Positions 1 through 64,000 of a stretch of DNA of 64,000 bases are shown piece after piece (the stretch's first letter is position 1; the number at the start of each line of letters is the position of its first letter). The stretch lies in contig NZ_JACYFK010000005.1 of NCBI RefSeq assembly GCF_014855515.1, positions 1-64,000 on the forward strand. The letters are read 5' to 3'. A model generated the notes under the pieces. It was not told the DNA's origin, made no database searches, and was given only the letters and a program-made list of their open reading frames with translations. Source of the DNA: Euzebyella marina (GTDB taxonomy: Bacteria; Bacteroidota; Bacteroidia; Flavobacteriales; Flavobacteriaceae). The position numbers and the translations under genes are program-made.

Positions 1-130
1 GAAACGATATCATTGGATGTATCTAGCCGAGACCTCTCTGTCCCTTCTATTCTAGCTCTTATTAATAATTGGGAAACTACTATATTTATCAATAATTGAT
101 TATTTGCCCCTAAACATACGAGCCGAGACC
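1..130 (+). other. 3' part of an attC-like site of an upstream cassette
   Basis: No gene. The sequence ends in CATACGAGCCGAGACC immediately before GTTGGCAG, the same 3' arm seen at the other cassette junctions (for example CTCATAGCCGAGAC before 1602). It is therefore probably the right end of the attC site of a cassette outside the window. A second, decayed GCCGAGACC motif lies at about 28-36. Confidence 0.5.
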
Positions 131-396
131 GTTGGCAGAAATGTACCTTCGGTAACGCGTGCAGCACGTTCGCAAGAATGCAAACGCTCCCGTGCCCGCT
201 CATCCCTGCCAACGCCCATGCATACGCCTTTTGCGTTTCTCCCTTGCACTTTTTCATTATCTTAGGTCCACAGTCCATAGGAGCACAGACAGGGCACGCT
301 CGCGGAACTCCTGCCAACAAAGGTCAAAACGAACGGCTCAAAGCTCCCGCGGCGACATAAAACTTTGTTTTAGCGCCGCTCGCTTTAACCATGGGC
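131..396 (+). repeat. 266-bp non-coding mini-cassette, copy 1
   Basis: Full-length reference copy. It begins GTTGGCAG (131-138), whose exact reverse complement CTGCCAAC lies at 206-213. Directly after that comes GCCCATG (214-220), complementary to CATGGGC (390-396), and the unit ends at the GTT (397-399) that starts the next cassette. The layout therefore reads as a gene-less body of about 75 bp plus its own attC-like site of about 190 bp. Short ORFs in it are not credible genes. Confidence 0.75.
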
Positions 397-433
397 GTTA
401 TGTGTAACCTTGAAAAACAAACCGAGTAAATGA

Positions 434-1003
434 ATGAATAATTCAGAAAAAAATATATTCGAGAGATTAATAAGTGGTGAATCTGTTCCATTCAATGACC
501 CAGACTATTCTCAAATCGGAACTGCTGTTAACGAAACAAAAAAACTGCTTGTTAAGCTCAATAATGAGGTGGATGATAAAGAAATCCGAAAATTATTGAG
601 CCAAATTATTGACCAAAGAATTGATGAAAGCACGACAGTATTTACACCATTTTTCACCAATTACGGAAAGAATATAAAACTTGGCAAAAACATATTCATA
701 AACCACGCTTGTTCTTTTTTAGATTTGGGTGGCATAACCATAGATGACAATGTAATGATTGCCCCTAGAGTAAATTTGACTTCTGAGAGTCATCCAATTT
801 CAGTAATTAACAGAAAGACATTAACTGTTGGACATATTCACATAAAACAAAATGCTTGGATTGGAGTAAATGCGACAATTTTTCCAGGCGTTACAATTGG
901 AGAAAATTCAGTTGTAGCTGCAGGTGCGGTTGTTCATCAAGACGTGCCTAATAACACAATTGTTGGTGGCATACCAGCGAAAGTAATCAAGCAAATAGAT
1001 TAG
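434..1003 (+). CDS. hexapeptide-repeat acetyltransferase (maltose/nodulation O-acetyltransferase family)
   Basis: The 189-residue protein has an N-terminal helical region and then left-handed beta-helix hexapeptide repeats, ending in the IPAKVI loop typical of LacA/Maa/NodL acetyltransferases. The family transfers acetyl from acetyl-CoA to a sugar hydroxyl, and the family catalytic histidine is probably the one in the SESHP stretch. It is the first gene of the first complete cassette and lies 31 bases inside the cassette boundary. The acceptor is unknown. Related enzymes are common cassette cargo, including virginiamycin/chloramphenicol-type acetyltransferases, but the length and N-terminus fit the maltose O-acetyltransferase group better. 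Confidence 0.85.
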   Translation: MNNSEKNIFERLISGESVPFNDPDYSQIGTAVNETKKLLVKLNNEVDDKEIRKLLSQIIDQRIDESTTVFTPFFTNYGKNIKLGKNIFINHACSFLDLGGITIDDNVMIAPRVNLTSESHPISVINRKTLTVGHIHIKQNAWIGVNATIFPGVTIGENSVVAAGAVVHQDVPNNTIVGGIPAKVIKQID

Positions 1004-1005
1004 AC

Positions 1006-1470
1006 GTGAGACTTTTAATAATTATACTAGCAATTTTAAGTTGCACTAATATTTCTTCAAAAAGTGGAAATATGGAAAAAACAACTATTGAAGATGAAAA
1101 AATGAACACAAACCAATCTACAGAGATTTCAATAATAGTTGGCGACACAAACTATAAAACAACTTTAGCAAACAATGAGCCTGCTAGAGAATTTTTAGAA
1201 ATGTTACCGTTAACCTTAAAAATGAAAGACCTGAACAGTAATGAAAAGTATTTCAATATTTCAAAGAACCTATCGACAGAAACCATAGACGTAAATTCGA
1301 TTGAATCGGGAGATTTAATGTTATGGCAATCAAATACTATTGTTCTCTTTTACAAAGATTTTAAAACTTCTTATCGCTACTCGAAAATTGGAAAAATTCA
1401 AAACCCAAATGGACTTATGAAAGCATTGGGTAAAGGAGATGTTGAAGTGGAATTTAAAAAAGTTAAATAA
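1006..1470 (+). CDS. cyclophilin-like fold lipoprotein
   Basis: The protein is 154 residues with a GTG start two bases after the preceding stop, so the two genes are co-transcribed. The N-terminus is a lipoprotein signal with lipobox AILSC, which suggests export and lipid anchoring. The rest resembles the cyclophilin-like domain often found as a free-standing 120-130 residue protein, with the conserved run ESGDLMLW, the central IVLFY strand and a terminal GKGDVEVEF. Those domains lack the classical prolyl isomerase active site, so no catalytic role is claimed. The stop codon is only seven bases before the cassette end. Confidence 0.7.
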   Translation: MRLLIIILAILSCTNISSKSGNMEKTTIEDEKMNTNQSTEISIIVGDTNYKTTLANNEPAREFLEMLPLTLKMKDLNSNEKYFNISKNLSTETIDVNSIESGDLMLWQSNTIVLFYKDFKTSYRYSKIGKIQNPNGLMKALGKGDVEVEFKKVK

Positions 1471-1476
1471 AAGGCT

Positions 1477-1608
1477 ACACACAACAATGGCTATAAGTAA
1501 TTGCTTGTTCTCGCCTACTCCTGAAAATCCTCGCGGATTTTCAGTTTGGTGTGTACTTGCAAAGTTAAGTGTTAACCCACGCAGCTACTCATAGCCGAGA
1601 CGTTGGCA
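1477..1608 (+). other. attC-like recombination site 1
   Basis: R''-like ACACACAAC (1477-1485) matches the start of its own cassette (397-405) at 8 of 9 positions. The outer arms GGCTATAAGTAATTGC and GCAGCTACTCATAGCC pair imperfectly. An inner perfect 10-bp stem, CTGAAAATCC with GGATTTTCAG, lies at 1521-1544. The site ends in GTTGGCA at 1602-1608. Confidence 0.65.
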
Positions 1609-1638
1609 GAAATGTACCTTCGGTAACGCGTGCAGCAC
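1602..1638 (+). repeat. mini-cassette copy 2, truncated to 37 bp
   Basis: Only the first 37 bases of the 266-bp unit are present. The next cassette joins exactly at an internal GTT of the unit (1639-1641), after the small hairpin AACGCGTGC/GCACGTT. In full copies this GTT is followed by CGCAAG; here it is followed by GGCAAC, the start of the toxin-antitoxin cassette. Confidence 0.75.
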
Positions 1639-1668
1639 GTTGGCAACAAGCTGAAAAAACAAACATTA

Positions 1669-1700
1669 TTACCAATTTGGTAACTTTTTTATTATATTTG
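1669..1700 (+). promoter_or_regulatory. higBA promoter with palindromic operator
   Basis: A perfect inverted repeat, TTACCAA-T-TTGGTAA (1669-1683), sits in the -33 region just upstream of a Bacteroidota-type -7 element TATATTTG (1693-1700). The toxin start is 18 bases further on. The arrangement fits autorepression by the HigA antitoxin and shows that this cassette has its own promoter. Confidence 0.65.
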
Positions 1701-1717
1701 CGACAAACAAGTATAAT

Positions 1718-2011
1718 GTGAGAGTAATAGCGAAACGAACTTTACGAGACTTTTGGGAGAAACACGCTGACTGTGAAGAACAATTAAAGTCTTGGTTTAG
1801 AGAAACTGAAAAATCCGAATGGAAAAATATAAATGAATTAAAAAACGATTATCCGAGTGCAAGTATTTTAAAAGACAATCGAATTGTTTACAATATTAAA
1901 GGCAACAACTACCGATTAATTGTAAAATTCAACTTTGAATTTCAAATATGCTGGATAAGATTCATCGGAACTCACGCAGAATATGATAAAATAGACGCAA
2001 ATAATATCTGA
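1718..2011 (+). CDS. higB: HigB-type mRNA interferase toxin
   Basis: The 97-residue protein belongs to the HigB/RelE-superfamily toxins, recognisable from the N-terminal VIAKRTLRDFW, the central RIVYNIKGNNYRLIVKF strand pair and the closing IGTHAEYDKID. HigB toxins cleave ribosome-bound mRNA. The start is GTG, chosen because an ATG one base upstream runs straight into a stop. The stop is two bases before the antitoxin start, so the order is toxin first, as in higBA systems. The pair fills a cassette whose ends are complementary (1639-1647 and 2383-2391). Toxin-antitoxin cassettes are known to stabilise large integron arrays. Confidence 0.88.
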   Translation: MRVIAKRTLRDFWEKHADCEEQLKSWFRETEKSEWKNINELKNDYPSASILKDNRIVYNIKGNNYRLIVKFNFEFQICWIRFIGTHAEYDKIDANNI

Positions 2012-2013
2012 TT

Positions 2014-2370
2014 ATGAAAATAACACCAATTAGAAACGAAAAAGACTATCAAAAGGCACTCGACAGACTTGAGGACATTTTTGACGCAAAAAAAGGAACT
2101 GACGAGGGAGATGAATTAGAAATTCTTTCAATCTTAATTGACAGATATGAAAATGAGAACTCTCCAATTGGAATGCCTGACCCAATTGAGGCAATCAAAT
2201 TCCGAATGGAACAAATGGGAATGAAACAAAAGGATTTAGCCGAAGTTGTTGGATTTAAAAGTAGAGTAAGCGAAATTTTAAGTAAAAAACGTAAACTAAC
2301 TTTAGGAATGATAAGAAAATTAAATTCAACTCTTCACATTCCAACTGAAGTCTTAGTACAAGATTATTAA
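2014..2370 (+). CDS. higA: HigA-type antitoxin, helix-turn-helix
   Basis: The 118-residue protein has an N-terminal helical part of about 60 residues and then an XRE-type helix-turn-helix around residues 68-105 (MEQMGMKQKDLAEVVGF, followed by RVSEIL). This is the layout of HigA antitoxins, which neutralise HigB and repress their own promoter. It starts two bases after higB and ends twelve bases before the cassette end. The palindrome at 1669-1683 is the probable operator. Confidence 0.88.
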   Translation: MKITPIRNEKDYQKALDRLEDIFDAKKGTDEGDELEILSILIDRYENENSPIGMPDPIEAIKFRMEQMGMKQKDLAEVVGFKSRVSEILSKKRKLTLGMIRKLNSTLHIPTEVLVQDY

Positions 2371-2381
2371 TAAAAAAAGCC

Positions 2382-2513
2382 AGTTGCCAACAATGGCTAT
2401 AAGTAATTGCTTGTTCTCGCTACTTCCGAAAATCCTCGCGGATTTTCAGTTTTGTGCGTACTTGCAAAGTTAATCGCTAAACCACGCAACTACTCATAAC
2501 CGAGACGTTGGCA
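2382..2513 (+). other. attC-like recombination site 2
   Basis: AGTTGCCAAC (2382-2391) pairs with GTTGGCAAC at the cassette start (1639-1647). Outer arms TGGCTATAAGTAATTGC and GCAACTACTCATAACC pair, and there is an inner GAAAATCC/GGATTTTC stem. It is nearly the same sequence as site 1, although the two cassettes carry unrelated genes. Confidence 0.65.
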
Positions 2514-2772
2514 GAAATGTACCTTCGGTAACGCGTGCAGCACGTTCGCAAGAATGCAAACGCTCCCGTGCCCGCTCATCCCTGCCAACGCCCATGCATA
2601 CGCCTTTTGCGTTTCTCCCTTGCACTTTTTCACTATCTTAGGTCCACAGCCCATACGAGCGCGAACAGGGCACGCTCGCGGAACTCCTGCCAACAAAGGT
2701 CAAAACGAACGGCTCAAAGCTCCCGCGGCGACATAAAACTTTGTTTTAGCGCCGCTCGCTTTAACCATGGGC
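2507..2772 (+). repeat. 266-bp non-coding mini-cassette, copy 3
   Basis: Full-length copy with the same length and terminal motifs as copy 1 (GTTGGCAG at the left, CCATGGGC at the right). It differs by scattered single-base changes, and the next cassette starts at GTT 2773. Confidence 0.75.
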
Positions 2773-2784
2773 GTTAGCAAACAT

Positions 2785-3303
2785 ATGCCAAAATCAATCG
2801 GAATATTAATTTCGCTCTCAATATCCCTTTTATTTTCCTGTAAAAGCGAACCGATTAGGCCATTTGAATTTTCAGTAAACGACTATAATTATGCAAGTGC
2901 TTATTCAATGGCTTACAAATTGACAGAAAGGGAATTAACAATTACATTCAGAGGGGAATTGGAGGGGGAAAGTGATAGTCTTCTATTCTCGACCTCTGAC
3001 TTGCCAAAATCAAAAATAAGAAGGATTTCATCTATAAAATTGGACAGCCTAAATGATATTTACATGAACAACTGTGTTTCGGATGGGGATGTAAAAATGG
3101 TCGGACTTAAAAAGGATTCTGTTATAAAATTCGTTCAATTGAATAACTACTATCATCCGGAATTAAGTCCTGTTTTTGAAATGATTAATGAATTAGTTCC
3201 CGATAAATTCAAAATGTATCACGACAAAAAAGACTTAAAAGAAAAAATGAAGAATTGTGACAGCTTCAACATAATAAGGAATAGAGAAGAAATTGGAAAA
3301 TAA
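2785..3303 (+). CDS. uncharacterised lipoprotein
   Basis: The 172-residue protein starts at the ATG at 2785. An earlier in-frame ATG lies inside the repeat unit and would place eight charged or polar residues in front of the signal peptide, so it was not chosen. The N-terminus is a lipoprotein signal with lipobox LLFSC. I recognise no domain in the mature part, which is rich in Lys, Asp and Ser. It is alone in a cassette with an exact 10-bp terminal inverted repeat. Confidence 0.7.
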   Translation: MPKSIGILISLSISLLFSCKSEPIRPFEFSVNDYNYASAYSMAYKLTERELTITFRGELEGESDSLLFSTSDLPKSKIRRISSIKLDSLNDIYMNNCVSDGDVKMVGLKKDSVIKFVQLNNYYHPELSPVFEMINELVPDKFKMYHDKKDLKEKMKNCDSFNIIRNREEIGK

Positions 3304-3307
3304 ATAC

Positions 3308-3440
3308 GTTTGCTAACATTGTGTATAATTAATTGTGGGCGGAATTTCCAACTGGAAATTCCTGCAATCAATTATATTTACTTCAGGCGGACAGTTTCCG
3401 GTGGAAATGTATGCAACTAATTATACACGAACCGTTGGCA
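3308..3440 (+). other. attC-like recombination site 3
   Basis: GTTTGCTAAC (3308-3317) is the exact complement of the cassette start GTTAGCAAAC (2773-2782). Outer arms GTGTATAATTAATTG (3321-3335) and CAACTAATTATACAC (3414-3428) pair at 14 of 15 positions. An inner GGAATTTCC/GGAAATTCC stem lies at 3341-3362. This is the clearest site in the array. Confidence 0.72.
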
Positions 3441-3699
3441 GAAATGTACCTTCGGTAACGCGTGCAGCACGTTCGCAAGAATGCAAACGCTCCCGTGCCC
3501 GCTCATCCCTGCCAACGCCCATGCATACGCCTTTTGCGTTTCTCCCTTGCACTTTTTCACTATCTTAGGTCCATAGCCCATACGAGCGCGAACAGGGCAC
3601 GCTCGCGGAACTCCTGCCAACAAAGGTCAAAACGAACGGCTCAAAGCTCCCGCGGCGACATAAAACTTTGTTTTAGCGCCGCTCGCTTTAACCATGGGC
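3434..3699 (+). repeat. 266-bp non-coding mini-cassette, copy 4
   Basis: Full-length copy, almost identical to copy 3. The next cassette begins at GTT 3700. Confidence 0.75.
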
Positions 3700-3724
3700 G
3701 TTATGTGCAAATTGAAAAAAAACT

Positions 3725-5050
3725 ATGTGGATTAGATATCATTTAAAATGTCATAATTGTAAAAAAGTAACTAATCTTAGATTACATCTACTATCAAGAG
3801 AAAAACAAGATATAAAATTTAATTGTCCTAATTCTGATTGTCAAACAGCTCTTGAAGCTAGATTGGACATTGATTATGAGAAATTTCAGAGCTATACAAT
3901 GGACGTTCCTAATGCAAGTTTTCAAGGATTTCATCAGAATTTTTTAGAATCTTTGGATTTCAAAGTTTTACGTGGAGAACAAGCTGAGGGAGATTTCGAA
4001 TCAGGAGATTTCTTTTTAGAATATTCCGACAAGTTACCTGTTAAAAAAGCAGGTACAGAACCTCATAATAAATTTATGGCTACAGTACGTGACCCTAAAA
4101 ATGTTATTGAATCAGGGCAAAGAGATAATATTCGAACTTTATATGATAATGATAAATGGAATGAACTTAAAGACTTAGTTACTGCATACCAAATCTTTAA
4201 TAAGAAAAACATTGAAACAATAAGTAATCGATTAAAGAAAGAATGCGTTTTACTTCAAGGAAAGGAGTTTGATTTCCAAACTGACTTGGGTTTTGTGAAT
4301 GCATATTTCTTTATTTTAAACCATTTTTTATTCCCTTGGATTGATTACGATAAACATTCAGATTTTATACAATATTTATTTGACACACTATTTAAAGAAA
4401 GTGCCTTTAAAAATCTACAATTAAATGAGGTCGCAGATTATTACACTAATGATTCTTTTTTACAAAACTTCAATCACGAATGCTCGTCACTAATTAATGA
4501 GTTTATTGATTTGAGGTTTAATTTCGTATATACTTTCCAAGACATTGATTTTAAAGAAAAAAATATTTCTATAATTAATTTCACCAAATTGAAATCATTT
4601 TACACAGATTGCTTTGAGTTTTTAGGAAGATATAGCGTAATTCCAATAAAATTTATGAACTATGTAGAGAGAGGAGATATAACAAATATGCCCTCAGGAA
4701 TACCAAGAAATGTAAACAATCCAGATGATTTTGAAAATCTTAGTAATGGTAGTAAAATGGAAATATTTAACCAATATTCCACTGGAGAAGTATTAGAAAT
4801 ATTTGAGAATAGATTTGATTCAAAATTAAGAAATGGAATTAATCACTTTAAAGCAAAACTTGATAGCAAGTCACAAATCATTTCTTATTATCCAATTACA
4901 AAAAGACCTAATGAAGAATATCAAATTAGCTATAGTGAATTTTTATTGAAAAGTTTGAATATTTTTGAAAGTGTTCTAAGACTGAATCAGTTTATAAAAA
5001 TGTTCCACTATTACAATAGAGATAGAAAATCTGCACATAACAATGTATAA
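3725..5050 (+). CDS. zinc-ribbon protein with HEPN-type RX4H motif, candidate defence RNase
   Basis: The protein has 441 residues. Four cysteines (9, 12, 34, 39) in CHNC and CPNSDC form a likely N-terminal zinc ribbon. The middle is largely helical without a recognised domain. Residues 369-374 read RNGINH, followed by FKAKLD, which fits the RX4-6H catalytic motif of HEPN ribonucleases as seen in abortive-infection proteins (typically RNxxxH). That is a motif-level inference only. The last codons run into the attC-like site, and the stop lies nine bases inside it. Gene size, position in a cassette array and the neighbouring toxin-antitoxin and reverse transcriptase cassettes make phage defence plausible. 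Confidence 0.55.
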   Translation: MWIRYHLKCHNCKKVTNLRLHLLSREKQDIKFNCPNSDCQTALEARLDIDYEKFQSYTMDVPNASFQGFHQNFLESLDFKVLRGEQAEGDFESGDFFLEYSDKLPVKKAGTEPHNKFMATVRDPKNVIESGQRDNIRTLYDNDKWNELKDLVTAYQIFNKKNIETISNRLKKECVLLQGKEFDFQTDLGFVNAYFFILNHFLFPWIDYDKHSDFIQYLFDTLFKESAFKNLQLNEVADYYTNDSFLQNFNHECSSLINEFIDLRFNFVYTFQDIDFKEKNISIINFTKLKSFYTDCFEFLGRYSVIPIKFMNYVERGDITNMPSGIPRNVNNPDDFENLSNGSKMEIFNQYSTGEVLEIFENRFDSKLRNGINHFKAKLDSKSQIISYYPITKRPNEEYQISYSEFLLKSLNIFESVLRLNQFIKMFHYYNRDRKSAHNNV

Positions 5051-5217
5051 CCGCAATTTATTCACGAATTTTTATTTTTTAAGGAGTTCATCGGTCGCTG
5101 CGCTTGGTCGGCGGATTCGACTACGTCCGAATCCACTCGGAATTGCTAACGTCTGTGCTAAACCGAAAAATTTGCGTACTTTAACCCGTAACTGACGGTT
5201 ATACGAGACCGTTGGCA
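5033..5217 (+). other. attC-like recombination site 4
   Basis: GCACATAAC (5033-5041) is the exact complement of the cassette start GTTATGTGC (3700-3708). Outer arms GTATAACCG (5045-5053) and CGGTTATAC (5196-5204) pair perfectly. It is longer than the other sites because of a larger inner region. Confidence 0.68.
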
Positions 5218-5476
5218 GAAATGTACCTTCGGTAACGCGAGCAGCACGTTCGCAAGAATGCAAACGCTCCCGTGCCCGCTCATCCCTGCCAACGCCCATG
5301 CATACGCCTTTTGCGTTTCTCCCTTGCACTTTTTCACTATCTTAGGTCCATAACCCATACGAGCAGAGACAGGACACGCTCGCGGAACTCCTATCAACAA
5401 AGGTCAAAACGAATGGCTCAAAGCTCCCGCGGCGACATAAAACCATGTTTTAGCGCCGCTCACTTTAACCATGGGC
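5211..5476 (+). repeat. 266-bp non-coding mini-cassette, copy 5
   Basis: Full-length copy with more substitutions than copies 1, 3 and 4. The left GTTGGCAG and right CCATGGGC ends are kept. The next cassette starts at GTT 5477. Confidence 0.75.
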
Positions 5477-5515
5477 GTTAGTGGCAAGCTGAAAAATCGA
5501 CCTCCAATAAAAAGA

Positions 5516-6232
5516 ATGACAAAAAACTTTTACCTGATTTTATTTCTTTTTACTTCAGTCCTATTGTTAGGTTTCTATTTCACATCTGAAATAAAAGACT
5601 TTTTGTTGGCTCACTTAGGTCATTTAGGAATAATGCTCGTATCCGGACTACTCTTAGTTGCACCGAATAAAGGAAAGCTCCCTAAAAAACAATCTTCATC
5701 ATTCATGGTAGACCACATTTTTGGAGTAATAACCGGAACTTTAGGACTTCTATGTTTAGGTAATTTTATTCCAGTCCTTGCAACTAAATTAGCTGGAATT
5801 GAAATGTCAAGATTTACAAAATCTGCTGAATTTAATCGAATTTTAATCATCGTAATTTCAATTTCAATCTTTGAAGAAATTCTCTTTCGTAGGATTTTAG
5901 CCCAGAAGATTAATAATTCGTTAGGATTTAAAAAGGCGATTTGGATTTCCGCATTGATTTTTGGATTGGTACATATTTATTCAGATACTGGAATTTTAAA
6001 CGCCTCTATTGCAGGTGGAATATTCGCATACATCTATCTCAAGACAAATAACATTTACTTGAGTATCTCAGCTCATTTAAGTTATAATCTGACAACGTAT
6101 TTCCTAACACCTGTATTTATAAAAAACTTTGATGGTATAAATAAATATTCGATAATAGTTTCGTTTATCATAACTGGAGTAATACTAATTTTTGGAATGA
6201 CAAGAATTTTAAATAAAAAAGCCAATGGGTAA
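5516..6232 (+). CDS. CPBP family intramembrane metalloprotease (CAAX/bacteriocin-processing type)
   Basis: The 238-residue protein has several membrane helices and the three CPBP motifs in order: EEILFRR (120-126), FGLVH (149-153) and HLSYN (187-191). These supply the Glu and His residues used for catalysis. Family members include type II CAAX endopeptidases and bacteriocin immunity or processing proteins. The start at 5516 was chosen over an in-frame ATG inside the repeat unit because the hydrophobic first helix follows directly. The stop TAA overlaps the cassette-terminal TAAC. The substrate is unknown. Confidence 0.85.
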   Translation: MTKNFYLILFLFTSVLLLGFYFTSEIKDFLLAHLGHLGIMLVSGLLLVAPNKGKLPKKQSSSFMVDHIFGVITGTLGLLCLGNFIPVLATKLAGIEMSRFTKSAEFNRILIIVISISIFEEILFRRILAQKINNSLGFKKAIWISALIFGLVHIYSDTGILNASIAGGIFAYIYLKTNNIYLSISAHLSYNLTTYFLTPVFIKNFDGINKYSIIVSFIITGVILIFGMTRILNKKANG

Positions 6233-6355
6233 CAATGGACATAACTCATTGCAGAGAATTGGTCGTTGGGCTATATCGGCAGCCACAAACTGTTTACAAA
6301 CCTGAAAATTCATGACCCTTTTATCCTAACGAAATCATACACTAGAACGTTGGCA
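6221..6355 (+). other. attC-like recombination site 5 (degenerate)
   Basis: The site follows the gene as elsewhere (GGGTAACAATGG on the left, GTTGGCA at 6349). The cassette start GTTAGTGGC and the end GCCAATGGGTAAC share only GTTA and GGC, and the outer arms pair poorly. It is the weakest site and may be a decayed or hybrid one. Confidence 0.4.
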
Positions 6356-6615
6356 GAAATGTACCTTCGGTAACGCGTGCAGCACGTTCGCAAGACTGCA
6401 AATGCTCCCGTGCCCGCTCATCCCTGCCAACGCCCATACATACGCCTTTTGCGTTTCTCCCTTGCACTTTTTCACTATCTTAGGTCCATAACCCATACGA
6501 GCACAAACAGGGCACGCTCGCGGAACTCCCTGCCAACAAAGGTCAAAACGAACGGCTCAAAGTTCCCGCGGCGACATAAAACTTTGTTTTAGCGCCGCGC
6601 GCTTTAACCATGGGC
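6349..6615 (+). repeat. 266-bp-type mini-cassette, copy 6 (267 bp)
   Basis: Full-length copy with a one-base insertion and several substitutions relative to copy 1. The next cassette starts at GTT 6616. Confidence 0.75.
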
Positions 6616-6643
6616 GTTGTAATGCATTAAAACCAACCTGGAA

Positions 6644-7096
6644 TTGATAAACCAAATCCTATTAAAGGACTCGATTGAATTCAACGGAACTATATCTGAA
6701 CTGAAAGAAAAGATAAGGTTGAAAAGAGAGCGTAATTTTGAGTTGGAATGGATTGGCGAAAATAATTTTAAATTTCTGTCAAAATTTTCACTTGGAACTT
6801 TAATAGTTGACGGATTTCCTGGAGCAACTGATGGAATTAAGGGCTATGGAAAATTGATTGAAACTGTAAATGGTAATACTCGAATTGAACTGAAAACAAA
6901 AATGCGGATTGAATTATATTTTGCTCTATTCGTTTTCGTGTTTATCTTCTTTTGTGGCTATATGGCTGGCGAAAATTTTCCAATTTGGATTTATTTATTA
7001 CTTCCTGTATCGCTTTTATGGTTTTGGTTTATTTTTAGAATGCAGGAAAAGAAACTATTTGAACAATTAAAAAAATATATTAACGGAATAAAATAG
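6644..7096 (+). CDS. small membrane protein of unknown function
   Basis: About 150 residues. The first 90 are a soluble region with alternating strands and many charged residues. Two membrane helices follow (about 92-110 and 116-133), then a short basic tail. No ATG is in a suitable place; the frame is open from TTG at 6644, so the exact start is uncertain. It is the sole gene of a cassette with an exact 9-bp terminal inverted repeat. I recognise no family. Confidence 0.55.
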   Translation: MINQILLKDSIEFNGTISELKEKIRLKRERNFELEWIGENNFKFLSKFSLGTLIVDGFPGATDGIKGYGKLIETVNGNTRIELKTKMRIELYFALFVFVFIFFCGYMAGENFPIWIYLLLPVSLLWFWFIFRMQEKKLFEQLKKYINGIK

Positions 7097-7098
7097 CC

Positions 7099-7232
7099 CA
7101 TTACAACACTGGCTATAATCCATTGCTTGTTTTTAGTTAATTGAAAATTTCCAACTTTTAACAACCTATGATTCCTACTCGGAAAATCCTGCGGATTTTA
7201 CTCGCAACGAAATCATAACCTTACCGTTGGCA
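7099..7232 (+). other. attC-like recombination site 6
   Basis: CATTACAAC (7099-7107) is the exact complement of the cassette start GTTGTAATG (6616-6624). It then reads ACTGGCTATAATCCATTGC, has an inner GAAAATCC/GGATTTT stem, and ends in ACCGTTGGCA at 7223-7232. Confidence 0.65.
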
Positions 7233-7491
7233 GAAATGTACCTTCGATAACGCGTGCAGCACGTTCGCAAGAATGCAAACGCTCCCGTGCCCTCTCATAC
7301 CTGCCAACGCCCATGCATACGCCTTTTGCGTTTCTCCCTTGCACTTTTTCACTATCTTAGGTCCACAGCCCATACGAGCGCAGACAGGGCACGCTCGCGG
7401 AACTCCTGCCAACAAAGGTCAAAACGAACGGCTCAAAGCTCCCGCGGCGTCATAAAACCGTGTTTTAGCGCCGCTCGCTTTAACCATGGGC
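7226..7491 (+). repeat. 266-bp non-coding mini-cassette, copy 7
   Basis: Full-length copy. The next cassette starts at GTT 7492. It is the last copy before a junction that lacks the unit. Confidence 0.75.
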
Positions 7492-7544
7492 GTTGTGTGT
7501 AATTTGAATAAACTTAAAGAACTAGCATTTCAATCAAAGACAAA

Positions 7545-8246
7545 GTGAGCATATTCTCTTATCATTTAATCAGACTTCCATTTTTTGAAGCAGTAAGGAG
7601 AATATTCTCAAGTCCAATTTCCAAAGACACTAAAGGACTTGTCCATTCCGAGTATATGACCGCAATGACCTTAGGGTCTCCAATATTCTCGACTTCACGA
7701 GTTTTGGTAGGACAAGTAGTTGTTTTTATGCAATGGGAAAATGAAAATGCGCTTGAAAACTATTTGGAACAGGACAGTTTTGGAAAAACTTTAGCAAGAG
7801 GTTGGCATGTGCGTTTATCTTTTATCAGAGAATGGGGAAAGTTTAGCGGATTTAAAATACCAATTGATAAAGACCAATTAGAAAGTCCAAATTCTCCTGT
7901 TGTTGCCGTTACCATTGCAAGAATGAAACCTTCGGCAGTTCCTAGATTTATACATTGGGGCAGACCCGTTGAGAAGCTTGTTAGAGACCACCCAGGAACA
8001 ACCCTCTCGTTAGCCTCAGTTAAGTTCCCTAACACAGTCTCGACCTTTTCAATTTGGAAATCTGAAAAAGAAATGACCGATATGGTGCATGGTCATAGTA
8101 AAGTGGAAAAACCGAAAAGGCATTCTAGCGCAATGCAGGAAAGGGAAAGAAAAGACTTTCATTTTGAGTTTACCACACTTCGATTTAAGCCTTTAGCGGA
8201 GTTTGGACAATGGAAAGGTCAATCGAATTTTATTCCAAAAAAATAA
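7545..8246 (+). CDS. spheroidene monooxygenase (CrtA)-like protein
   Basis: The 233-residue protein resembles the CrtA-like family, with the family run VAVTIARMKPSAVPRF, the HPG and SLASVKFPNTVSTFSIW stretches, and the HSSAMQERERKDFHFEF region near the C-terminus. CrtA itself is a haem-containing oxygenase of carotenoid synthesis. Most relatives in non-phototrophs have no known role, and no carotenoid genes are nearby. The GTG start is the first suitable one in the cassette. It is followed after three bases by a second gene, so this is a two-gene cassette. Confidence 0.7.
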   Translation: MSIFSYHLIRLPFFEAVRRIFSSPISKDTKGLVHSEYMTAMTLGSPIFSTSRVLVGQVVVFMQWENENALENYLEQDSFGKTLARGWHVRLSFIREWGKFSGFKIPIDKDQLESPNSPVVAVTIARMKPSAVPRFIHWGRPVEKLVRDHPGTTLSLASVKFPNTVSTFSIWKSEKEMTDMVHGHSKVEKPKRHSSAMQERERKDFHFEFTTLRFKPLAEFGQWKGQSNFIPKK

Positions 8247-8261
8247 ACCTTGTTTGTGGAG

Positions 8262-9116
8262 ATGGGAATAGCTAGGAAAAATCAAAGCATTCAGGATTGG
8301 ATTACTCAACAATGGGTTATACTGTTTGGACAAAGAATTGACCATAAAAAACACCAATGGCTTTTAGGCCCATTTGGAGGAACAAAAGGAATCGGGATAA
8401 AATTCGTTGAGCAGTTAGCTAAAGATGAGAGTTTAGTAATTGATAGACAAAGAAAAAATCAAGGACTACTTGATTCAATTCTAAATCTCGGACTGCCAGA
8501 AACTGAACTCAAAAAACTGTCTCCAAACGTAATTGACTTCTATGAAAACACATCAAACTATAATCTGCTCCTAAAGGCAAAATGGAACCCATTTTTCAAA
8601 ATTTTCGGAACTCTAGTAAAATGTGTTTTCAGTAGGAGAATTGAGCAACTTAATGTCCCTATTAGAAACTTAGAAGATGGCTCAGGACTAACCAATGAAA
8701 TAATAAAATTAGTCGATTCAGAATCAGACGAAATTAAAAGGACAATTTGGTTAAGAACATTTAAATCGACAGGTCAAATTGTATACTCAGGAGTTTATGA
8801 GACATGCTCTTTACCGAATACACAGATTTGCATCAAAGCTATATTTCCTTTACCAAATGGAAATGCTACGGTAATTTTAACTCCTAGTGTAGGCAAAAAT
8901 GGAGAACTCATTTTAGATTCTTCTGGACAAAGAATCGGAGATAGTGGATTTTACTTTTTGCTTAAGGATTCTAAAGGACAATTATGGAGTAAATTTATCA
9001 AATCCTTCAAAGACAAATTGGTCGTAAGTAGTGAAAATGATAGAATTACAGCCTTACAAACTTTAACCTTGTGGAATTTGAAAGTTCTTGAATTTGAATA
9101 TAAAATAAAAAAATAA
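8262..9116 (+). CDS. hypothetical protein, partner of the CrtA-like gene
   Basis: The protein has 284 residues from the ATG at 8262; the frame is also open from a TTG at 8250. It begins with a polar helical part containing WLLGPFGGTKGIG, has no clear membrane helix, and ends with strands. I do not recognise a family. The stop overlaps the cassette-terminal ACACACAAC. The close spacing suggests that it works with the preceding CrtA-like protein. Confidence 0.55.
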   Translation: MGIARKNQSIQDWITQQWVILFGQRIDHKKHQWLLGPFGGTKGIGIKFVEQLAKDESLVIDRQRKNQGLLDSILNLGLPETELKKLSPNVIDFYENTSNYNLLLKAKWNPFFKIFGTLVKCVFSRRIEQLNVPIRNLEDGSGLTNEIIKLVDSESDEIKRTIWLRTFKSTGQIVYSGVYETCSLPNTQICIKAIFPLPNGNATVILTPSVGKNGELILDSSGQRIGDSGFYFLLKDSKGQLWSKFIKSFKDKLVVSSENDRITALQTLTLWNLKVLEFEYKIKK

Positions 9117-9175
9117 CACACAACAAAACCTATAAGCAATAGTGCCCTGCGGGACCCAACTGCTTATGGTTAAAC
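9116..9175 (+). other. short attC-like recombination site 7
   Basis: ACACACAAC (9116-9124) is the exact complement of the cassette start GTTGTGTGT (7492-7500). A compact hairpin follows: ACCTATAAGCA with TGCTTATGGT, plus an inner GTGCCCTGC/GGGACCC part. It ends in GTTAAAC (9169-9175), which fits the classical GTTRRRY core. At about 60 bp it is half the size of the other sites, and no 266-bp unit follows. Confidence 0.65.
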
Positions 9176-9191
9176 AGATAGCTTTAATATA

Positions 9192-9755
9192 ATGCCAGAT
9201 GTGAGTTTTTTAAATAAATGGAATAAGCTAGAATTACTTACAGCTCTTTCTAGTTCTAGAGACAAATTTAAATTAGACTCAAAATCAACCGAATTTTTAT
9301 TTGATATTGGATTGCCCAATGGTGTCCTAGAATTAAGTTTCGATTATCTGACGGAGGATTTGGAAACTGTAAACGAAACTTGGGAAATTGGAGATGCAGA
9401 ATTTGACAAGTTCGTAAATATCGGATTTAATGGTTCTGGCGACCCAGTTGTGATTAACACTGAGAATGGAGAAATTGTGTATCTAAATCACGACGACGGA
9501 TTTAAGGAAATATACATAAACGCCGATATTGAGAAGTTCGCTCGTTGCGCAATTGAAATAATTGAATTTCAAGATAATCTGAAAAAAATAAAACCAGAGT
9601 CTTACTATCCAACCGAATTTTCAGACGAGGATTTAATAAAATTAAAAAATACTCTGACCCAAATCGATAATAGAATATTTAAAAATGATACTCATTGGAA
9701 TTACACAGTTGAATATTGGATTTGGGAAAGAGAAGATGAAAGAAAAAAGTACTAA
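9192..9755 (+). CDS. SUKH (SMI1/KNR4)-like immunity protein
   Basis: The 187-residue protein shows the SUKH pattern: an N-terminal helix, FLFDIGLP, then NIGFNGSGDPVVINTENGEI followed by VYLNHDDGF, and helices ending in FARCAIEII. SUKH proteins are usually immunity proteins against contact-dependent or polymorphic nuclease toxins. No matching toxin is in the same cassette, so it may be an orphan immunity gene. The stop TAA starts the cassette-terminal TAAAGCTAAC (9753-9762), which matches 9177-9186 at 9 of 10 positions. Confidence 0.65.
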   Translation: MPDVSFLNKWNKLELLTALSSSRDKFKLDSKSTEFLFDIGLPNGVLELSFDYLTEDLETVNETWEIGDAEFDKFVNIGFNGSGDPVVINTENGEIVYLNHDDGFKEIYINADIEKFARCAIEIIEFQDNLKKIKPESYYPTEFSDEDLIKLKNTLTQIDNRIFKNDTHWNYTVEYWIWEREDERKKY

Positions 9756-9887
9756 AGCTAACAACGGCTCAAATCCATTGCTCGCTAAAGGCTAAACCAA
9801 GAAACAGTATATTTAATTTGGCTCAATTCCTACTCCGAAAATCCTATTGATTTTCATCGCAAAGGAATCATAGTCAAACCATTGGTA
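9753..9887 (+). other. attC-like recombination site 8
   Basis: TAAAGCTAAC (9753-9762) pairs with GATAGCTTTA (9177-9186) at 9 of 10 positions. AACGGCTCAAATCCATTGC follows, with an inner GAAAATCCTA/GATTTTC stem. The right end, CATTGGTA, is a decayed form of CGTTGGCA. Confidence 0.55.
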
Positions 9888-10146
9888 TCAACATACCCTC
9901 GATTAAGCGAGCAGCACGTTCGTAAGAATGCAAACGCTCCCGTGCCCGCTCATCCCTGCCAACGCCCATGCATACGCCTTTTGCGTTTCTCCCTTGCTCT
10001 TTTTCACTATCTTAGGTCCATAGCCCATACGAGCACAAACGGGGCACGCTCGCGGAACTTCTGCCAACAAAGGTCAAAACAAACGACTCAATGCTCCCGC
10101 GGCGAAATAAAACCGTGTTTTAGCGCCGCTCGCTTTAATCATGGGC
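9881..10146 (+). repeat. 266-bp mini-cassette, copy 8 (diverged left end)
   Basis: Same length as copy 1, but the first ~35 bases are substantially changed (ATTGGTATCAACATACC in place of GTTGGCAGAAATGTACC). The rest is close to the other copies. The next cassette begins at GTT 10147. Confidence 0.72.
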
Positions 10147-10190
10147 GTTGTAGCACATTTCAAGAAACTACGAACAATAAAGATTGAGAT

Positions 10191-11765
10191 TTACATTTTG
10201 GATACTTTTTCGCCAATTTGTTTATATGCCTTTTTCATTTCCTTTTCAAACATTGGCCAAAATTTTGAATATTGATTTTTGATTGTATCATCACCATTGA
10301 TAGGTTTCATAACACGATTAGCTTTTTCTAAATAGCTTATGTAGTTACCCCAATATTGTTCTTTAGATTTTGAATATCCAGTTTCTGATTTTGGGTCTGG
10401 TTTATATATCAATCTTCTTTTTGCACCTTTATAACTAAACCTTTTATAAAGTCTTTCCTCAAAAAGATTATGACTTTTATTCTCTGGTTTTGTAGCGAAA
10501 TGAACACCTCTTCGAAAAGCTCTTTTCATACTTCTGTAGAATTTTGAAAAGCCAACAGTTTTTACTCTAACTTTTTTGCCATCATATTGAAAACCTAAAT
10601 ATTCAAGTTGTTTATTTGGAACAACTACATTCTTTTCGTTTACAATTCCACCGACAAATTCGCCTTTAATATTTTCATATCGATAAATATTTGTTTTTTC
10701 AGGTTGTATGTCAAGCTTTGCTAAATCCTCAATGGATTTGCGAATTAAATTGTTAAAATAATCTTCATTTTTTTGGTCACAAACTATAATTAAATCATCG
10801 CTATATCTTTGGTAGTAAGCATTTTTTTGTTGGGTCTCGTTAAATACCAACTCATCAAAATCAAGCATATAAATATTTGCAAGAGTTGCACTCATTGGAG
10901 TTCCTTGAGGAATTCCTTTCAAATCACAATTTTCTCGACATCTTTTATGTTGATGACTACAACTTTTTTCAACTCTTATCAAATTCGTTGCTTCTCTGAA
11001 AAAATCTTCTTTTGAGCAATATGTAACAACTCTTTCTCTTTTTAAATTCCAAATATGCTTGACCCTTTTGTAACGTAATTTCGTTTTCTTATCATCATTT
11101 TCGATTCCACGTTCGACTATAAGTCTATTTTGGAACTTACTAAATAAATCTAATTCATTAACATACCTCTTTGAAATTAAGCTTTTATATACATTATAAT
11201 GGTCTTCAGGCAAGCTATTAGATTTTAAAACACGTTTCCATTGTTTATGCAAAATTCTATGGTCAAGATTGTCAAAAAATGATGTAACATCAGCTACTAT
11301 CATCGACAACTTACGATGCTTGTTTTCTTCAATAAACTTAAATGTTTCAAAAGCGAACTCGATGTTACTTTTATTACCTTTCTTGCCTTCAACAATAGGA
11401 ATTTTTCGATAAGCTACTGCGCTAACGCCATAGTCTTCATTTTCAAGATAATTCTCATAAGCTTCAGTTAAATTATGACTGTAATAACTATAAACAATAG
11501 AATCAAGATGTGAGGCGTAAAATATTGGACGTTCTTTTGGTTTTTGTACTGACCTTTGTCTTTTCTTGAACTTATTTTTTGGAGCTTCCTTGTTTGGTCT
11601 ATACTTACGCTGATAAATTTTCTTATGAAGTAAAGGTGTGAATTTATGATTGGCGATTTTATCAGGATTTGTGACATATTCTATTACCCAACCTTTATCC
11701 TTTTTTTTGGTTAGTGGTTTACCTATGTGTGGATACTTTTTAAATTTTAGCCAATCTGGAATCAT
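10191..11765 (-). CDS. DRT2 (UG2)-like antiviral reverse transcriptase
   Basis: The protein has 524 residues from the chosen start, where WLKFKKYPHIGKPL begins like other members; an upstream in-frame ATG at 11810 is possible. Reverse transcriptase motifs appear in order: DVTSFFD (159-165), GIPQGTP (284-290), YSDD with the catalytic aspartates (321-324), and LEYLGF near 387-392. The conserved N-terminal YASHLDS, SYY, YENYL and VAYRKIPI blocks are, as I remember, those of the UG2/DRT2 defence group. There is no maturase or endonuclease domain, which argues against a group II intron. It is reversed relative to all other cassette genes and has a leader of about 330 nt. Class confidence is moderate; RT confidence is very high. 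Confidence 0.8.
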   Translation of the reverse strand: MIPDWLKFKKYPHIGKPLTKKKDKGWVIEYVTNPDKIANHKFTPLLHKKIYQRKYRPNKEAPKNKFKKRQRSVQKPKERPIFYASHLDSIVYSYYSHNLTEAYENYLENEDYGVSAVAYRKIPIVEGKKGNKSNIEFAFETFKFIEENKHRKLSMIVADVTSFFDNLDHRILHKQWKRVLKSNSLPEDHYNVYKSLISKRYVNELDLFSKFQNRLIVERGIENDDKKTKLRYKRVKHIWNLKRERVVTYCSKEDFFREATNLIRVEKSCSHQHKRCRENCDLKGIPQGTPMSATLANIYMLDFDELVFNETQQKNAYYQRYSDDLIIVCDQKNEDYFNNLIRKSIEDLAKLDIQPEKTNIYRYENIKGEFVGGIVNEKNVVVPNKQLEYLGFQYDGKKVRVKTVGFSKFYRSMKRAFRRGVHFATKPENKSHNLFEERLYKRFSYKGAKRRLIYKPDPKSETGYSKSKEQYWGNYISYLEKANRVMKPINGDDTIKNQYSKFWPMFEKEMKKAYKQIGEKVSKM

Positions 11766-12095
11766 AAAATAAAAAAAGGGCTGGTCGTGGCCTGCTTTAT
11801 GATGGTACAATCCTTATGCTACTTTACAGCGTTTAAACCTAGGTAGCGCCACTCATCGTTAGAATTAAATTCGTATCTTTAATACTTATAACTATGTTAC
11901 AAACATCTCAAATAGAACTCAAGTCATCCCTTGACCTTGTACAGGGCTTACGCTTTCTTGTTACAGATTGCGCCTGCATTTGGTTTTCTGGAATGCGTCT
12001 TCACACGTCAGCCAATTCCTGCGCGTGATACACCGAAGTGCATTGATAATAAAACGTGACCATCAGCTGTGTTCCCAGCCCAATAATGTCTTTCC
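11766..12095 (-). ncRNA. candidate DRT2-type template RNA / long leader
   Basis: About 330 nt lie between a probable promoter and the reverse transcriptase start, with no credible ORF on this strand. Known DRT2 systems have a non-coding RNA of roughly this size directly upstream of the RT gene, used as template for rolling-circle cDNA synthesis. Local self-complementarity is visible, for example GGC-CACGACCA-GCC next to the RT start. The call rests on position, size and gene class, not on a recognised sequence. Confidence 0.5.
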
Positions 12096-12101
12096 TTATA
12101 T

Positions 12102-12130
12102 CAAAAATAATACCAATTCCTTTTTGTCAG
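12102..12130 (-). promoter_or_regulatory. candidate promoter of the reverse transcriptase cassette
   Basis: Reading the minus strand, a -33-like CTG is followed 18 nt later by TATTTTTG (12102-12109), matching the Bacteroidota -7 consensus TAnnTTTG. Transcription would start near 12095, giving the ~330-nt leader. A private promoter is expected because the gene opposes the array. Confidence 0.5.
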
Positions 12131-12222
12131 TAAATTTACATGGTTATTAGTGTTTTTATCCGTTAAAAAATAACAACTGAAAGAATGTCAGCTATTTACG
12201 AACTGAATTCGGACAAAAAACG

Positions 12223-12356
12223 TGCTACAACAATGTGTATAATTCATTGCTAGAAAAGGCTTACTTACAATAATTCCTGCGGAATTTTCAGCTCGCTGTG
12301 TACTTGCAAAAGTCCGTGCTAACCCACGCAACTGTTCATTGCCGAGACCGTTGGTA
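12223..12356 (+). other. attC-like recombination site 9
   Basis: GTGCTACAAC (12223-12232) is the exact complement of the cassette start GTTGTAGCAC (10147-10156), the best evidence that the whole 2.1-kb reverse transcriptase unit is one cassette. AATGTGTATAATTCATTGC, an inner ATTCCTGCGGAAT stem and GCAACTGTTCATTGCCGAG follow. It ends in GTTGGTA (12350-12356). Confidence 0.68.
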
Positions 12357-12422
12357 TAAATGTACCTTCGTTAACGCGAGCAGAACGTTCGCAAAAATGC
12401 AAACGCTCCCGTGCCCGCTCAT
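12350..12422 (+). repeat. mini-cassette copy 9, truncated to 73 bp
   Basis: The left 73 bases of the 266-bp unit are kept with several changes. Homology stops at GCTCATC, just before the CCTGCCAAC where the unit's own attC-like arm would begin. It marks the right end of the array. Confidence 0.7.
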
Positions 12423-12772
12423 CTTCTTCAACTTCATTTTCATTTTTTCCTACGGGTTTCAAATATGGTAAATCTGAGTGGCATGGCCCTATAAACCGCC
12501 TACGGAATTTCTATTATTAAAGTTCAATGCCAACGGTAGGCTCATAGAAAGGATTCCACCGCCGATTTAAAACCGATAATAGGGGTACGATTTCGCTGTG
12601 TAGTTGTACTGACAATCAATGTGCCGATGATTGCCCTTTGGTAGTACGATTAAAAGCAATGAAATTTTTAAATTAGTGCCTGACAACTCTTCTTTGCCTA
12701 ATCTCTAATTCATTTATACACCTTCAAACTATAATGGTTATAGTCAAAACCAACCAAAATCCATTTTGAAGA
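12423..12772. other. non-coding stretch at the array/chromosome boundary
   Basis: About 350 bases without a credible gene, RNA or promoter. A few short inverted motifs (around 12500-12550, CCTACGG...CCAACGGTAGG) are visible but match nothing I recognise. The conserved chromosome begins with the ATP-grasp gene at 12773. Confidence 0.5.
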
Positions 12773-13891
12773 ATGAACAAAAAGCTTTATTTGGTCTATC
12801 CGAAAAGTGCAGAATCGGGCACTATTGAAACGCTTCCCAACACCGAGGGAATGAATCTCATAGACGAAGACGAATTCCTAAAACTGCAGAAATACTTTAA
12901 TGGTTCCGAAAAAGTATGCATTACCTCTGAAGCATCTTTAGAAACGGTCTTGAAAACCCTAAAAGATCCGATTAAAAAAGAAGGAATCATGGCGATGAAA
13001 GAAAAGCAACTGTTTCGCAGTTTGCTAAAAGAAATGTACCCTGCTTTTGAATACTATCCAGTTTCCTTTGATGATATCGAAACCTTAAAAATACCCTCAA
13101 AGAAGATTATTAAGCCTATCAAAGGGTGTTTCGGAACGGCCGTTAAAACCATCGACGAACATAGCGACCTCGGCAAGGTATCGAAAGAGATAAAGTCAGA
13201 AATCGAGAAAAATTCGGCCGTACTTTCCAACAGTGTACTTTCCCAAAGTGAATTTATGGTAGAAGATTATATTGAAGGTGACGAATATGCGGTAGATATG
13301 TTCTACGACTCCAAGGGCAGGCCCCATATCGTAAATATCTATTTTCACCCCATACCCAAGCATACTGAATACCTACATATGATTTACTATACCAGTAAAT
13401 CGGTGTTTGAAACAATATTTGAAAAAGCCATTACTTTCTTTAATAGACTGAACGAAGAACTTCAATTAAAAAACGTGACCTTGCATTCAGAGTTTCGTTT
13501 TTCAGATGATTTGGTTCCTATAGAAATCAATGCCATGCGTTTTGGCGGAATGGGTCTAGGCAACATGATATACCACGGTCTTCAGGTGAATCCGTACCAA
13601 CATTTTATCGAGGAGAAGAGTCCTGATTGGAAGAAAATCTGGCAGCAACATCCTACGACCAATTTTGTATTTTTTATCGCTTACAATGGCACACAAATAA
13701 ACAAAGACCTTCAACGCCCTAACCTAAAAAAGCTAGAAAGCAGGTTTACCAAAATTCTCAACAAAAGTATTTTTGATTATCAAAAACAACTTGCTTTTGG
13801 CACCTTTACCCTAGATGAGGATAACGATAACATTGAAAGGCTACTACAGATTGACTTTAACGATTATTACGAGGATATCGTTAGTAATTAG
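12773..13891 (+). CDS. ATP-grasp domain protein
   Basis: The 372-residue protein has ATP-grasp features: IKPIKGCFGTAVKTI (about 113-127), a nucleotide-contacting lysine/glutamate stretch around MVEDYIEGDEYAVDMFYD (158-175), and a metal-binding end at LHSEFRFSDDLVPIEINAMRFGGMG. Such enzymes form an amide or ester bond through an acyl-phosphate made from ATP. Neither acid nor amine substrate can be told from the sequence, and the neighbours give no clue. It is the first chromosomal-looking gene right of the cassette array. Confidence 0.75.
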   Translation: MNKKLYLVYPKSAESGTIETLPNTEGMNLIDEDEFLKLQKYFNGSEKVCITSEASLETVLKTLKDPIKKEGIMAMKEKQLFRSLLKEMYPAFEYYPVSFDDIETLKIPSKKIIKPIKGCFGTAVKTIDEHSDLGKVSKEIKSEIEKNSAVLSNSVLSQSEFMVEDYIEGDEYAVDMFYDSKGRPHIVNIYFHPIPKHTEYLHMIYYTSKSVFETIFEKAITFFNRLNEELQLKNVTLHSEFRFSDDLVPIEINAMRFGGMGLGNMIYHGLQVNPYQHFIEEKSPDWKKIWQQHPTTNFVFFIAYNGTQINKDLQRPNLKKLESRFTKILNKSIFDYQKQLAFGTFTLDEDNDNIERLLQIDFNDYYEDIVSN

Positions 13892-14011
13892 CTGAAATCA
13901 AAAACCACACATGCCATATGAACACCTTTGATATGGGCAGTTACTGTCAAAAAGCTAATTTTTAATGGTAGCTACATTGTATCTTTAGATAGATTAAAAT
14001 AAATCTCTCTT

Positions 14012-14656
14012 ATGGGCAAAATCAAGGTATTGGCATTTTCCATTTCATTGGACGGTTTTGGTGCAGGGCCGAAACAAAGTCAAGAAAACCCTTTGGGCAT
14101 TAGGGGCCATGAGCTGCACACCTGGATGCACCCTACCAAAATGTTCCATAAAATGATGGGCAAGCCGGGAGGAACTGAAGGAATTGATAATGATTTCGCC
14201 GAAAAATCAATGGAAAATATCGGGGCCTGGGTCATGGGGCGTAATATGTTCGGCCCCATTCGCGGTGATTGGCCCGATGAAAAATGGAAAGGTTGGTGGG
14301 GTGATGAACCTTCGTACCACGTGCCCGTTTTTGTACTTTCCCACTACGAAAGAGAGCCTATAAAGATGAAGGGCGGTACTACCTTTTATTTCATAACCGA
14401 CGGTCTATCTTCCGCCATCGAAAAAGCCCGAAAAGCGGCCAACGGAAAAGACATACGCATAGGCGGCGGTATCTCGATGATAAGACAATGTTTAGAAGCC
14501 GGTTTTATTGATGAATTGCATTTATCGGTATCCCCTGTTTTTCTTGGTGATGGGGAACATTTATTCGCCGGTATTGATATGGCCCGACTGGGTTTCAATA
14601 ATATAGAAAAGATTGAAGGTGAAAAAGCGACCCACATCCTGTTAAAAAAGGGATAA
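14012..14656 (+). CDS. dihydrofolate reductase / RibD C-terminal domain protein
   Basis: The 214-residue protein resembles the single-domain RibD_C family: an N-terminal strand with SISLDGFGAGP, the WVMGRNMFGP motif, VFVLSHYERE, then IRIGGGISMIRQCLEAGFIDELHLSVSPVFLGDGEHLF. These are NADPH-dependent reductases or predicted ones. It is a stand-alone member, not part of a riboflavin operon, so its substrate is unknown. A TATCTTT-like -7 element lies about 35 bases upstream. Confidence 0.85.
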   Translation: MGKIKVLAFSISLDGFGAGPKQSQENPLGIRGHELHTWMHPTKMFHKMMGKPGGTEGIDNDFAEKSMENIGAWVMGRNMFGPIRGDWPDEKWKGWWGDEPSYHVPVFVLSHYEREPIKMKGGTTFYFITDGLSSAIEKARKAANGKDIRIGGGISMIRQCLEAGFIDELHLSVSPVFLGDGEHLFAGIDMARLGFNNIEKIEGEKATHILLKKG

Positions 14657-14833
14657 CATAAGTCAGCCATGTGCCGATTTTTTTCCACGAAAGTCTCACT
14701 GATTTTTTGAATAAAAACCCATCAATTCTTCCAAGATTGACATAATAGTCAACTTCTTTCTATTTTTTTTCATCCGTGAATTACTGAGAACCAAACGGTT
14801 CTAAAATCGTTTTGCTTTTACAAGAAGAATGTC

Positions 14834-14863
14834 TTGCGAAAGCTGCATTTTAGAGTACTTTTG
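14834..14863 (+). promoter_or_regulatory. Bacteroidota-type promoter of the TonB receptor
   Basis: TTG (14834-14836), 19 nt, then TACTTTTG (14856-14863), an exact fit to the TTG/TAnnTTTG pattern. Transcription should start near 14870, which rules out in-frame starts further upstream and supports the ATG at 14897. Confidence 0.75.
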
Positions 14864-14896
14864 CACCTGTTTATATTAAGTCTAAATAAATACAGG

Positions 14897-17245
14897 ATGA
14901 AACATTTATTCTCCCTACTATTCATTATGGGGATGCTATCGGTTTATGCGCAAGAAGCCTCCATTAATGGAAATATAACCGATGAAAACCAACTACCAGT
15001 CGTATATGCAACCATTGCTTTAAAAGGAACTTCTAAGGGAGCCGTAGCCGATGAAAACGGAAATTACAATCTTTCAGGCCTAAAAGCAGGCTCTTACACT
15101 ATTCAATTTTCAGGTGTTGGCTATGAAACGGTTACCCAACAGATTTCAATTACTGCGAATGAACGGCTAGAACTGAATATAACCATGAACTCTTCGACGC
15201 AATCGTTGGATGAAGTGGTAATCACATCGAACAGGGTTCGTGAAACGCTAGATGAAGTACCTTCATCTGTTTCCGTCATCTCCCCCCAACAAATAGAAAA
15301 TTTAGGGCAGACCAGTACCAATGTCGCCGATGTACTTCTAGAAGTACCCGGTATTTCACTAAGTACCAATCAAACCAGTAACACCGGACAGACCTTAAGG
15401 GGTCGTAAAATGTTGGTCTTGATCGATGGTATACCGCAATCGACCCCGTTAAGAAATGGAAATAGAGATATCAACACCATTGATCCTAGTGCTATAGAGC
15501 GTATAGAGGTCATTAAAGGAGCCACCGCCATTTATGGAAATGGTGCCGACGGAGGTATTGTTAACTATATCACCAAAAAAACCAAAGCGGCCAAATCTTT
15601 TGAAAGCACCACCTTCTTGGGAAGCACCGGAGCATTAAAGAATATCGATAAAACGGTCGGGGCCAATGTAGGCCAGACATTTTCGGGCAACATCGATGAT
15701 TTAGGCTATGTAGTTAGCGGTACCTTTCGCCAGACCGGTGTTTTCCGTGATGCAAATGGTGAGGTGGTATCACCGTATTACGGTATAGGTGAAACGAGCC
15801 AATACAGCCTTTTTGGCAAGTTGAATTATGATATCGCAGACGACCATCAAATAGAATTAATGTACAATTACTTCAGTAGTAAACAGAATTCAGACTATAT
15901 AGCCGAAGTAGGCACGTATGGTGAAATTCCTTCTATTGGTGTTATAGGTGAAGACCTCAGTGTCGATCAAGGCAACCGCTACAACCACAATGCACAATTG
16001 ACCTATAATTTCTTGAATATTTTTGGAGAAACTGACTTCAAATTGAATTTATACGCCCAAGATTTTAGAACGGTCTATGGTTACACCGTAAGTTTTTATG
16101 ATCCGGATTTGGGCTTTGAAGGCGGACAATCATCGATAATCTCTACTAAAATGGGAGCTCGTTTTAATTTCAACACCCCATATCAAATGGGCGACCTCTC
16201 AGGTAACGTATTATATGGTGTCGATATTCTTAACGACGTAACGGCCCAAGAATTGATGGATGGTAGGCCCTGGGTTCCGGAAACCGATATGACCAATTTG
16301 GCCCCGTACCTGCAATTAAAATCGCTGTATCGAAATTTTGTTTTGAAGGCGGGTATTCGTTTCGAGAACATAGGGATCGATATACCCAATTACACTACCC
16401 TTACGAGGTACAATACGGGCGAAACCGAGCCTAGTAGCGGTGGTGTAGCCGTTGAAGGAGGCAATCTTGAATATAACGCCACTACCTTCAATGTCGGCCT
16501 ACGATACAACAAATGGCCTGTTTTTAAACCATTTGTCAGCTTTTCACAAAGTTTCTCTATTGCCGATTTAGGCAGAACCCTTCGTTCGGCCACCGAGAAT
16601 ACCGTAGCGCAAATTAATTCCGACGCCGTTATCGCCAACAATTATGAAGCCGGTTTCAACAGCCGTTTGGGCAAAACACATTTCAGCGGAGCATACTTTA
16701 TAAGCACCTCTAAATTCGGCGCGACCTATCGAGAGTTAGAAAGCGGCGTATTCGAAATTGCGCGTCAACCCGAACGCGTATACGGGTTCGAGCTTGCTTT
16801 GGACACCCCGTTGACCGATGACCTTACTTTTGGGGGTTCTGTATCGTATACCGAAGGTAAATTAGATGAAGAAGACAATGGTAACTTTGATACCTATATG
16901 AACAGTGACCGCATTCCACCATTAAAAACGGTTACCTATCTATCCTACAATTACAACAAAAAATTGAATGCCAGAGTATCTTACATCTATTCGGGTAAGA
17001 GAGACCACTTTGAAGCCAACGACTCGGGAGATTATTCATACGGCCAAGGACCTGTAAGTGCCTTTGGTTTGGTGAACCTCACCTCTAGTTACCAAATTTC
17101 TCCATCCACAAAAATAGGACTAGGTATTGAAAATCTTTTGAACAATGACTACTACAATTTATTGTCGCAATGGGCAGCTAGAGACAATGATTATATAAAA
17201 GCGAACGGTGCACGCTTTAATCTTTCAATGACTGTTCAATTATAG
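14897..17245 (+). CDS. TonB-dependent outer-membrane receptor, siderophore type
   Basis: The 782-residue protein has a signal peptide ending at VYAQ, a carboxypeptidase-regulatory-like domain (about 22-110), a plug (about 118-230 with SSVSVISPQQIENLGQ, LRGRKMLVLIDGIPQS and IERIEVIKGATAIYGNGADGG), and a long beta-barrel ending in an aromatic-poor but typical NGARFNLSMTVQL. The plug and the following PepSY membrane protein suggest uptake of a ferric siderophore. ATG 14897 was chosen because an ACAGG-like site and a promoter lie just upstream. A 10-bp-stem hairpin follows the gene. Confidence 0.9.
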   Translation: MKHLFSLLFIMGMLSVYAQEASINGNITDENQLPVVYATIALKGTSKGAVADENGNYNLSGLKAGSYTIQFSGVGYETVTQQISITANERLELNITMNSSTQSLDEVVITSNRVRETLDEVPSSVSVISPQQIENLGQTSTNVADVLLEVPGISLSTNQTSNTGQTLRGRKMLVLIDGIPQSTPLRNGNRDINTIDPSAIERIEVIKGATAIYGNGADGGIVNYITKKTKAAKSFESTTFLGSTGALKNIDKTVGANVGQTFSGNIDDLGYVVSGTFRQTGVFRDANGEVVSPYYGIGETSQYSLFGKLNYDIADDHQIELMYNYFSSKQNSDYIAEVGTYGEIPSIGVIGEDLSVDQGNRYNHNAQLTYNFLNIFGETDFKLNLYAQDFRTVYGYTVSFYDPDLGFEGGQSSIISTKMGARFNFNTPYQMGDLSGNVLYGVDILNDVTAQELMDGRPWVPETDMTNLAPYLQLKSLYRNFVLKAGIRFENIGIDIPNYTTLTRYNTGETEPSSGGVAVEGGNLEYNATTFNVGLRYNKWPVFKPFVSFSQSFSIADLGRTLRSATENTVAQINSDAVIANNYEAGFNSRLGKTHFSGAYFISTSKFGATYRELESGVFEIARQPERVYGFELALDTPLTDDLTFGGSVSYTEGKLDEEDNGNFDTYMNSDRIPPLKTVTYLSYNYNKKLNARVSYIYSGKRDHFEANDSGDYSYGQGPVSAFGLVNLTSSYQISPSTKIGLGIENLLNNDYYNLLSQWAARDNDYIKANGARFNLSMTVQL

Positions 17246-17257
17246 ACATATCTTTGA

Positions 17258-17293
17258 GAAGGCATCCTAACACTATTTTTTTTGGATGCCTTC
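17258..17293 (+). terminator. hairpin between receptor and PepSY gene
   Basis: A perfect 10-bp stem, GAAGGCATCC with GGATGCCTTC. The T-run lies in the loop rather than after the stem, so it may act as an RNA-stability element or a partial terminator rather than a full one. Confidence 0.55.
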
Positions 17294-17327
17294 CTAATAA
17301 AAGAATTGACACCCATAACGACCAAGT

Positions 17328-18383
17328 TTGAACAATAGGATACTTCTAAAATATCATTCCTATCTAGGGTTAGTGTCAGGTTTATTTCTTCTGATCATAG
17401 GTTTGACAGGAGCTATTCTGGCTTTTAGCGAAGATATCGATGAAGCCATATTTGAGAAATATCAGGTCGTTTCTACCGAGGGTAATCTGACTATGGATGA
17501 AGCCATCAAAACCGTTCAAAGTCACTTTCCTGGATGGGAAGCTCGAATCATCCATTTTACGACTGGGGAGAGCATCCTTTTTAATCTGAGACTGCCCGAT
17601 GCCCGTCGATTCGTATTCGTTCATCCTTCCACAGGTCAGATAATAGCCAATATTGATGCGAATACCACCCTTACGAAATGGTTGCTGCAATTACATTATT
17701 CTTTTCATGCCGGTACCTTTGGCCGTATACTGGTACTTATTATGGGTATTATGTACCTTCTTTCTATCATCACAGGTATTCTGCTCTACCGGAAAGTTAT
17801 CGTAAAGACACTTCTATTTAAGGTGAAACTCAATAGAAAGAAAAGGGCGCAGTTTAATTCGGGCATTCACCGATATGTAGGCGTATGGGCCCTATTATTT
17901 AACCTAATTCTAGTCGTTACCGGCATTTTTTTGGCCTATAAAGTGGCAAAAGCGGGATTACAGGAACCGAAGGCTCCTTCCCCACCAAAAATTAATATTT
18001 CCCTAGACCAAACTTTGGCGCAATTAAAAATTGACCATCCTGATTTTAATCCTACCTACATTCGATTACCGAAAAATGAATCCGCTCCTATTACCGTGAA
18101 CGGAATTTTTAAAAATGACCCGTTTTACCTGAGTGAATATTTCAATAAGATTCTTGTAGATAATGAAACGGGAAAAGTTACCACGGTAACGAAGGTATCT
18201 GAGGCAGGATTACTCACTCAGTTGGACAGTATGATTTCGCCACTGCACTTTGGTCAGTTTGGTGGCCTACCTATTAAAATACTCTATTGTTTGATAGGTT
18301 TGTCGGGGCCTCTTTTATCAGTTACAGGGTTTATCGTTTGGCAGAAAAAAAGACGAAAAAAGAACCGAAAGTTGTACAATTAG
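17328..18383 (+). CDS. PepSY-associated membrane protein
   Basis: The 351-residue protein has four membrane helices in the PepSY_TM arrangement: an N-terminal helix with HSYLGLVSGLFLLIIGLTGAI, a periplasmic PepSY-like segment, a second helix pair with LHYSFHAGTFGRILV and the central GIHRYVGVWALLF, and a C-terminal helix. Conserved histidines at the membrane edges are typical. Such proteins often sit beside siderophore receptors and are thought to help reduce or release iron. The start is TTG; no ATG fits better. It follows the receptor by 82 bases. Confidence 0.85.
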   Translation: MNNRILLKYHSYLGLVSGLFLLIIGLTGAILAFSEDIDEAIFEKYQVVSTEGNLTMDEAIKTVQSHFPGWEARIIHFTTGESILFNLRLPDARRFVFVHPSTGQIIANIDANTTLTKWLLQLHYSFHAGTFGRILVLIMGIMYLLSIITGILLYRKVIVKTLLFKVKLNRKKRAQFNSGIHRYVGVWALLFNLILVVTGIFLAYKVAKAGLQEPKAPSPPKINISLDQTLAQLKIDHPDFNPTYIRLPKNESAPITVNGIFKNDPFYLSEYFNKILVDNETGKVTTVTKVSEAGLLTQLDSMISPLHFGQFGGLPIKILYCLIGLSGPLLSVTGFIVWQKKRRKKNRKLYN

Positions 18384-18475
18384 CACCATTGTACCTTCTC
18401 CATTTGTCTAACCTAAGCTCAGCGCTCCTTTTTGTTATTGAGTTGGTTTCAAAAATAGGAACACTCAATCTAAAA

Positions 18476-19834
18476 TTACCGCGACCAATACCTATCTGCC
18501 CAAGCTAGCCACGTACTCCAATTAGGCCCCGTGCTATGCCCGCCTGCATGTTGTCGAAAAGCGATCTCACCCGAGGTCAGAGCTTCCCCCATAGGAGGAA
18601 AATCGTTCGTATTCAATCCCTTTTTACCCAACAATTTGTAAACGGGTGAGGCATGAACTCCTGCCAAGAACATTCCTTTGCCGTCTACCCAATTTCCTTC
18701 AATCAAAGGCGAACCAACACTGATAAATACGGGTCTGGGGGCACAAAGGGCCACCAGTTCATGGGCGTCGACCGGTAACTCTTCTACCGTGAGCACACTG
18801 GCATACTTGATAAAATTACCACAGAACCAATGGTATTCACCTGACGACGCCAAGTTTTCGACCATTTCGCCAAAATTTCTTCTGAGCAAAGAAGCACCTC
18901 CTGCACCCGAAGAGCCGATAAAGCCCAAAGAAAAGCGTTCGTCAAAAGCCATGGTTACCAAGGCCGCCTTGCCGTATCTGGAAGTACCTTCTATACCGAT
19001 ACGAGATTCATCGATTAAAGGGTTGGTGCTAAAATAGTCCATCGCTTGGCCCGCACCCCATGCCCATGCCCGAAGAGCTCCCCATTGCCCCGGTTTTCTA
19101 TATTGCCCCTTATTGACCAAACCAATGATTCCCGAGGTAAGGCCTGCACCGTTGTCATCTTGAATGCTTGAGGGTACCAAAATGGCATAACCCCATTTTT
19201 TAGAAATCAATTGTTGTTTCCAAAGGGGTTCATAAGCTGAAATGAAATAGCTTTTGGGTTCCTCTGGAGGTGGGCCGAAAGGCCACGTAATAGAACCAAA
19301 ACGAGTTACCAATGGTATAGCCTCAGATGTTCCTTTTGGCAAGCCAATCAATAGTTCTATCTCTACTTGTATTTGTGGATAACGTGAATTGTCAACAGTA
19401 CCTTTTAAAAGAATTTCCGTTACGGGATAGGGCCCCGCAGTGGTATCTTTCTCGTGCTTGACTGCCCATTCAACATTGGGAAGGTCTTTTGGCAAATGCC
19501 CGTACATTTCATCTTCAAATAGTTTTACCAGTTGAGGCCGCCGAACATTTTGCCAATCACCTTGACCGGTGATGGCTTTACCATTATTCGCAATGAGCGG
19601 GTCTGGAAGCGTATACGGTACGACTTTATCCTCATCGCTATTGGCAGCATTCGAGGCTGTCGGGTCTCCTGAAGGCCCAGGCCTGTTGTCAATTGTAATG
19701 CCCAATTGCTGCTTCATATTGAGAAAATCTTTTTGGGTAATGGCTGCGATACTGTCCCTCGCAGAAGAGGAGGTTTGTGCCTTTACGCACAGGGTAAAGG
19801 CGAATAAAAAAACAAATAGCACTTTTAACTTCAT
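18476..19834 (-). CDS. CE15-like glucuronoyl esterase (secreted alpha/beta hydrolase)
   Basis: The 452-residue protein has a signal peptide ending CVKAQ. The nucleophile elbow is GTSRYGKAA, close to the CE15 GCSRxGK signature but with Thr in place of Cys, followed by a serine/glycine-rich IGSSGAGGASLLRRNFGE oxyanion-region stretch. A late histidine lies in QHAGGHSTGP. CE15 enzymes cleave esters of glucuronic acid between polysaccharide and lignin or other alcohols. In a marine bacterium the target may be an algal or plant uronate ester. It lies in the same direction as, and downstream of, the GH71/99-like gene. Confidence 0.8.
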   Translation of the reverse strand: MKLKVLFVFLFAFTLCVKAQTSSSARDSIAAITQKDFLNMKQQLGITIDNRPGPSGDPTASNAANSDEDKVVPYTLPDPLIANNGKAITGQGDWQNVRRPQLVKLFEDEMYGHLPKDLPNVEWAVKHEKDTTAGPYPVTEILLKGTVDNSRYPQIQVEIELLIGLPKGTSEAIPLVTRFGSITWPFGPPPEEPKSYFISAYEPLWKQQLISKKWGYAILVPSSIQDDNGAGLTSGIIGLVNKGQYRKPGQWGALRAWAWGAGQAMDYFSTNPLIDESRIGIEGTSRYGKAALVTMAFDERFSLGFIGSSGAGGASLLRRNFGEMVENLASSGEYHWFCGNFIKYASVLTVEELPVDAHELVALCAPRPVFISVGSPLIEGNWVDGKGMFLAGVHASPVYKLLGKKGLNTNDFPPMGEALTSGEIAFRQHAGGHSTGPNWSTWLAWADRYWSR

Positions 19835-19967
19835 AATTCTTTGATTGATGGGATATCAGATGGTTAATATTCTTGATATACAACCTTATACCAGCGAATT
19901 AAGTTAGTTAAAATATTTCAAGGGGAGATTGGCGGAAAACCAATGGACTAAAACTGTACAAAAGCAA

Positions 19968-19997
19968 AAAACCCAAGAAACGCATCTCTTGGGTTTT
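19968..19997 (-). terminator. terminator downstream of the GH71/99-like gene
   Basis: An 11-bp perfect stem (AAAACCCAAGA with TCTTGGGTTTT) with an 8-nt loop, flanked by A-runs and T-runs on both sides. It follows the minus-strand gene ending at 20024. Confidence 0.8.
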
Positions 19998-20023
19998 GTT
20001 TGAATATTTATTTCATAACGAGA

Positions 20024-21421
20024 TTAAAAGAAGCGATCGACCGCCCAAAGAATGTAACGGGCCCGCTTCATATTACCCCGTTTAATGTGCTGATACGCCC
20101 GATCAAGATAAAGTTGGGGCAAGCTTTTTTTCTTGTCTTTAGCTGTAACTGATTTTGCCGTACCATTTCCAGTAGAAAATTCCTTTCTTAAAAAATAGAG
20201 GTCTTGAGCTACTTGTAAATCTTGGGGGGTATAGGTAACTCCTGTATATTCTTGTAACAATTGCAGATACATAAAACCGAACTCTTCCGTAGGTTCGATC
20301 ATGGTTCCTTCCCCAAAATCGTTCCAAGTGGTGAGCTGAATAAAATCAGAAGTTTGATGATGTGTATAATTCAAGGTTTCAACAAAGGTGTCGCCCCCAT
20401 TCCAATCTATCGACCAATCGTGGCTTTGCCCCCAACCTCCTAATTCATTAAAACTATCAAAACCGGGGTACACGCTTCCCACGGTCAATTTATTGGTTTG
20501 GTTCATGTGCCAGTAGTAATGGCCATGTGCCTCTAGGTGTGTCTGGTCGATCCAGGCAAATTCGCCCGTAGCACTATCGCCCACCCATCTATCGGAAGTA
20601 GCCCATAAAGAAATATAATTTGGTTTGTCTTCTTGCGGAAAGACGGTAAAGATATCATCCCACTGTGAAGTGTTCTGAATATAATGCGGCCCGAATACGA
20701 ACATTAAAGGTTTTCCATCCCACCTCATATATCTTGGGCTCGTCATATACGTATCACGAACATAGGCAAAGTCTTCTTTGGCAGCGGTGATGATATCGGG
20801 TGCCAAGCCAAAATCGACCGCCTGTGATGCCGTTCTGTCTTCGTACATGATCGAAAAATCAAGTCCTAGATCTTCTAAACGCCACATAAAGGTTTCGGTG
20901 GCCTCTTTCATGACCCCATAATCATAGATATCTCGGCTTCCGTACCAATCAAAGATGACGCCATCGATACCGGACAGTTTCATCATTAAAAAATGGTATT
21001 CCTGTAAATCGGGATCTATTGATGAATACGGGCCAATTTCAGGATAGAAAAAAGAGGCTATATCGCGTCTTCCATCAGCATCGATATTATTAGGATCTTG
21101 ATTGGCCATCGTCCAATGGTTGCCCCACCAGCCATCATAGTCTAAACTTTGAAACCATGGCATATAGTGGGCGAACACTTTCTTCGGGTTTTCTTTGACG
21201 ACCTCCATACCGGATACGTCAACAATTTTACCGGTGCTGACTTGTTTGATAAGCTCGGCTTCCTCTTCCAAAATGTTCAAAAGCACGGAATCGGATACAG
21301 ACTCTTTTATATTGTCTTCTTCGACAACAGGTGAAAATTCATCTAAATCTGTAGAACAGGAATAAAAGGTATAGGCAATACAAAGTATTGAAACGCTATA
21401 CTTGAAGGGTAGGTTTCTCAT
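20024..21421 (-). CDS. GH71/GH99-like glycoside hydrolase lipoprotein
   Basis: The 465-residue protein has a lipoprotein signal (TFYSCS). The catalytic region starts FAHYMPWFQS, then WWGNHW, a long barrel with GIDGVIFDWYGS, FSIMYEDR, PLMFVFGPHY and a late TTWNDFGEGTMIEPTEE, all typical of GH99-like (endo-mannosidase/mannanase-related) barrels. The acidic residues in these stretches are likely catalytic. The substrate is not determinable. A promoter of the TAnnTTTG type precedes it and a strong terminator follows. Confidence 0.8.
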   Translation of the reverse strand: MRNLPFKYSVSILCIAYTFYSCSTDLDEFSPVVEEDNIKESVSDSVLLNILEEEAELIKQVSTGKIVDVSGMEVVKENPKKVFAHYMPWFQSLDYDGWWGNHWTMANQDPNNIDADGRRDIASFFYPEIGPYSSIDPDLQEYHFLMMKLSGIDGVIFDWYGSRDIYDYGVMKEATETFMWRLEDLGLDFSIMYEDRTASQAVDFGLAPDIITAAKEDFAYVRDTYMTSPRYMRWDGKPLMFVFGPHYIQNTSQWDDIFTVFPQEDKPNYISLWATSDRWVGDSATGEFAWIDQTHLEAHGHYYWHMNQTNKLTVGSVYPGFDSFNELGGWGQSHDWSIDWNGGDTFVETLNYTHHQTSDFIQLTTWNDFGEGTMIEPTEEFGFMYLQLLQEYTGVTYTPQDLQVAQDLYFLRKEFSTGNGTAKSVTAKDKKKSLPQLYLDRAYQHIKRGNMKRARYILWAVDRFF

Positions 21422-21441
21422 CGGTTTGGGTTTTGGGACTA

Positions 21442-21471
21442 CAAAAGTAATCCTTTTCTTACTAGTTTGAA
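21442..21471 (-). promoter_or_regulatory. Bacteroidota-type promoter of the GH71/99-like gene
   Basis: On the minus strand TTC, 19 nt, TACTTTTG (21442-21449). It lies 20-50 bases upstream of the start codon. Confidence 0.65.
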
Positions 21472-21786
21472 AACTTTTCGATGAAATGCATTACCGTCTA
21501 TAATGGGCGAATTCACCCATTATTAAGACATGCTTCAATACCCTTTCGGCGATGTAAATGAGTTATCGGACGCTTAATCTTCAAACGTTATAGTACTTTA
21601 CAGACCTTCCTAAAATACCCGATATACGTATCAAAACTATCGACCAACTAACCTTGGTTTATCCCTTTGAAATATCACATTATTTCATCTAATTGTAAGA
21701 ATTATCGGAAATAATAGTAAGATTAATAAGTTAATATTGTGTTATCAAACCAATGTAAAGAGTCCCAAACTCAAAAAACTTAACCT
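21472..21786. other. divergent intergenic region
   Basis: About 315 bases between divergently oriented genes (GH71/99-like on minus, receiver-glycosyltransferase on plus). It is AT-rich and holds the upstream region of both promoters. I saw no clear operator or RNA. Confidence 0.4.
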
Positions 21787-23007
21787 ATGAAAGTTCTAGC
21801 CATTGACGATCAGAAAATTGTTCTCTTGTACTTGAAGAAGTGCCTCACGCAACTGGGGTATGAAGTGCAGACCGCTACATGTGGACATATGGGCATAAGT
21901 ATGATCAAAGAATTTCAACCAGACCTTGTTATGGTCGACATTAATGTACCTAGTGTATCGGGTCTATTGGTCGTCGAGTACATTCGTCAAGACTTAAAAT
22001 CCAATGTGCCAATTGCCATTCTATCTGGTCAAGACGATCAAGAAACCGTGTTAGATGCGTTTAACCGAGGTGCGAATGACTTTATTAAAAAACCGGTAAG
22101 CCTAAAGGAATTATCGGCGCGGGTCAAAGCGCTTCTTAAAAACCCAAAAACTATACAATCACATGACGTGCTACCCGCGGATCAGTACATTCAAGAACAT
22201 GTGGTAGGCGTGGTCATACCCTGTTATAATGAAGAAAAAAGATTGCCTGTGGCATCTTTTAGAAAGTTTCTACATGAAAACTTGGGCTTTCACTTTTGCT
22301 TTGTGAATGATGGAAGCACCGATCAAACGAACGAAGTGCTCTTGTCGCTTAAAAAAGAGTTTCCCTATAGCGTAAGCGTTTACCATTGTCAAAAGAACGT
22401 AGGAAAGGCAGAAGCCGTTCGTAAAGGAGCTCTGTTTCTTTCAGAAAATTCAGATATGGAATATATCGGTTATTTAGATGCAGACCTATCTACCGATTTA
22501 AGTGACTTTAAAAATTTGCTGCAAGTTCTGAAACATTCAAAACACAGGATTGTTGGAGGTTCACGCATGTTACGCATGGGTGCCGATATTTCAAAGAATT
22601 CTACTCGTGCCCTGATCAGCAAGCTGATTAATCTATTGATCCGGTTTATTTTAAAAATGCCGTTTAACGATACCCAGTGCGGAGCTAAAATTATGGATGT
22701 TGAACTGGCCAAGGTCGTTTTCAAAAGAACCTTTTTGACCAAATGGCTTTTTGATGTGGAAATATTCAGAAGGGTTTCGCTTCATTTTGGCAGACGAAAA
22801 GCAGCCGAACTTATTTGTGAATCACCGATTAACAGATGGATTCATGTAGACGGTTCTAAACTTTCATTGAAAGATTCGGCCACCATAATATTTCAATTGG
22901 TCAGAATTTATTTTGGTTACAAAAAAATTGCTTTGAAATATAAGCGTCAGCCACAAGTTCAACCACAAAAAACCGTTATCTACGCATACGACCAAAAGGT
23001 GGCCTAA
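21787..23007 (+). CDS. response-regulator receiver domain fused to a family 2 glycosyltransferase
   Basis: The 406-residue protein has two clear halves. Residues 1-118 form a receiver domain with the acidic pair D7/D8, phosphoacceptor D51 (MVDINVPSVSG) and the KP motif at 102-103. Residues 140-370 form a GT2 domain of the dolichyl-phosphate mannose synthase type: VVIPCYNEE, VNDGSTD (173-179), DAD metal motif (231-233) and GGSRM. No membrane helix is obvious. The fusion suggests phosphorylation-controlled transfer of a sugar to a lipid carrier or glycan. No cognate kinase is adjacent. Confidence 0.85.
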   Translation: MKVLAIDDQKIVLLYLKKCLTQLGYEVQTATCGHMGISMIKEFQPDLVMVDINVPSVSGLLVVEYIRQDLKSNVPIAILSGQDDQETVLDAFNRGANDFIKKPVSLKELSARVKALLKNPKTIQSHDVLPADQYIQEHVVGVVIPCYNEEKRLPVASFRKFLHENLGFHFCFVNDGSTDQTNEVLLSLKKEFPYSVSVYHCQKNVGKAEAVRKGALFLSENSDMEYIGYLDADLSTDLSDFKNLLQVLKHSKHRIVGGSRMLRMGADISKNSTRALISKLINLLIRFILKMPFNDTQCGAKIMDVELAKVVFKRTFLTKWLFDVEIFRRVSLHFGRRKAAELICESPINRWIHVDGSKLSLKDSATIIFQLVRIYFGYKKIALKYKRQPQVQPQKTVIYAYDQKVA

Positions 23008-23064
23008 TAAGATTTCAATCATAAGGTTATGATGCCTTTCAATTAATTTGAATTTAGAGTTCCC

Positions 23065-23093
23065 CCAATCCCATTTACAATGGGGATTTTTTT
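23065..23093 (+). terminator. terminator after the receiver-glycosyltransferase gene
   Basis: AATCCCAT and ATGGGGATT form a stem with one bulge and a 5-nt loop, followed by seven T. It separates this gene from the convergent TonB receptor. Confidence 0.75.
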
Positions 23094-23143
23094 GTCCTAT
23101 ATCCATCTCATGAAAGTATCCCCATTATAAATTCATTTTTTAC

Positions 23144-25699
23144 CTAGAAATAATTGTATCTAATCGTTAGCCCAAAAGTTCTAGGGTCGCCGAGAACCCC
23201 ACCGTACTGACCTGTATTACCACCGGCAACCAATAATTGTTCAAAGTAATTGGTATTCAATAGATTTCTGCTCCAAACATAAACCGTAACTCCTTTTGTA
23301 GTTCTAAACCCCAAGCGACCATTTACGAGTGAGTAACCATCGATATTCAGATATTTGGATGGCGTCGGATTCGAAGAAAAACCGGAACGATAAAAAACAT
23401 CTGTACCTAAAAAGAACTCCCCCTGCTTTCGCCATATTTTTGCTTGGGCCGACCCTTCCACGCCCGAAGAAAATGACCATTTTGAGATGCCTGGTAAGAC
23501 CTCTCCCGAGATATCCTTCAATTCGTTTCCGCCGATACCGGTTTCTTCCAACGGAACCGGTGCGTTGTCGAACTTTATATAATTTCCTTCGGTATAACTA
23601 ACGGATGTAAAAAAAGTAAGATAGGGCAATGCGTAGTTGGTTTCCAGTTCGAGCCCTCTGGTTCTCACCTGTTCGGCATTGGCCAAATAACCGCGTATAA
23701 CACCTATTTCAGCCGAGCGTACTGTAGTTTGATAATCAAAAATATCGGTATTGAAAGCAGTAAAGTTAAGCGTTCCATTCGGTACGGGGCGCGTTTTGAG
23801 TCCCGCCTCAAAATGGCTGACCCTTTCAGGTTCGACCACTGCCAAACTCAAAACAGGCTCACCGTTTTCTGTGGGGATACCACCTAAATTAAGACCAACA
23901 GGTTTAAACCCGTATGAATATTTGGTATAGGCCATTAGATTTTCATGAAATACATAACGCAAATCAAGTTGACCCGATAAATTCCAGTCGTCAACATTCG
24001 CCTGAAAAGTAAGTGGTGAGAATACCCGGTTCTTTAGGGCAAGCAGGTCAGGGTTGTCGGTATCGAGACCACCGTACACGGTACGCACGAAATGTACTTC
24101 TTTCTGGTCATAGTTTAATCGGATACCGGGTGTGACGATGAACTTATCAGTAATGTGATAATCGATTTGCCCAAAAAGCGCGCCGCTGAAATTGTTAAAA
24201 CGAGGGCGGTCATCTTGTGTAAGCCCTTCTAATAAGTTGGGTGTCCGCCAAAGAGTGTCTTGGGTATTTTGAACGAACCGCCAAGTATCTTTTCCCGCTA
24301 CTTGAATGTGCGCCTTATCGGGATCCAGTTTTTGATAAAAGGTAAAAATACCGATGGTTCCATTTAACTTTTTGCTGATTTTGCCTGAATATCGTACTTC
24401 TTGGCTCCATTGGTGGTGAATGGATGGGGCCTGCGACTTATTGATATCGTCTAGCCCTGTAAAGTCACGGTCGCTTGAAGGATCCCACTTCCAAGAGCGC
24501 CATGCCGAGGTAGACGTCAGCGTGCCCTCCCCTACTTTCATTTCCCCCTTTAGGGAAATTCCACCCATATCTTGATTTGAAACCCAAGGGGTATTCGTAT
24601 CTATAAGGCGGTCAAAGGGCTTTGTGCTGGGCAAGCTATAGTTCAAATCGCCTGCAATGTTCTCAAATTGCCTAAAATCATCGCGCTGTGTTCGTACCGA
24701 ACCCACGTAAACCTGTGCATAACCATTAGGTCTCTGCCAAGAATAATCAGCTGCCAATGTCAACGAGATATTGTCCGTTGGTAAGTAAAGTAATTGCCCC
24801 CTAAAGCCTTTGTTGTCAAGTGTGTTCACATCTTCTGCCGATACTACGTTGTAAAGGGTACCATCTCGATCCGTTGAAGTAAATGACAATCTTGCGGCAA
24901 GAACATCTTTTATCAACGGACCAGAAAAAGAGCCTTTGGTCTGAATAAAACCATAGTTACCAAAAGATTGCTCTAGAATGGCAGTATTTTGAAAGCTCGG
25001 TTTACGGCTAGTGATATTAAAGGTGCCGGCAGTAGTATTCTTCCCGAACAGAGTGCCTTGCATACCCCTTATTACCTCTATTTGTTGTACATCAATAAAA
25101 TCGAGGGTAGTGGCCGCCGGTCTAGCATAATAAACACCATCGACATAAAACCCAACTCCAGGATCAATACCATCATTGGTAAGGCCAAAAGTGGTGCCGA
25201 TGCCCCTTATGTTCAGAGTGGTATTTCTTGGATTCGAAGAATAGAGCTGTACAGAAGGTACCAACTCTTTAACGTGATTGACATTGAAAGAAGCTGAATT
25301 ATCCAGCTCTTTTGCCCCTATTACAGCCACGGAAATAGGAATGTCTTGCACCTCTTCACTTCTGCGGCGGGCCGTAACGGTAATTTCATTAAGTGAAACG
25401 GCCGTCGGAACCAAATGAATTATGGGTGAACCGTTCTTTAAAACATTAACTTCTTGAGATGCAAAACCGATATAGCTAATAATCAAAGTAAGCGGATAGC
25501 TCTCAACATCACTAAATATAAAATCACCATCAAAGTCAGTAGTGGTGCCTTGGTCGGTATTTTTGATCATGACGCTAACGCCCATTAAAGGCTCTTTGGT
25601 TTCGGCATCTAAAACATGACCGGTAACCGATGATTGGGCCAACACACTTAAACTACTTAGTGACACTAGAAAAACCCTGAGAATTGTATTTACGAACAT
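23144..25699 (-). CDS. TonB-dependent outer-membrane receptor
   Basis: The 851-residue protein has a signal peptide ending in LAQS, a carboxypeptidase-regulatory-like domain (about 25-105), a plug (IPISVAVIGAKELD, LNIRGIGTTFGLTNDG, IDVQQIEVIRGMQGTLFGKNTTAGTFNI) and a beta-barrel ending FGLTIRYNYF. The plug and barrel resemble the CirA/FepA-like receptors often used for iron complexes or small organics, rather than SusC, which is larger. No SusD gene is next to it. The ligand is unknown. Confidence 0.88.
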   Translation of the reverse strand: MFVNTILRVFLVSLSSLSVLAQSSVTGHVLDAETKEPLMGVSVMIKNTDQGTTTDFDGDFIFSDVESYPLTLIISYIGFASQEVNVLKNGSPIIHLVPTAVSLNEITVTARRRSEEVQDIPISVAVIGAKELDNSASFNVNHVKELVPSVQLYSSNPRNTTLNIRGIGTTFGLTNDGIDPGVGFYVDGVYYARPAATTLDFIDVQQIEVIRGMQGTLFGKNTTAGTFNITSRKPSFQNTAILEQSFGNYGFIQTKGSFSGPLIKDVLAARLSFTSTDRDGTLYNVVSAEDVNTLDNKGFRGQLLYLPTDNISLTLAADYSWQRPNGYAQVYVGSVRTQRDDFRQFENIAGDLNYSLPSTKPFDRLIDTNTPWVSNQDMGGISLKGEMKVGEGTLTSTSAWRSWKWDPSSDRDFTGLDDINKSQAPSIHHQWSQEVRYSGKISKKLNGTIGIFTFYQKLDPDKAHIQVAGKDTWRFVQNTQDTLWRTPNLLEGLTQDDRPRFNNFSGALFGQIDYHITDKFIVTPGIRLNYDQKEVHFVRTVYGGLDTDNPDLLALKNRVFSPLTFQANVDDWNLSGQLDLRYVFHENLMAYTKYSYGFKPVGLNLGGIPTENGEPVLSLAVVEPERVSHFEAGLKTRPVPNGTLNFTAFNTDIFDYQTTVRSAEIGVIRGYLANAEQVRTRGLELETNYALPYLTFFTSVSYTEGNYIKFDNAPVPLEETGIGGNELKDISGEVLPGISKWSFSSGVEGSAQAKIWRKQGEFFLGTDVFYRSGFSSNPTPSKYLNIDGYSLVNGRLGFRTTKGVTVYVWSRNLLNTNYFEQLLVAGGNTGQYGGVLGDPRTFGLTIRYNYF

Positions 25700-25889
25700 A
25701 TATTAAATAATTTAATCTATTTATCCTATAGATTTTATAGGATAAACAAATGTATTTTAAATTCGAATATGTCCGTATGCTAAAATGAAAATATTTTGAT
25801 GAAAGAAAAGAGCCTTGTTAAGCGTCAATACCAGCCGCCCATCCAAGCAATACTAATGGACATTTCCTTCACACATCTTGATGAACTAA

Positions 25890-26330
25890 CTAGGTTTTAC
25901 TATAAACTTGCGGATTGTGCTTTTCCATATACAATTCTGGCTTAGGTACTTTTTGAAAGCCATATTTTTTATAGAGCCATTCGGCGGTATCGGTCAAAAG
26001 AATCCATCTTCTGAGACCTTGTAACTCTTCATGGGCCATGATGCTTTCCATTAGCCACTTACTAAGACCCGAACCTCTATACTCCTTTAAAATAAAAACA
26101 TCACCCAGATAAGCTATCGTAGAAAAATCAGATATAATTCGGGCAAATCCTATTTGTTGTTCTTGATGGTACAACCCGAAATTCAAAGAGTTCTCTATTG
26201 ATTTTTGAACTCTATCCAAGGGAATGCCCCTACTCCAGTCTGCTTCCTTACTTAAAAATTCGTGTATAAAAGGTATATTGAGCTTTTCCCTATCCGTAGA
26301 AATCAAAAAATCATTTCTATATAATTCCAT
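25890..26330 (-). CDS. GNAT family N-acetyltransferase
   Basis: The 146-residue protein has the GNAT fold core: IAYLGDVFILKEYRGSGLSKWLM, whose RGSGLS segment is the acetyl-CoA binding loop, and a C-terminal LYKKYGFQKV. It uses acetyl-CoA to acetylate an amine; the acceptor is unknown. A second GNAT gene lies 80 bases upstream in the same direction. Confidence 0.88.
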   Translation of the reverse strand: MELYRNDFLISTDREKLNIPFIHEFLSKEADWSRGIPLDRVQKSIENSLNFGLYHQEQQIGFARIISDFSTIAYLGDVFILKEYRGSGLSKWLMESIMAHEELQGLRRWILLTDTAEWLYKKYGFQKVPKPELYMEKHNPQVYSKT

Positions 26331-26410
26331 AGTTTCATTCGAGTTTTATGTTCAATGGAATGAATTTCCCATTCATAAATCAAATATATTGGCTGTTGCT
26401 TATAAAAATC

Positions 26411-26923
26411 TTACCCATCCCTCCTGTCCATATCCTTTAAACTGAATAGCGACAGCTTCTCTTCCTTTTCTTTGTAATCGTATTGGTGCTTCAAGCCAAG
26501 CTTCTTCAACAAATTGATCGATTTGATGTTGTGGGAGAGAGTTATGGCTATGATGTTTTCCCCTATAAATGCTTCCTTCATTTTGAGCAAATAAGAGCGA
26601 CTGGCCTCAAGAGCATAACCCTTACCCTTAAATTCCGGAAGAATGGCAAACCCAATATCTGGAAACTCATGGTTCTCCCGTTTTAAAAATGTAACTACGC
26701 CAATAGATATGTTGTCGTCCTTCAGAGCAAAAACATGGTAGTAACAGTTGGCTTTTTCACGTATGTTACGAATGTATTGTTCGGCATCTTTCTCATTAGA
26801 GACCTGTCTATCTCCTATAAACTGTAACCACCCTTTTGAGTTGACCAAGGTCTTTAAAAAAGAGGAGTCTTTTAATTCGATAGGCCTGATGTATAGGCGT
26901 TCGGTTTCTAAATTCGCATACAT
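26411..26923 (-). CDS. GNAT family acetyltransferase (RimJ/RimL type)
   Basis: The 170-residue protein begins METERLYIRP-like (LETERLYIRPIELKD), the signature opening of RimJ/RimL-type acetyltransferases. The core is IGFAILPEFKGKGYALEAS, with the acetyl-CoA loop in FKGKGYA. Near the end, HNIKSINLLKKLGL is the family motif for the last helix. The substrate is unknown and may be a protein N-terminus or a small molecule. Confidence 0.88.
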   Translation of the reverse strand: MYANLETERLYIRPIELKDSSFLKTLVNSKGWLQFIGDRQVSNEKDAEQYIRNIREKANCYYHVFALKDDNISIGVVTFLKRENHEFPDIGFAILPEFKGKGYALEASRSYLLKMKEAFIGENIIAITLSHNIKSINLLKKLGLKHQYDYKEKEEKLSLFSLKDMDRRDG

Positions 26924-27180
26924 ACCACTAATTTATCTAAAACACTTGAAAGAAGCTTATATCAAATAGGGTCTTTGTTGCTTTCATAGAATGGACATTT
27001 AAAGATTCTTAAAGCCTTCACCTAGTGACATATATAGTAGAAAATACCATCAAGAGAATTACAAGCCTTTCTATTGTGTTAAAAAGTCATGATATAGGGC
27101 ACATCAATCGTTAAAATATGGGGCATCTTTGAAACATCATAAGTAGGTAAATTGTTTGTGGGGAACAATTTAAATTAATG

Positions 27181-27209
27181 AAAAGGGAAGCGTGGGGCTT
27201 CCCTTTTTC
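27181..27209. terminator. bidirectional terminator after the antiporter gene
   Basis: AAAAGGGAAGC and GCTTCCCTTTTT form a stem with a short loop. It lies about 45 bases past the minus-strand antiporter stop. Confidence 0.75.
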
Positions 27210-27250
27210 TTTATTATGCTAGCAAAATAGCACTCTTCCGGCCTACTATT

Positions 27251-29395
27251 TCATTTCGATTTGAAAATTTTCGCTACCGTTTTTCTTATCTCCTCTATAC
27301 GTTCTAACGGCTCTATAAATGTGGGGTTCTTGAAATCTAAAGGTCTATTATCCATCACACCTTCTTGTTTTGGATAAATGAGTATAAAGCTGGTCTGTTT
27401 AAAGTTGTTGTTTAAGTATTGCGGGATCTTATTCATACTCGGCTGGTATGAAACCTTCTCTTTTCTACTGGTAACAATAATCAAATTGTCATCTCTTAGC
27501 ACGTCGCTCGATAGCTTAGGGAAATCTTCCCAATTATTAAATTCTCTAAGCGTACATTCCACCGGGTGTTCGGAATGAACCTCCTTAATAAATTTTAAGG
27601 TATCGGAATGCCCATAGAAAATCAGTTTTGCTCCGGAATTTCGGGCAAGGTTCCAAATCTTGATTAACCAAAACGGAAAACCTATTTCACTTTCTGCCTT
27701 TTCGGGTACAATGACCAAATGTCGTTTAACAGTGTTTAGAGGCTGAACCGCTTTATAAATAAAAGTGGTGGTATTACATTTGGTCAAAATACCCTCGGTA
27801 AGATTTCCCAAAAAACTTTTTGATAGTCCTTTTTTGACGTGTAGACCCAGAATAAGGTCGGTAATTCGATTCTCTCTTACTACGCTGGTAATACCGTTAA
27901 CGATATTCAGGTCATAACGCAATAATTCTTGCATTTGGTGATCGGTCGAAGCCGCGGTCACCGACGCTTTATGAAGTATTTTTTTGGCATTACTATCCGA
28001 TGAAATCTCAACCGAAGAATTATCAACAATACTAAGCGCAAAAAGGCCTTCTCTATTTTTAGGTGACTTGATGGTCACGCCCAAATTCACCAATTCGTCG
28101 GTTGTGTTGATATTGCTTATAGGTATAAGAATTCGTTCTTGATTCTCTACCTCGTCTTCTGATATACCCGTGTTTTCCGATTTAGATACATTTTTGGCTC
28201 CCCTTTGCGCTACGAATGAAGCTACAGTACAAGTGAAGAGAATCATAAGTATGGTACCGTTCAGCACATTCTCGTCTAACAACCTAATGGACTCCCCCGT
28301 ATCGGACTTACCTATAACAATGTTATAGCCCACCAAAACCGCAGCCAATGTAGCAGCTGCCTGGGCGTTACTTAAACCGAAAATAAGTCTTCTTTCATCG
28401 GCTGAAAAACCAAACGCTTTCTGTGTGGCCATAGCAGCCAGATATTTCGCCAAGGTAGCCGTGACTATCATAATGGCCGCTACTTTCAAGGTTTCCAAAT
28501 CTTTAAAAAAGACCCTATAATCAATGAGCATTCCTACCCCAATTAGAAAAAAGGGAATAAAAATGGCATTGCCCACGAATTCAACACGGTTCATTAAGGG
28601 AGACGTTCTCGGAATCAACCTATTTAAGGCCAAGCCCGCCAAGAAAGCCCCGATAATTGATTCGATACCCGCTAATTCGGCAAGACCAGCTCCCAGAAAT
28701 ACAATCATTAAAACGAAAATATATTGGGATATAGGGTCATCGAATCTTTTAAAGAACCACCGCCCCACGATTGGAAACAAAAGCATAACGATACAGCCAA
28801 ATATCAAAATAGAAATGCCCAACCTCAACCAAAACTGCGCATTGACCTCTCCCGTGGTCATACCGACAATAACTGCCAATACCAATAAGGCGAGTGTATC
28901 TGTAATCATGGTACCCCCTACCGTAATATTGACGGCCCGGTTTTTGGCCACCCCCATTTTACTTATTAAAGGATAGGCAATTAACGTATGCGATGCGAAC
29001 ATACTTGCCAAGAGAATAGAAGTAGGCATAGAGAACTTCAATAGGAAAAGACCTGCGAGTACCCCAAGAACCATCGGCAAGCAAAACGTGTAGAGTCCAA
29101 AAACGACACTCTTTTTACTATTGCGCTTAAAATCTGCCAAATCTATTTCAAGCCCAGCCAAGAACATAATATAAAGTAACCCTGCGGTACCTGATAAGAT
29201 AATACCACTATCGCGTTCCATAAGATTGATACCATGCGGGCCGACGACCGCTCCTGCAATGATAAGGCCTAACAACGGGGGTACTTTCAGCTTGTTGAGA
29301 AGAATAGGGGCAAAAAGAATGATAATTAATATCAATAAAAATTTCAGTACCGGATTGGTTAGAGGCAGGCTGGTCTCAAAAATGGTAAGTAGCAT
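27251..29395 (-). CDS. CPA2-type cation:proton antiporter with C-terminal stress-protein domain
   Basis: The 714-residue protein has 12 or so membrane helices typical of Kef/NhaS3-type CPA2 antiporters (APILLNKLKVPPLLGLIIAGAVVGPHG near the N-terminus, GIESIIGAFLAGLALNRLIP in the middle), ending near residue 400. A cytosolic part of about 300 residues follows, with two universal-stress-protein-like halves. There is no TrkA-N domain as in KefB/C. It exports Na+ or K+ in exchange for protons. It stands alone with its own terminator. Confidence 0.85.
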   Translation of the reverse strand: MLLTIFETSLPLTNPVLKFLLILIIILFAPILLNKLKVPPLLGLIIAGAVVGPHGINLMERDSGIILSGTAGLLYIMFLAGLEIDLADFKRNSKKSVVFGLYTFCLPMVLGVLAGLFLLKFSMPTSILLASMFASHTLIAYPLISKMGVAKNRAVNITVGGTMITDTLALLVLAVIVGMTTGEVNAQFWLRLGISILIFGCIVMLLFPIVGRWFFKRFDDPISQYIFVLMIVFLGAGLAELAGIESIIGAFLAGLALNRLIPRTSPLMNRVEFVGNAIFIPFFLIGVGMLIDYRVFFKDLETLKVAAIMIVTATLAKYLAAMATQKAFGFSADERRLIFGLSNAQAAATLAAVLVGYNIVIGKSDTGESIRLLDENVLNGTILMILFTCTVASFVAQRGAKNVSKSENTGISEDEVENQERILIPISNINTTDELVNLGVTIKSPKNREGLFALSIVDNSSVEISSDSNAKKILHKASVTAASTDHQMQELLRYDLNIVNGITSVVRENRITDLILGLHVKKGLSKSFLGNLTEGILTKCNTTTFIYKAVQPLNTVKRHLVIVPEKAESEIGFPFWLIKIWNLARNSGAKLIFYGHSDTLKFIKEVHSEHPVECTLREFNNWEDFPKLSSDVLRDDNLIIVTSRKEKVSYQPSMNKIPQYLNNNFKQTSFILIYPKQEGVMDNRPLDFKNPTFIEPLERIEEIRKTVAKIFKSK

Positions 29396-29732
29396 CCGTG
29401 TCGATTAAAGTTGTAATCTCTTTCTTTTGAATCTAAATGCATTTTTATTGTTTGCAAGAGCACCATTCAGCTAAATATACAATTGATTTTCAAACAATTA
29501 TAATCAATTCATGTTAAACAATATTCGTATCTATAGCTCTATGAAATTAGCAAAATACTTGTCTGGAATTACGGAAACTTAATTAATTAAATGATAAAAA
29601 AATCATTGCAATTAGAACCTATATGAATGAAAATCAGGGATTAATCAAGTTATTTTTTTAATCATATTTGTTATTTTTTTATGCAAACTTGTTATTTATT
29701 TGTGGGTTTAGACCATCTTAAAATTGTATTAA

Positions 29733-31178
29733 GTGAAAACTATTAAGATAAATGAAAATCGCCCTACCGAGCATTTAAGAAAATTGGCCCTTCAGATGGA
29801 TGCTGATTTTGAGGAAGGTTTCGGCGCCTCTTCACTTCAATTGAAAGATAATCGATATGGTGAAGGGTACATGAATTTATACGAACCTTTTCCTGGTATG
29901 AATGTTCGTACCTATAATTTAATTCTAAAAGAAGAGCTTTCGCTGTCGCTTACCGAGCACGGCTACTCCCCTCTTTACTTAATATTTTGCATCGAGGGTA
30001 GCTACAGGCACCGGTATGCTTCTGAAAAACAGGAAAAGACGGTTTCCCAAGGTAGAAACCTGATCAGTCTCTCCTCCAAGAATGAAGAACACCTCATGAC
30101 ATTACCTGCGAACAGACCGATTAAACTATCGGTAATCGTTTTGTTAAGAAAAAATCTTAATCATGAAAGCAGGGGAAATTTGGTTTCCGTGATAAGGGAT
30201 ATCGTGATGAAAATGGATGAAGGAGAATCTTATCAATTCATCGGCGGATTGAAGAACAATATAGAACGTCATGCCAAAATACTGGTAGAGAACCGTAGAA
30301 CCGACCTGGCAGGTAAGTTAATTACGGAAGCAGCAACCTATGCTACCCTTGCGGCCCAGTTAGATGATCATGATAACGAGAACAAGGCTAATGAACTAGA
30401 TGTTAGTGATTCGGAACTGGATCGAGTCGTTAAACTCTGTTCATACATATCACAGAATCTTGAGCGGCCCCATACCATTCGGGAATTGGCCCATAAAAGT
30501 GGACTGTACCCTAAAAAGCTACAGGATGCCTTTCAGTATTTGTTCAATGAAAGTGTCGCCACCTGTATCAAGAACATGAAACTCGAAAAGTCAAAAGTGC
30601 TTTTAGAAACGACTGATATATCTATTAGTTCTATTTGTGATCAAATCGGCATCAACAGTAAAAGTTATTATTCAAAAATCTTTAAAGAGAAATATGGTAG
30701 CCTTCCAAAAGATTACAGGTTTTCTTTCAATAAATCTGAAAATACTTTTGAACTGACCTATAAATCAAAGGCACAACTTTATCTTTCCGATACCGAAGTT
30801 GCAGAACTGGTAGCCAATTCTGATTCAGCCAATAAGAAATTGGGCATTACGGGTTGCTTGATACATTTCGGAGATGAGTTCTTTCAGCTTATTGAGGGGC
30901 CGAAATCAAATGTCTTAAAACTGTATGAAAAAATTAACGATGACAATAGGCATACCAATATAGAACTACTTTGGAAAGGGGTACGAAAAGAAAGGGTTTT
31001 TGATGATTGGGGCCTTATCTTAATATCGGACAGAAGAGGTTTTGAAGACCATAATTATTCGCATGAACTGAATATTGGAATGAAATCGCTGGTACAGGGC
31101 GATGCGAAAATTGCCATAAGAGATTTAAGGTTTTGGCAGCGTATGCGACACCTGATTATTGATAGAATGACCGACTAA
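29733..31178 (+). CDS. AraC-family regulator fused to a BLUF blue-light sensor domain
   Basis: The 481-residue protein has an N-terminal ~220-residue ligand-like part, an AraC helix-turn-helix (about 228-330 with LERPHTIRELAHKSGLYPKKLQDAF, ISISSICDQIGINSKSYYSKIFKEKYG, LPKDYR) and a C-terminal BLUF domain (339-432). The flavin-contacting residues are kept: Tyr343 in LTYKSKA, Asn367 in SANKKLGITG, Gln385 in FFQLIEGP. BLUF domains bind FAD and respond to blue light by a Tyr-Gln hydrogen-bond switch. This predicts light-controlled transcription. The start is GTG. Confidence 0.85.
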   Translation: MKTIKINENRPTEHLRKLALQMDADFEEGFGASSLQLKDNRYGEGYMNLYEPFPGMNVRTYNLILKEELSLSLTEHGYSPLYLIFCIEGSYRHRYASEKQEKTVSQGRNLISLSSKNEEHLMTLPANRPIKLSVIVLLRKNLNHESRGNLVSVIRDIVMKMDEGESYQFIGGLKNNIERHAKILVENRRTDLAGKLITEAATYATLAAQLDDHDNENKANELDVSDSELDRVVKLCSYISQNLERPHTIRELAHKSGLYPKKLQDAFQYLFNESVATCIKNMKLEKSKVLLETTDISISSICDQIGINSKSYYSKIFKEKYGSLPKDYRFSFNKSENTFELTYKSKAQLYLSDTEVAELVANSDSANKKLGITGCLIHFGDEFFQLIEGPKSNVLKLYEKINDDNRHTNIELLWKGVRKERVFDDWGLILISDRRGFEDHNYSHELNIGMKSLVQGDAKIAIRDLRFWQRMRHLIIDRMTD

Positions 31179-31180
31179 TG

Positions 31181-31327
31181 TTAGATGGTCTCTCTATTTA
31201 ACCACATGATTGCCAAAAAACCCAAAAGAAATAAAACTGCCGACAAATACCACACAATGTTGATACCTCTTTTACGGCTCAGAACAATTTCTCTGAAGAA
31301 CTGAAGTTGGGAAACTATTTTTTTCAT
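31181..31327 (-). CDS. small membrane protein (48 residues)
   Basis: A short ORF with one membrane helix (NIVWYLSAVLFLLGFLAIMW) preceded by a basic, amphipathic N-terminus (MKKIVSQLQFFREIVLSRKR). It lies on the opposite strand, its stop two bases beyond the stop of the AraC-BLUF gene, so the two genes converge almost end to end. The charge pattern and hydrophobicity make it look real. No family is recognised. Confidence 0.5.
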   Translation of the reverse strand: MKKIVSQLQFFREIVLSRKRGINIVWYLSAVLFLLGFLAIMWLNRETI

Positions 31328-31594
31328 GCTCGCTTCTATGCGTTATGACGGGTCCGTCGCTTGTAGATAGCTGCCTTTTAAACAATTAAACTAAAAGATG
31401 AGTACCCTATCTTGTAAACAAATGTAAGACGGCCATATCATCACGAAGCGAAATAATGCATAAAAAAATGATGAATTTGAATAAATATCAATTTTCAGTT
31501 GCTAAAATTTAAATTTTCACAGAAGATTTAGTTTCTGAAAATGAAATGATTACACAAATCACCAAAATAAAATAAGTCGGTACCATTTAAAATT

Positions 31595-31618
31595 ATGGGG
31601 TGTCATTAGACACCCCAT
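31595..31618 (-). terminator. terminator after the 46-residue ORF
   Basis: A perfect 10-bp stem, ATGGGGTGTC with GACACCCCAT, and a 4-nt loop. It lies 25 bases past the stop of the small minus-strand ORF. Confidence 0.7.
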
Positions 31619-31642
31619 TTAAATTCACCTTAATAAAATATA

Positions 31643-31783
31643 TCAAACTTTTCTGCCTCCTTTTTTAAAAGACCAAATTCGACCAATTTTTGAATAAGAC
31701 TGACCCGACTTGCCATTTTCAGTCTTAAGGGTTTTAGCACTCTCTTCGGGGTAAAGGGCGCTTATTTTTCTAATCAAGTTCAT
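31643..31783 (-). CDS. small basic protein (46 residues)
   Basis: A short ORF reading MNLIRKISALYPEESAKTLK and ending WSFKKGGRKV. It is rich in Lys/Arg with no membrane helix. It is followed by a good terminator and lies 49 bases downstream of the PA2169-type gene in the same direction. The terminator position supports a real transcript. Confidence 0.45.
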   Translation of the reverse strand: MNLIRKISALYPEESAKTLKTENGKSGQSYSKIGRIWSFKKGGRKV

Positions 31784-31832
31784 AGCATTCCAATTTTAAT
31801 TTAGAAATTTTGCTATTTGGTTGAAAACCAAA

Positions 31833-32285
31833 TTATTCGCGCAAATCTTCTAGGGATTGAACTTGGTTTAAATCAGTTCTTAGCTTTAGAACTTGGTTTC
31901 GAAGAATAGTAGAAACCGAAATTGGTAGAGCGGTATTGTTCAAAATTTCTGTATACTCTTCGATGGCCGCCTTGTCTCCCCTAATGCATTCTTCCAACAT
32001 CGATTCATCACTATCAGCTGAGAAGAGGTTTTTAACGTCCATCCATGCCCTGTGCAAAGTACCGGTAGCACTACCGTCAATTTTTTCGGTACCATAGGCC
32101 GAATGTAGCTCTGTTTGCAATTCAGTGTTAAAGCTCTGCCTTTCCATTGATTTTCTCTGGAAAAAACTTTGCAAGAATCGGCTGTCAGCGTTTTCGGCTG
32201 CCTTGGCATAGCCTTTTTGAGCGTCTATATTCTTTTCAAGAACTCCTTTGAGTCTGTCGACTAAACTTATGCTTTTAGTTTCCAT
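31833..32285 (-). CDS. PA2169 family four-helix-bundle protein (DUF2383)
   Basis: The 150-residue protein has the ferritin-like helical pattern: VLEKNIDAQKGYAKAAENAD, FLQSFFQRKSMERQSFNTELQTEL, a GTLHRAWMDVKNLF loop, and CIRGDKAAIEEYTEIL. DUF2383 proteins are stress-associated, and their role is unknown. The start METKSIS was chosen over an upstream in-frame ATG because it begins the conserved part. A following small ORF and a histidine kinase gene upstream share its orientation. Confidence 0.85.
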   Translation of the reverse strand: METKSISLVDRLKGVLEKNIDAQKGYAKAAENADSRFLQSFFQRKSMERQSFNTELQTELHSAYGTEKIDGSATGTLHRAWMDVKNLFSADSDESMLEECIRGDKAAIEEYTEILNNTALPISVSTILRNQVLKLRTDLNQVQSLEDLRE

Positions 32286-32395
32286 AACATTGTAATTTAA
32301 GTTATACAATCATGAAATTAGTTTCAGCATGCTTGTAAGATTACTCCTAAAACGAAATAATTTAATCGTTTCGAATTGCTTAAGAGACTTTAACA

Positions 32396-34894
32396 CTACT
32401 CTTCGTTTAGAGGAAAATAAAGGTTAAAAGTAGCCCCATCGTCAGGCCTACCCACTGCTTGAATATATCCTTTATGATTATCCATAATCTTTTTTACAAT
32501 GGCCAAGCCGATTCCAGTACCCTGGTATTCTAGTTTGCCATGTAGTCTCTGAAAAATTTCGAATATTTTCTCACCGTTCTGCGGATCAAATCCGATACCA
32601 TAATCCCTAAAGGAGATTTTTAGATATTTTCCGTTGGGGTAAATACCTTCAATTGGTATTTCTTCTCCATCAACCTCTATAGTGGTCACCTCCACCTTGG
32701 GCGGCTCATTTTCTTTGGTGAATTTTAATGAATTCTCCAACAGGTTTTGAAATACCTGTTTTATTTGAAAGGGAATAATTCGTACCGTACCCATCTCATC
32801 ATAATCAATGATAGCTTCCGATTCTTCAAAAGTGGCAGATAGATTCTCAAGCACGTTCTCTAGAACCGATCTCAAATCGGTGGTCTCAAACTGATAATCT
32901 TCACTACCCGTTCTAGAATAGGCCAACAATTCATCGATCAACGTTCGCATTCGAACAATAGCATTATCGATGCGCCCCATGTATTGAAGGCTTCGTTCTG
33001 AGAGGTTTTCGTTTTCAAAGGCTATCACCCTCTCCATGAACATTTGAATTTTTCTCAAAGGCTCTTTCAAATCATGGCTGGCGATATAGGCAAACGACTC
33101 CAGCTCTGCATTGGTATTCTCCATTCGCTTTACCGTATCTTGCAATTGCTCGTTGGAAGCCTTCAGCTGTTCGGTTCTTTCTTCAACTTGCTTCTCTAAC
33201 CTTTTTGAGAAATTTTCCAATTTAAACCTGGTCAACACCCTTTTGGTGATATCGTCCGTAACTATGATCACCTTTTTAACTGAATCGTCAAGCTCACGAA
33301 GCGGATGACAAGAAAAGTCAACGTATTTATCTTCTTGAATTTTATCCGATTCCCATAACACATCATGCAAGCGTACCGTCTTACCGGTCTCAAATGCCTC
33401 ATTGATACAATCGGAAAGTTGACCGAATAGTTTCTTTGACAGGATTTTGTTCAATTGTTGTCCGTCGGCCGCCTTTCTGTCGATATTCCAAAAATCATTG
33501 AGCATATTATCATTGACCGTCTCTACGACCATATCCGGACCTTTAATGATGGACATGGCAATCGGGAACTGGTCAAAAACATTCTTGAACTGCACCTCTG
33601 TTTCTTCAATACCGAATTTGGCATGAACGCTATCGGTCACTTCAAAAGCTACCAGAATAATCTCAACTACCTTACCGTTATCGAGCACAGGTTTAAAAAT
33701 GAAATTGAAAAAACCTCTTTCGATGATTCCATTTCTATCCAAAACAAAAGGATACTCCGTGCCGACTTGCGGTTTTTTGGTCTCGATAATTTCGTTCAAG
33801 ATAGGCTCTAGACCTGAGCGGGTTTCGGGCAGAATATTAAAAATAGGCTGGTCTTGACATTCACCAATTGACTTTTGCCAAATTTGAAGGGCTTTTTCGT
33901 TCACGACCTTGACCACAAAATTTTCGATATCGACTATCGCGATTCCGATAGGCGCGTTATGTACCAATTGCCTGAACCGCTCTTCCTTTTTACGAAGGTT
34001 TCGTAAAGTAGACTGTTGCTTGGTAATATCTTGAAGGGTTCCATTGAATCTTTCCAATGTTCCGGTATGGTCAAAATGGGCCCTACCCACAGCTCGAAGT
34101 TCTCTCTTCTTGCCTGTTTTCTGACTGTTGACAGCAAAGGAAATATCCAACAAATCCTTTCCTTCCGTACTCGTTACCCTCTTCACTGCCCTGCGTACGC
34201 GACTTCTATCCGCTTCGTCGACCACCGCCATCAACTCTCTTGGAGCGTGGTAAAAATCTCCTTTTAAACCTGACCAAACCATCGTTTTGGTATTGATTTT
34301 TACTTTTGCGGTTTGCGGTGTAAAGTCCCAAGTGCCAAGACCTGCCGCATCAATGGCCATTTGAAGTTCATTACTTTTTTCCTCAAGATCCTTCATCGCC
34401 GTAACCGTCTTCGTCGTTTCGGTACAGGTTACAAAAACACCTTCAATTTTACCATAATCGCCTAACACCGGGCTGTAACCGAAAGTCCAGTAAACCTCTT
34501 CCATTTGGCCGTTTCGGTATATGGGTATCAATTGGTCTTCTAACCAAAGACTTTCACCATTATCAAAAACCTTTTTTAAGAGCGGTTGTATGGTTTCCCA
34601 TATCTCGGGCCAGGCCGAGGGAGCATCCATACCTAAAATATCCGGGTGCTTTCCGTCATCCCCAAGACTGGGTCTGTAGGCATCGTTATAAAAACAAATT
34701 CTGTCTTCTCCCCAAAATAAGAACATGGGCACTTTTGAGTTCAGCAAAAGGCTCAATATGGGTCTTATACTCGGAGGCCATGACTCGGGAGACCCCATTT
34801 TTGTTTTTTCCCAATCTTTCTCTCGAGTGAGCTTGCCCATCTCACCACCACCATTTAAAAAGGGCAAAGTTGAACTACTTGATAGATACATCAA
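32396..34894 (-). CDS. multi-PAS hybrid-free sensor histidine kinase
   Basis: The 832-residue protein has no membrane helix, so it is probably cytoplasmic. At least four PAS-like segments lie at about 30-150, 180-290, 305-430 and 435-560. A short coiled coil (KQVEERTEQLKASNEQL) leads to the HisKA box with ASHDLKEPLRKIQ (phosphoacceptor His) and an HATPase domain with the N box (LLENSLKFT), G1 (FRDYGIGFDP) and G2 (YQGTGIGLAI). Light, redox or small-molecule sensing is typical. No response regulator gene is adjacent. Confidence 0.88.
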   Translation of the reverse strand: MMYLSSSSTLPFLNGGGEMGKLTREKDWEKTKMGSPESWPPSIRPILSLLLNSKVPMFLFWGEDRICFYNDAYRPSLGDDGKHPDILGMDAPSAWPEIWETIQPLLKKVFDNGESLWLEDQLIPIYRNGQMEEVYWTFGYSPVLGDYGKIEGVFVTCTETTKTVTAMKDLEEKSNELQMAIDAAGLGTWDFTPQTAKVKINTKTMVWSGLKGDFYHAPRELMAVVDEADRSRVRRAVKRVTSTEGKDLLDISFAVNSQKTGKKRELRAVGRAHFDHTGTLERFNGTLQDITKQQSTLRNLRKKEERFRQLVHNAPIGIAIVDIENFVVKVVNEKALQIWQKSIGECQDQPIFNILPETRSGLEPILNEIIETKKPQVGTEYPFVLDRNGIIERGFFNFIFKPVLDNGKVVEIILVAFEVTDSVHAKFGIEETEVQFKNVFDQFPIAMSIIKGPDMVVETVNDNMLNDFWNIDRKAADGQQLNKILSKKLFGQLSDCINEAFETGKTVRLHDVLWESDKIQEDKYVDFSCHPLRELDDSVKKVIIVTDDITKRVLTRFKLENFSKRLEKQVEERTEQLKASNEQLQDTVKRMENTNAELESFAYIASHDLKEPLRKIQMFMERVIAFENENLSERSLQYMGRIDNAIVRMRTLIDELLAYSRTGSEDYQFETTDLRSVLENVLENLSATFEESEAIIDYDEMGTVRIIPFQIKQVFQNLLENSLKFTKENEPPKVEVTTIEVDGEEIPIEGIYPNGKYLKISFRDYGIGFDPQNGEKIFEIFQRLHGKLEYQGTGIGLAIVKKIMDNHKGYIQAVGRPDDGATFNLYFPLNEE

Positions 34895-35160
34895 ATGATT
34901 TTTTGGCTACTGATATTATGCTTCTTAACAATCAAAAAAAGACAAATAAATCTGCCTTTTCAGATTCAAATTTGGTATTGATATAACCGGCAAAATAACA
35001 CTCATGAGTATTTTTTATTGACCCTATGCGCAAAAAAATTGCTCAAAAAAGCTAAAATGTGCTCGATTGATGGCTGAATCTCTTCACAAAAAATATGTTT
35101 TTGTATGTTCAATCAAATATCTCGACTAACCTACCCAGAACTATTTTAGCACAGTCAAAA

Positions 35161-35817
35161 ATGAATAAATTAAAAATCGATATTGTTTCAGATGTGGTAT
35201 GCCCATGGTGTACCATTGGCTATAAACGTTTAGAAAAGGCCATTAACGACCTCAACCTTCAGAACTCGGTTGAGTTGGAGTGGCATCCTTTTGAGTTGAA
35301 CCCGTATATGCCCAAAGAAGGACAAAATATTCACGAGCATATTACTGAAAAGTATGGCGCTTCCATGGAGCAGCAAAAAGAGTCGCAACGTGTTATGACC
35401 GAAGCGGGAGCCGAATTAGGGTTTAAATTCGACTATTTTGATGAAATGAAGATCGTGAATACCCGTGATGCCCACATACTATTGGATTATGCCAAGAGAT
35501 TTGGAAAGCAGACCGATTTAAAAATGAGATTGACGGCAGCTTTTTTTGGCGAAAGGCAAGACGTGTCCAATAGGCAAGTACTGGCCAAAGCATTAAATGA
35601 TGTGGGCCTCGATGCTGAAGAAGCACTAAAAACCCTTGATGATGACGAGAAACGGTATCAAATTAAAAGCGAAGAAGCCTATTGGCAGAATTTAGGGGTT
35701 AATTCAGTACCAACTATCATTTTTGACCAAAAGAGTGCAGTTCGAGGTGCACAACCAGTCGACGTATTCAAGAATGTTTTGAATGAACTAACCCAAAGTG
35801 CTGCCCCTCAAGAATAG
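35161..35817 (+). CDS. DsbA family / FrnE-like oxidoreductase
   Basis: The 218-residue protein starts LKIDIVSDVVCPWCTIGYKRL, so its active-site motif is CPWC. The pattern VEWHPFELNP and the C-terminal SVPTIIFDQKSAVRGAQP match the cytoplasmic FrnE/2-hydroxychromene-2-carboxylate isomerase-related DsbA branch. There is no signal peptide. ATG 35161 was chosen because the upstream extension lacks conserved sequence. Confidence 0.85.
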   Translation: MNKLKIDIVSDVVCPWCTIGYKRLEKAINDLNLQNSVELEWHPFELNPYMPKEGQNIHEHITEKYGASMEQQKESQRVMTEAGAELGFKFDYFDEMKIVNTRDAHILLDYAKRFGKQTDLKMRLTAAFFGERQDVSNRQVLAKALNDVGLDAEEALKTLDDDEKRYQIKSEEAYWQNLGVNSVPTIIFDQKSAVRGAQPVDVFKNVLNELTQSAAPQE

Positions 35818-35909
35818 AGGCGTCGGTATATTAGCTAATTAATCTATTCGGAAAAAAAATGTTCCCCTTTTTTGGTGGCCATTTTCTTTTACACTTACCA
35901 TTCATATCT

Positions 35910-35917
35910 TACTTTTG
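35910..35917 (+). promoter_or_regulatory. -7 element upstream of the cNMP/CBS gene
   Basis: TACTTTTG fits TAnnTTTG, with a T-run at the expected -33 distance of 19 nt. The leader would be only about ten bases. Confidence 0.5.
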
Positions 35918-35933
35918 ATAGGAAACGTTGGGC

Positions 35934-37859
35934 ATGAAGAACACCATCTCGGTCAGGGTGGCCGACTTTCTAAAAAACTACCCTCCCTTCAATGAACTTA
36001 GGTCGAAAGACCTGGAGGTACTCTCCCAAGAAATAAAGATCATTTATAAAGTTAAAGATGCCATTATTTTCTCTGAGGATGAAAAGGCACATGAGCATTT
36101 TTATGTAGTACACAAGGGTGCTGTTGCCCTTCTAAAAAAGCCGAACGAAAGCATGGTCGACCTCTGTGATGAGGGTGATATCTTTGGCCTTCGACCTCTT
36201 ATGGCCAATGAAGACTATAAAATGGAAGCTAAGGCATATGAAGAGAGTATTCTGTATGCCATACCCATTGCCAATTTTAGGCCTTTTACGAAAAGTCATG
36301 ATGGCGTTGCCAATTTTTTGATGGAGAGTTTTGCCTCTAACACAAGAAACCCTTATTCGATTGGCCGAAAAGGGAAGCTTTTTCAAGACGGCCCAGAAGC
36401 GAATGACGCCCCTAAAGAGGGCAGTGACTTTCTTGACTTACAGTCGGTCAATTACTCTAAAAAATTGGTCACGTGCACCCCCAACACCACATTAAAAACC
36501 GTTGCCCTATCAATGACCAAAAAAAAGGTAGGCGCCATGCTCATCTTAAATAACAAATTGCCAATTGGAATAATTACCGACAAAGACATTCGAAATAAGA
36601 TTGCCACAGGAGAGTTTCCGATTACGGCAAAGGCGAAGGATATCATGAGTTCGCCAGTCATTACCTACCCAAAAAAAATGACCTTGGCCCAGGCTCAAAT
36701 GGCCATGATGAAAAGTGGAATCAGTCATTTGTGTATAACGACCGACGGAACGCCCAATTCTGAAGCTATCGGAATCATTTCAAAGCATGATATCATGCTA
36801 GAATTGGGCAATAACCCGGCCGTTCTTATGAAAGCCATTAAACGAGCGGGCAAATACAAAAAGATAAAAACGGTTCGCAGGGGCATTATGAGTCTCTTGC
36901 AGGGCTATCTTAGGCAGAACATTCCGTTGACCTTAATTTCTAAAATCATAACCGAGCTCAATGATGCCTGTATCAAACAAGTCATTTCCATAGCTCTTGA
37001 AAAGATGGAAGAGCAGCCTCCCGTAAAATTTGCGTGGCTGGCTTTGGGCAGTCAAGGTAGAAGTGAACAACTCTTGCACACCGATCAAGACAATGCTTTG
37101 ATTTTTGAGGATGTTGCTTCTGAAGATTTGCAGGTCACCAAAGAATATTTTCTACTTCTTTCTAAACAGGTCACCCAAGGTCTCAACGCCATTGGTTATG
37201 AATATTGCCCTGCTGACATGATGGCCTCTAACCCCGAATGGTGCTTGAGCATTTCAGAATGGAAAGAGAGAACATTCCACTGGATCACCAATCCTGGGCG
37301 CGACGAGGTCTTATTGTCTTCCATCTTTTTTGATTTTAACCGATCCTATGGAGAATCTTTTTTGGTTGACGAACTGACCGAACATATTTTCGAGACTACA
37401 CAGAAATACCCTATTTTCTTTGTCCACCTAGCCAGCGGAGCATTACAAAACCCTTCCCCTAGCGGCTTTTTTAGGTCCTTTCTGGTAGAGGAAGATGGTG
37501 CTCACAAAGACTTTTTCGATTTAAAGAGAAGGGCATTGATGCCATTGGTAGATGGTGCCAGGGTCTTAGTACTATCGAGCCAAATCAAATCGATCAACAA
37601 TACGGCAGAACGCTTTGAAAAATTGGCCGAACTCGAACCCAATAATCAAGAATTGTTCTTGGCATGTTCCTACGCCACAAAGGCGCTCTTGAAATTCAGA
37701 ACAAGGCAAGGTCTTTTGCATAATGATTCGGGTCGGTTCATCGCTTTGGACACTCTCAGTAAGGAAGAAAAAATCAAGCTGAAGCGAACATTTAAAACCA
37801 TTAAAGAACTTCAGGAGCTTATTAAAATCAGATTTAAAGTCGCCAATTTAGTAGGATGA
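35934..37859 (+). CDS. cNMP-binding, CBS and DUF294 nucleotidyltransferase-like protein
   Basis: The 641-residue protein has a cyclic-nucleotide-binding-like domain (about 15-125), a CBS pair (about 170-300, with VGAMLILNNKLPIGIITDKDIRNKI and DIMSSPVIT), the DUF294 nucleotidyltransferase-like domain with LGSQGRSEQLLHTDQDNALI (about 365-390), and a C-terminal helical part. The last four bases overlap the exonuclease start, so the two genes form an operon. The pair is common in marine bacteria. The nucleotide transfer activity is predicted only. The ATG at 35934 was taken over the TTG six bases upstream. Confidence 0.85.
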   Translation: MKNTISVRVADFLKNYPPFNELRSKDLEVLSQEIKIIYKVKDAIIFSEDEKAHEHFYVVHKGAVALLKKPNESMVDLCDEGDIFGLRPLMANEDYKMEAKAYEESILYAIPIANFRPFTKSHDGVANFLMESFASNTRNPYSIGRKGKLFQDGPEANDAPKEGSDFLDLQSVNYSKKLVTCTPNTTLKTVALSMTKKKVGAMLILNNKLPIGIITDKDIRNKIATGEFPITAKAKDIMSSPVITYPKKMTLAQAQMAMMKSGISHLCITTDGTPNSEAIGIISKHDIMLELGNNPAVLMKAIKRAGKYKKIKTVRRGIMSLLQGYLRQNIPLTLISKIITELNDACIKQVISIALEKMEEQPPVKFAWLALGSQGRSEQLLHTDQDNALIFEDVASEDLQVTKEYFLLLSKQVTQGLNAIGYEYCPADMMASNPEWCLSISEWKERTFHWITNPGRDEVLLSSIFFDFNRSYGESFLVDELTEHIFETTQKYPIFFVHLASGALQNPSPSGFFRSFLVEEDGAHKDFFDLKRRALMPLVDGARVLVLSSQIKSINNTAERFEKLAELEPNNQELFLACSYATKALLKFRTRQGLLHNDSGRFIALDTLSKEEKIKLKRTFKTIKELQELIKIRFKVANLVG

Positions 37860-38515
37860 TCAGCTTTTTCAAAAAAAAGAAAACCAACTATCCTGATTTT
37901 TGGGTGCACTATGTAGAGCAGTTCCAAAAAGGATTACCTTCTGAATTGAACGAAGTTCGGTTTGTGGTGCTGGATACAGAAACCACGGGTTTTGATTATG
38001 ATAATGACCGCATTCTATCGATTGGCGCCCTTAGTCTTCAGAATGGTACGATTGAGGTAAAACAGAGTTTTGAAGTCTTTTTATACCAGCATTTTTACCA
38101 TGCCAAAAATGTAGAGATACATGGCATACTTAAGGATGAAAGACAAGAAAGAATTACCGAACTGGAAGCGCTGATGCTTTTTTTGGAATTTATCAGTAAC
38201 TCGGTTTTAGTGGCCCATCATGCCGCTTTTGACGTAAAAATGATCAATGAGGCCCTAAAACGTCACGGAATGCCCGGTCTGAAAAATAAAACTTTAGACA
38301 CCTCGGTTCTTTACAAAAAGACGCTGATCAAATCACCCTTATTAATTCCTCAAGAACAATACACGTTAGACCATCTTGCGGAAAAATTCGATATCTCCAC
38401 GCGCGACCGCCATACCGCATTGGGTGACGCCTACATTACGGCCATAGCTTTTTTAAAGATTATTCAAAAGCTAAAGTCACAAAAGAATTTTTCAGCGAAA
38501 CGTTTCCTGAAGTAG
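37856..38515 (+). CDS. 3'-5' exonuclease, DEDDh (DNA polymerase III epsilon-like)
   Basis: The 219-residue protein shows Exo I in VVLDTETTGFDYDNDRILSIGA, Exo II at VAHHAAFDVKMI, and Exo III with RDRHTALGDAYIT, which places the DEDDh residues. It overlaps the preceding DUF294 protein by four bases. Related pairs appear across Bacteroidota and gamma-proteobacteria. It is not the replicative proofreading subunit by context, and its biological role is unclear. Confidence 0.85.
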   Translation: MISFFKKKKTNYPDFWVHYVEQFQKGLPSELNEVRFVVLDTETTGFDYDNDRILSIGALSLQNGTIEVKQSFEVFLYQHFYHAKNVEIHGILKDERQERITELEALMLFLEFISNSVLVAHHAAFDVKMINEALKRHGMPGLKNKTLDTSVLYKKTLIKSPLLIPQEQYTLDHLAEKFDISTRDRHTALGDAYITAIAFLKIIQKLKSQKNFSAKRFLK

Positions 38516-38529
38516 CAGACCCTTCCCTA

Positions 38530-39477
38530 TTAATCTAAATACGAAAGAACATTCGTTTTAATACGTTCTTGTATGTTTGAAATATCGGCCTTTATAAAAG
38601 TGGTTCCGGTGATATTCTCATAAAGTTCAATATACCTCTCAGATACCGATTCAATATACTCATCGGTCATTTCCGGTACTTTTTGCCCCTCTAGGCCTTG
38701 AAAGCCATTTTGAATAAGCCATTGGCGCACAAACTCTTTCGACAACTGTTTTTGAGGCTCACCTTTGGCTTGCCTCTCTTCATACCCTTCCTCATAAAAA
38801 TACCTAGAAGAATCAGGAGTATGTATTTCATCGATAAGAACGATTTCGCCATTTTTGGTTTTCCCAAATTCGTATTTGGTATCGACTAAAATTAGTCCTC
38901 GTTCGGCGGCAATCTCCGTTCCCCTTTGAAAAAGAGCGTGGGTATACTTTTCCAGAATTTCATAATCTTCTTCGGAAACAATACCACGTTTCAAGATATC
39001 TTCCCTTGAAATATCCTCGTCATGGTCTCCTTTTTCCGCCTTGGTAGCTGGAGTAATAATTGGTTGGGGAAACTTGTCGTTCTCTTTCATTCCCTCGGGC
39101 ATCGGAACTCCGCATAGTAATCGCTTACCAGCCTTATACTCCCTTGCTGCATGGCCAGACATATAGCCTCTTATAACCATTTCGACTTTAAACGGTTCAC
39201 ATGCGTGGCCTACGGCCACATTGGGGTCGGGGGTTGCCACTAGCCAGTTGGGCACGATGTCTTCGGTAGCCTTCATCATCTGCGTAGCTATCTGATTGAG
39301 TATTTGCCCTTTGTAAGGAATACCTTTGGGCATAACCACATCGAATGCAGATAATCGGTCGGTAGCCACCATCAACAAGGTATCGTCTTCAAGCGTGTAC
39401 ACTTCGCGTACTTTGCCTTTGTACACCTTCTTTTGACCTGGAAAATTATAATTGGTATCTGTGATAGTATTGCTCAT
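38530..39477 (-). CDS. purC: phosphoribosylaminoimidazole-succinocarboxamide synthase
   Basis: The 315-residue protein makes SAICAR from CAIR and aspartate with ATP in purine synthesis. Signatures include [31 protein letters not shown] and, later, [31 protein letters not shown]. Length and C-terminal extension fit the Bacteroidota/yeast-type ~300-residue form. It follows phoH in the same direction with a gap of about 40 bases. The start at the seventh codon (MSNTITD) was chosen. Confidence 0.93.
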
Positions 39478-39519
39478 TGCTTGCGCCTGTAACAACTACA
39501 GAATTTGAGATAGTTAAAA

Positions 39520-40473
39520 TTAATTTTGGTGTTCAATGGTCTTATAGGCATCGATTACCTTTTTGACCAGCTTATGGCGAATCACATCTTTGTCATCTAA
39601 ATAAACAATGCCTATGCCCTCGGTATTCTTGAGAATAAGCAATGCTTCTTTTAAGCCAGAAATTACACGCCGTGGAAGGTCGATTTGCCCTGGGTCGCCT
39701 GTTATCAAGAATTTGGCATTCTTGCCCATACGCGTCAAGAACATCTTCATTTGTGCATGCGTGGTATTTTGGGCCTCGTCTAGAATAACAAAGGCATTAT
39801 CCAATGTACGCCCGCGCATAAAAGCCAAGGGAGCGATCTGAATGGTGCCGTTTTCAATCAGGTGGGTCAATTTCTCTGCCGGAATCATATCCCTCAAACC
39901 ATCATACAATGGCTGCATGTAGGGATCCAGCTTTTCTTTAAGATCTCCAGGTAAGAAACCAAGGTTCTCCCCTGCTTCCACCGCAGGTCGTGTCAAAATA
40001 ATTCGTTTGACCTGTTTTTCCTTTAGGGCCTTTACCGCAAGTGCTACGCCTGTGTAGGTTTTACCCGTACCTGCCGGACCGATGGCAAAGACCATATCGT
40101 TCTTTTTGGCGGTATCGACCAACTTTCGTTGGTTGACCGTTTGCGGCTTGATAATACGCCCGCTCACCCCGTGCACCAGTATTTCACCGCTACCCTCAGG
40201 TGATTCGTAATCTGACGATGTCTCGCTGGTCAGTACCCTTTCGATAATATTCTCGTCAATTTTGTTGTACTTGGCAAAATGGGCGGTAAGCATATCAAAA
40301 CGGCTATCGAATTCCTCTAAAAGTTCTTCGTCACCGTACACTTTAATTTTGTTGCCACGTGCCACAATTTTCAGCTTGGGAAAGTACTTTTTTAAAAGGT
40401 CGATGTTTTGGTTTCTTTGTCCAAAAAACTCCCTAGGGCTGATTTCGGTGAGTTCTAATATGAGTTCGTTCAA
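39520..40473 (-). CDS. phoH: PhoH family ATPase
   Basis: The 317-residue protein carries the PhoH P-loop AIGPAGTGKTYTGVALAV (Walker A), Walker B at FVILDEAQNTTHAQMK and the sensor-like FLITGDPGQIDLPRR. PhoH proteins couple ATP hydrolysis to RNA handling in YbeYZ-type systems. It precedes purC on the same strand, a common order in Flavobacteria. Confidence 0.92.
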   Translation of the reverse strand: MNELILELTEISPREFFGQRNQNIDLLKKYFPKLKIVARGNKIKVYGDEELLEEFDSRFDMLTAHFAKYNKIDENIIERVLTSETSSDYESPEGSGEILVHGVSGRIIKPQTVNQRKLVDTAKKNDMVFAIGPAGTGKTYTGVALAVKALKEKQVKRIILTRPAVEAGENLGFLPGDLKEKLDPYMQPLYDGLRDMIPAEKLTHLIENGTIQIAPLAFMRGRTLDNAFVILDEAQNTTHAQMKMFLTRMGKNAKFLITGDPGQIDLPRRVISGLKEALLILKNTEGIGIVYLDDKDVIRHKLVKKVIDAYKTIEHQN

Positions 40474-40534
40474 AAAGAAAAGTGTTAAAATTAAAGCCCT
40501 GCTATAATTATTTCGCTTGGCTGTTTTTTTGTCC

Positions 40535-40542
40535 TAATTTTG
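40535..40542 (+). promoter_or_regulatory. -7 element of the SAM hydrolase gene
   Basis: TAATTTTG fits TAnnTTTG. A TTG lies 15 nt upstream, shorter than usual, so the -33 assignment is unsure. Confidence 0.45.
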
Positions 40543-40600
40543 TTTAACAAACTTAACGAAAATTCAGTTTTCCTAACTAAAAACATATCAACATTGCTGC

Positions 40601-41431
40601 ATGGCAATAATTACGCTTACTACAGATTTTGGACTTAAAGACCATTTCGTTGGTGCATTGAAGGGTACTATTTATAGAGAGTTGGCCGATGCTACTATTG
40701 TTGATATTTCACATCAGGTAAGTCCGTTTAATATTCAAGAGTGCGCCTATATTCTTGAAAACTCGTACAAAAGCTTTCCTGACGGAACCATTCACATTGT
40801 TGGTGTCGACTCTGAACCTACCCCTGAAAATCAGCATATCGCCGTTTTGGTCGATGGGCATTATTTTATTAGCGCTAACAACGGGGTCATAAGCCTGATT
40901 ACTTCTGAAAAACAACCGGAAAAGGTGGTGCAGGTCAATATACCCAACCCGATTCACGGATCTTTTCCAGTAATGGACGTGTTCGTGCAGGTCGCCTGCC
41001 ATATTGCCCGTGGCGGCACTTTAGAGGTGGTAGGTAGACCTTTTAACCAATTACGCGAACTTCGAGAGTTTACCCCTACGGTTACCGATAACGGAAACAA
41101 AATTATCGGCAGTGTCATTTACATTGATAATTATGGCAACGTAGTGACCAATATTCACAAAAATTTCTTTGAAGCCTACCGCAAAGGGCGAAGTTTTGAA
41201 ATTCAGGCACGAAGTACCAAGGTAAGCCGCATTCATAACAAGTACAGCGACATTATCAACTTTGAACTGGACAAAAGTCAACGCAAGGGTGCCGGTGACC
41301 TGTTGGCCCTTTTTAATTCGGCCAGCTATATTGAACTGGCTATTTATAAAAGTGACTTGAACACGGTAGGTGGAGCCTCTACCCTATTGGGCCTCGATTA
41401 TCGCGATACGGTAACGATAAGTTTTGATTAA
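40601..41431 (+). CDS. SAM hydroxide adenosyltransferase (DUF62 family)
   Basis: The 276-residue protein begins MAIITLTTDFGLKDHFVGALKG, the family signature. IDISHQV-like text (IVDISHQVSPFNI) and a C-terminal barrel follow, with YIDNYGNVVTNI in the middle. The family hydrolyses S-adenosylmethionine to adenosine and methionine using an activated water, and is related to chlorinases and fluorinases. It is not part of an operon. Confidence 0.9.
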   Translation: MAIITLTTDFGLKDHFVGALKGTIYRELADATIVDISHQVSPFNIQECAYILENSYKSFPDGTIHIVGVDSEPTPENQHIAVLVDGHYFISANNGVISLITSEKQPEKVVQVNIPNPIHGSFPVMDVFVQVACHIARGGTLEVVGRPFNQLRELREFTPTVTDNGNKIIGSVIYIDNYGNVVTNIHKNFFEAYRKGRSFEIQARSTKVSRIHNKYSDIINFELDKSQRKGAGDLLALFNSASYIELAIYKSDLNTVGGASTLLGLDYRDTVTISFD

Positions 41432-41545
41432 ATGCAACTTAGAGGTTTTCAGGTTCTAAAATGTTTTTAAATTTGAAGGTTTAGGATGTTGGCATGTTAT
41501 TTTCGAATGCCTCTGCCCCAAAAAACCACCTAACAGACACAATTA

Positions 41546-42277
41546 ATGTTCGCCATATTTAAACGCGAGATACAATCATTTTTTACTTCGCCTATCGCCT
41601 ATTTGGTCATTGGCCTCTTTCTGGTTTTGAACGGTCTCTTTCTTTGGGTTTTTAAAGGAGATTATAACATTTTTGATTATGGCGTAGCCGATTTGAGCAA
41701 GTTCTTTCTTTTGGTGCCATGGGTGTTTCTCTTTCTAATTCCGGCCATTACCATGAAGAGCTTTTCCGAAGAAAGGAAATTAGGCACTCTAGAATTGCTG
41801 TTTATCAAACCCCTAACCATATCCAGCACTATTCTTGGTAAATTTTTTGGCACGTTGGTATTGGGTATCATGGCCTTGATTCCCACCTTCATACACATTT
41901 TTGCTATTGGACAAATGGGAATGACCGAGGGCAACGTAGATATGGGCCCCGTTATTGGTTCTTATTTTGGCACTCTATTTCTAATGTCATGTTACACCAC
42001 TATCGGCCTATTTGCATCGACCCTTACCGAAAATCAAATAGTTGCCTTTATTATTGGAGTAGTGCTCTGTTTTTTAATGTTCTACGGCTTCGAAGGTCTT
42101 TCGACAATGATGGAAGATGGCCAAAGCGCCCTTCTTACCCAAAGTCTAGGAATGAAATTTCATTTTGATAGTATTTCATTAGGTGTTTTAGATACGCGGG
42201 ATTTATTGTATTTCATATCGGTGGCTGCGTTTTTCCTGTTCATGACCCTACAGCAACTTAAAAACATGAGCAGGTAA
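41546..42277 (+). CDS. gldF: gliding-motility ABC transporter permease GldF
   Basis: The 243-residue protein has six membrane helices of the ABC-2 type: MFAIFKREIQSFFTSPIAYLVIGLFLVLNG, LLVPWVFLFLIPAITMKSFSEERKLGTLELL, and four further helices. It overlaps the next gene by one base. GldF acts with GldA (ATPase, not in this window) and GldG in the transporter required for gliding in Flavobacterium. Confidence 0.93.
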   Translation: MFAIFKREIQSFFTSPIAYLVIGLFLVLNGLFLWVFKGDYNIFDYGVADLSKFFLLVPWVFLFLIPAITMKSFSEERKLGTLELLFIKPLTISSTILGKFFGTLVLGIMALIPTFIHIFAIGQMGMTEGNVDMGPVIGSYFGTLFLMSCYTTIGLFASTLTENQIVAFIIGVVLCFLMFYGFEGLSTMMEDGQSALLTQSLGMKFHFDSISLGVLDTRDLLYFISVAAFFLFMTLQQLKNMSR

Positions 42278-43941
42278 TGAAAAAAATATTCATCCATACC
42301 GCTATTGCTATTCTTGCCTTGGTTGTAATCAATTTGTTGGGCAATTATGTATACACCCGTTTTGATTTGACCGAAGATAGGCGTTTCACCTTATCGGACG
42401 CCTCTCTCAATGTGGCCAACATTTTTGAAAAACCTGTTATCGTAGATGTTTTATTGGATGGAAAGCTACCTCCTGAATTTGCAAAACTTCGAACCGAGAC
42501 CCGACAGATTTTAGAAGAATTTGCTTCGGAAAACAGCAATGTAAAATTCAATTTTGTCAATCCTATTGAGGATGCTTCCCAGTCGGAAAATGTGATGGCC
42601 GAACTTCAATCGTTAGGCCTAACTCCCGCCCAGATTACTGTTGAAGATAACGGAAAAGTATCACAAGAAATTCTATTCCCGTGGGCGCTGGTCAACTACG
42701 AAAACAAAACGGTCAAAGTACCCCTTTTAAAAAACAAACTCGGTTCGAGCAGCGAAGAGCGTGTCAATAATTCGGTACAACAATTAGAATATGCCTTTAC
42801 CGATGCCTTTTCTAAAATCACCATTAAAGAGAAAAAGCAAATAGCGGTTATCAAGGGCAATGGCGAGCTCGATGATATTTACCTTGCCGATTTTTTGACT
42901 ACGCTACGTGAATATTACAATATTGGGGCCATTACCTTAGATTCGGTCGAAACGAACCCCCAGGGTACTTTTGACCAATTGAAAAATTATGACCTGGCAC
43001 TCATAGCCAAACCCACCCAAGCCTTTTCCGATAAGGAGAAATATGTCATGGATCAATTTATGGTCAACGGTGGTAAATCGGTTTGGCTTATCGATCAAGT
43101 AACGATGGAACTTGATAGTCTTTTAAATGAGCAGGGCAAGGCCATCGCTTTGCCACGTAATCTTAATTTGACCGATTTATTTTTTCGTTATGGGGTGCGC
43201 CTGAACCCTGACTTGGTAAACGATCTCTATTTTACGCAGATAGTGCTGGCCACCGGTGACGGTAATAATTCGCAGTACAACCCTGTGCCATGGTATTACA
43301 ACCCTATGGTCTTTCCTAAAACGGACCATCCTATAGTCAATAATCTAGAGGCCATGAGGTTTCAATTTGCGGGATCGATAGACACCCTCGCCAATGAATA
43401 CCAAAAAGAGGTGCTGCTCTCCAGTTCCCCATTATCAAAATTGGAAGGAACCCCCAAGGAAATCGATTTAGATATCATCAACCGTCCGCCAAAAAAAGAC
43501 GACTACAACAATGGCAATAAACCCATGGCCGTTTTGGTTTCCGGCAAATTCAATTCAGCTTATAAAAACAGGATAAAGCCACTGCAATTAAAAGGGGCTT
43601 TAGATGAGGGTAAGGAAAGTGAACTCTTGTTGATATCAGACGGAGACCTTATCAAAAATCAATTGCGCAACGGTCGCCCCTTGGAGTTGGGCTATGATAA
43701 ATGGACGAATAATTACTTCGGAAACAAAGAATTTTTATTGAATAGTATCAATTATATGCTAGACGATAAAGGACTTATAAACATTCGAAGTAAAAAAGTG
43801 ACCATTCCATTTTTAGACCAAAAGAAAGTCGCCGACCAAAAGACCATGTGGCAAGTATTGAATATAGGGCTTCCAGTGGTTTTAATCGTTTTGTTCGGCC
43901 TCTTGTTCAACTACCTTCGAAAGCGTAAATACGCTAGTTAG
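42277..43941 (+). CDS. gldG: gliding-motility ABC transporter protein GldG
   Basis: The 554-residue protein has an N-terminal membrane helix, a large periplasmic ABC-type uncharacterised-transport domain (RFTLSDASLNVANIFEKPVIVDVLLDGKLPP, later QIAVIKGNGELDD), and a C-terminal helix followed by a KR-rich tail (YLRKRKYAS). It is coupled to gldF by a one-base overlap. Together they form the membrane part of the gliding transporter. Confidence 0.93.
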   Translation: MKKIFIHTAIAILALVVINLLGNYVYTRFDLTEDRRFTLSDASLNVANIFEKPVIVDVLLDGKLPPEFAKLRTETRQILEEFASENSNVKFNFVNPIEDASQSENVMAELQSLGLTPAQITVEDNGKVSQEILFPWALVNYENKTVKVPLLKNKLGSSSEERVNNSVQQLEYAFTDAFSKITIKEKKQIAVIKGNGELDDIYLADFLTTLREYYNIGAITLDSVETNPQGTFDQLKNYDLALIAKPTQAFSDKEKYVMDQFMVNGGKSVWLIDQVTMELDSLLNEQGKAIALPRNLNLTDLFFRYGVRLNPDLVNDLYFTQIVLATGDGNNSQYNPVPWYYNPMVFPKTDHPIVNNLEAMRFQFAGSIDTLANEYQKEVLLSSSPLSKLEGTPKEIDLDIINRPPKKDDYNNGNKPMAVLVSGKFNSAYKNRIKPLQLKGALDEGKESELLLISDGDLIKNQLRNGRPLELGYDKWTNNYFGNKEFLLNSINYMLDDKGLINIRSKKVTIPFLDQKKVADQKTMWQVLNIGLPVVLIVLFGLLFNYLRKRKYAS

Positions 43942-43980
43942 ATGTTAATAAGTTTGTTTCGATAAAAAGCACAATTCAAA

Positions 43981-43988
43981 TATCTTTG
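43981..43988 (+). promoter_or_regulatory. -7 element of dnaN
   Basis: TATCTTTG fits TAnnTTTG, with TTTC about 20 nt upstream. The leader to the dnaN start is about 80 bases and shows nothing else. Confidence 0.55.
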
Positions 43989-44074
43989 TTTGTCTTGTAT
44001 TTTAAGGTGTTTCTTATTCTTAAATAGACAATTTAGAGCATTATATACCACAAAATTGAAATAATAATCTTCCA

Positions 44075-45193
44075 ATGAAGTTCATAGTATCCAGTACTTA
44101 TCTCTTAAAACAGTTGCAAGTCTTGGGGGGTGTCATCAACAATAGTAACACCTTGCCGATATTGGACAATTTTCTTTTTGACCTAAAACAGAATGAACTA
44201 ACCGTATCTGCATCAGATCTTGAAACTACGATGAGTTCTGTACTTAATGTAGATTCTGATAACGAGGGTACGATTGCCGTACCAGCCAAGCTTCTTTTGG
44301 AGACCCTAAAGACCTTTCCTGAGCAACCATTGACTTTTGTTGTTGAGGATAACCATACGGTCGAAATAAGCTCGAACCACGGTAAATATGCCTTGGCGTA
44401 TGCCGATGGGGCCGAGTTTCCAAAAGCGGTAGAATTGGCCAACCCTAGTTCTACAACAATAATGGGCGATATTTTGGCTACCGCTATAGACAAGACCATT
44501 TTCGCTGCCGGCAACGATGATTTGAGACCGGTGATGAGCGGTGTTTTCTTTCAGTTTTCGACCGAGAGTTTGACTTTTGTTGCTACCGATGCACATAAAT
44601 TGGTCAAGTATCAGCGTACCGACGTAACTGCATCGCAGGTTGCCGAGTTCATTATGCCCAAAAAGCCTTTGAACCTTTTAAAGGGAATATTGGGAGGCAG
44701 TGAATCTGATGTGGTAATTGAATACAATGACAGCAATGCCAAATTCAGCTTCGAGAATACCGAGTTGATCTGTCGTCTTATCGATGGTAAGTATCCGAAT
44801 TATGAAGCGGTAATTCCTAAAGAGAATCCGAACCAACTATCTATTTCGAGAACGCAGTTCTTGAGTTCTGTAAAGCGTGTGGCTATCTTCAGTAACAAGA
44901 CCACTCACCAAATCAGATTAAAGATTGCGGGTGCCGAACTTAATATTTCTGCCGAAGACATCGATTACAGCAATAAGGCCGAAGAGCGCTTGACCTGTTC
45001 GTATCAAGGTGATGATATGCAAATAGGTTTCAACAGCCGTTTTCTGACCGAAATGCTGAACAATTTGGGTTCCGATGATGTTTCCCTAGAAATGAGTTTA
45101 CCTAACAGAGCAGGTATCTTGACCCCAATTGATGGATTGGATGAAGGTGAGAGCGTGACTATGTTGGTAATGCCCGTAATGCTCAACAGCTAG
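44075..45193 (+). CDS. dnaN: DNA polymerase III beta sliding clamp
   Basis: The 372-residue protein has the normal length and three repeating domains. Typical sequences are LKQLQVLGGVINNSNTLPILDNFLF at the start, FAAGNDDLRPVMSGVFFQ in the second domain, and the terminal LVMPVMLNS. The ring holds polymerase on DNA. It stands alone, not with dnaA, which is usual in this group. A strong terminator follows. Confidence 0.96.
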   Translation: MKFIVSSTYLLKQLQVLGGVINNSNTLPILDNFLFDLKQNELTVSASDLETTMSSVLNVDSDNEGTIAVPAKLLLETLKTFPEQPLTFVVEDNHTVEISSNHGKYALAYADGAEFPKAVELANPSSTTIMGDILATAIDKTIFAAGNDDLRPVMSGVFFQFSTESLTFVATDAHKLVKYQRTDVTASQVAEFIMPKKPLNLLKGILGGSESDVVIEYNDSNAKFSFENTELICRLIDGKYPNYEAVIPKENPNQLSISRTQFLSSVKRVAIFSNKTTHQIRLKIAGAELNISAEDIDYSNKAEERLTCSYQGDDMQIGFNSRFLTEMLNNLGSDDVSLEMSLPNRAGILTPIDGLDEGESVTMLVMPVMLNS

Positions 45194-45215
45194 ATATATA
45201 CAAATCTTGATAAAT

Positions 45216-45247
45216 AAAAAAGCCTTGGTCAAACCAAGGCTTTTTTG
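45216..45247 (+). terminator. terminator between dnaN and the convergent DUF4870 gene
   Basis: AAAAAGCCTTGG and CCAAGGCTTTTT form a 12-bp stem with a 5-nt loop, flanked by A-runs and T-runs, so it can act on both strands. Confidence 0.88.
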
Positions 45248-45270
45248 TATCTGATGATTAAATCAATCTT

Positions 45271-45636
45271 TTAAGGGATAAATCTAATGGTCATAAAATT
45301 AATGGGTGATTCGTCATTACTAGCTTTTACGGCGTTGACTATGGGTATAACAAAGGCAACTATGGCAATAAAGATAAGACTTAAAATTCCCAAGCCGAAA
45401 AGTAGAATTGCCGGAATACTCAAGAATGTAAACAACAGCATACTTAACTGAAAATTGATGATGGACTTACCATGTTCATCCATACCGTGTACCGAGTCTT
45501 TCGTGACCAACCAAATGATCAAGGGTACGACAAGACCGCCAAAACCTGTTACGTATGTCAATAATTGTGATAGATGAGTCAAGACCAACAACTGATTGTT
45601 GTTTTCAAGGGCCCTGTTTTGATTGATGATTTCCAT
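45271..45636 (-). CDS. DUF4870 family membrane protein
   Basis: The 121-residue protein has the Tic20-like three-helix DUF4870 pattern: LLVLTHLSQLLTYVTGFGGLVVPLIIW, then a second helical hairpin with SIINFQLSMLLFTFLSIPAIL, and a last helix. The start at MEIINQN was chosen because the upstream codons have no conserved sequence. Function unknown. Confidence 0.85.
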   Translation of the reverse strand: MEIINQNRALENNNQLLVLTHLSQLLTYVTGFGGLVVPLIIWLVTKDSVHGMDEHGKSIINFQLSMLLFTFLSIPAILLFGLGILSLIFIAIVAFVIPIVNAVKASNDESPINFMTIRFIP

Positions 45637-45702
45637 TATCCTTTTGATTTTAGGGTTATACCTATAAGACGCTCTAAGAATCAAAATGTTACAAACAGCC
45701 CG

Positions 45703-46155
45703 TTAGCTTCTCTTTAATTGAAGTTCCAATTTTCTAAGCTTTTCTTTATCCTTAATGGTACGCAGCCTTTCCTTCTCGATTTTTCGGTCGATTTTGTCAA
45801 TATCGTTGGGCGAAAGCTTCCCTTTGATTTTATCAAGCTCCATATCTTCCTGTAAATCATTGATTTTACGCTCTCTTTTGGCAATGTCTTTCTTCTTGTC
45901 AACAATTTTATCCTTCAGGTCTTCCCTTTTTTTGGCAGCTTTTTCCTTCTTTTTCAAGGCTTTTTCGGCTTTCTTGGCTTCCTTTTCCGCCTTTTTGGCC
46001 TCCTTCTCTGCTTTTTCAATCTCTGCCTGAAGCATCTTTGCCTGTTCGGCCTGCTCGATTCTTAACAAAGAATCGTTTTTGACCTCTTCTTGGGCATATG
46101 AGAACGATATGCAAAGGGTAAAAAAGGCGCAAGCAGTATATAAACGTAAGTTCAT
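45703..46155 (-). CDS. secreted Lys/Glu-rich coiled-coil protein
   Basis: The 150-residue protein has a signal peptide (LCISFSYAQ). The mature part is a long, highly charged Lys/Glu/Ala helix with KEAKKAEK-type repeats between about residues 45 and 80, typical of extended coiled coils or simple charged helices. No family is recognised. It may be periplasmic and structural. Low sequence complexity makes homology calls unreliable. Confidence 0.65.
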   Translation of the reverse strand: MNLRLYTACAFFTLCISFSYAQEEVKNDSLLRIEQAEQAKMLQAEIEKAEKEAKKAEKEAKKAEKALKKKEKAAKKREDLKDKIVDKKKDIAKRERKINDLQEDMELDKIKGKLSPNDIDKIDRKIEKERLRTIKDKEKLRKLELQLKRS

Positions 46156-46275
46156 TTAATTGTATATTTATTGTTATTCGTGATTCGAAGGTATATATTT
46201 TCTAAGTTGCCGACGATGGGTTTTAACTCTTTTTTTAACGCAAAAACGAGGGCTGCGCATCAATTCTATTTTAGC

Positions 46276-46283
46276 TAATTTTG
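46276..46283 (+). promoter_or_regulatory. -7 element of mnmE
   Basis: TAATTTTG fits TAnnTTTG and lies 15-22 bases upstream of the start codon, with a CTG about 20 nt before it. The leader would be very short. Confidence 0.55.
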
Positions 46284-46297
46284 CCCAAAAGAAGCAC

Positions 46298-47710
46298 ATG
46301 GTCACAGATGATACGATTATAGCCCTTGCCACACCTTCAGGTGCCGGTGCCATTGCAGTTATAAGAGTTTCGGGAAAAAACGCCGTAAAAATTACAGCTC
46401 CTCTTTTTCAATCTTCGTTCGGCAAAAATTTAATGGAGCAGCCAAGCCATACCATACGATTGGGGCATATTGTAGAAGACGGCAAAATCTTGGACGAAGT
46501 CTTGGTATCCGTTTTTAAAGCCCCACACTCCTATACCGGCGAAAACGTAGTGGAAATTTCATGTCATGGCTCTAATTACATTCAACAGCAGATCATACAA
46601 TTATTTCTACGTAATGGATGCCGCACCGCGCAACCCGGAGAGTTTACACTTAGGGCCTTTTTAAACGGTAAAATGGATTTAAGCCAGGCCGAGGCCGTTG
46701 CCGATCTGATAGCCAGTGACAATGCCGCATCACACGAAATTGCCATACAACAGATGCGTGGGGGGTTCAGCAATGAAATAGCCGAACTGCGTACCGAACT
46801 ACTCAATTTTGCTTCGCTCATCGAACTTGAGCTTGATTTCTCTGAAGAAGATGTTGAATTTGCCGATAGAACGCAATTTAAAAACCTATTGGCGCGAATA
46901 AGGGAAGTTTTGAAAAGATTGATAGCGTCTTTTGCTATGGGCAATGTTATCAAAAATGGTATCCCCATTGCCATTGTGGGAGAACCTAATGTAGGTAAAT
47001 CAACTTTGTTGAATGCCCTTCTGAATGAAGAGCGTGCGCTCGTTTCCGACATTGCAGGAACTACCAGAGATACCGTGGAAGACGAGATAGCCATTGGGGG
47101 CATCGGTTTTCGTTTTATCGATACGGCAGGTATACGTGAGACTGAAGACGTTGTGGAAGGTATGGGCATTCAACGGACTTTTGAAAAAATCGAAAAATCG
47201 CAGGTTACCTTATTTTTAATCGACTCCCTACAGATTCTCACCTCATCTGAACGTCAAGAAAGTCTTATCGGTTCTTTGAAGAAAATCAAGATGGACCACC
47301 CGCAAAAACCTATTGTGGTGGTGGCCAATAAAAAAGATCAGTTGAGTGAAGAACAAAACGATGCCATCACTCAAATGTTAGATCAAATTGATGGAATTAC
47401 TTTTCAAATACTATCGGCCAAGACCAAAGTGGGTGTTGAAGAACTGAAAGACACTCTTTTGAGCTTTGTGAATACGGGTGCCCTGAGAAATAATGAAACT
47501 ATTGTTACCAACTCCCGTCATTACGATTCCCTTATTAAAGCCTTGGAAGAAATCGAAAAGATACAACTCGGTATGGACCAAGGTCTCTCTAGCGACCTTC
47601 TAGCAATTGATGTACGAGAGGCATTGTACCACTTGGGCGAAATAACTGGGCAAGTGACGAACGACGAGCTCTTAGGCAATATTTTCGCCAATTTTTGCAT
47701 CGGCAAATAG
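46298..47710 (+). CDS. mnmE: tRNA uridine-5-carboxymethylaminomethyl modification GTPase
   Basis: The 470-residue protein has the N-terminal folate-binding domain (DTIIALATPSGAGAIAVIRVSG), central helices, the G domain (AIVGEPNVGKSTLLN P-loop, DIAGTTRD, FIDTAGIRET, NKKD) and the conserved C-terminal FCIGK with its functional cysteine. With MnmG it modifies the wobble uridine of several tRNAs. The length is normal. Confidence 0.96.
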   Translation: MVTDDTIIALATPSGAGAIAVIRVSGKNAVKITAPLFQSSFGKNLMEQPSHTIRLGHIVEDGKILDEVLVSVFKAPHSYTGENVVEISCHGSNYIQQQIIQLFLRNGCRTAQPGEFTLRAFLNGKMDLSQAEAVADLIASDNAASHEIAIQQMRGGFSNEIAELRTELLNFASLIELELDFSEEDVEFADRTQFKNLLARIREVLKRLIASFAMGNVIKNGIPIAIVGEPNVGKSTLLNALLNEERALVSDIAGTTRDTVEDEIAIGGIGFRFIDTAGIRETEDVVEGMGIQRTFEKIEKSQVTLFLIDSLQILTSSERQESLIGSLKKIKMDHPQKPIVVVANKKDQLSEEQNDAITQMLDQIDGITFQILSAKTKVGVEELKDTLLSFVNTGALRNNETIVTNSRHYDSLIKALEEIEKIQLGMDQGLSSDLLAIDVREALYHLGEITGQVTNDELLGNIFANFCIGK

Positions 47711-48070
47711 ACTTGCTCTTCTTTGTTATTTAGGATGGATTAGATGGCTAAAAAGGGGTAATCTAGTAGGTTAATTGCCATCATTTATTGAACTTTATCG
47801 GAAGCTTCCATTTCATTAATCATTTTCGGTAAAAAAGGGAAGGCTTTAAACAGGGTTTGTCTTTGCTGGTATTCAGAATATACTTTGATTCAGGTTTATT
47901 TCTTAATTCAACAGTTTTAGTTATGCCGTTTTTTGGCTTTTTTACTTGTCCACAAGTGGTACGGAACTAACAGTATCAACGAATTTGGTTATGGTTGTAT
48001 ATGGTTCAGGTTTAAAATAGGTTTCAATATCACTCTAGTTGAATGAGCATCTATGACCAATGAGCCGTCA
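47711..48070. other. gene-free stretch after mnmE
   Basis: About 360 bases with no credible ORF, RNA or clear hairpin on either strand. It marks the boundary between core genes and the second accessory patch. Confidence 0.5.
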
Positions 48071-48505
48071 CTACCTACTTTTTGCTGCAATTATGTAATT
48101 GTAAATATTTCTAGTGTCTACACTATCTAGATTCTTAAAGGTATGGGCGATGGCCAAATGTGAGAAATCAGCATAAGAACCAATTTCAGTTTGATATTTA
48201 TCTCCGTTCTTAATTAATGAATCTTGTTTGGTAATAAAAAGATGAAAATAAGTTCTTTCCATTTTAGAGTCTAATCTTACCAGTAAATCAGGGTCGCTAA
48301 TTCCTCCGGATCTATGACATGCTGCACAATTTATATTAAATAATCTACGCCCTTCTGAATAATCGGCCAATGGGTCATCTACAATATCAACAACCGTAAC
48401 CTTTTTGATTTCCTTTTCAGAATTCAATAGATAAAAAAGTAATCCTGCAATAACAATTACAAAAGTTAGAAATGAAAGAGATAGGTACATAATTCGATTA
48501 ATCAT
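48071..48505 (-). CDS. small membrane-anchored c-type cytochrome
   Basis: The 144-residue protein has one N-terminal membrane helix (MYLSLSFLTFVIVIAGLLFYLL) and the haem-binding CAACH in LFNINCAACHRSGG. A methionine for the sixth ligand is present (for example in LDSKMERTYF), but which one binds is unsure. The domain is short for a cytochrome c. The partner is not known and no oxidase is nearby. Confidence 0.8.
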   Translation of the reverse strand: MINRIMYLSLSFLTFVIVIAGLLFYLLNSEKEIKKVTVVDIVDDPLADYSEGRRLFNINCAACHRSGGISDPDLLVRLDSKMERTYFHLFITKQDSLIKNGDKYQTEIGSYADFSHLAIAHTFKNLDSVDTRNIYNYIIAAKSR

Positions 48506-48651
48506 CTTTAATCATCAAATTGTTTTTAACGGTTTGTTTACCAGAAGTTGCGGACTTTTCCAATAAAATGTCCGCTGACTTTAAAGATAGGTTGCAAAGG
48601 ATTCCGTTCAGGAAATCCTGCCACAATGAATTATAGCCCGTGTTAGCTGTA
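48506..48651 (-). other. decayed attC-like site of the minus-strand cassette patch
   Basis: On the minus strand TACAGCTAAC is followed by ACGGGCTATAATTCATTG, the same left arm as in the main array (GGCTATAAGTAATTGC). An inner AGGATTTCC/GGAATCCT stem follows. The expected matching right arm is missing, so the site is probably inactive. Confidence 0.5.
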
Positions 48652-48655
48652 GTTT

Positions 48656-49336
48656 TTATTTTTTAAGAATATTTAGAATGTCCGCTACTAAATATAATCC
48701 GCACACTGAGATTCCAAAAAATGCATGTGTAACTTTTCCATTTGGAAGTATTTCGGTGATACAGAAATAGATTACTAAAACGCTTATGGGATAGAAAAAA
48801 ATCCTTGTCAAAATTTTTTTAAAGGTCCATTCATTTTCTTTTGCAATTTCTTTTTGGGGCTTTCCAACAAACTTTTCTGGAAATTTTTCTTTCTCAATAT
48901 TTTCGATGGTCTCTTTCAGTTCCTCTACCATTATTTTTTTCTCCGATTTAGATGCTTTTCTCATGATTAGGAATAGCACTAAAGCAACAAATAGGATAAA
49001 AACAGACCCGAGCCAACCCTTCATGAATCCATTTCCCAAAATTGGTAATAAGGAAAAAATTCCAATCATAACCATTGCTATTTTGTCAAATAGCTTACCA
49101 AACGGATTTAATTCAGATTTAATTCCAACAAGTTTGTTTTCAGAGTCAAATTGAAGATGAAATATAGGATAACCACCTCTTAACCAATGTGAAGAATACC
49201 ATAATAAAATTTCTTTTTCCCTAATTTCTCCACTATATCTATGATTTTTTATAAAAAACATATCATTGAAGTGAGTCTTTAGATTGCTCTTTTTTGGGTC
49301 AAGTACTAATTCTTCAATGTCCGCTTTTTCAATCAT
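48656..49336 (-). CDS. membrane protein of unknown function in a cassette-like unit
   Basis: The 226-residue protein starts at MIEKADIEELVLD. About 80 soluble residues precede two membrane helices (about 93-130), a charged linker with KETIENIEKEKFPEKF, and two more helices at the end. No family is recognised. The gene is bracketed by an exact 10-bp inverted repeat (48642-48651 and 49352-49361), the same arrangement as in the main array but reversed. Confidence 0.6.
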   Translation of the reverse strand: MIEKADIEELVLDPKKSNLKTHFNDMFFIKNHRYSGEIREKEILLWYSSHWLRGGYPIFHLQFDSENKLVGIKSELNPFGKLFDKIAMVMIGIFSLLPILGNGFMKGWLGSVFILFVALVLFLIMRKASKSEKKIMVEELKETIENIEKEKFPEKFVGKPQKEIAKENEWTFKKILTRIFFYPISVLVIYFCITEILPNGKVTHAFFGISVCGLYLVADILNILKK

Positions 49337-49351
49337 TCTGTTTTTGGAAAT

Positions 49352-49470
49352 TACAGCTAACGTAGTAGTATAGATCATATTATCTATACTTATTTTATGT
49401 GAGGAACTAAGATAAAATAAATCTGACTCGGTTGGTGGGCACTCTTGGTAATCCTTTATTTGTACTTTCC
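49352..49470. repeat. palindrome-centred repeat, copy A
   Basis: About 110 bases starting CGTAGTAGTATAGATC match 50151-50260 with scattered changes. The core (49367-49390) is an imperfect 24-base palindrome (AGTATAGAT with ATCTATACT). It directly abuts the TACAGCTAAC that ends the neighbouring cassette-like unit. Confidence 0.65.
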
Positions 49471-49566
49471 TTTATAATGCTATGAATTGTCAGATGTAAA
49501 AAGGGGAGGGCTACAAATTTGATTGCGACTAAGGTTAGAGTATGAGTAATTGCATTACATTTGTGT

Positions 49567-49696
49567 TTGTTGTGTGTAAGTTGGCACTCCGCCAAAACGG
49601 AAAATGTTTACCTGAGACTATAGATAATTGACTACAACGAATTCCGTTTAAGAAATCTAGCTGCAATTAATCATGCTTCATGTTCCTATTTCGTAT
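49567..49696 (-). other. possible decayed attC-like sites flanking the lipoprotein gene
   Basis: On the minus strand ATGATTAATTGCAGC and GTAGTCAATTATC lie around an inner AGATTTC/GGAATTC stem, and ACACACAAC follows further on. The layout is that of the main array, but the pairing is poor. No gene. Confidence 0.35.
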
Positions 49697-50086
49697 TCAA
49701 TCACTTACATATTCGTTAATGAAGCAATCATTACAATAATCAATTAAAGTTAACCTGTTTTCCTCCAATTCATAGAATTGTGTAATTCCTAAGGGGTCTG
49801 GTACTATCAGTTCACGAGATTCGCCATTAGTATCTATTAACTCAATGGTATATTTAACTTTGGAAATTAAATTACCATTCGTAAAATATTTTATGGAATC
49901 AGATGATACTATAAGTTTTTGAATCTCTCCTGTGGATTCAGGAGTATAAGTAATTTGTGCTAATCCTCCTGTTGATTTTACCCACCTCCATTCTCCGATT
50001 ATAGTCGTTCTTATTTCTCTGCTATCATCATTAGAGCAATTCGTGTACATCAGTACAACTAATGTTAGAAACAATATCCTTTTCAT
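49697..50086 (-). CDS. lipocalin-like lipoprotein
   Basis: The 129-residue protein has a lipoprotein signal (VLMYTNC) and then IIGEWRWVKSTGG, the typical opening of the small lipocalin-like lipoproteins of Bacteroidota, and repeated strands such as SDSIKYFTNGNL and FYELEENRLTL. The ligand is unknown. It lies between two copies of a palindrome-centred repeat. Confidence 0.7.
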   Translation of the reverse strand: MKRILFLTLVVLMYTNCSNDDSREIRTTIIGEWRWVKSTGGLAQITYTPESTGEIQKLIVSSDSIKYFTNGNLISKVKYTIELIDTNGESRELIVPDPLGITQFYELEENRLTLIDYCNDCFINEYVSD

Positions 50087-50150
50087 ACAGAAATTGGTTT
50101 TCTTCGAAGATGTTATTGTGATTAAAGGGTTGCTTCTAAATACACCACAA

Positions 50151-50260
50151 CGTAGTAGTATAAATCATATGATTTATACTTGTTTTATGTGTATGCCTAA
50201 GATAAAATAAATTGGCTGTGCCAAGTGGGTGCTTTTGGTAATACTTTAATTGACCTTTTC
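50151..50260. repeat. palindrome-centred repeat, copy B
   Basis: Matches copy A at 49361-49470. The core (50157-50180) is a perfect 24-base palindrome with half-site AGTATAAATCAT. The downstream text TAAGATAAAATAAAT and CTTTTGGTAAT is shared by both copies. Confidence 0.65.
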
Positions 50261-50369
50261 TTTAAATATTGAAAATGAAGATTACATGACTTTGATGCCC
50301 TAACGTCAGTTTTGGATTTCACCGCAGGCAACCGTGCTTCTAAGCCCCCTAAAACCCTTTTTAGCGGAG

Positions 50370-51014
50370 TTAAATAGTCAAATCATTTTCCAGTTTTAAT
50401 TGAGAGCCAATTCGAAAAGCTTCGGCAATCAGCCACAGAAAAAGAAAAAAGAATACCGACTGAAAGGAGGTAAATGTAAAAAGGTTGGTACTTGCAAACT
50501 TAAGACCAGGGTATTCCAATTTATCATAAAGATATGATGAAGCAATAATAGTGGACAGTCTATCGAAGAAAATACACCCTATTCCCAAAAAGGCGATTGA
50601 CCGCAAGCGTATGGCGTTTTCCGTAATTAAAAAGTCGCCCAATTTTGCCGATTCTAAAATTCTAATCGTCAACCTCAAACCAAAGAGCACACAGAAGTAA
50701 GCAAGCAATGAAATACTGCTGTAGCCAATCAAAAAACCCAGAGGCACCTGATCTAGGCCAATCACTCCCATAGCATGATTTAAATTGAAGGTTGTACCTG
50801 TAATCTGCTCTGACATATTATAGAGTCCGTTTTGGTCAAGAGAGAACATTACGGTAAAGCCCGTCGGAAAAGAAGGAGAATCAGTAAAAATCGAAATGAC
50901 GGTGAAGAGTATATACAATGCAAGGCCCAGTATCATCGTAAGAAAGCCTATTTGAAAAATGATTAATAGAAAATTAATCAACAAACCCTTATGTAATCTA
51001 TTCTGAAGTACCAT
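50370..51014 (-). CDS. DUF2975 family membrane protein
   Basis: The 214-residue protein has four membrane helices (about 14-40, 95-115, 145-160, 185-205). The ending AEAFRIGSQLKLENDLTI is the conserved DUF2975 C-terminus. In most genomes this gene is followed by a small YozG-like helix-turn-helix gene; none is visible here. Function unknown, perhaps membrane signalling to that regulator. Confidence 0.75.
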   Translation of the reverse strand: MVLQNRLHKGLLINFLLIIFQIGFLTMILGLALYILFTVISIFTDSPSFPTGFTVMFSLDQNGLYNMSEQITGTTFNLNHAMGVIGLDQVPLGFLIGYSSISLLAYFCVLFGLRLTIRILESAKLGDFLITENAIRLRSIAFLGIGCIFFDRLSTIIASSYLYDKLEYPGLKFASTNLFTFTSFQSVFFFLFLWLIAEAFRIGSQLKLENDLTI

Positions 51015-51169
51015 ATCATTTGATTTAATTACCGTAAAGTAATAATTATTTATTGAAAAACAATAAATTTATAATGGTTTTATCACATAGATATGAGCTG
51101 AAGCATATACTTAGGATATCCCAAGTAAGAATTGACGACCTTTTGACTTTTTGAGCCTCTTATTTAATT

Positions 51170-51420
51170 CTACTTCACGGTAACAATTACTCTTTGGTAA
51201 CAGGTAAAAGCGGGAAAACCCGCATCGGTGCGCCCCACAATAACGTGATATTCTCCCCCTTTCCTTGCTTCTTTCGGCAAAGTTACCATGGCCACATCCT
51301 CTTCTTGTTAGTATTCAATAACTGCAGTACCATCACCTTCTTTTGAATGGGACCAAACGGGTCTGTGAGGGTACTTAATATCAATAGTCCAACTTTTTTT
51401 GAAAATTTGGGATAAATGAG
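51170..51420 (-). pseudogene. 3' remnant of a DUF1593-type gene
   Basis: The frame ending at 51170 reads KYPHRPVW, SHSKEGDG, an in-frame stop, then EARKGGEYHVIVG and AFTCYQRVIVTVK. It aligns with the C-terminus of the intact DUF1593 protein encoded from 53395 ([30 protein letters not shown]). No 5' part is recognisable. It is a degraded second copy beyond the end of the operon. Confidence 0.8.
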
Positions 51421-51895
51421 TTTGAAAGGAAATTGCAACTACATTCTTGCTATCGAAACCTTTCTACACTTCTCTATTTCCATTCATTTCTTTTGCTTGT
51501 CCAAAAGAAACGAACCAAAGAAAAGGACAGTTCACCACAGAAATTTTTACTGCCTACAACCTATTTCGAAACTCGGCCATCTAGCTGTGATTTAGTTAAG
51601 CTAAGGCGAAGATTTCCCAGAAATAATGACTGTCAAGCGGAAGTGCGTCCGCCAGAGGCGGAAAGAGCATGAAGCGCAAGACGGGAATGTTTTATCCGTA
51701 GGATAAAATTTCCTTGAAATCTTCTTGATTTTGTTGGCCACCGCTTCAACTGGCACCATATCTCAAATGCAAATCTTTGCATTTTCGGTACGGTCCTGTA
51801 TCAAGACAAAATGAATGAATAACAAAACTCACCCCTTCCGTCCTACGAAGCAGAACACCTTCCCCTAACCAGGGGAAGGAGCTTTACACTAGTCT
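51421..51895. other. gene-free region with hairpins downstream of the operon
   Basis: No credible gene. Hairpins: TCCGCC/GGCGGA (51648-51662), TTTTATCC/GGATAAAA (51690-51708) and CCTTCCCC/GGGGAAGG (51858-51879), the last being the probable end signal for the minus-strand operon. A stretch at 51485-51530 (GCTTGTCCAAAAGAAACGAA) looks like a dispersed intergenic sequence of this group, but that cannot be shown from one copy. Confidence 0.55.
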
Positions 51896-53395
51896 TTATT
51901 TAATAGTAATGATTACTCGCTGATATCTGGTCAAAGATGGGAAACCCGCATCACTACCCTCAACAATCACATGATATTCTTCACCTGATTTGGCGGTTTC
52001 GGGCAGTTGCACCGTTGCCTGTTCCTTTTCAATATCATAAGTTACTTCCGCTGCTCCGTCTCCCGCTTCGGCATAATTCCAAACCTTGAACGAAACCCCA
52101 TGACCATCTGGGTCGGTGTAGCCTGGGGTCAAAGTCAACTTTTCACCTGCCGTGGCTGTTAAATTGGTGCCCTCTTCCACTTTAATTTCGGGGGCATGAT
52201 TGGCCTCTTCAAAAGACTGCAACGCCCAATCGGCTCTGGCGGCAAAATCTAACTGCATGGCTTTAATCCAACGAGTTTGTGGGTAACTGGTGTCCATTTC
52301 CCCAGTTTCAGGATTCAAATCAGAAGCTGTTTCGCCATCTTCATAGCGATACTGATTTTCGGCAGATTGCTCAAAACGACCACTCCATCCGCCTCGCGAT
52401 GGGTCCTCATAATTGGCCAAACCCACGTCTACCAAATGTAAAAAGGCAGGCGAATCTCCTTCCGAAATAAAGTCATATTTTGAAAAACTACCGCGTTCGG
52501 TCTTGGTGATTTTTGAAATATCTCCTTCAAAATGGTTGGGGTCTCCTGCTTGTTTTTGTCCGTCACCATACGAATAGTATTTTTCGAACAACGAGCCATG
52601 ACCGTTAATAATGTTAGGCCCCATAAAACTACCTTCTAAATAAGGTTGTTGACTTTTGGGCACTACCATTTTCCAAGGGTAGGCAAAACACCAAAATTGA
52701 TTGGCATTGTAGAATACACGTATCTCTGGCCAGTTTGGGCCAATGTATTTTTTATAGGTGGCATCTTGGTCCATAATGGTATAAATAATGGCCTTTTTTG
52801 ATACCTTAGCCTTGATTTCCTTCCAATTTCGTTTTTTGGAATAATCTTCTTCTATTGATTTTAGGGCGCGAGCTATCGTGTTAGTCCCTCCCCAAGCTTG
52901 TAAGAAGATTTCCCGAGGGTCATCATCCAATAACTTTTCAGCAATCCATTTTGAACCTTCAGTACGTTGGCCCATTTCACCTTCAAAATCAATGTTTCCT
53001 ACTTTCACCAAATCCAATAGCGCTTCCGCGGAAGGATAACTTTCATCATGTAACAACAAATTTGAATGCACCTTACCATATTCGGTCAATAATTCTTGCA
53101 TCCACGTTGTACCGGGCCAGCGTAAATCGGTCAAATCTTTCCCATAAATGTTTCGGGTCATCTCCATTTCAGAAGTAAACTTGGTTCCTTTACCGTCGCC
53201 TTTCCAATGCCACATTGAACTTGAATACACCAAACCTTCGGTATCAAACTCGTTGGTGTACATTAGGTAACGAATAAAGGTGTCTACATCATCAATTTCA
53301 CCATCAGTTGTTACAATGGTTCTTTTGGGCAGCTCTTGTGCCTTTACCGGTAGAAATGCAAATGCAATAAGTACTATTAAAAGGTAATTTTTCAT
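51896..53395 (-). CDS. DUF1593 nucleoside-hydrolase-like protein, secreted (copy 1)
   Basis: The 499-residue protein has a signal peptide (FLPVKAQ). The start TTDGEIDDVDTFIRYL resembles the metal-binding aspartate cluster of nucleoside hydrolases. Long QAWGGTNTIARAL, IYTIMDQD and EGDSPAFLHLVDVGL stretches mark DUF1593. The end is an immunoglobulin/PKD-like beta domain with YTDPDGHG and [13 protein letters not shown]. The start MKNYLL was chosen to give a good signal peptide. The substrate is unknown, probably a glycoside. It is the last gene of the operon. Confidence 0.82.
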   Translation of the reverse strand: MKNYLLIVLIAFAFLPVKAQELPKRTIVTTDGEIDDVDTFIRYLMYTNEFDTEGLVYSSSMWHWKGDGKGTKFTSEMEMTRNIYGKDLTDLRWPGTTWMQELLTEYGKVHSNLLLHDESYPSAEALLDLVKVGNIDFEGEMGQRTEGSKWIAEKLLDDDPREIFLQAWGGTNTIARALKSIEEDYSKKRNWKEIKAKVSKKAIIYTIMDQDATYKKYIGPNWPEIRVFYNANQFWCFAYPWKMVVPKSQQPYLEGSFMGPNIINGHGSLFEKYYSYGDGQKQAGDPNHFEGDISKITKTERGSFSKYDFISEGDSPAFLHLVDVGLANYEDPSRGGWSGRFEQSAENQYRYEDGETASDLNPETGEMDTSYPQTRWIKAMQLDFAARADWALQSFEEANHAPEIKVEEGTNLTATAGEKLTLTPGYTDPDGHGVSFKVWNYAEAGDGAAEVTYDIEKEQATVQLPETAKSGEEYHVIVEGSDAGFPSLTRYQRVIITIK

Positions 53396-53405
53396 TTTTG
53401 TAGAC

Positions 53406-56049
<2,644 letters not shown>

Positions 56050-56051
56050 GA

Positions 56052-57020
56052 CTACTCTTTATTGGTTTTATCCATTATTACGGCCAATAATATAACAGCA
56101 CCTTTGACCACCTGCTGCCAAAACGGACTCACATTCAATAAGACCAGTCCGTTATTCAAAACTCCAATAATTACCGCACCTAAAACAGTGCCCCAAATGC
56201 TGCCTTTACCACCACTAAGCGATGTACCGCCAATTACCACAGCGGCAATGGCGTCTAACTCATAACTGAGACCTGCGTTGGGTTGTGCGCTATCTAAGCG
56301 AGAGGTTACCATGAGCCCCCCAATGGCAGCGGTTATACCTGAAAGGGTGTAAACAATCATCTTAACCCTTTTGGTATTGATTCCCGAAAGAAGTGCGGCA
56401 TTCTCATTACCACCGATAGCGTAAATGTATCTACCTAAAGGAGTTTTATTGGTAAGAAATACGGCCAACAAAACTACTACCGCGGTTATCCAAACCGGAA
56501 AAGGAACTCCTAAAAACCACCCTGTACCGATAAAACCAAAATGATCACCCAATCCATTTATGGGGAAACCTTCGGTATAGAGCATAGTGAAGCCTCGAGC
56601 CATTGTCAACATCGCCAAAGTGACTACGAAGGCAGGAGCCTTAAAACGGGTGATGGCGAAACCATTGAACCAGCCCAAAGCTCCCCCAACCACTATAGCG
56701 GCAATAATAGCACCCAACAAGGTAAAACCGATATTCACATTTTCCGATGGTACGTCTATTCCGAACTTGAGGAGTCCTGCCCCTACGGCACCGGCAAAAG
56801 CTAATATGGAACCAACGGAAAGATCAATGCCCCGGGTTAAAATAACCAAGGTCATACCCACCGAAATACAAATATTAACCGATATCTGTCTTAGAATATT
56901 CCATCCGTTATTTACGGTCAGAAATTTGTCCGATAAAATACTGATAGCCAAGCACATTACGAAAAGTGCAATCAGTGGCTGTAGCTTAATCAGTCTGTCT
57001 TTAGTGGCAGTTGCTATCAT
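56052..57020 (-). CDS. ribose-type sugar ABC transporter permease
   Basis: The 322-residue protein has eight to ten membrane helices of the RbsC type, with LTRGIDLSVGSILAFAG and GRYIYAIGGNENAALLSGINTKRVKMIVYTLSG, the family cytoplasmic loop. It overlaps the ATPase gene by one base and is followed by the kinase after two bases. Such ABC importers are uncommon in Bacteroidota, which mostly use TonB/SusCD and major facilitator transporters. Confidence 0.92.
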   Translation of the reverse strand: MIATATKDRLIKLQPLIALFVMCLAISILSDKFLTVNNGWNILRQISVNICISVGMTLVILTRGIDLSVGSILAFAGAVGAGLLKFGIDVPSENVNIGFTLLGAIIAAIVVGGALGWFNGFAITRFKAPAFVVTLAMLTMARGFTMLYTEGFPINGLGDHFGFIGTGWFLGVPFPVWITAVVVLLAVFLTNKTPLGRYIYAIGGNENAALLSGINTKRVKMIVYTLSGITAAIGGLMVTSRLDSAQPNAGLSYELDAIAAVVIGGTSLSGGKGSIWGTVLGAVIIGVLNNGLVLLNVSPFWQQVVKGAVILLAVIMDKTNKE

Positions 57021-58507
57021 TATGCTATTGCTGCTTTTAGAATATTTTGCTCATTCGCTTCATCTATATCAAAATTGCCGGTTATCCGTCCTTCACTAAG
57101 CACCAAAACCCGATGACTTACTGCCAGTATTTCAGGAATCTCAGAAGACACGATGATTATACCCATTCCCTCGGAAGCCAGTTGGTCAATGAGTTTGTGT
57201 ATTTCACTTTTCGCGTGCACATCGATTCCTCTTGTAGGTTCATCAAGCATCAATACCTTTGGATGGGTTGCCAACCATTTGGCCAATACCACCTTCTGCT
57301 GGTTACCCCCACTAAGGTTTTTAATCAGCTGTTGGTCAGAGTCTGTTTTTATTTTAAGTTCATCGATGTACATTTCTGCCAAAGCCCTTTCTCTATCAAT
57401 TTGCAATACACCCACGTTACATAGTTGCCTCAAGACCGTTAAACCCATGTTTTTTCTTACCGAAAGGTCCGGTACGATGCCATCTCTTTTTCGGTCTTCG
57501 GTAACAAGTGCCAACCCTTCTTTGATGGCGGTGATGGGGGAATTAATTTTTTTTGAGATGGAATCAATTTTGATTTCCCCTTGAGAAATACCGGTATGAA
57601 CTCCAAAAATAGTCTCCAACAACTCTGTTCTGCCAGCACCCATGAGCCCAAAAACACCCAATACCTCTCCTCTTCTGAGATCAAATGTTATTCCCTTTTC
57701 AACATTGAAAGTCGGCAGCTTTAAATCGTATATTTCTAATATTTTAGGGTCATCGTTCTTTTTGACATGAATATTGTGACGGTGTAATTCTACTTCTCTA
57801 CCGGCCATCATTTTAATAAGCTGATTTTCATCGACTTCGGATATAGCACCAGAACCGATAAATTTACCATCACGTAAAACCACATAATCGTCGCATATAG
57901 AAAATATCTCTTTCATTTTATGTGAAATATAGGCGATGGCCTTACCCTCTTTTTTTAGCTCAGAAATTATATCGAACAAAATTTTGGCTTCACTATCGGT
58001 AATGGCCGAAGTAGGTTCATCCATAATCAAAACCTTTGTATCGAGCATTAAGGCCTTGGCTATCTCCAATAACTGTCGCTCGCCCACCTTTAATTTCTCC
58101 ACCCTGGTGTTTGGGTCTATCTTCAATTTTACTTTATCAAGTAGAAGGGCCGATCTGATGTACATTTCTTTTTTATCCAAAATGCCAAACTCGTTTTTTA
58201 ATTCCCTTCCCAAAAAGATATTTTCAGCCACGCTTAAATAGGGTAGTAAATTGAGCTCTTGATGAATAATGGCGATACCGGCATTTTGAGCTTCCCTTGT
58301 GTTTTTGAACGAAACAGCCTCACCGTTCATCAACAATTCCCCCTCATAATCAGTATAGACCCCACTTAGAATCTTCATCAGAGTAGATTTACCCGCCCCA
58401 TTTTCGCCAATTATACTCGTCACGTGCCCGGCATTCAGTTCAAGACGCACCTCTTGTAAAGCGGTGACCCCTGAAAATCGCTTGGTTATGTTTTTGGCAA
58501 TGAGCAT
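57020..58507 (-). CDS. ribose-type sugar ABC transporter ATPase (two ABC domains)
   Basis: The 495-residue protein has two ATPase domains as in RbsA/MglA. The first has GENGAGKSTLMKIL and LKVGERQLLEIAKALMLDTKVLIMDEPTSAI; the second lacks a perfect Walker A (GLMGAGRTELLE) but has LSGGNQQKVVLAKWLATHPKVLMLDEPTRGID. This asymmetry is normal for the family. It is coupled to DUF2291 upstream and the permease downstream by one-base overlaps. Confidence 0.94.
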   Translation of the reverse strand: MLIAKNITKRFSGVTALQEVRLELNAGHVTSIIGENGAGKSTLMKILSGVYTDYEGELLMNGEAVSFKNTREAQNAGIAIIHQELNLLPYLSVAENIFLGRELKNEFGILDKKEMYIRSALLLDKVKLKIDPNTRVEKLKVGERQLLEIAKALMLDTKVLIMDEPTSAITDSEAKILFDIISELKKEGKAIAYISHKMKEIFSICDDYVVLRDGKFIGSGAISEVDENQLIKMMAGREVELHRHNIHVKKNDDPKILEIYDLKLPTFNVEKGITFDLRRGEVLGVFGLMGAGRTELLETIFGVHTGISQGEIKIDSISKKINSPITAIKEGLALVTEDRKRDGIVPDLSVRKNMGLTVLRQLCNVGVLQIDRERALAEMYIDELKIKTDSDQQLIKNLSGGNQQKVVLAKWLATHPKVLMLDEPTRGIDVHAKSEIHKLIDQLASEGMGIIIVSSEIPEILAVSHRVLVLSEGRITGNFDIDEANEQNILKAAIA

Positions 58508-59118
58508 TACTGAAATTTGATTTGAACAGGAAGTACCTTAAACTGGTTGGTAGGCGGAAATTTTTTATTTACCTCCATCGCCCCTATAACCTGTAGCGTG
58601 TCACCTACCTTAGCTTTCTCTTTAAAAGGAGGAATCACGGTGTTTCTTATCATCTTATTGACCTCAGCAGCGATAGCATTCAAATCAGAAGTGTTTTGAA
58701 ATTCTTTGTTATCAATCAATCCCGAGGCATCACGAATGGCATTTCCGTATATAAACTCGGTCTGTAATCGAACAATCAATTCATCTGAAATGGCCAAAAG
58801 GTATTCATCATCACTCTTATCTTCTACCGAGGCCGTAAACTGAATCAAAAAATAGCCAATATTGCCTACCGCTATCGCATTCGACCATTCCTCAAAAGCC
58901 CCTTGTTTATCGGACTGTAACCGCTGGACTAATTCTGGTAATGGAATCGCATCGGTATAAACGGTCGGTAATTCCTCGTTCACATAATTCTGGGCATAAG
59001 TAACGTGGTCAAAAGTTTCTACTTCATTTTTTAGCTCGTTCAAAGGCCTTATTTCAATCGAGAAATAGCCCACGATTAAAACAACCAATACCCACAAGAA
59101 ATCTTTGAGAAATTTCAT
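58507..59118 (-). CDS. DUF2291 family protein of the sugar importer
   Basis: The 203-residue protein has one N-terminal membrane helix (FLWVLVVLIVGYFSI) and a mainly helical-then-strand part ending KAKVGDTLQVIGAMEVNKKF and LPVQIKFQ. DUF2291 proteins occur between the binding protein and ATPase genes of ribose-type importers. Its role in transport is unknown. The gene order here (binding protein, DUF2291, ATPase, permease) is the usual one. Confidence 0.85.
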   Translation of the reverse strand: MKFLKDFLWVLVVLIVGYFSIEIRPLNELKNEVETFDHVTYAQNYVNEELPTVYTDAIPLPELVQRLQSDKQGAFEEWSNAIAVGNIGYFLIQFTASVEDKSDDEYLLAISDELIVRLQTEFIYGNAIRDASGLIDNKEFQNTSDLNAIAAEVNKMIRNTVIPPFKEKAKVGDTLQVIGAMEVNKKFPPTNQFKVLPVQIKFQ

Positions 59119-59135
59119 ATTTAGTTCATTAAACC

Positions 59136-60077
59136 TTATTCACCGTACGCCGCATAATTTTCAACATTCTCGGCAGTGACCAACTCTACCGCAACCGGAA
59201 TTTTCTGGGCAAAATCACGCTTTCCGCGTATGTATTCATCTGCAAAGATGGCTGCTCGTTCTGCCATTACATTAGGAAACTGCATTCCCGTTGCGGTAAT
59301 TTTACCCTCTTGAATGGCCGATACCACGTCATCTGCGCCATCAAAGCCGAAAACCTTTACCGAATCTGCTATACCTGCGCCTACCAGAGCCTGATACGCT
59401 CCCATGGCCATGGCATCATTACCACAGAAAACACCCTGAATGTTCGGGTTTGACTGAATTATCGATTCCATAACCTCAAGTGCCTTATTTCGGTCGAAGT
59501 CTGCATTCTGTTGCGCAACCATTTTCAGTTCCGGGTAATTATCAACCACCGAATGAAAACCATTGGAACGAGCCCATGTATTATTATCACCGACCAAACC
59601 CAGCAATTCAACATAATTGCCTTTCTTATTAAGTTGCTGGGCAAAATAGGCCCCTACAGCAATACTACCCGAATAGCTATCGGAGAGTATTTGGGATGTA
59701 GCTGCATTTAAAGAGTTGATTTCCCTATCCATACAGAAAACAGGTATGCCGGCTTCTTTGGCCTTTTTGACATTGACGACACTACCATCAGCATCGGTGG
59801 GATTGAAAAGAACGGCATCAAAACCGGAAACAATAACATTATCAAAATGATCAGCCTCTAAAGCGGTGTTGTTCTGAGAATCGAAAATCTTGGCCTCATA
59901 ACCCAATTCTTGGGCTTTTGCCGCAGCACGTTCTCCCAAAAAAACAAACCACGGGTTGTTCAATGTAGATATAATAACCGCCATTTTCTTAGGGCCTGAG
60001 TTCTTATCTTCTTGTTGTTTACAACCTAATGCCAAGGCTAAAACCAATAAAAAAACCTTTGTTGACGACAGTTTCAT
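59136..60077 (-). CDS. ribose-type sugar-binding lipoprotein
   Basis: The 313-residue protein has a lipoprotein signal (ALALGC) and the RbsB-like periplasmic-binding fold: [77 protein letters not shown] and [27 protein letters not shown]. It binds a sugar for the importer. It overlaps the preceding DUF1593 gene by four bases (ATGA). Confidence 0.93.
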
Positions 60078-61525
60078 GGTTGCTTGGGTGTTACGTTCAC
60101 TATTACCCTTTGGTATCTGGTCAATGAAGGCATACCATTATCGGTAACCTGTAAAATGAAATGTATGGTACCAACTTTATCGGTATTAGGTGCAACCAGG
60201 CTAGCGGTATGGGTATCGGCATTTATCAACTCTATATTTCCTCTTCTACTTACATTTAGAGTTCCTACCTCTTTGTATGCAAACCATTGATAACTTAGCT
60301 CATCACCGTCAGGATCGGTTGAATTAGCTCCGCTCAATACGATTTTCTCTCCTTCATAAACCGAAATCTCATTCTCATGATTCAATTTTACGGTTGGAGG
60401 ATGGTTCGCCTGCTCATATATTTTTGTATTGCTCCAATCTATTCTTGCCGCAAAATCATGCTGATAGGCCTCGCGCCAACGCCAAATAGTGGCATGGTGG
60501 CTTGTATGCATCTTTTGGGTATGTTCGCTATAGACCTCATCTTGGGTATTGGTCCAAATAGGCCGTAATTCAGGCTCATACATGTATTTTTTATATTGAG
60601 GAACGTACAACTCGTACCTACCGCCCCAACTACCATAATTTGGGTTTTCAGGATTGCTTAAGCCGTTATTGATCAAACCTAAGAATGAAGGGGTATCGCC
60701 CTCCATTAAATACTCGGTGTGGGGATGCTCCGCTCCGAGCGGACCATGATTTTGACGTATATTTTTGTCAAGCCAAGGATTATCTACCAAAGTAAAATCT
60801 GGGCCATCAAACCGACCATGAAATTTGTCACCAGAAATACCCGACCATGTGGCATAATGGTACTGCCCTCCCCCATTTTCTTCATAACCAGGGCTCACCA
60901 CATAAAAAATATTCGGGAAGTTGTTGCGTATCCATGGTCCTGAATCATCTTGATCAGAAATGGTATATACCCTCATTTTTCTGATTATCTGGTCTAATTC
61001 AGAAACCGTTTTGGTGCGCTGCATTTTCCAGAGAGCTTGTGCCAAAACATTCGTACCGCCCCAGGCCTGAATATAAATCGGTCGCTTATCGTCTTTTTCA
61101 AGTACTCGAATCAACCACTCCGAGCCTTCAGAATCGTTACCCTCGCCAACGCCTTCCATTCCAAACTTAGGGACACCAATCTTGACTATACTATTTAGAT
61201 ATTCGTGAGTTGGGTAACCCTTTTCATGAACTTCTAGATTCTGCCTCACTTTGCCATAGGCATCTACAATTTCGTGAATTCTCCATTCTGCGGTCTTATC
61301 TCGTTGCCAACAAGAGGTCGTGGCTACAATACCCTCTACATCCCACATATTGCTATAGGTGAGAAATCTTACCAAAGACTGTGCATCATCTGGCTCATTC
61401 TCTATATCTGTCAAAACAAATACTCGTGGTTTTTCATTAAAGTATTGAGCATACAATCGACCACCCGCGCATAATGTGGAGAAAAACAAAAGGTAAAAAA
61501 TCGAAATCAGATAAACCTTTTTCAT
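60074..61525 (-). CDS. DUF1593 nucleoside-hydrolase-like protein (copy 2)
   Basis: The 483-residue protein has a signal peptide and starts [21 protein letters not shown], a metal-cluster motif like that of nucleoside hydrolases (here DIENEPDD). [29 protein letters not shown] and [35 protein letters not shown] follow, then an immunoglobulin/PKD-like C-terminus ending [12 protein letters not shown]. It overlaps the binding-protein gene by four bases. It probably cleaves a glycosidic bond outside the cytoplasm. Confidence 0.85.
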
Positions 61526-61532
61526 AATTTGT

Positions 61533-62951
61533 TCAATTGGGAATGATGTTCACGATTACCCTCTTGTATCTAGAAAGAGCCGGAGAGCCTTTATCGGTGA
61601 CTTTTAGTATGAAATGAACTGTTTCCGGTTTCGTAACCTCAGGCGCTTTTATGGTGTGAACAAAATATAGATTTTCAGATAAGCCAAATTCAATTTTCTC
61701 TTTATAAGAACCGACTTCAGAATACTGAAACCATAGGTAACTTAAACTATCGCCATCTGGGTCTGTGGTTCCGATGGCGTTTAAACCAAAAATCTCTCCC
61801 GATTTCACGGTAATTTCATCATCATGACCCAAAGCAGGAACGGGAGGATGGTTGGCGTTTTCATAGCTTTGCGTACACCAATCCATTCTTGCGGCAAAAT
61901 CATTTTGAAAATCATCACGCCACCGCCAAAGGGTAACACGGTTATCGGTAAAAGTGAGAGTATCATTTTTGACATTTCTACCAAATTCATTTGAAATAAC
62001 GGGACTGTAGGTGTCATTTATGTTGGTCCAAATAGGTCGGGTCTCCTTTTCAATTGGCACTCCACCGGTAAAACCTTGGTCGAGCGAGTCTGGCCGATAG
62101 AGTTCATAGCGACCGCCCCAGCCACCCCAATTGGGCTTTTCGGGGTTATTCAAACCATTAGGAATCAAGGAAAGATAAGCGGGTGTATCACCTTCCATAC
62201 CATAAGCGACATCTGGATACATAGTACCCAAAGGGCCATGCCCTTGTTGAATATTTTGAGCTAACCAAGAATTGCTAACGGTAGAATTGTCGACGCCCTC
62301 TATAGGTCTATTGATTGCAATCCAAGTAGCACCAAAATAACCTCCAGGGCTTACAATATAAAAAAGGTCAGGAAATTCTTTACGGATCCACGCGGCACTA
62401 TCATCTTGATCAGAAATAGTGTACACCCTTATCTTTTTTATCAATCGGGCAGCCTCTTTTTTGCTCTTGGTTTCCCTAATTTTCCAGAGCGCTTGCGCCA
62501 AAGTATTTGGCCCTCCCCAAACTGATATATATAAAGGCCGCTCATCTTTCTCTTCCAAAACTTTAATAATCCATTCCGATCCTTCGGAGTCCTTCCCTTT
62601 GCCTACTCCTTCCATTCCATACACCGGAAGTCCTTCTTTTACTAGAGCCAACAAATCTTGAGGTGTCGGAAAACCCTTTTCGTGCTTCAATAGGTTGGGC
62701 TGAACCTTAGCATAGGCATTTATAATCTCACGTAAAGTCTCCGGAACCACTTTGCTTTTTTGGTGTACCGAAGTGGTAGCGACCAACCCTTCTATTTCAA
62801 TCTCGTTGGCATAAAGCAATAGGCGGGTAAGCGATTGGGCGTCGTCTGGGTCTGCTTCTATATCGGTAAGCACCAATAAGCGATGCGGCTGTCCGCTAAC
62901 CTTCATTGAGAAGCAGAGCAGTAAAATGAGAAGAGGTATGATTTTTTTCAT
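61533..62951 (-). CDS. DUF1593 nucleoside-hydrolase-like protein (copy 3)
   Basis: The 472-residue protein is closely related to copy 2, with VLTDIEADPDDAQSLTRLL at the start and a C-terminal YKRVIVNI. A signal peptide (FSMKVSGQ) is present. Copies 2 and 3 share domain order and spacing and must stem from a duplication. Copy 1 at the operon end is more distant. It lies 12 bases after the transketolase gene. Confidence 0.85.
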   Translation of the reverse strand: MKKIIPLLILLLCFSMKVSGQPHRLLVLTDIEADPDDAQSLTRLLLYANEIEIEGLVATTSVHQKSKVVPETLREIINAYAKVQPNLLKHEKGFPTPQDLLALVKEGLPVYGMEGVGKGKDSEGSEWIIKVLEEKDERPLYISVWGGPNTLAQALWKIRETKSKKEAARLIKKIRVYTISDQDDSAAWIRKEFPDLFYIVSPGGYFGATWIAINRPIEGVDNSTVSNSWLAQNIQQGHGPLGTMYPDVAYGMEGDTPAYLSLIPNGLNNPEKPNWGGWGGRYELYRPDSLDQGFTGGVPIEKETRPIWTNINDTYSPVISNEFGRNVKNDTLTFTDNRVTLWRWRDDFQNDFAARMDWCTQSYENANHPPVPALGHDDEITVKSGEIFGLNAIGTTDPDGDSLSYLWFQYSEVGSYKEKIEFGLSENLYFVHTIKAPEVTKPETVHFILKVTDKGSPALSRYKRVIVNIIPN

Positions 62952-62962
62952 TTTCTTTAATT

Positions 62963-63931
62963 TTAACTAAGAATGTTCAGCACGGTTTCTTTCAACCCCT
63001 CTGCTGAAATTCCGTAATGGTCAAAAATATTGACCTGTGAGCCTGTTACGGTATATTCATCAGGTATACCAATAATCTTAAAAGCATTATGAAAACCATT
63101 TTGCATTAGATAGGATGCACAGGCCTCGCCCAAGCCTCCATTGACCATATGCTCTTCTACCGTCACTATCGGTCGACCATTGGATGCCATGTCGGCAATC
63201 AAGCCCACATCTAAAGGTTTAATGGTATGCATACTGACGACCGTGGCTTGAACACCCCGTTCCGTTTCTAAAACCTTGGCCGCTGACCAAGCGGGATATA
63301 CAGCCTCACCCGTTGCAATTATTGTCACATCATCACCTCTTCTGATAATTCTGCCCTTACCAAATTCAAATGATTCGTTTTGCTCATTTAAAAAAGGCAT
63401 GGCTTTCTTACCAAAGCGGAGATAAAGTGGTTGGTTGAAATTCACTGCACTACGTACCGCCTGTTCCGTTTCGTAATTATCCGCAGGGGCCACGATGGTA
63501 ATATTGTTAATCGCCCTAAGCGCTGCAAAATCATGTAAACTGTGGTGAGTGGTTCCTAAAGCCCCATAACTAACGCCTGCACTTATCGCGACCAATTTTA
63601 CCGGATTATCGGAATAACACACATCATTCTTTATTTGCTCTAAGGCTCGAGCACTTAAAAAACAGGCAGGAGATACGGCAAAGGCTTTTTTTCCTGCAGA
63701 CGCTAAACCTGCAGCTACACCCACTAAATTTTGTTCAGCTATACCTACCTCTACCACTTGATCAGGGAATTTTTCAGCAAAAGGCACCAACTTTCCGGAA
63801 CCTCGAGAATCACTAGTGGTCACCAATATGTCACGATCGGTTACAGCCAACTCTTGAAGGGTATTCGAAAATACCACTTGATTGGGTACCCCCATGCGCA
63901 ACTCTTTTTCTTCAATCTTATCAAGTTCCAT
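62963..63931 (-). CDS. transketolase C-terminal subunit (split transketolase)
   Basis: The 322-residue protein has the pyrimidine-binding part (ILVTTSDSRGSGKLVPFAEKFPDQVVEVGIAEQNLVGVAAGLASAGK, with the catalytic Glu in GIAEQN) and the C-terminal domain (DDVTIIATGEAVYPAWSAAKVLE). The ThDP pyrophosphate half is the separate subunit upstream. Split transketolases often act in specialised sugar pathways. The start ATG at 63931 was taken over a TTG nine bases upstream. Confidence 0.9.
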   Translation of the reverse strand: MELDKIEEKELRMGVPNQVVFSNTLQELAVTDRDILVTTSDSRGSGKLVPFAEKFPDQVVEVGIAEQNLVGVAAGLASAGKKAFAVSPACFLSARALEQIKNDVCYSDNPVKLVAISAGVSYGALGTTHHSLHDFAALRAINNITIVAPADNYETEQAVRSAVNFNQPLYLRFGKKAMPFLNEQNESFEFGKGRIIRRGDDVTIIATGEAVYPAWSAAKVLETERGVQATVVSMHTIKPLDVGLIADMASNGRPIVTVEEHMVNGGLGEACASYLMQNGFHNAFKIIGIPDEYTVTGSQVNIFDHYGISAEGLKETVLNILS

Positions 63932-63936
63932 CGGGT

Positions 63937-64000
63937 TCAAATTAAAGATTGTGACTCGTTTAGTTCATTTAATGCCATTTCGTACTGCTCATCACTTGGC
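63937..64000 (-). CDS. transketolase N-terminal subunit (partial, 3' end only)
   Basis: Only the last ~20 codons are in the window, reading PSDEQYEMALNELNESQSLI and a stop five bases before the next start. PSDEQYEMALNEL fits the C-terminus of the N-terminal transketolase subunit, and its position next to the C-terminal subunit agrees. The rest lies outside the window. Confidence 0.7.
   Translation of the reverse strand, partial: PSDEQYEMALNELNESQSLI

Follow-up and report, generated by a model that had tools for sequence, protein, structure and literature searches.

Probable remains of an integron-like platform with a palindromic attI-like site in Euzebyella marina

Results and discussion

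Gene content and layout of the locus

The window analysed here is a stretch of 64,000 nucleotides from the genome of Euzebyella marina; positions elsewhere in this genome are given with the number of the contig (e.g. C1), and loci collected for comparison carry an L number. On the minus strand, two units resembling cassettes lie at positions 48524-50179, both having an attC-type site; below we refer to this region as the patch (Table 1). Unit 1 contains a gene for a predicted lipoprotein and unit 2 a gene for a predicted membrane protein, while the flanking genes encode a cytochrome c-like protein and a DUF2975 membrane protein. For the membrane protein no family of Pfam or NCBIfam scored above its cut-off, and for the lipoprotein a weak lipoprotein match was the only result with NCBIfam (18 bits, cut-off 130). 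When the four patch and flank proteins were compared with the collected loci, only the DUF2975 protein had a relative (in L054, with a second, weak one in L055). Rfam models gave no match over the window at their gathering scores.

Table 1. Features of the patch and its flanks (positions in the window)
Feature	Position	Strand	Remarks
Flanking gene, DUF2975 membrane protein	50370..51014	-	214 residues; Pfam PF11188, 37 bits
116-bp repeat, first copy (attI-like, heading unit 1)	50149..50264	-	79% identical to 49359-49474
Palindrome GTATAAATCATATGATTTATAC	50158..50179	-	perfect, 22 bp; then 6 nt TACTAC (50152-50157) and GTT (50149-50151)
Unit 1 gene, predicted lipoprotein	49697..50086	-	129 residues; ORF
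Degenerate attC of unit 1, 3' of the lipoprotein gene	49526..49686	-	attC model 21.2 bits, E 0.0016
116-bp repeat, second copy (attI-like, heading unit 2)	49359..49474	-	79% identical to 50149-50264
Palindrome GTATAGATAATATGATCTATAC	49368..49389	-	20 of 22 positions symmetric; then 6 nt (49362-49367) and GTT (49359-49361)
R' end of cassette 2, GTTAGCTGTA	49352..49361	-	exact partner of 48642-48651
Unit 2 gene, predicted membrane protein	48656..49378	-	240 residues; ORF
R'' end of cassette 2, TACAGCTAAC	48642..48651	-	exact partner of 49352-49361
attC of cassette 2	48524..48648	-	attC model 40.7 bits, E 1.8e-8; terminal GTT 48528-48530
Flanking gene, cytochrome c-like protein	48071..48505	-	144 residues; Pfam PF00034, 25 bits

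Cassette ends and attC sites

The membrane-protein unit has the ends expected of one integron cassette, with GTTAGCTGTA as R' and TACAGCTAAC as R''. A preliminary description of this DNA had pointed to an exact 10-bp inverted repeat around the gene, which was confirmed (GTTAGCTGTA at 48642-48651, its reverse complement at 49352-49361) and found to extend to 14 nt at 93% complementarity. The 10-mer occurs at two places only in the window, against 0.08 expected from shuffled sequences, and among 1569 background GTTs of the window just two have an exact 10-bp partner within 150-900 nt. The same description held that the gene is followed, on the minus strand, by an arm of the type seen in the cassette array at the start of the window (the main array), and this is also the case: the L'' of cassette 2, GGCTATAATTCATTG, is exact at 48624-48638 of the minus strand, and its best copy in the main array (at 7111) differs by one mismatch. 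Over the window this 15-nt arm has nine matches with at most three mismatches, against 3.2 expected; by itself, the arm exceeds chance to a moderate degree only.

A covariance model for attC was made from 20 sites, five of which came from the main array and the others from other genomes, none being from the patch. Search of the minus strand with this model, as had been proposed, retrieved an attC site for each of the two units (scores in Table 1). The site of cassette 2 appeared again in the whole-genome list of matches (E 1.3e-6); its L' arm pairs poorly with L'', i.e. it is eroded. The site of unit 1 (49526-49686) does not recur in that list at E 0.1, for which 150 of 1416 first-look candidates were scored, and the R'' of the lipoprotein unit (L031) no longer matches its R', in agreement with the weaker flanks that had been ascribed to the lipoprotein gene.

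A simple hairpin scan for attC sites was of low power: with the exception of 3311-3440 and of 2385-2513 in one of its readings, matches in the window had scores similar to those of reversed-sequence controls. R'/R'' walking and the covariance model were used in its place. In the walking procedure a total of 14 is attained from about 10% of the null starts, and therefore weight was given to ends that match exactly or nearly so and whose sites measure about 131 nt.

A palindromic attI-like element heads both units

Both units of the patch start 6 nt past a 22-bp palindrome that lies within a 116-bp repeat, a feature that had been missed in the preliminary description. The palindrome ahead of unit 1, which itself starts with GTTGTGG at 50151, differs from the common form of the clade by two paired changes, one in each arm. 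In the membrane-protein ORF the part 49336-49378 starts with an ATG inside the attI palindrome and reads on into the cassette. The attI could in this way supply a start codon, but the ATG at 49336, inside the cassette, is the likelier start of the gene.

A search of the E. marina genome (4.67 Mb, eight contigs) for the palindrome pattern gave eight matches and none in the control. Four exact matches and one with two mismatches are in the GTT orientation, and the remaining three are the same palindromes read in reverse. The five oriented copies are the two of the patch and those at C1:551621, C1:564235 and C7:87528; both C1 elements head units with an attC, while a search with the attC model found no site at C7:87528 (L033). 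With a relaxed pattern, 84,980 species genomes yielded 16 loci, 14 of which are in five Flavobacteriaceae genera (Maribacter, Saonia, Ulvibacterium, Flagellimonas and [Muricauda] meishanensis). The two others, from an Oscillospiraceae MAG (L046) and a Legionella MAG (L048), were set aside as chance matches of the relaxed pattern. When up to three mismatches were allowed, 27 oriented elements were found in 11 genomes, with up to five attI-like copies per genome; two of the 27 had no locus and were left out of the locus comparison. All three of these patterns demanded a GTT at a set distance, and their matches are not independent proof of the GTT.

The attC model was run on 22 attI loci and gave 37 matches in 12 of them, seven of which had themselves given sites to the model; one of the 37 is the opposite-strand reading of a strong match in L042. 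The other ten loci had no match, two of them being contig ends. At L052 of Flagellimonas aquimarina an attC lies just upstream of the attI, which provides a second instance of the attC-attI order of the patch.

Three palindromic attI sites (L037:5839, L039:92 and L049:1941) are orphans, with an upstream stretch that is different and yet similar among the three. Two of them share their position, following one and the same upstream gene, in two Maribacter species, and the C-terminus encoded by this gene is presumably that of an L-serine dehydratase, which it looks like.

In relatives the element follows a XerA-like recombinase gene

On visual inspection, the bases before the palindrome belong to the 3' end of a tyrosine recombinase gene in at least eight of the 14 loci. 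This gene is intact and encodes 375 residues in Saonia flava (L040:2205-3329) and in Maribacter sedimenticola (L045), where the palindrome starts 17 nt past the stop codon. The first attC match of the S. flava locus is about 4 kb downstream, and the contig of L045 ends there. These are the two genomes with a full-length recombinase among the ten named element-bearing genomes. Contigs of the named collection have at least 3000 bases, and those of M. arenosus begin within the recombinase gene, so that an intact copy may have escaped detection there. Saonia has three elements alongside one recombinase. In the patch, approximately the last codons of the recombinase gene alone are recognisable 5' of each palindrome, and the part of the 116-bp copies beyond this recombinase end resembles, by eye, no other aligned copy.

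The 375-residue recombinase was found in 50 of 299 Flavobacteriaceae genomes (E 1e-85 or better). The L040 and L045 proteins pass the NF040815 model for the XerA type (233.4 and 230.2 bits, cut-off 220) and fail the TIGR02249 model for IntI (183.5 and 187.0 bits, cut-off 265), and none of the 99 genomes searched had a protein above the TIGR02249 cut-off. Relative to Vibrio IntI4 (2a3v), the L040 protein has 25 residues between aligned blocks instead of 68; we assume that IntI carries its specific insertion here, and that the L040 protein lacks it. Residues R235, K260, K263, H324, R327, H350 and Y359 (L040 numbering) are at least 97% conserved in 31 sequences, and presumably constitute the catalytic set R, K, H-x-x-R, H, Y. 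Some of the residues 1-105 (L040:2205-2519) are conserved across the 31 aligned sequences; no Pfam model scored above its cut-off in this region, which is possibly a new DNA-binding domain. An AlphaFold prediction on a two-row alignment was poor (pLDDT 51), and the structure model was not used.

In another genome of the genus of E. marina (G002, locus L132) there is a recombinase with 56% identity; behind it come a palindrome of different sequence but the same layout and a cassette with an attC (a site that was put into the attC model). In E. marina itself neither an IntI above cut-off nor an intact 375-residue recombinase was found; as a number of contigs break off within or next to attC clusters, an integrase may sit in an assembly gap.

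The same layout recurs in most of 30 recombinase loci. Two of these, L133 and L135, give matches to the query identical to those of L040 and L045; they were taken as the same genomes, counted again. Inverted arms of 8 nt (at least 7 of 8 paired), 6 nt before a GTT and within 130 nt of the stop codon, are present in 23 of the 30, the loci without them being L141, L143, L146, L148, L151, L154 and L157. As a control, the same rule was applied to GTTs further downstream, with 4 hits in 539. The outer arm starts 14-17 nt past the stop codon in 18 of the 23 loci and 35-54 nt past it in five. If the spacing is left free between 1 and 12 nt, perfect arms are found in 21 of the 30 loci, and in 20 of these 21 the 6-nt register is included. 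This check ruled out a 6-nt gap that is exact in all loci: 6 nt is the commonest register, and the inverted repeat can extend to 3-7 nt before the GTT. The arm sequences vary among species but remain inverted, with 136 of 152 positions paired in 19 distinct arm pairs (drawn from L132 and 28 of the loci, L143 and L146 being left out). Shuffling of these pairs gave a mean of 89 and a maximum of 108, but this test is biased, since complementarity was the criterion by which the arms had been chosen; the fair control is the 4 in 539 mentioned above.

Cassettes downstream of the recombinase genes show corresponding ends. R' and R'' of the first cassette match at 9-10 of 10 positions in 20 of the 30 loci, and exactly in 15, against a background over up to 3.5 kb of 11% for at least nine and 0.7% for ten. 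In L041, six consecutive cassettes have R'/R'' matches of 9-10 out of 10. The attC model was applied to 26 of the 30 loci, leaving out L135, L137, L139 and L148 with less than 200 nt downstream, and gave 22 matches in 17 loci, all 22 downstream on the recombinase strand; nine of the 26 had no match. Compensatory changes occur in 10 of 14 L''/L' pairs, a value reached in none of 500 shuffles, whereas the number of pair types alone is not above the shuffles (308 of 500).

The main array and other attC sites in the genome

The main array occupies the window from 1 to 12.4 kb, probably also covers C2:1-5.6 kb, and has attC sites of the same family as those of the patch. Beside it, at C2:5654-5869 (L026), lies a remnant of a recombinase, a decayed C-terminal piece in opposite orientation to the cassettes. 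This remnant matches a 284-residue recombinase type (L087, L099) at 75% over 63 residues, and the 375-residue type that owns the patch palindrome at 56% over 54 residues. As it is closer to the 284-residue type, the integrase of the patch was probably not the recombinase of the main array.

At E 0.1 the genome has at least 23 attC matches in ten places, seven of the 23 being part of the model, and this count is a lower bound, with 150 of 1416 first-look candidates scored. At four points a contig ends within or next to an attC cluster (C1:2118.9k, C4:319-322.8k, the start of C2 and the start of C5). The assembly thus breaks within arrays, and the main array may be longer than it appears.

Alternative explanations

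The patch could, in principle, consist of ordinary chromosomal genes with chance repeats. Short repeats are common in AT-rich intergenic DNA and the 15-nt arm by itself is weak in this respect, but an attC match with E 1.8e-8 and a palindrome common to other genera make this explanation practically negligible. The preliminary description had offered two other possibilities, namely that the recombinase also inserts at secondary sites, or that an older array decayed here. The former was our starting hypothesis, in which an IntI-type recombinase or that of the main array would have inserted cassettes at random attG-like sites of the genome; it would agree with the isolated attC matches in the patch and at C3:495k and C3:607k, and attG sites are cited as targets of IntI1 in the accessible part of PMC12901181. 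It was dropped when the palindrome was found 3' of recombinase genes. Both units start at this apparently dedicated palindrome, which is common to other genera and adjoins the recombinase gene in relatives, and the same element heads attC-bearing units at C1:551k and C1:564k, so that secondary-site insertion now seems very improbable. The latter possibility is supported by the presence of an attC in both units, by the erosion of the unit 1 attC and of the L' of cassette 2, and by the missing integrase.

Another explanation concerns the palindrome itself, which might be an operator or terminator of the recombinase gene, the cassettes using a GTT that merely follows. Its position just behind the stop codon and its often perfect symmetry would suit a dimeric repressor or a hairpin, and the distance between palindrome and GTT varies by a few nt. 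However, the element is kept without the recombinase 3' end at L037, L039, L044 and L049, and L037 and L044 have attC sites downstream (the L037 site was in the model); the GTT at these four loci was demanded by the search pattern and is not counted. We therefore regard a purely regulatory palindrome as unlikely. A better case can be made for the origin of the two attI copies by capture of an attI-cassette unit (attI-ORF-attI) instead of by local tandem duplication. The accessible part of PMC12901181 reports that attI1-ORF-attI1 arrangements are excised at very high frequency, and the attC just upstream of the attI in Flagellimonas aquimarina (L052) would fit such a unit. Against this, the 116-bp stretch common to the window copies is, beyond the recombinase end, unlike other copies by eye, which fits a local duplication, and capture thus remains the less probable origin, although a serious one.

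A proposed platform and the history of the patch

We propose, with a probability of roughly 0.83, that the patch is what decay has left of an integron-like platform, one that had a palindromic attI and an integrase of the XerA-like kind. This reading is drawn from the sequences, in which the palindromes, their position, the cassette ends, the attC fold and the association with the recombinase are directly visible. In its intact form the platform would consist of a gene for a 375-residue XerA-like tyrosine recombinase followed by its attI, composed of a pair of inverted arms, each about 8 nt long and separated by a centre of 3-8 nt, about 6 nt, and a G|TT crossover. The recombinase would catalyse recombination between attI and attC, by which circular cassettes with a foldable attC of about 131 nt would be inserted at the GTT in a single orientation, reading away from the recombinase. 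The GTT-proximal arm and the R' box of the cassette would serve as two putative recombinase-binding arms across the crossover spacer, and the outer arm as a putative accessory or competing binding site.

In E. marina the recombinase would have been lost from the platform, leaving in the patch the order attI, lipoprotein cassette, attI, membrane-protein cassette. As the recombinase is gone and decay of the attC sites has begun, both genes would effectively be fixed. With regard to the order of events, the most likely history is that of an attI-headed array which lost its recombinase and in which the attI was duplicated. Duplication is suggested by the likeness between the two 116-bp copies, which upstream of the recombinase end match none of the others, but there are several routes by which a second attI may have come about. 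By analogy with the attI-ORF-attI units, which are excised very efficiently by IntI1 (PMC12901181, accessible part), we infer that an attI tandem would persist only after loss of the integrase.

The same gene and flanks do not occur at one place in all relatives. The mnmE gene was found in 11 of 11 genomes. For eight of these relatives the DNA downstream of mnmE was inspected, and it contains neither the two patch genes nor the two flanking genes. A comparison of these eight at mnmE gave no clean empty site because the whole stretch is variable, and hence the age of the insertion is not fixed by this comparison.

Comparison with known integrons

The intact relatives in other marine bacteria point to a separate, apparently undescribed kind of integron with a non-standard integrase. 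We lean, by a narrow preference, towards a separate integron class in Flavobacteriaceae, characterized by a XerA-like integrase without the IntI-specific domain, by a palindromic attI that this integrase would recognise and that varies among species and would co-evolve with it, and by several dispersed attI-headed arrays per genome that it would serve. By sequence, the closest solved relatives of the recombinase (residues 111-367) are the XerA/XerC-like recombinases 4a8e and 5hxy of the PDB, presumably from Archaea, with chains of 292 and 317 residues that are shorter on the N-terminal side. To our knowledge, no cassette arrays occur with these archaeal recombinases.

The proposed platform shares with IntI integrons a recombinase gene with an adjacent attI containing G|TT, cassettes in one orientation, and a foldable attC of the R''-L''-L'-R' type. 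It differs in the 375-residue recombinase, which is XerA-like, appears to lack the IntI-specific patch III domain (as seen in one protein) and has about 105 extra N-terminal residues, and in an attI with species-variable inverted arms and up to five copies per genome. According to the portions available of PMC9668308 and PMC9024848, the extra domain is what distinguishes IntI from other integrases. The position of the attI has parallels, as intI is transcribed towards attI in Treponema integrons and the archaeal attI lies immediately downstream of intI (PMC3607928 and PMC9668308, available portions).

With two attC matches (the second weak and missing from the whole-genome list) and no integrase, the patch in part resembles a CALIN (cluster of attC sites lacking an integron-integrase), for which the accessible text of PMC9024848 gives a threshold of at least two attC sites with no integrase nearby; it is unlike a CALIN in retaining two attI-like sites and in that the lost integrase was probably not IntI. 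It also resembles the attI-ORF-attI cassettes of class 1 and 2 integrons (PMC12901181, accessible part) in having a gene between two attI copies in direct orientation, but here the attI sequence and the recombinase are unrelated to theirs, each attI heads an attC-bearing unit, and the recombinase is gone.

For Bacteroidetes proper, the accessible text of PMC9024848 names a single complete integron, that of Salinibacter ruber. In the open-access literature, which leaves subscription papers mostly outside, we found no description of integrons with a 375-residue integrase or a palindromic attI in Flavobacteriaceae. Platforms with another integrase would escape surveys based on the IntI domain, such as that of PMC9024848 as far as its accessible text describes it. 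If the platform is active, capture of hairpin cassettes would be possible without the IntI-specific domain, and the simple layout of the attI (arms, about 6 nt, GTT) makes its recognition directly testable.

Other features of the main array

A noncoding repeat of about 275 bp is present in the main array between 128 and 10150 of the window in seven full copies, 91-99% identical to the copy at 3427, with more on C2. The repeat has long attC-like ends of its own, alternates with gene cassettes, and looks like a repeatedly inserted noncoding cassette. Reversed inside the main array, on the minus strand at 10191-11810, lies a gene for a DRT2-type anti-phage reverse transcriptase (PADLOC Drt2, 441 bits). 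A two-gene cassette at 1718-2370 matches the PADLOC models PD-Lambda-2 A and B, and we take this pair to resemble a HigBA-type toxin-antitoxin.
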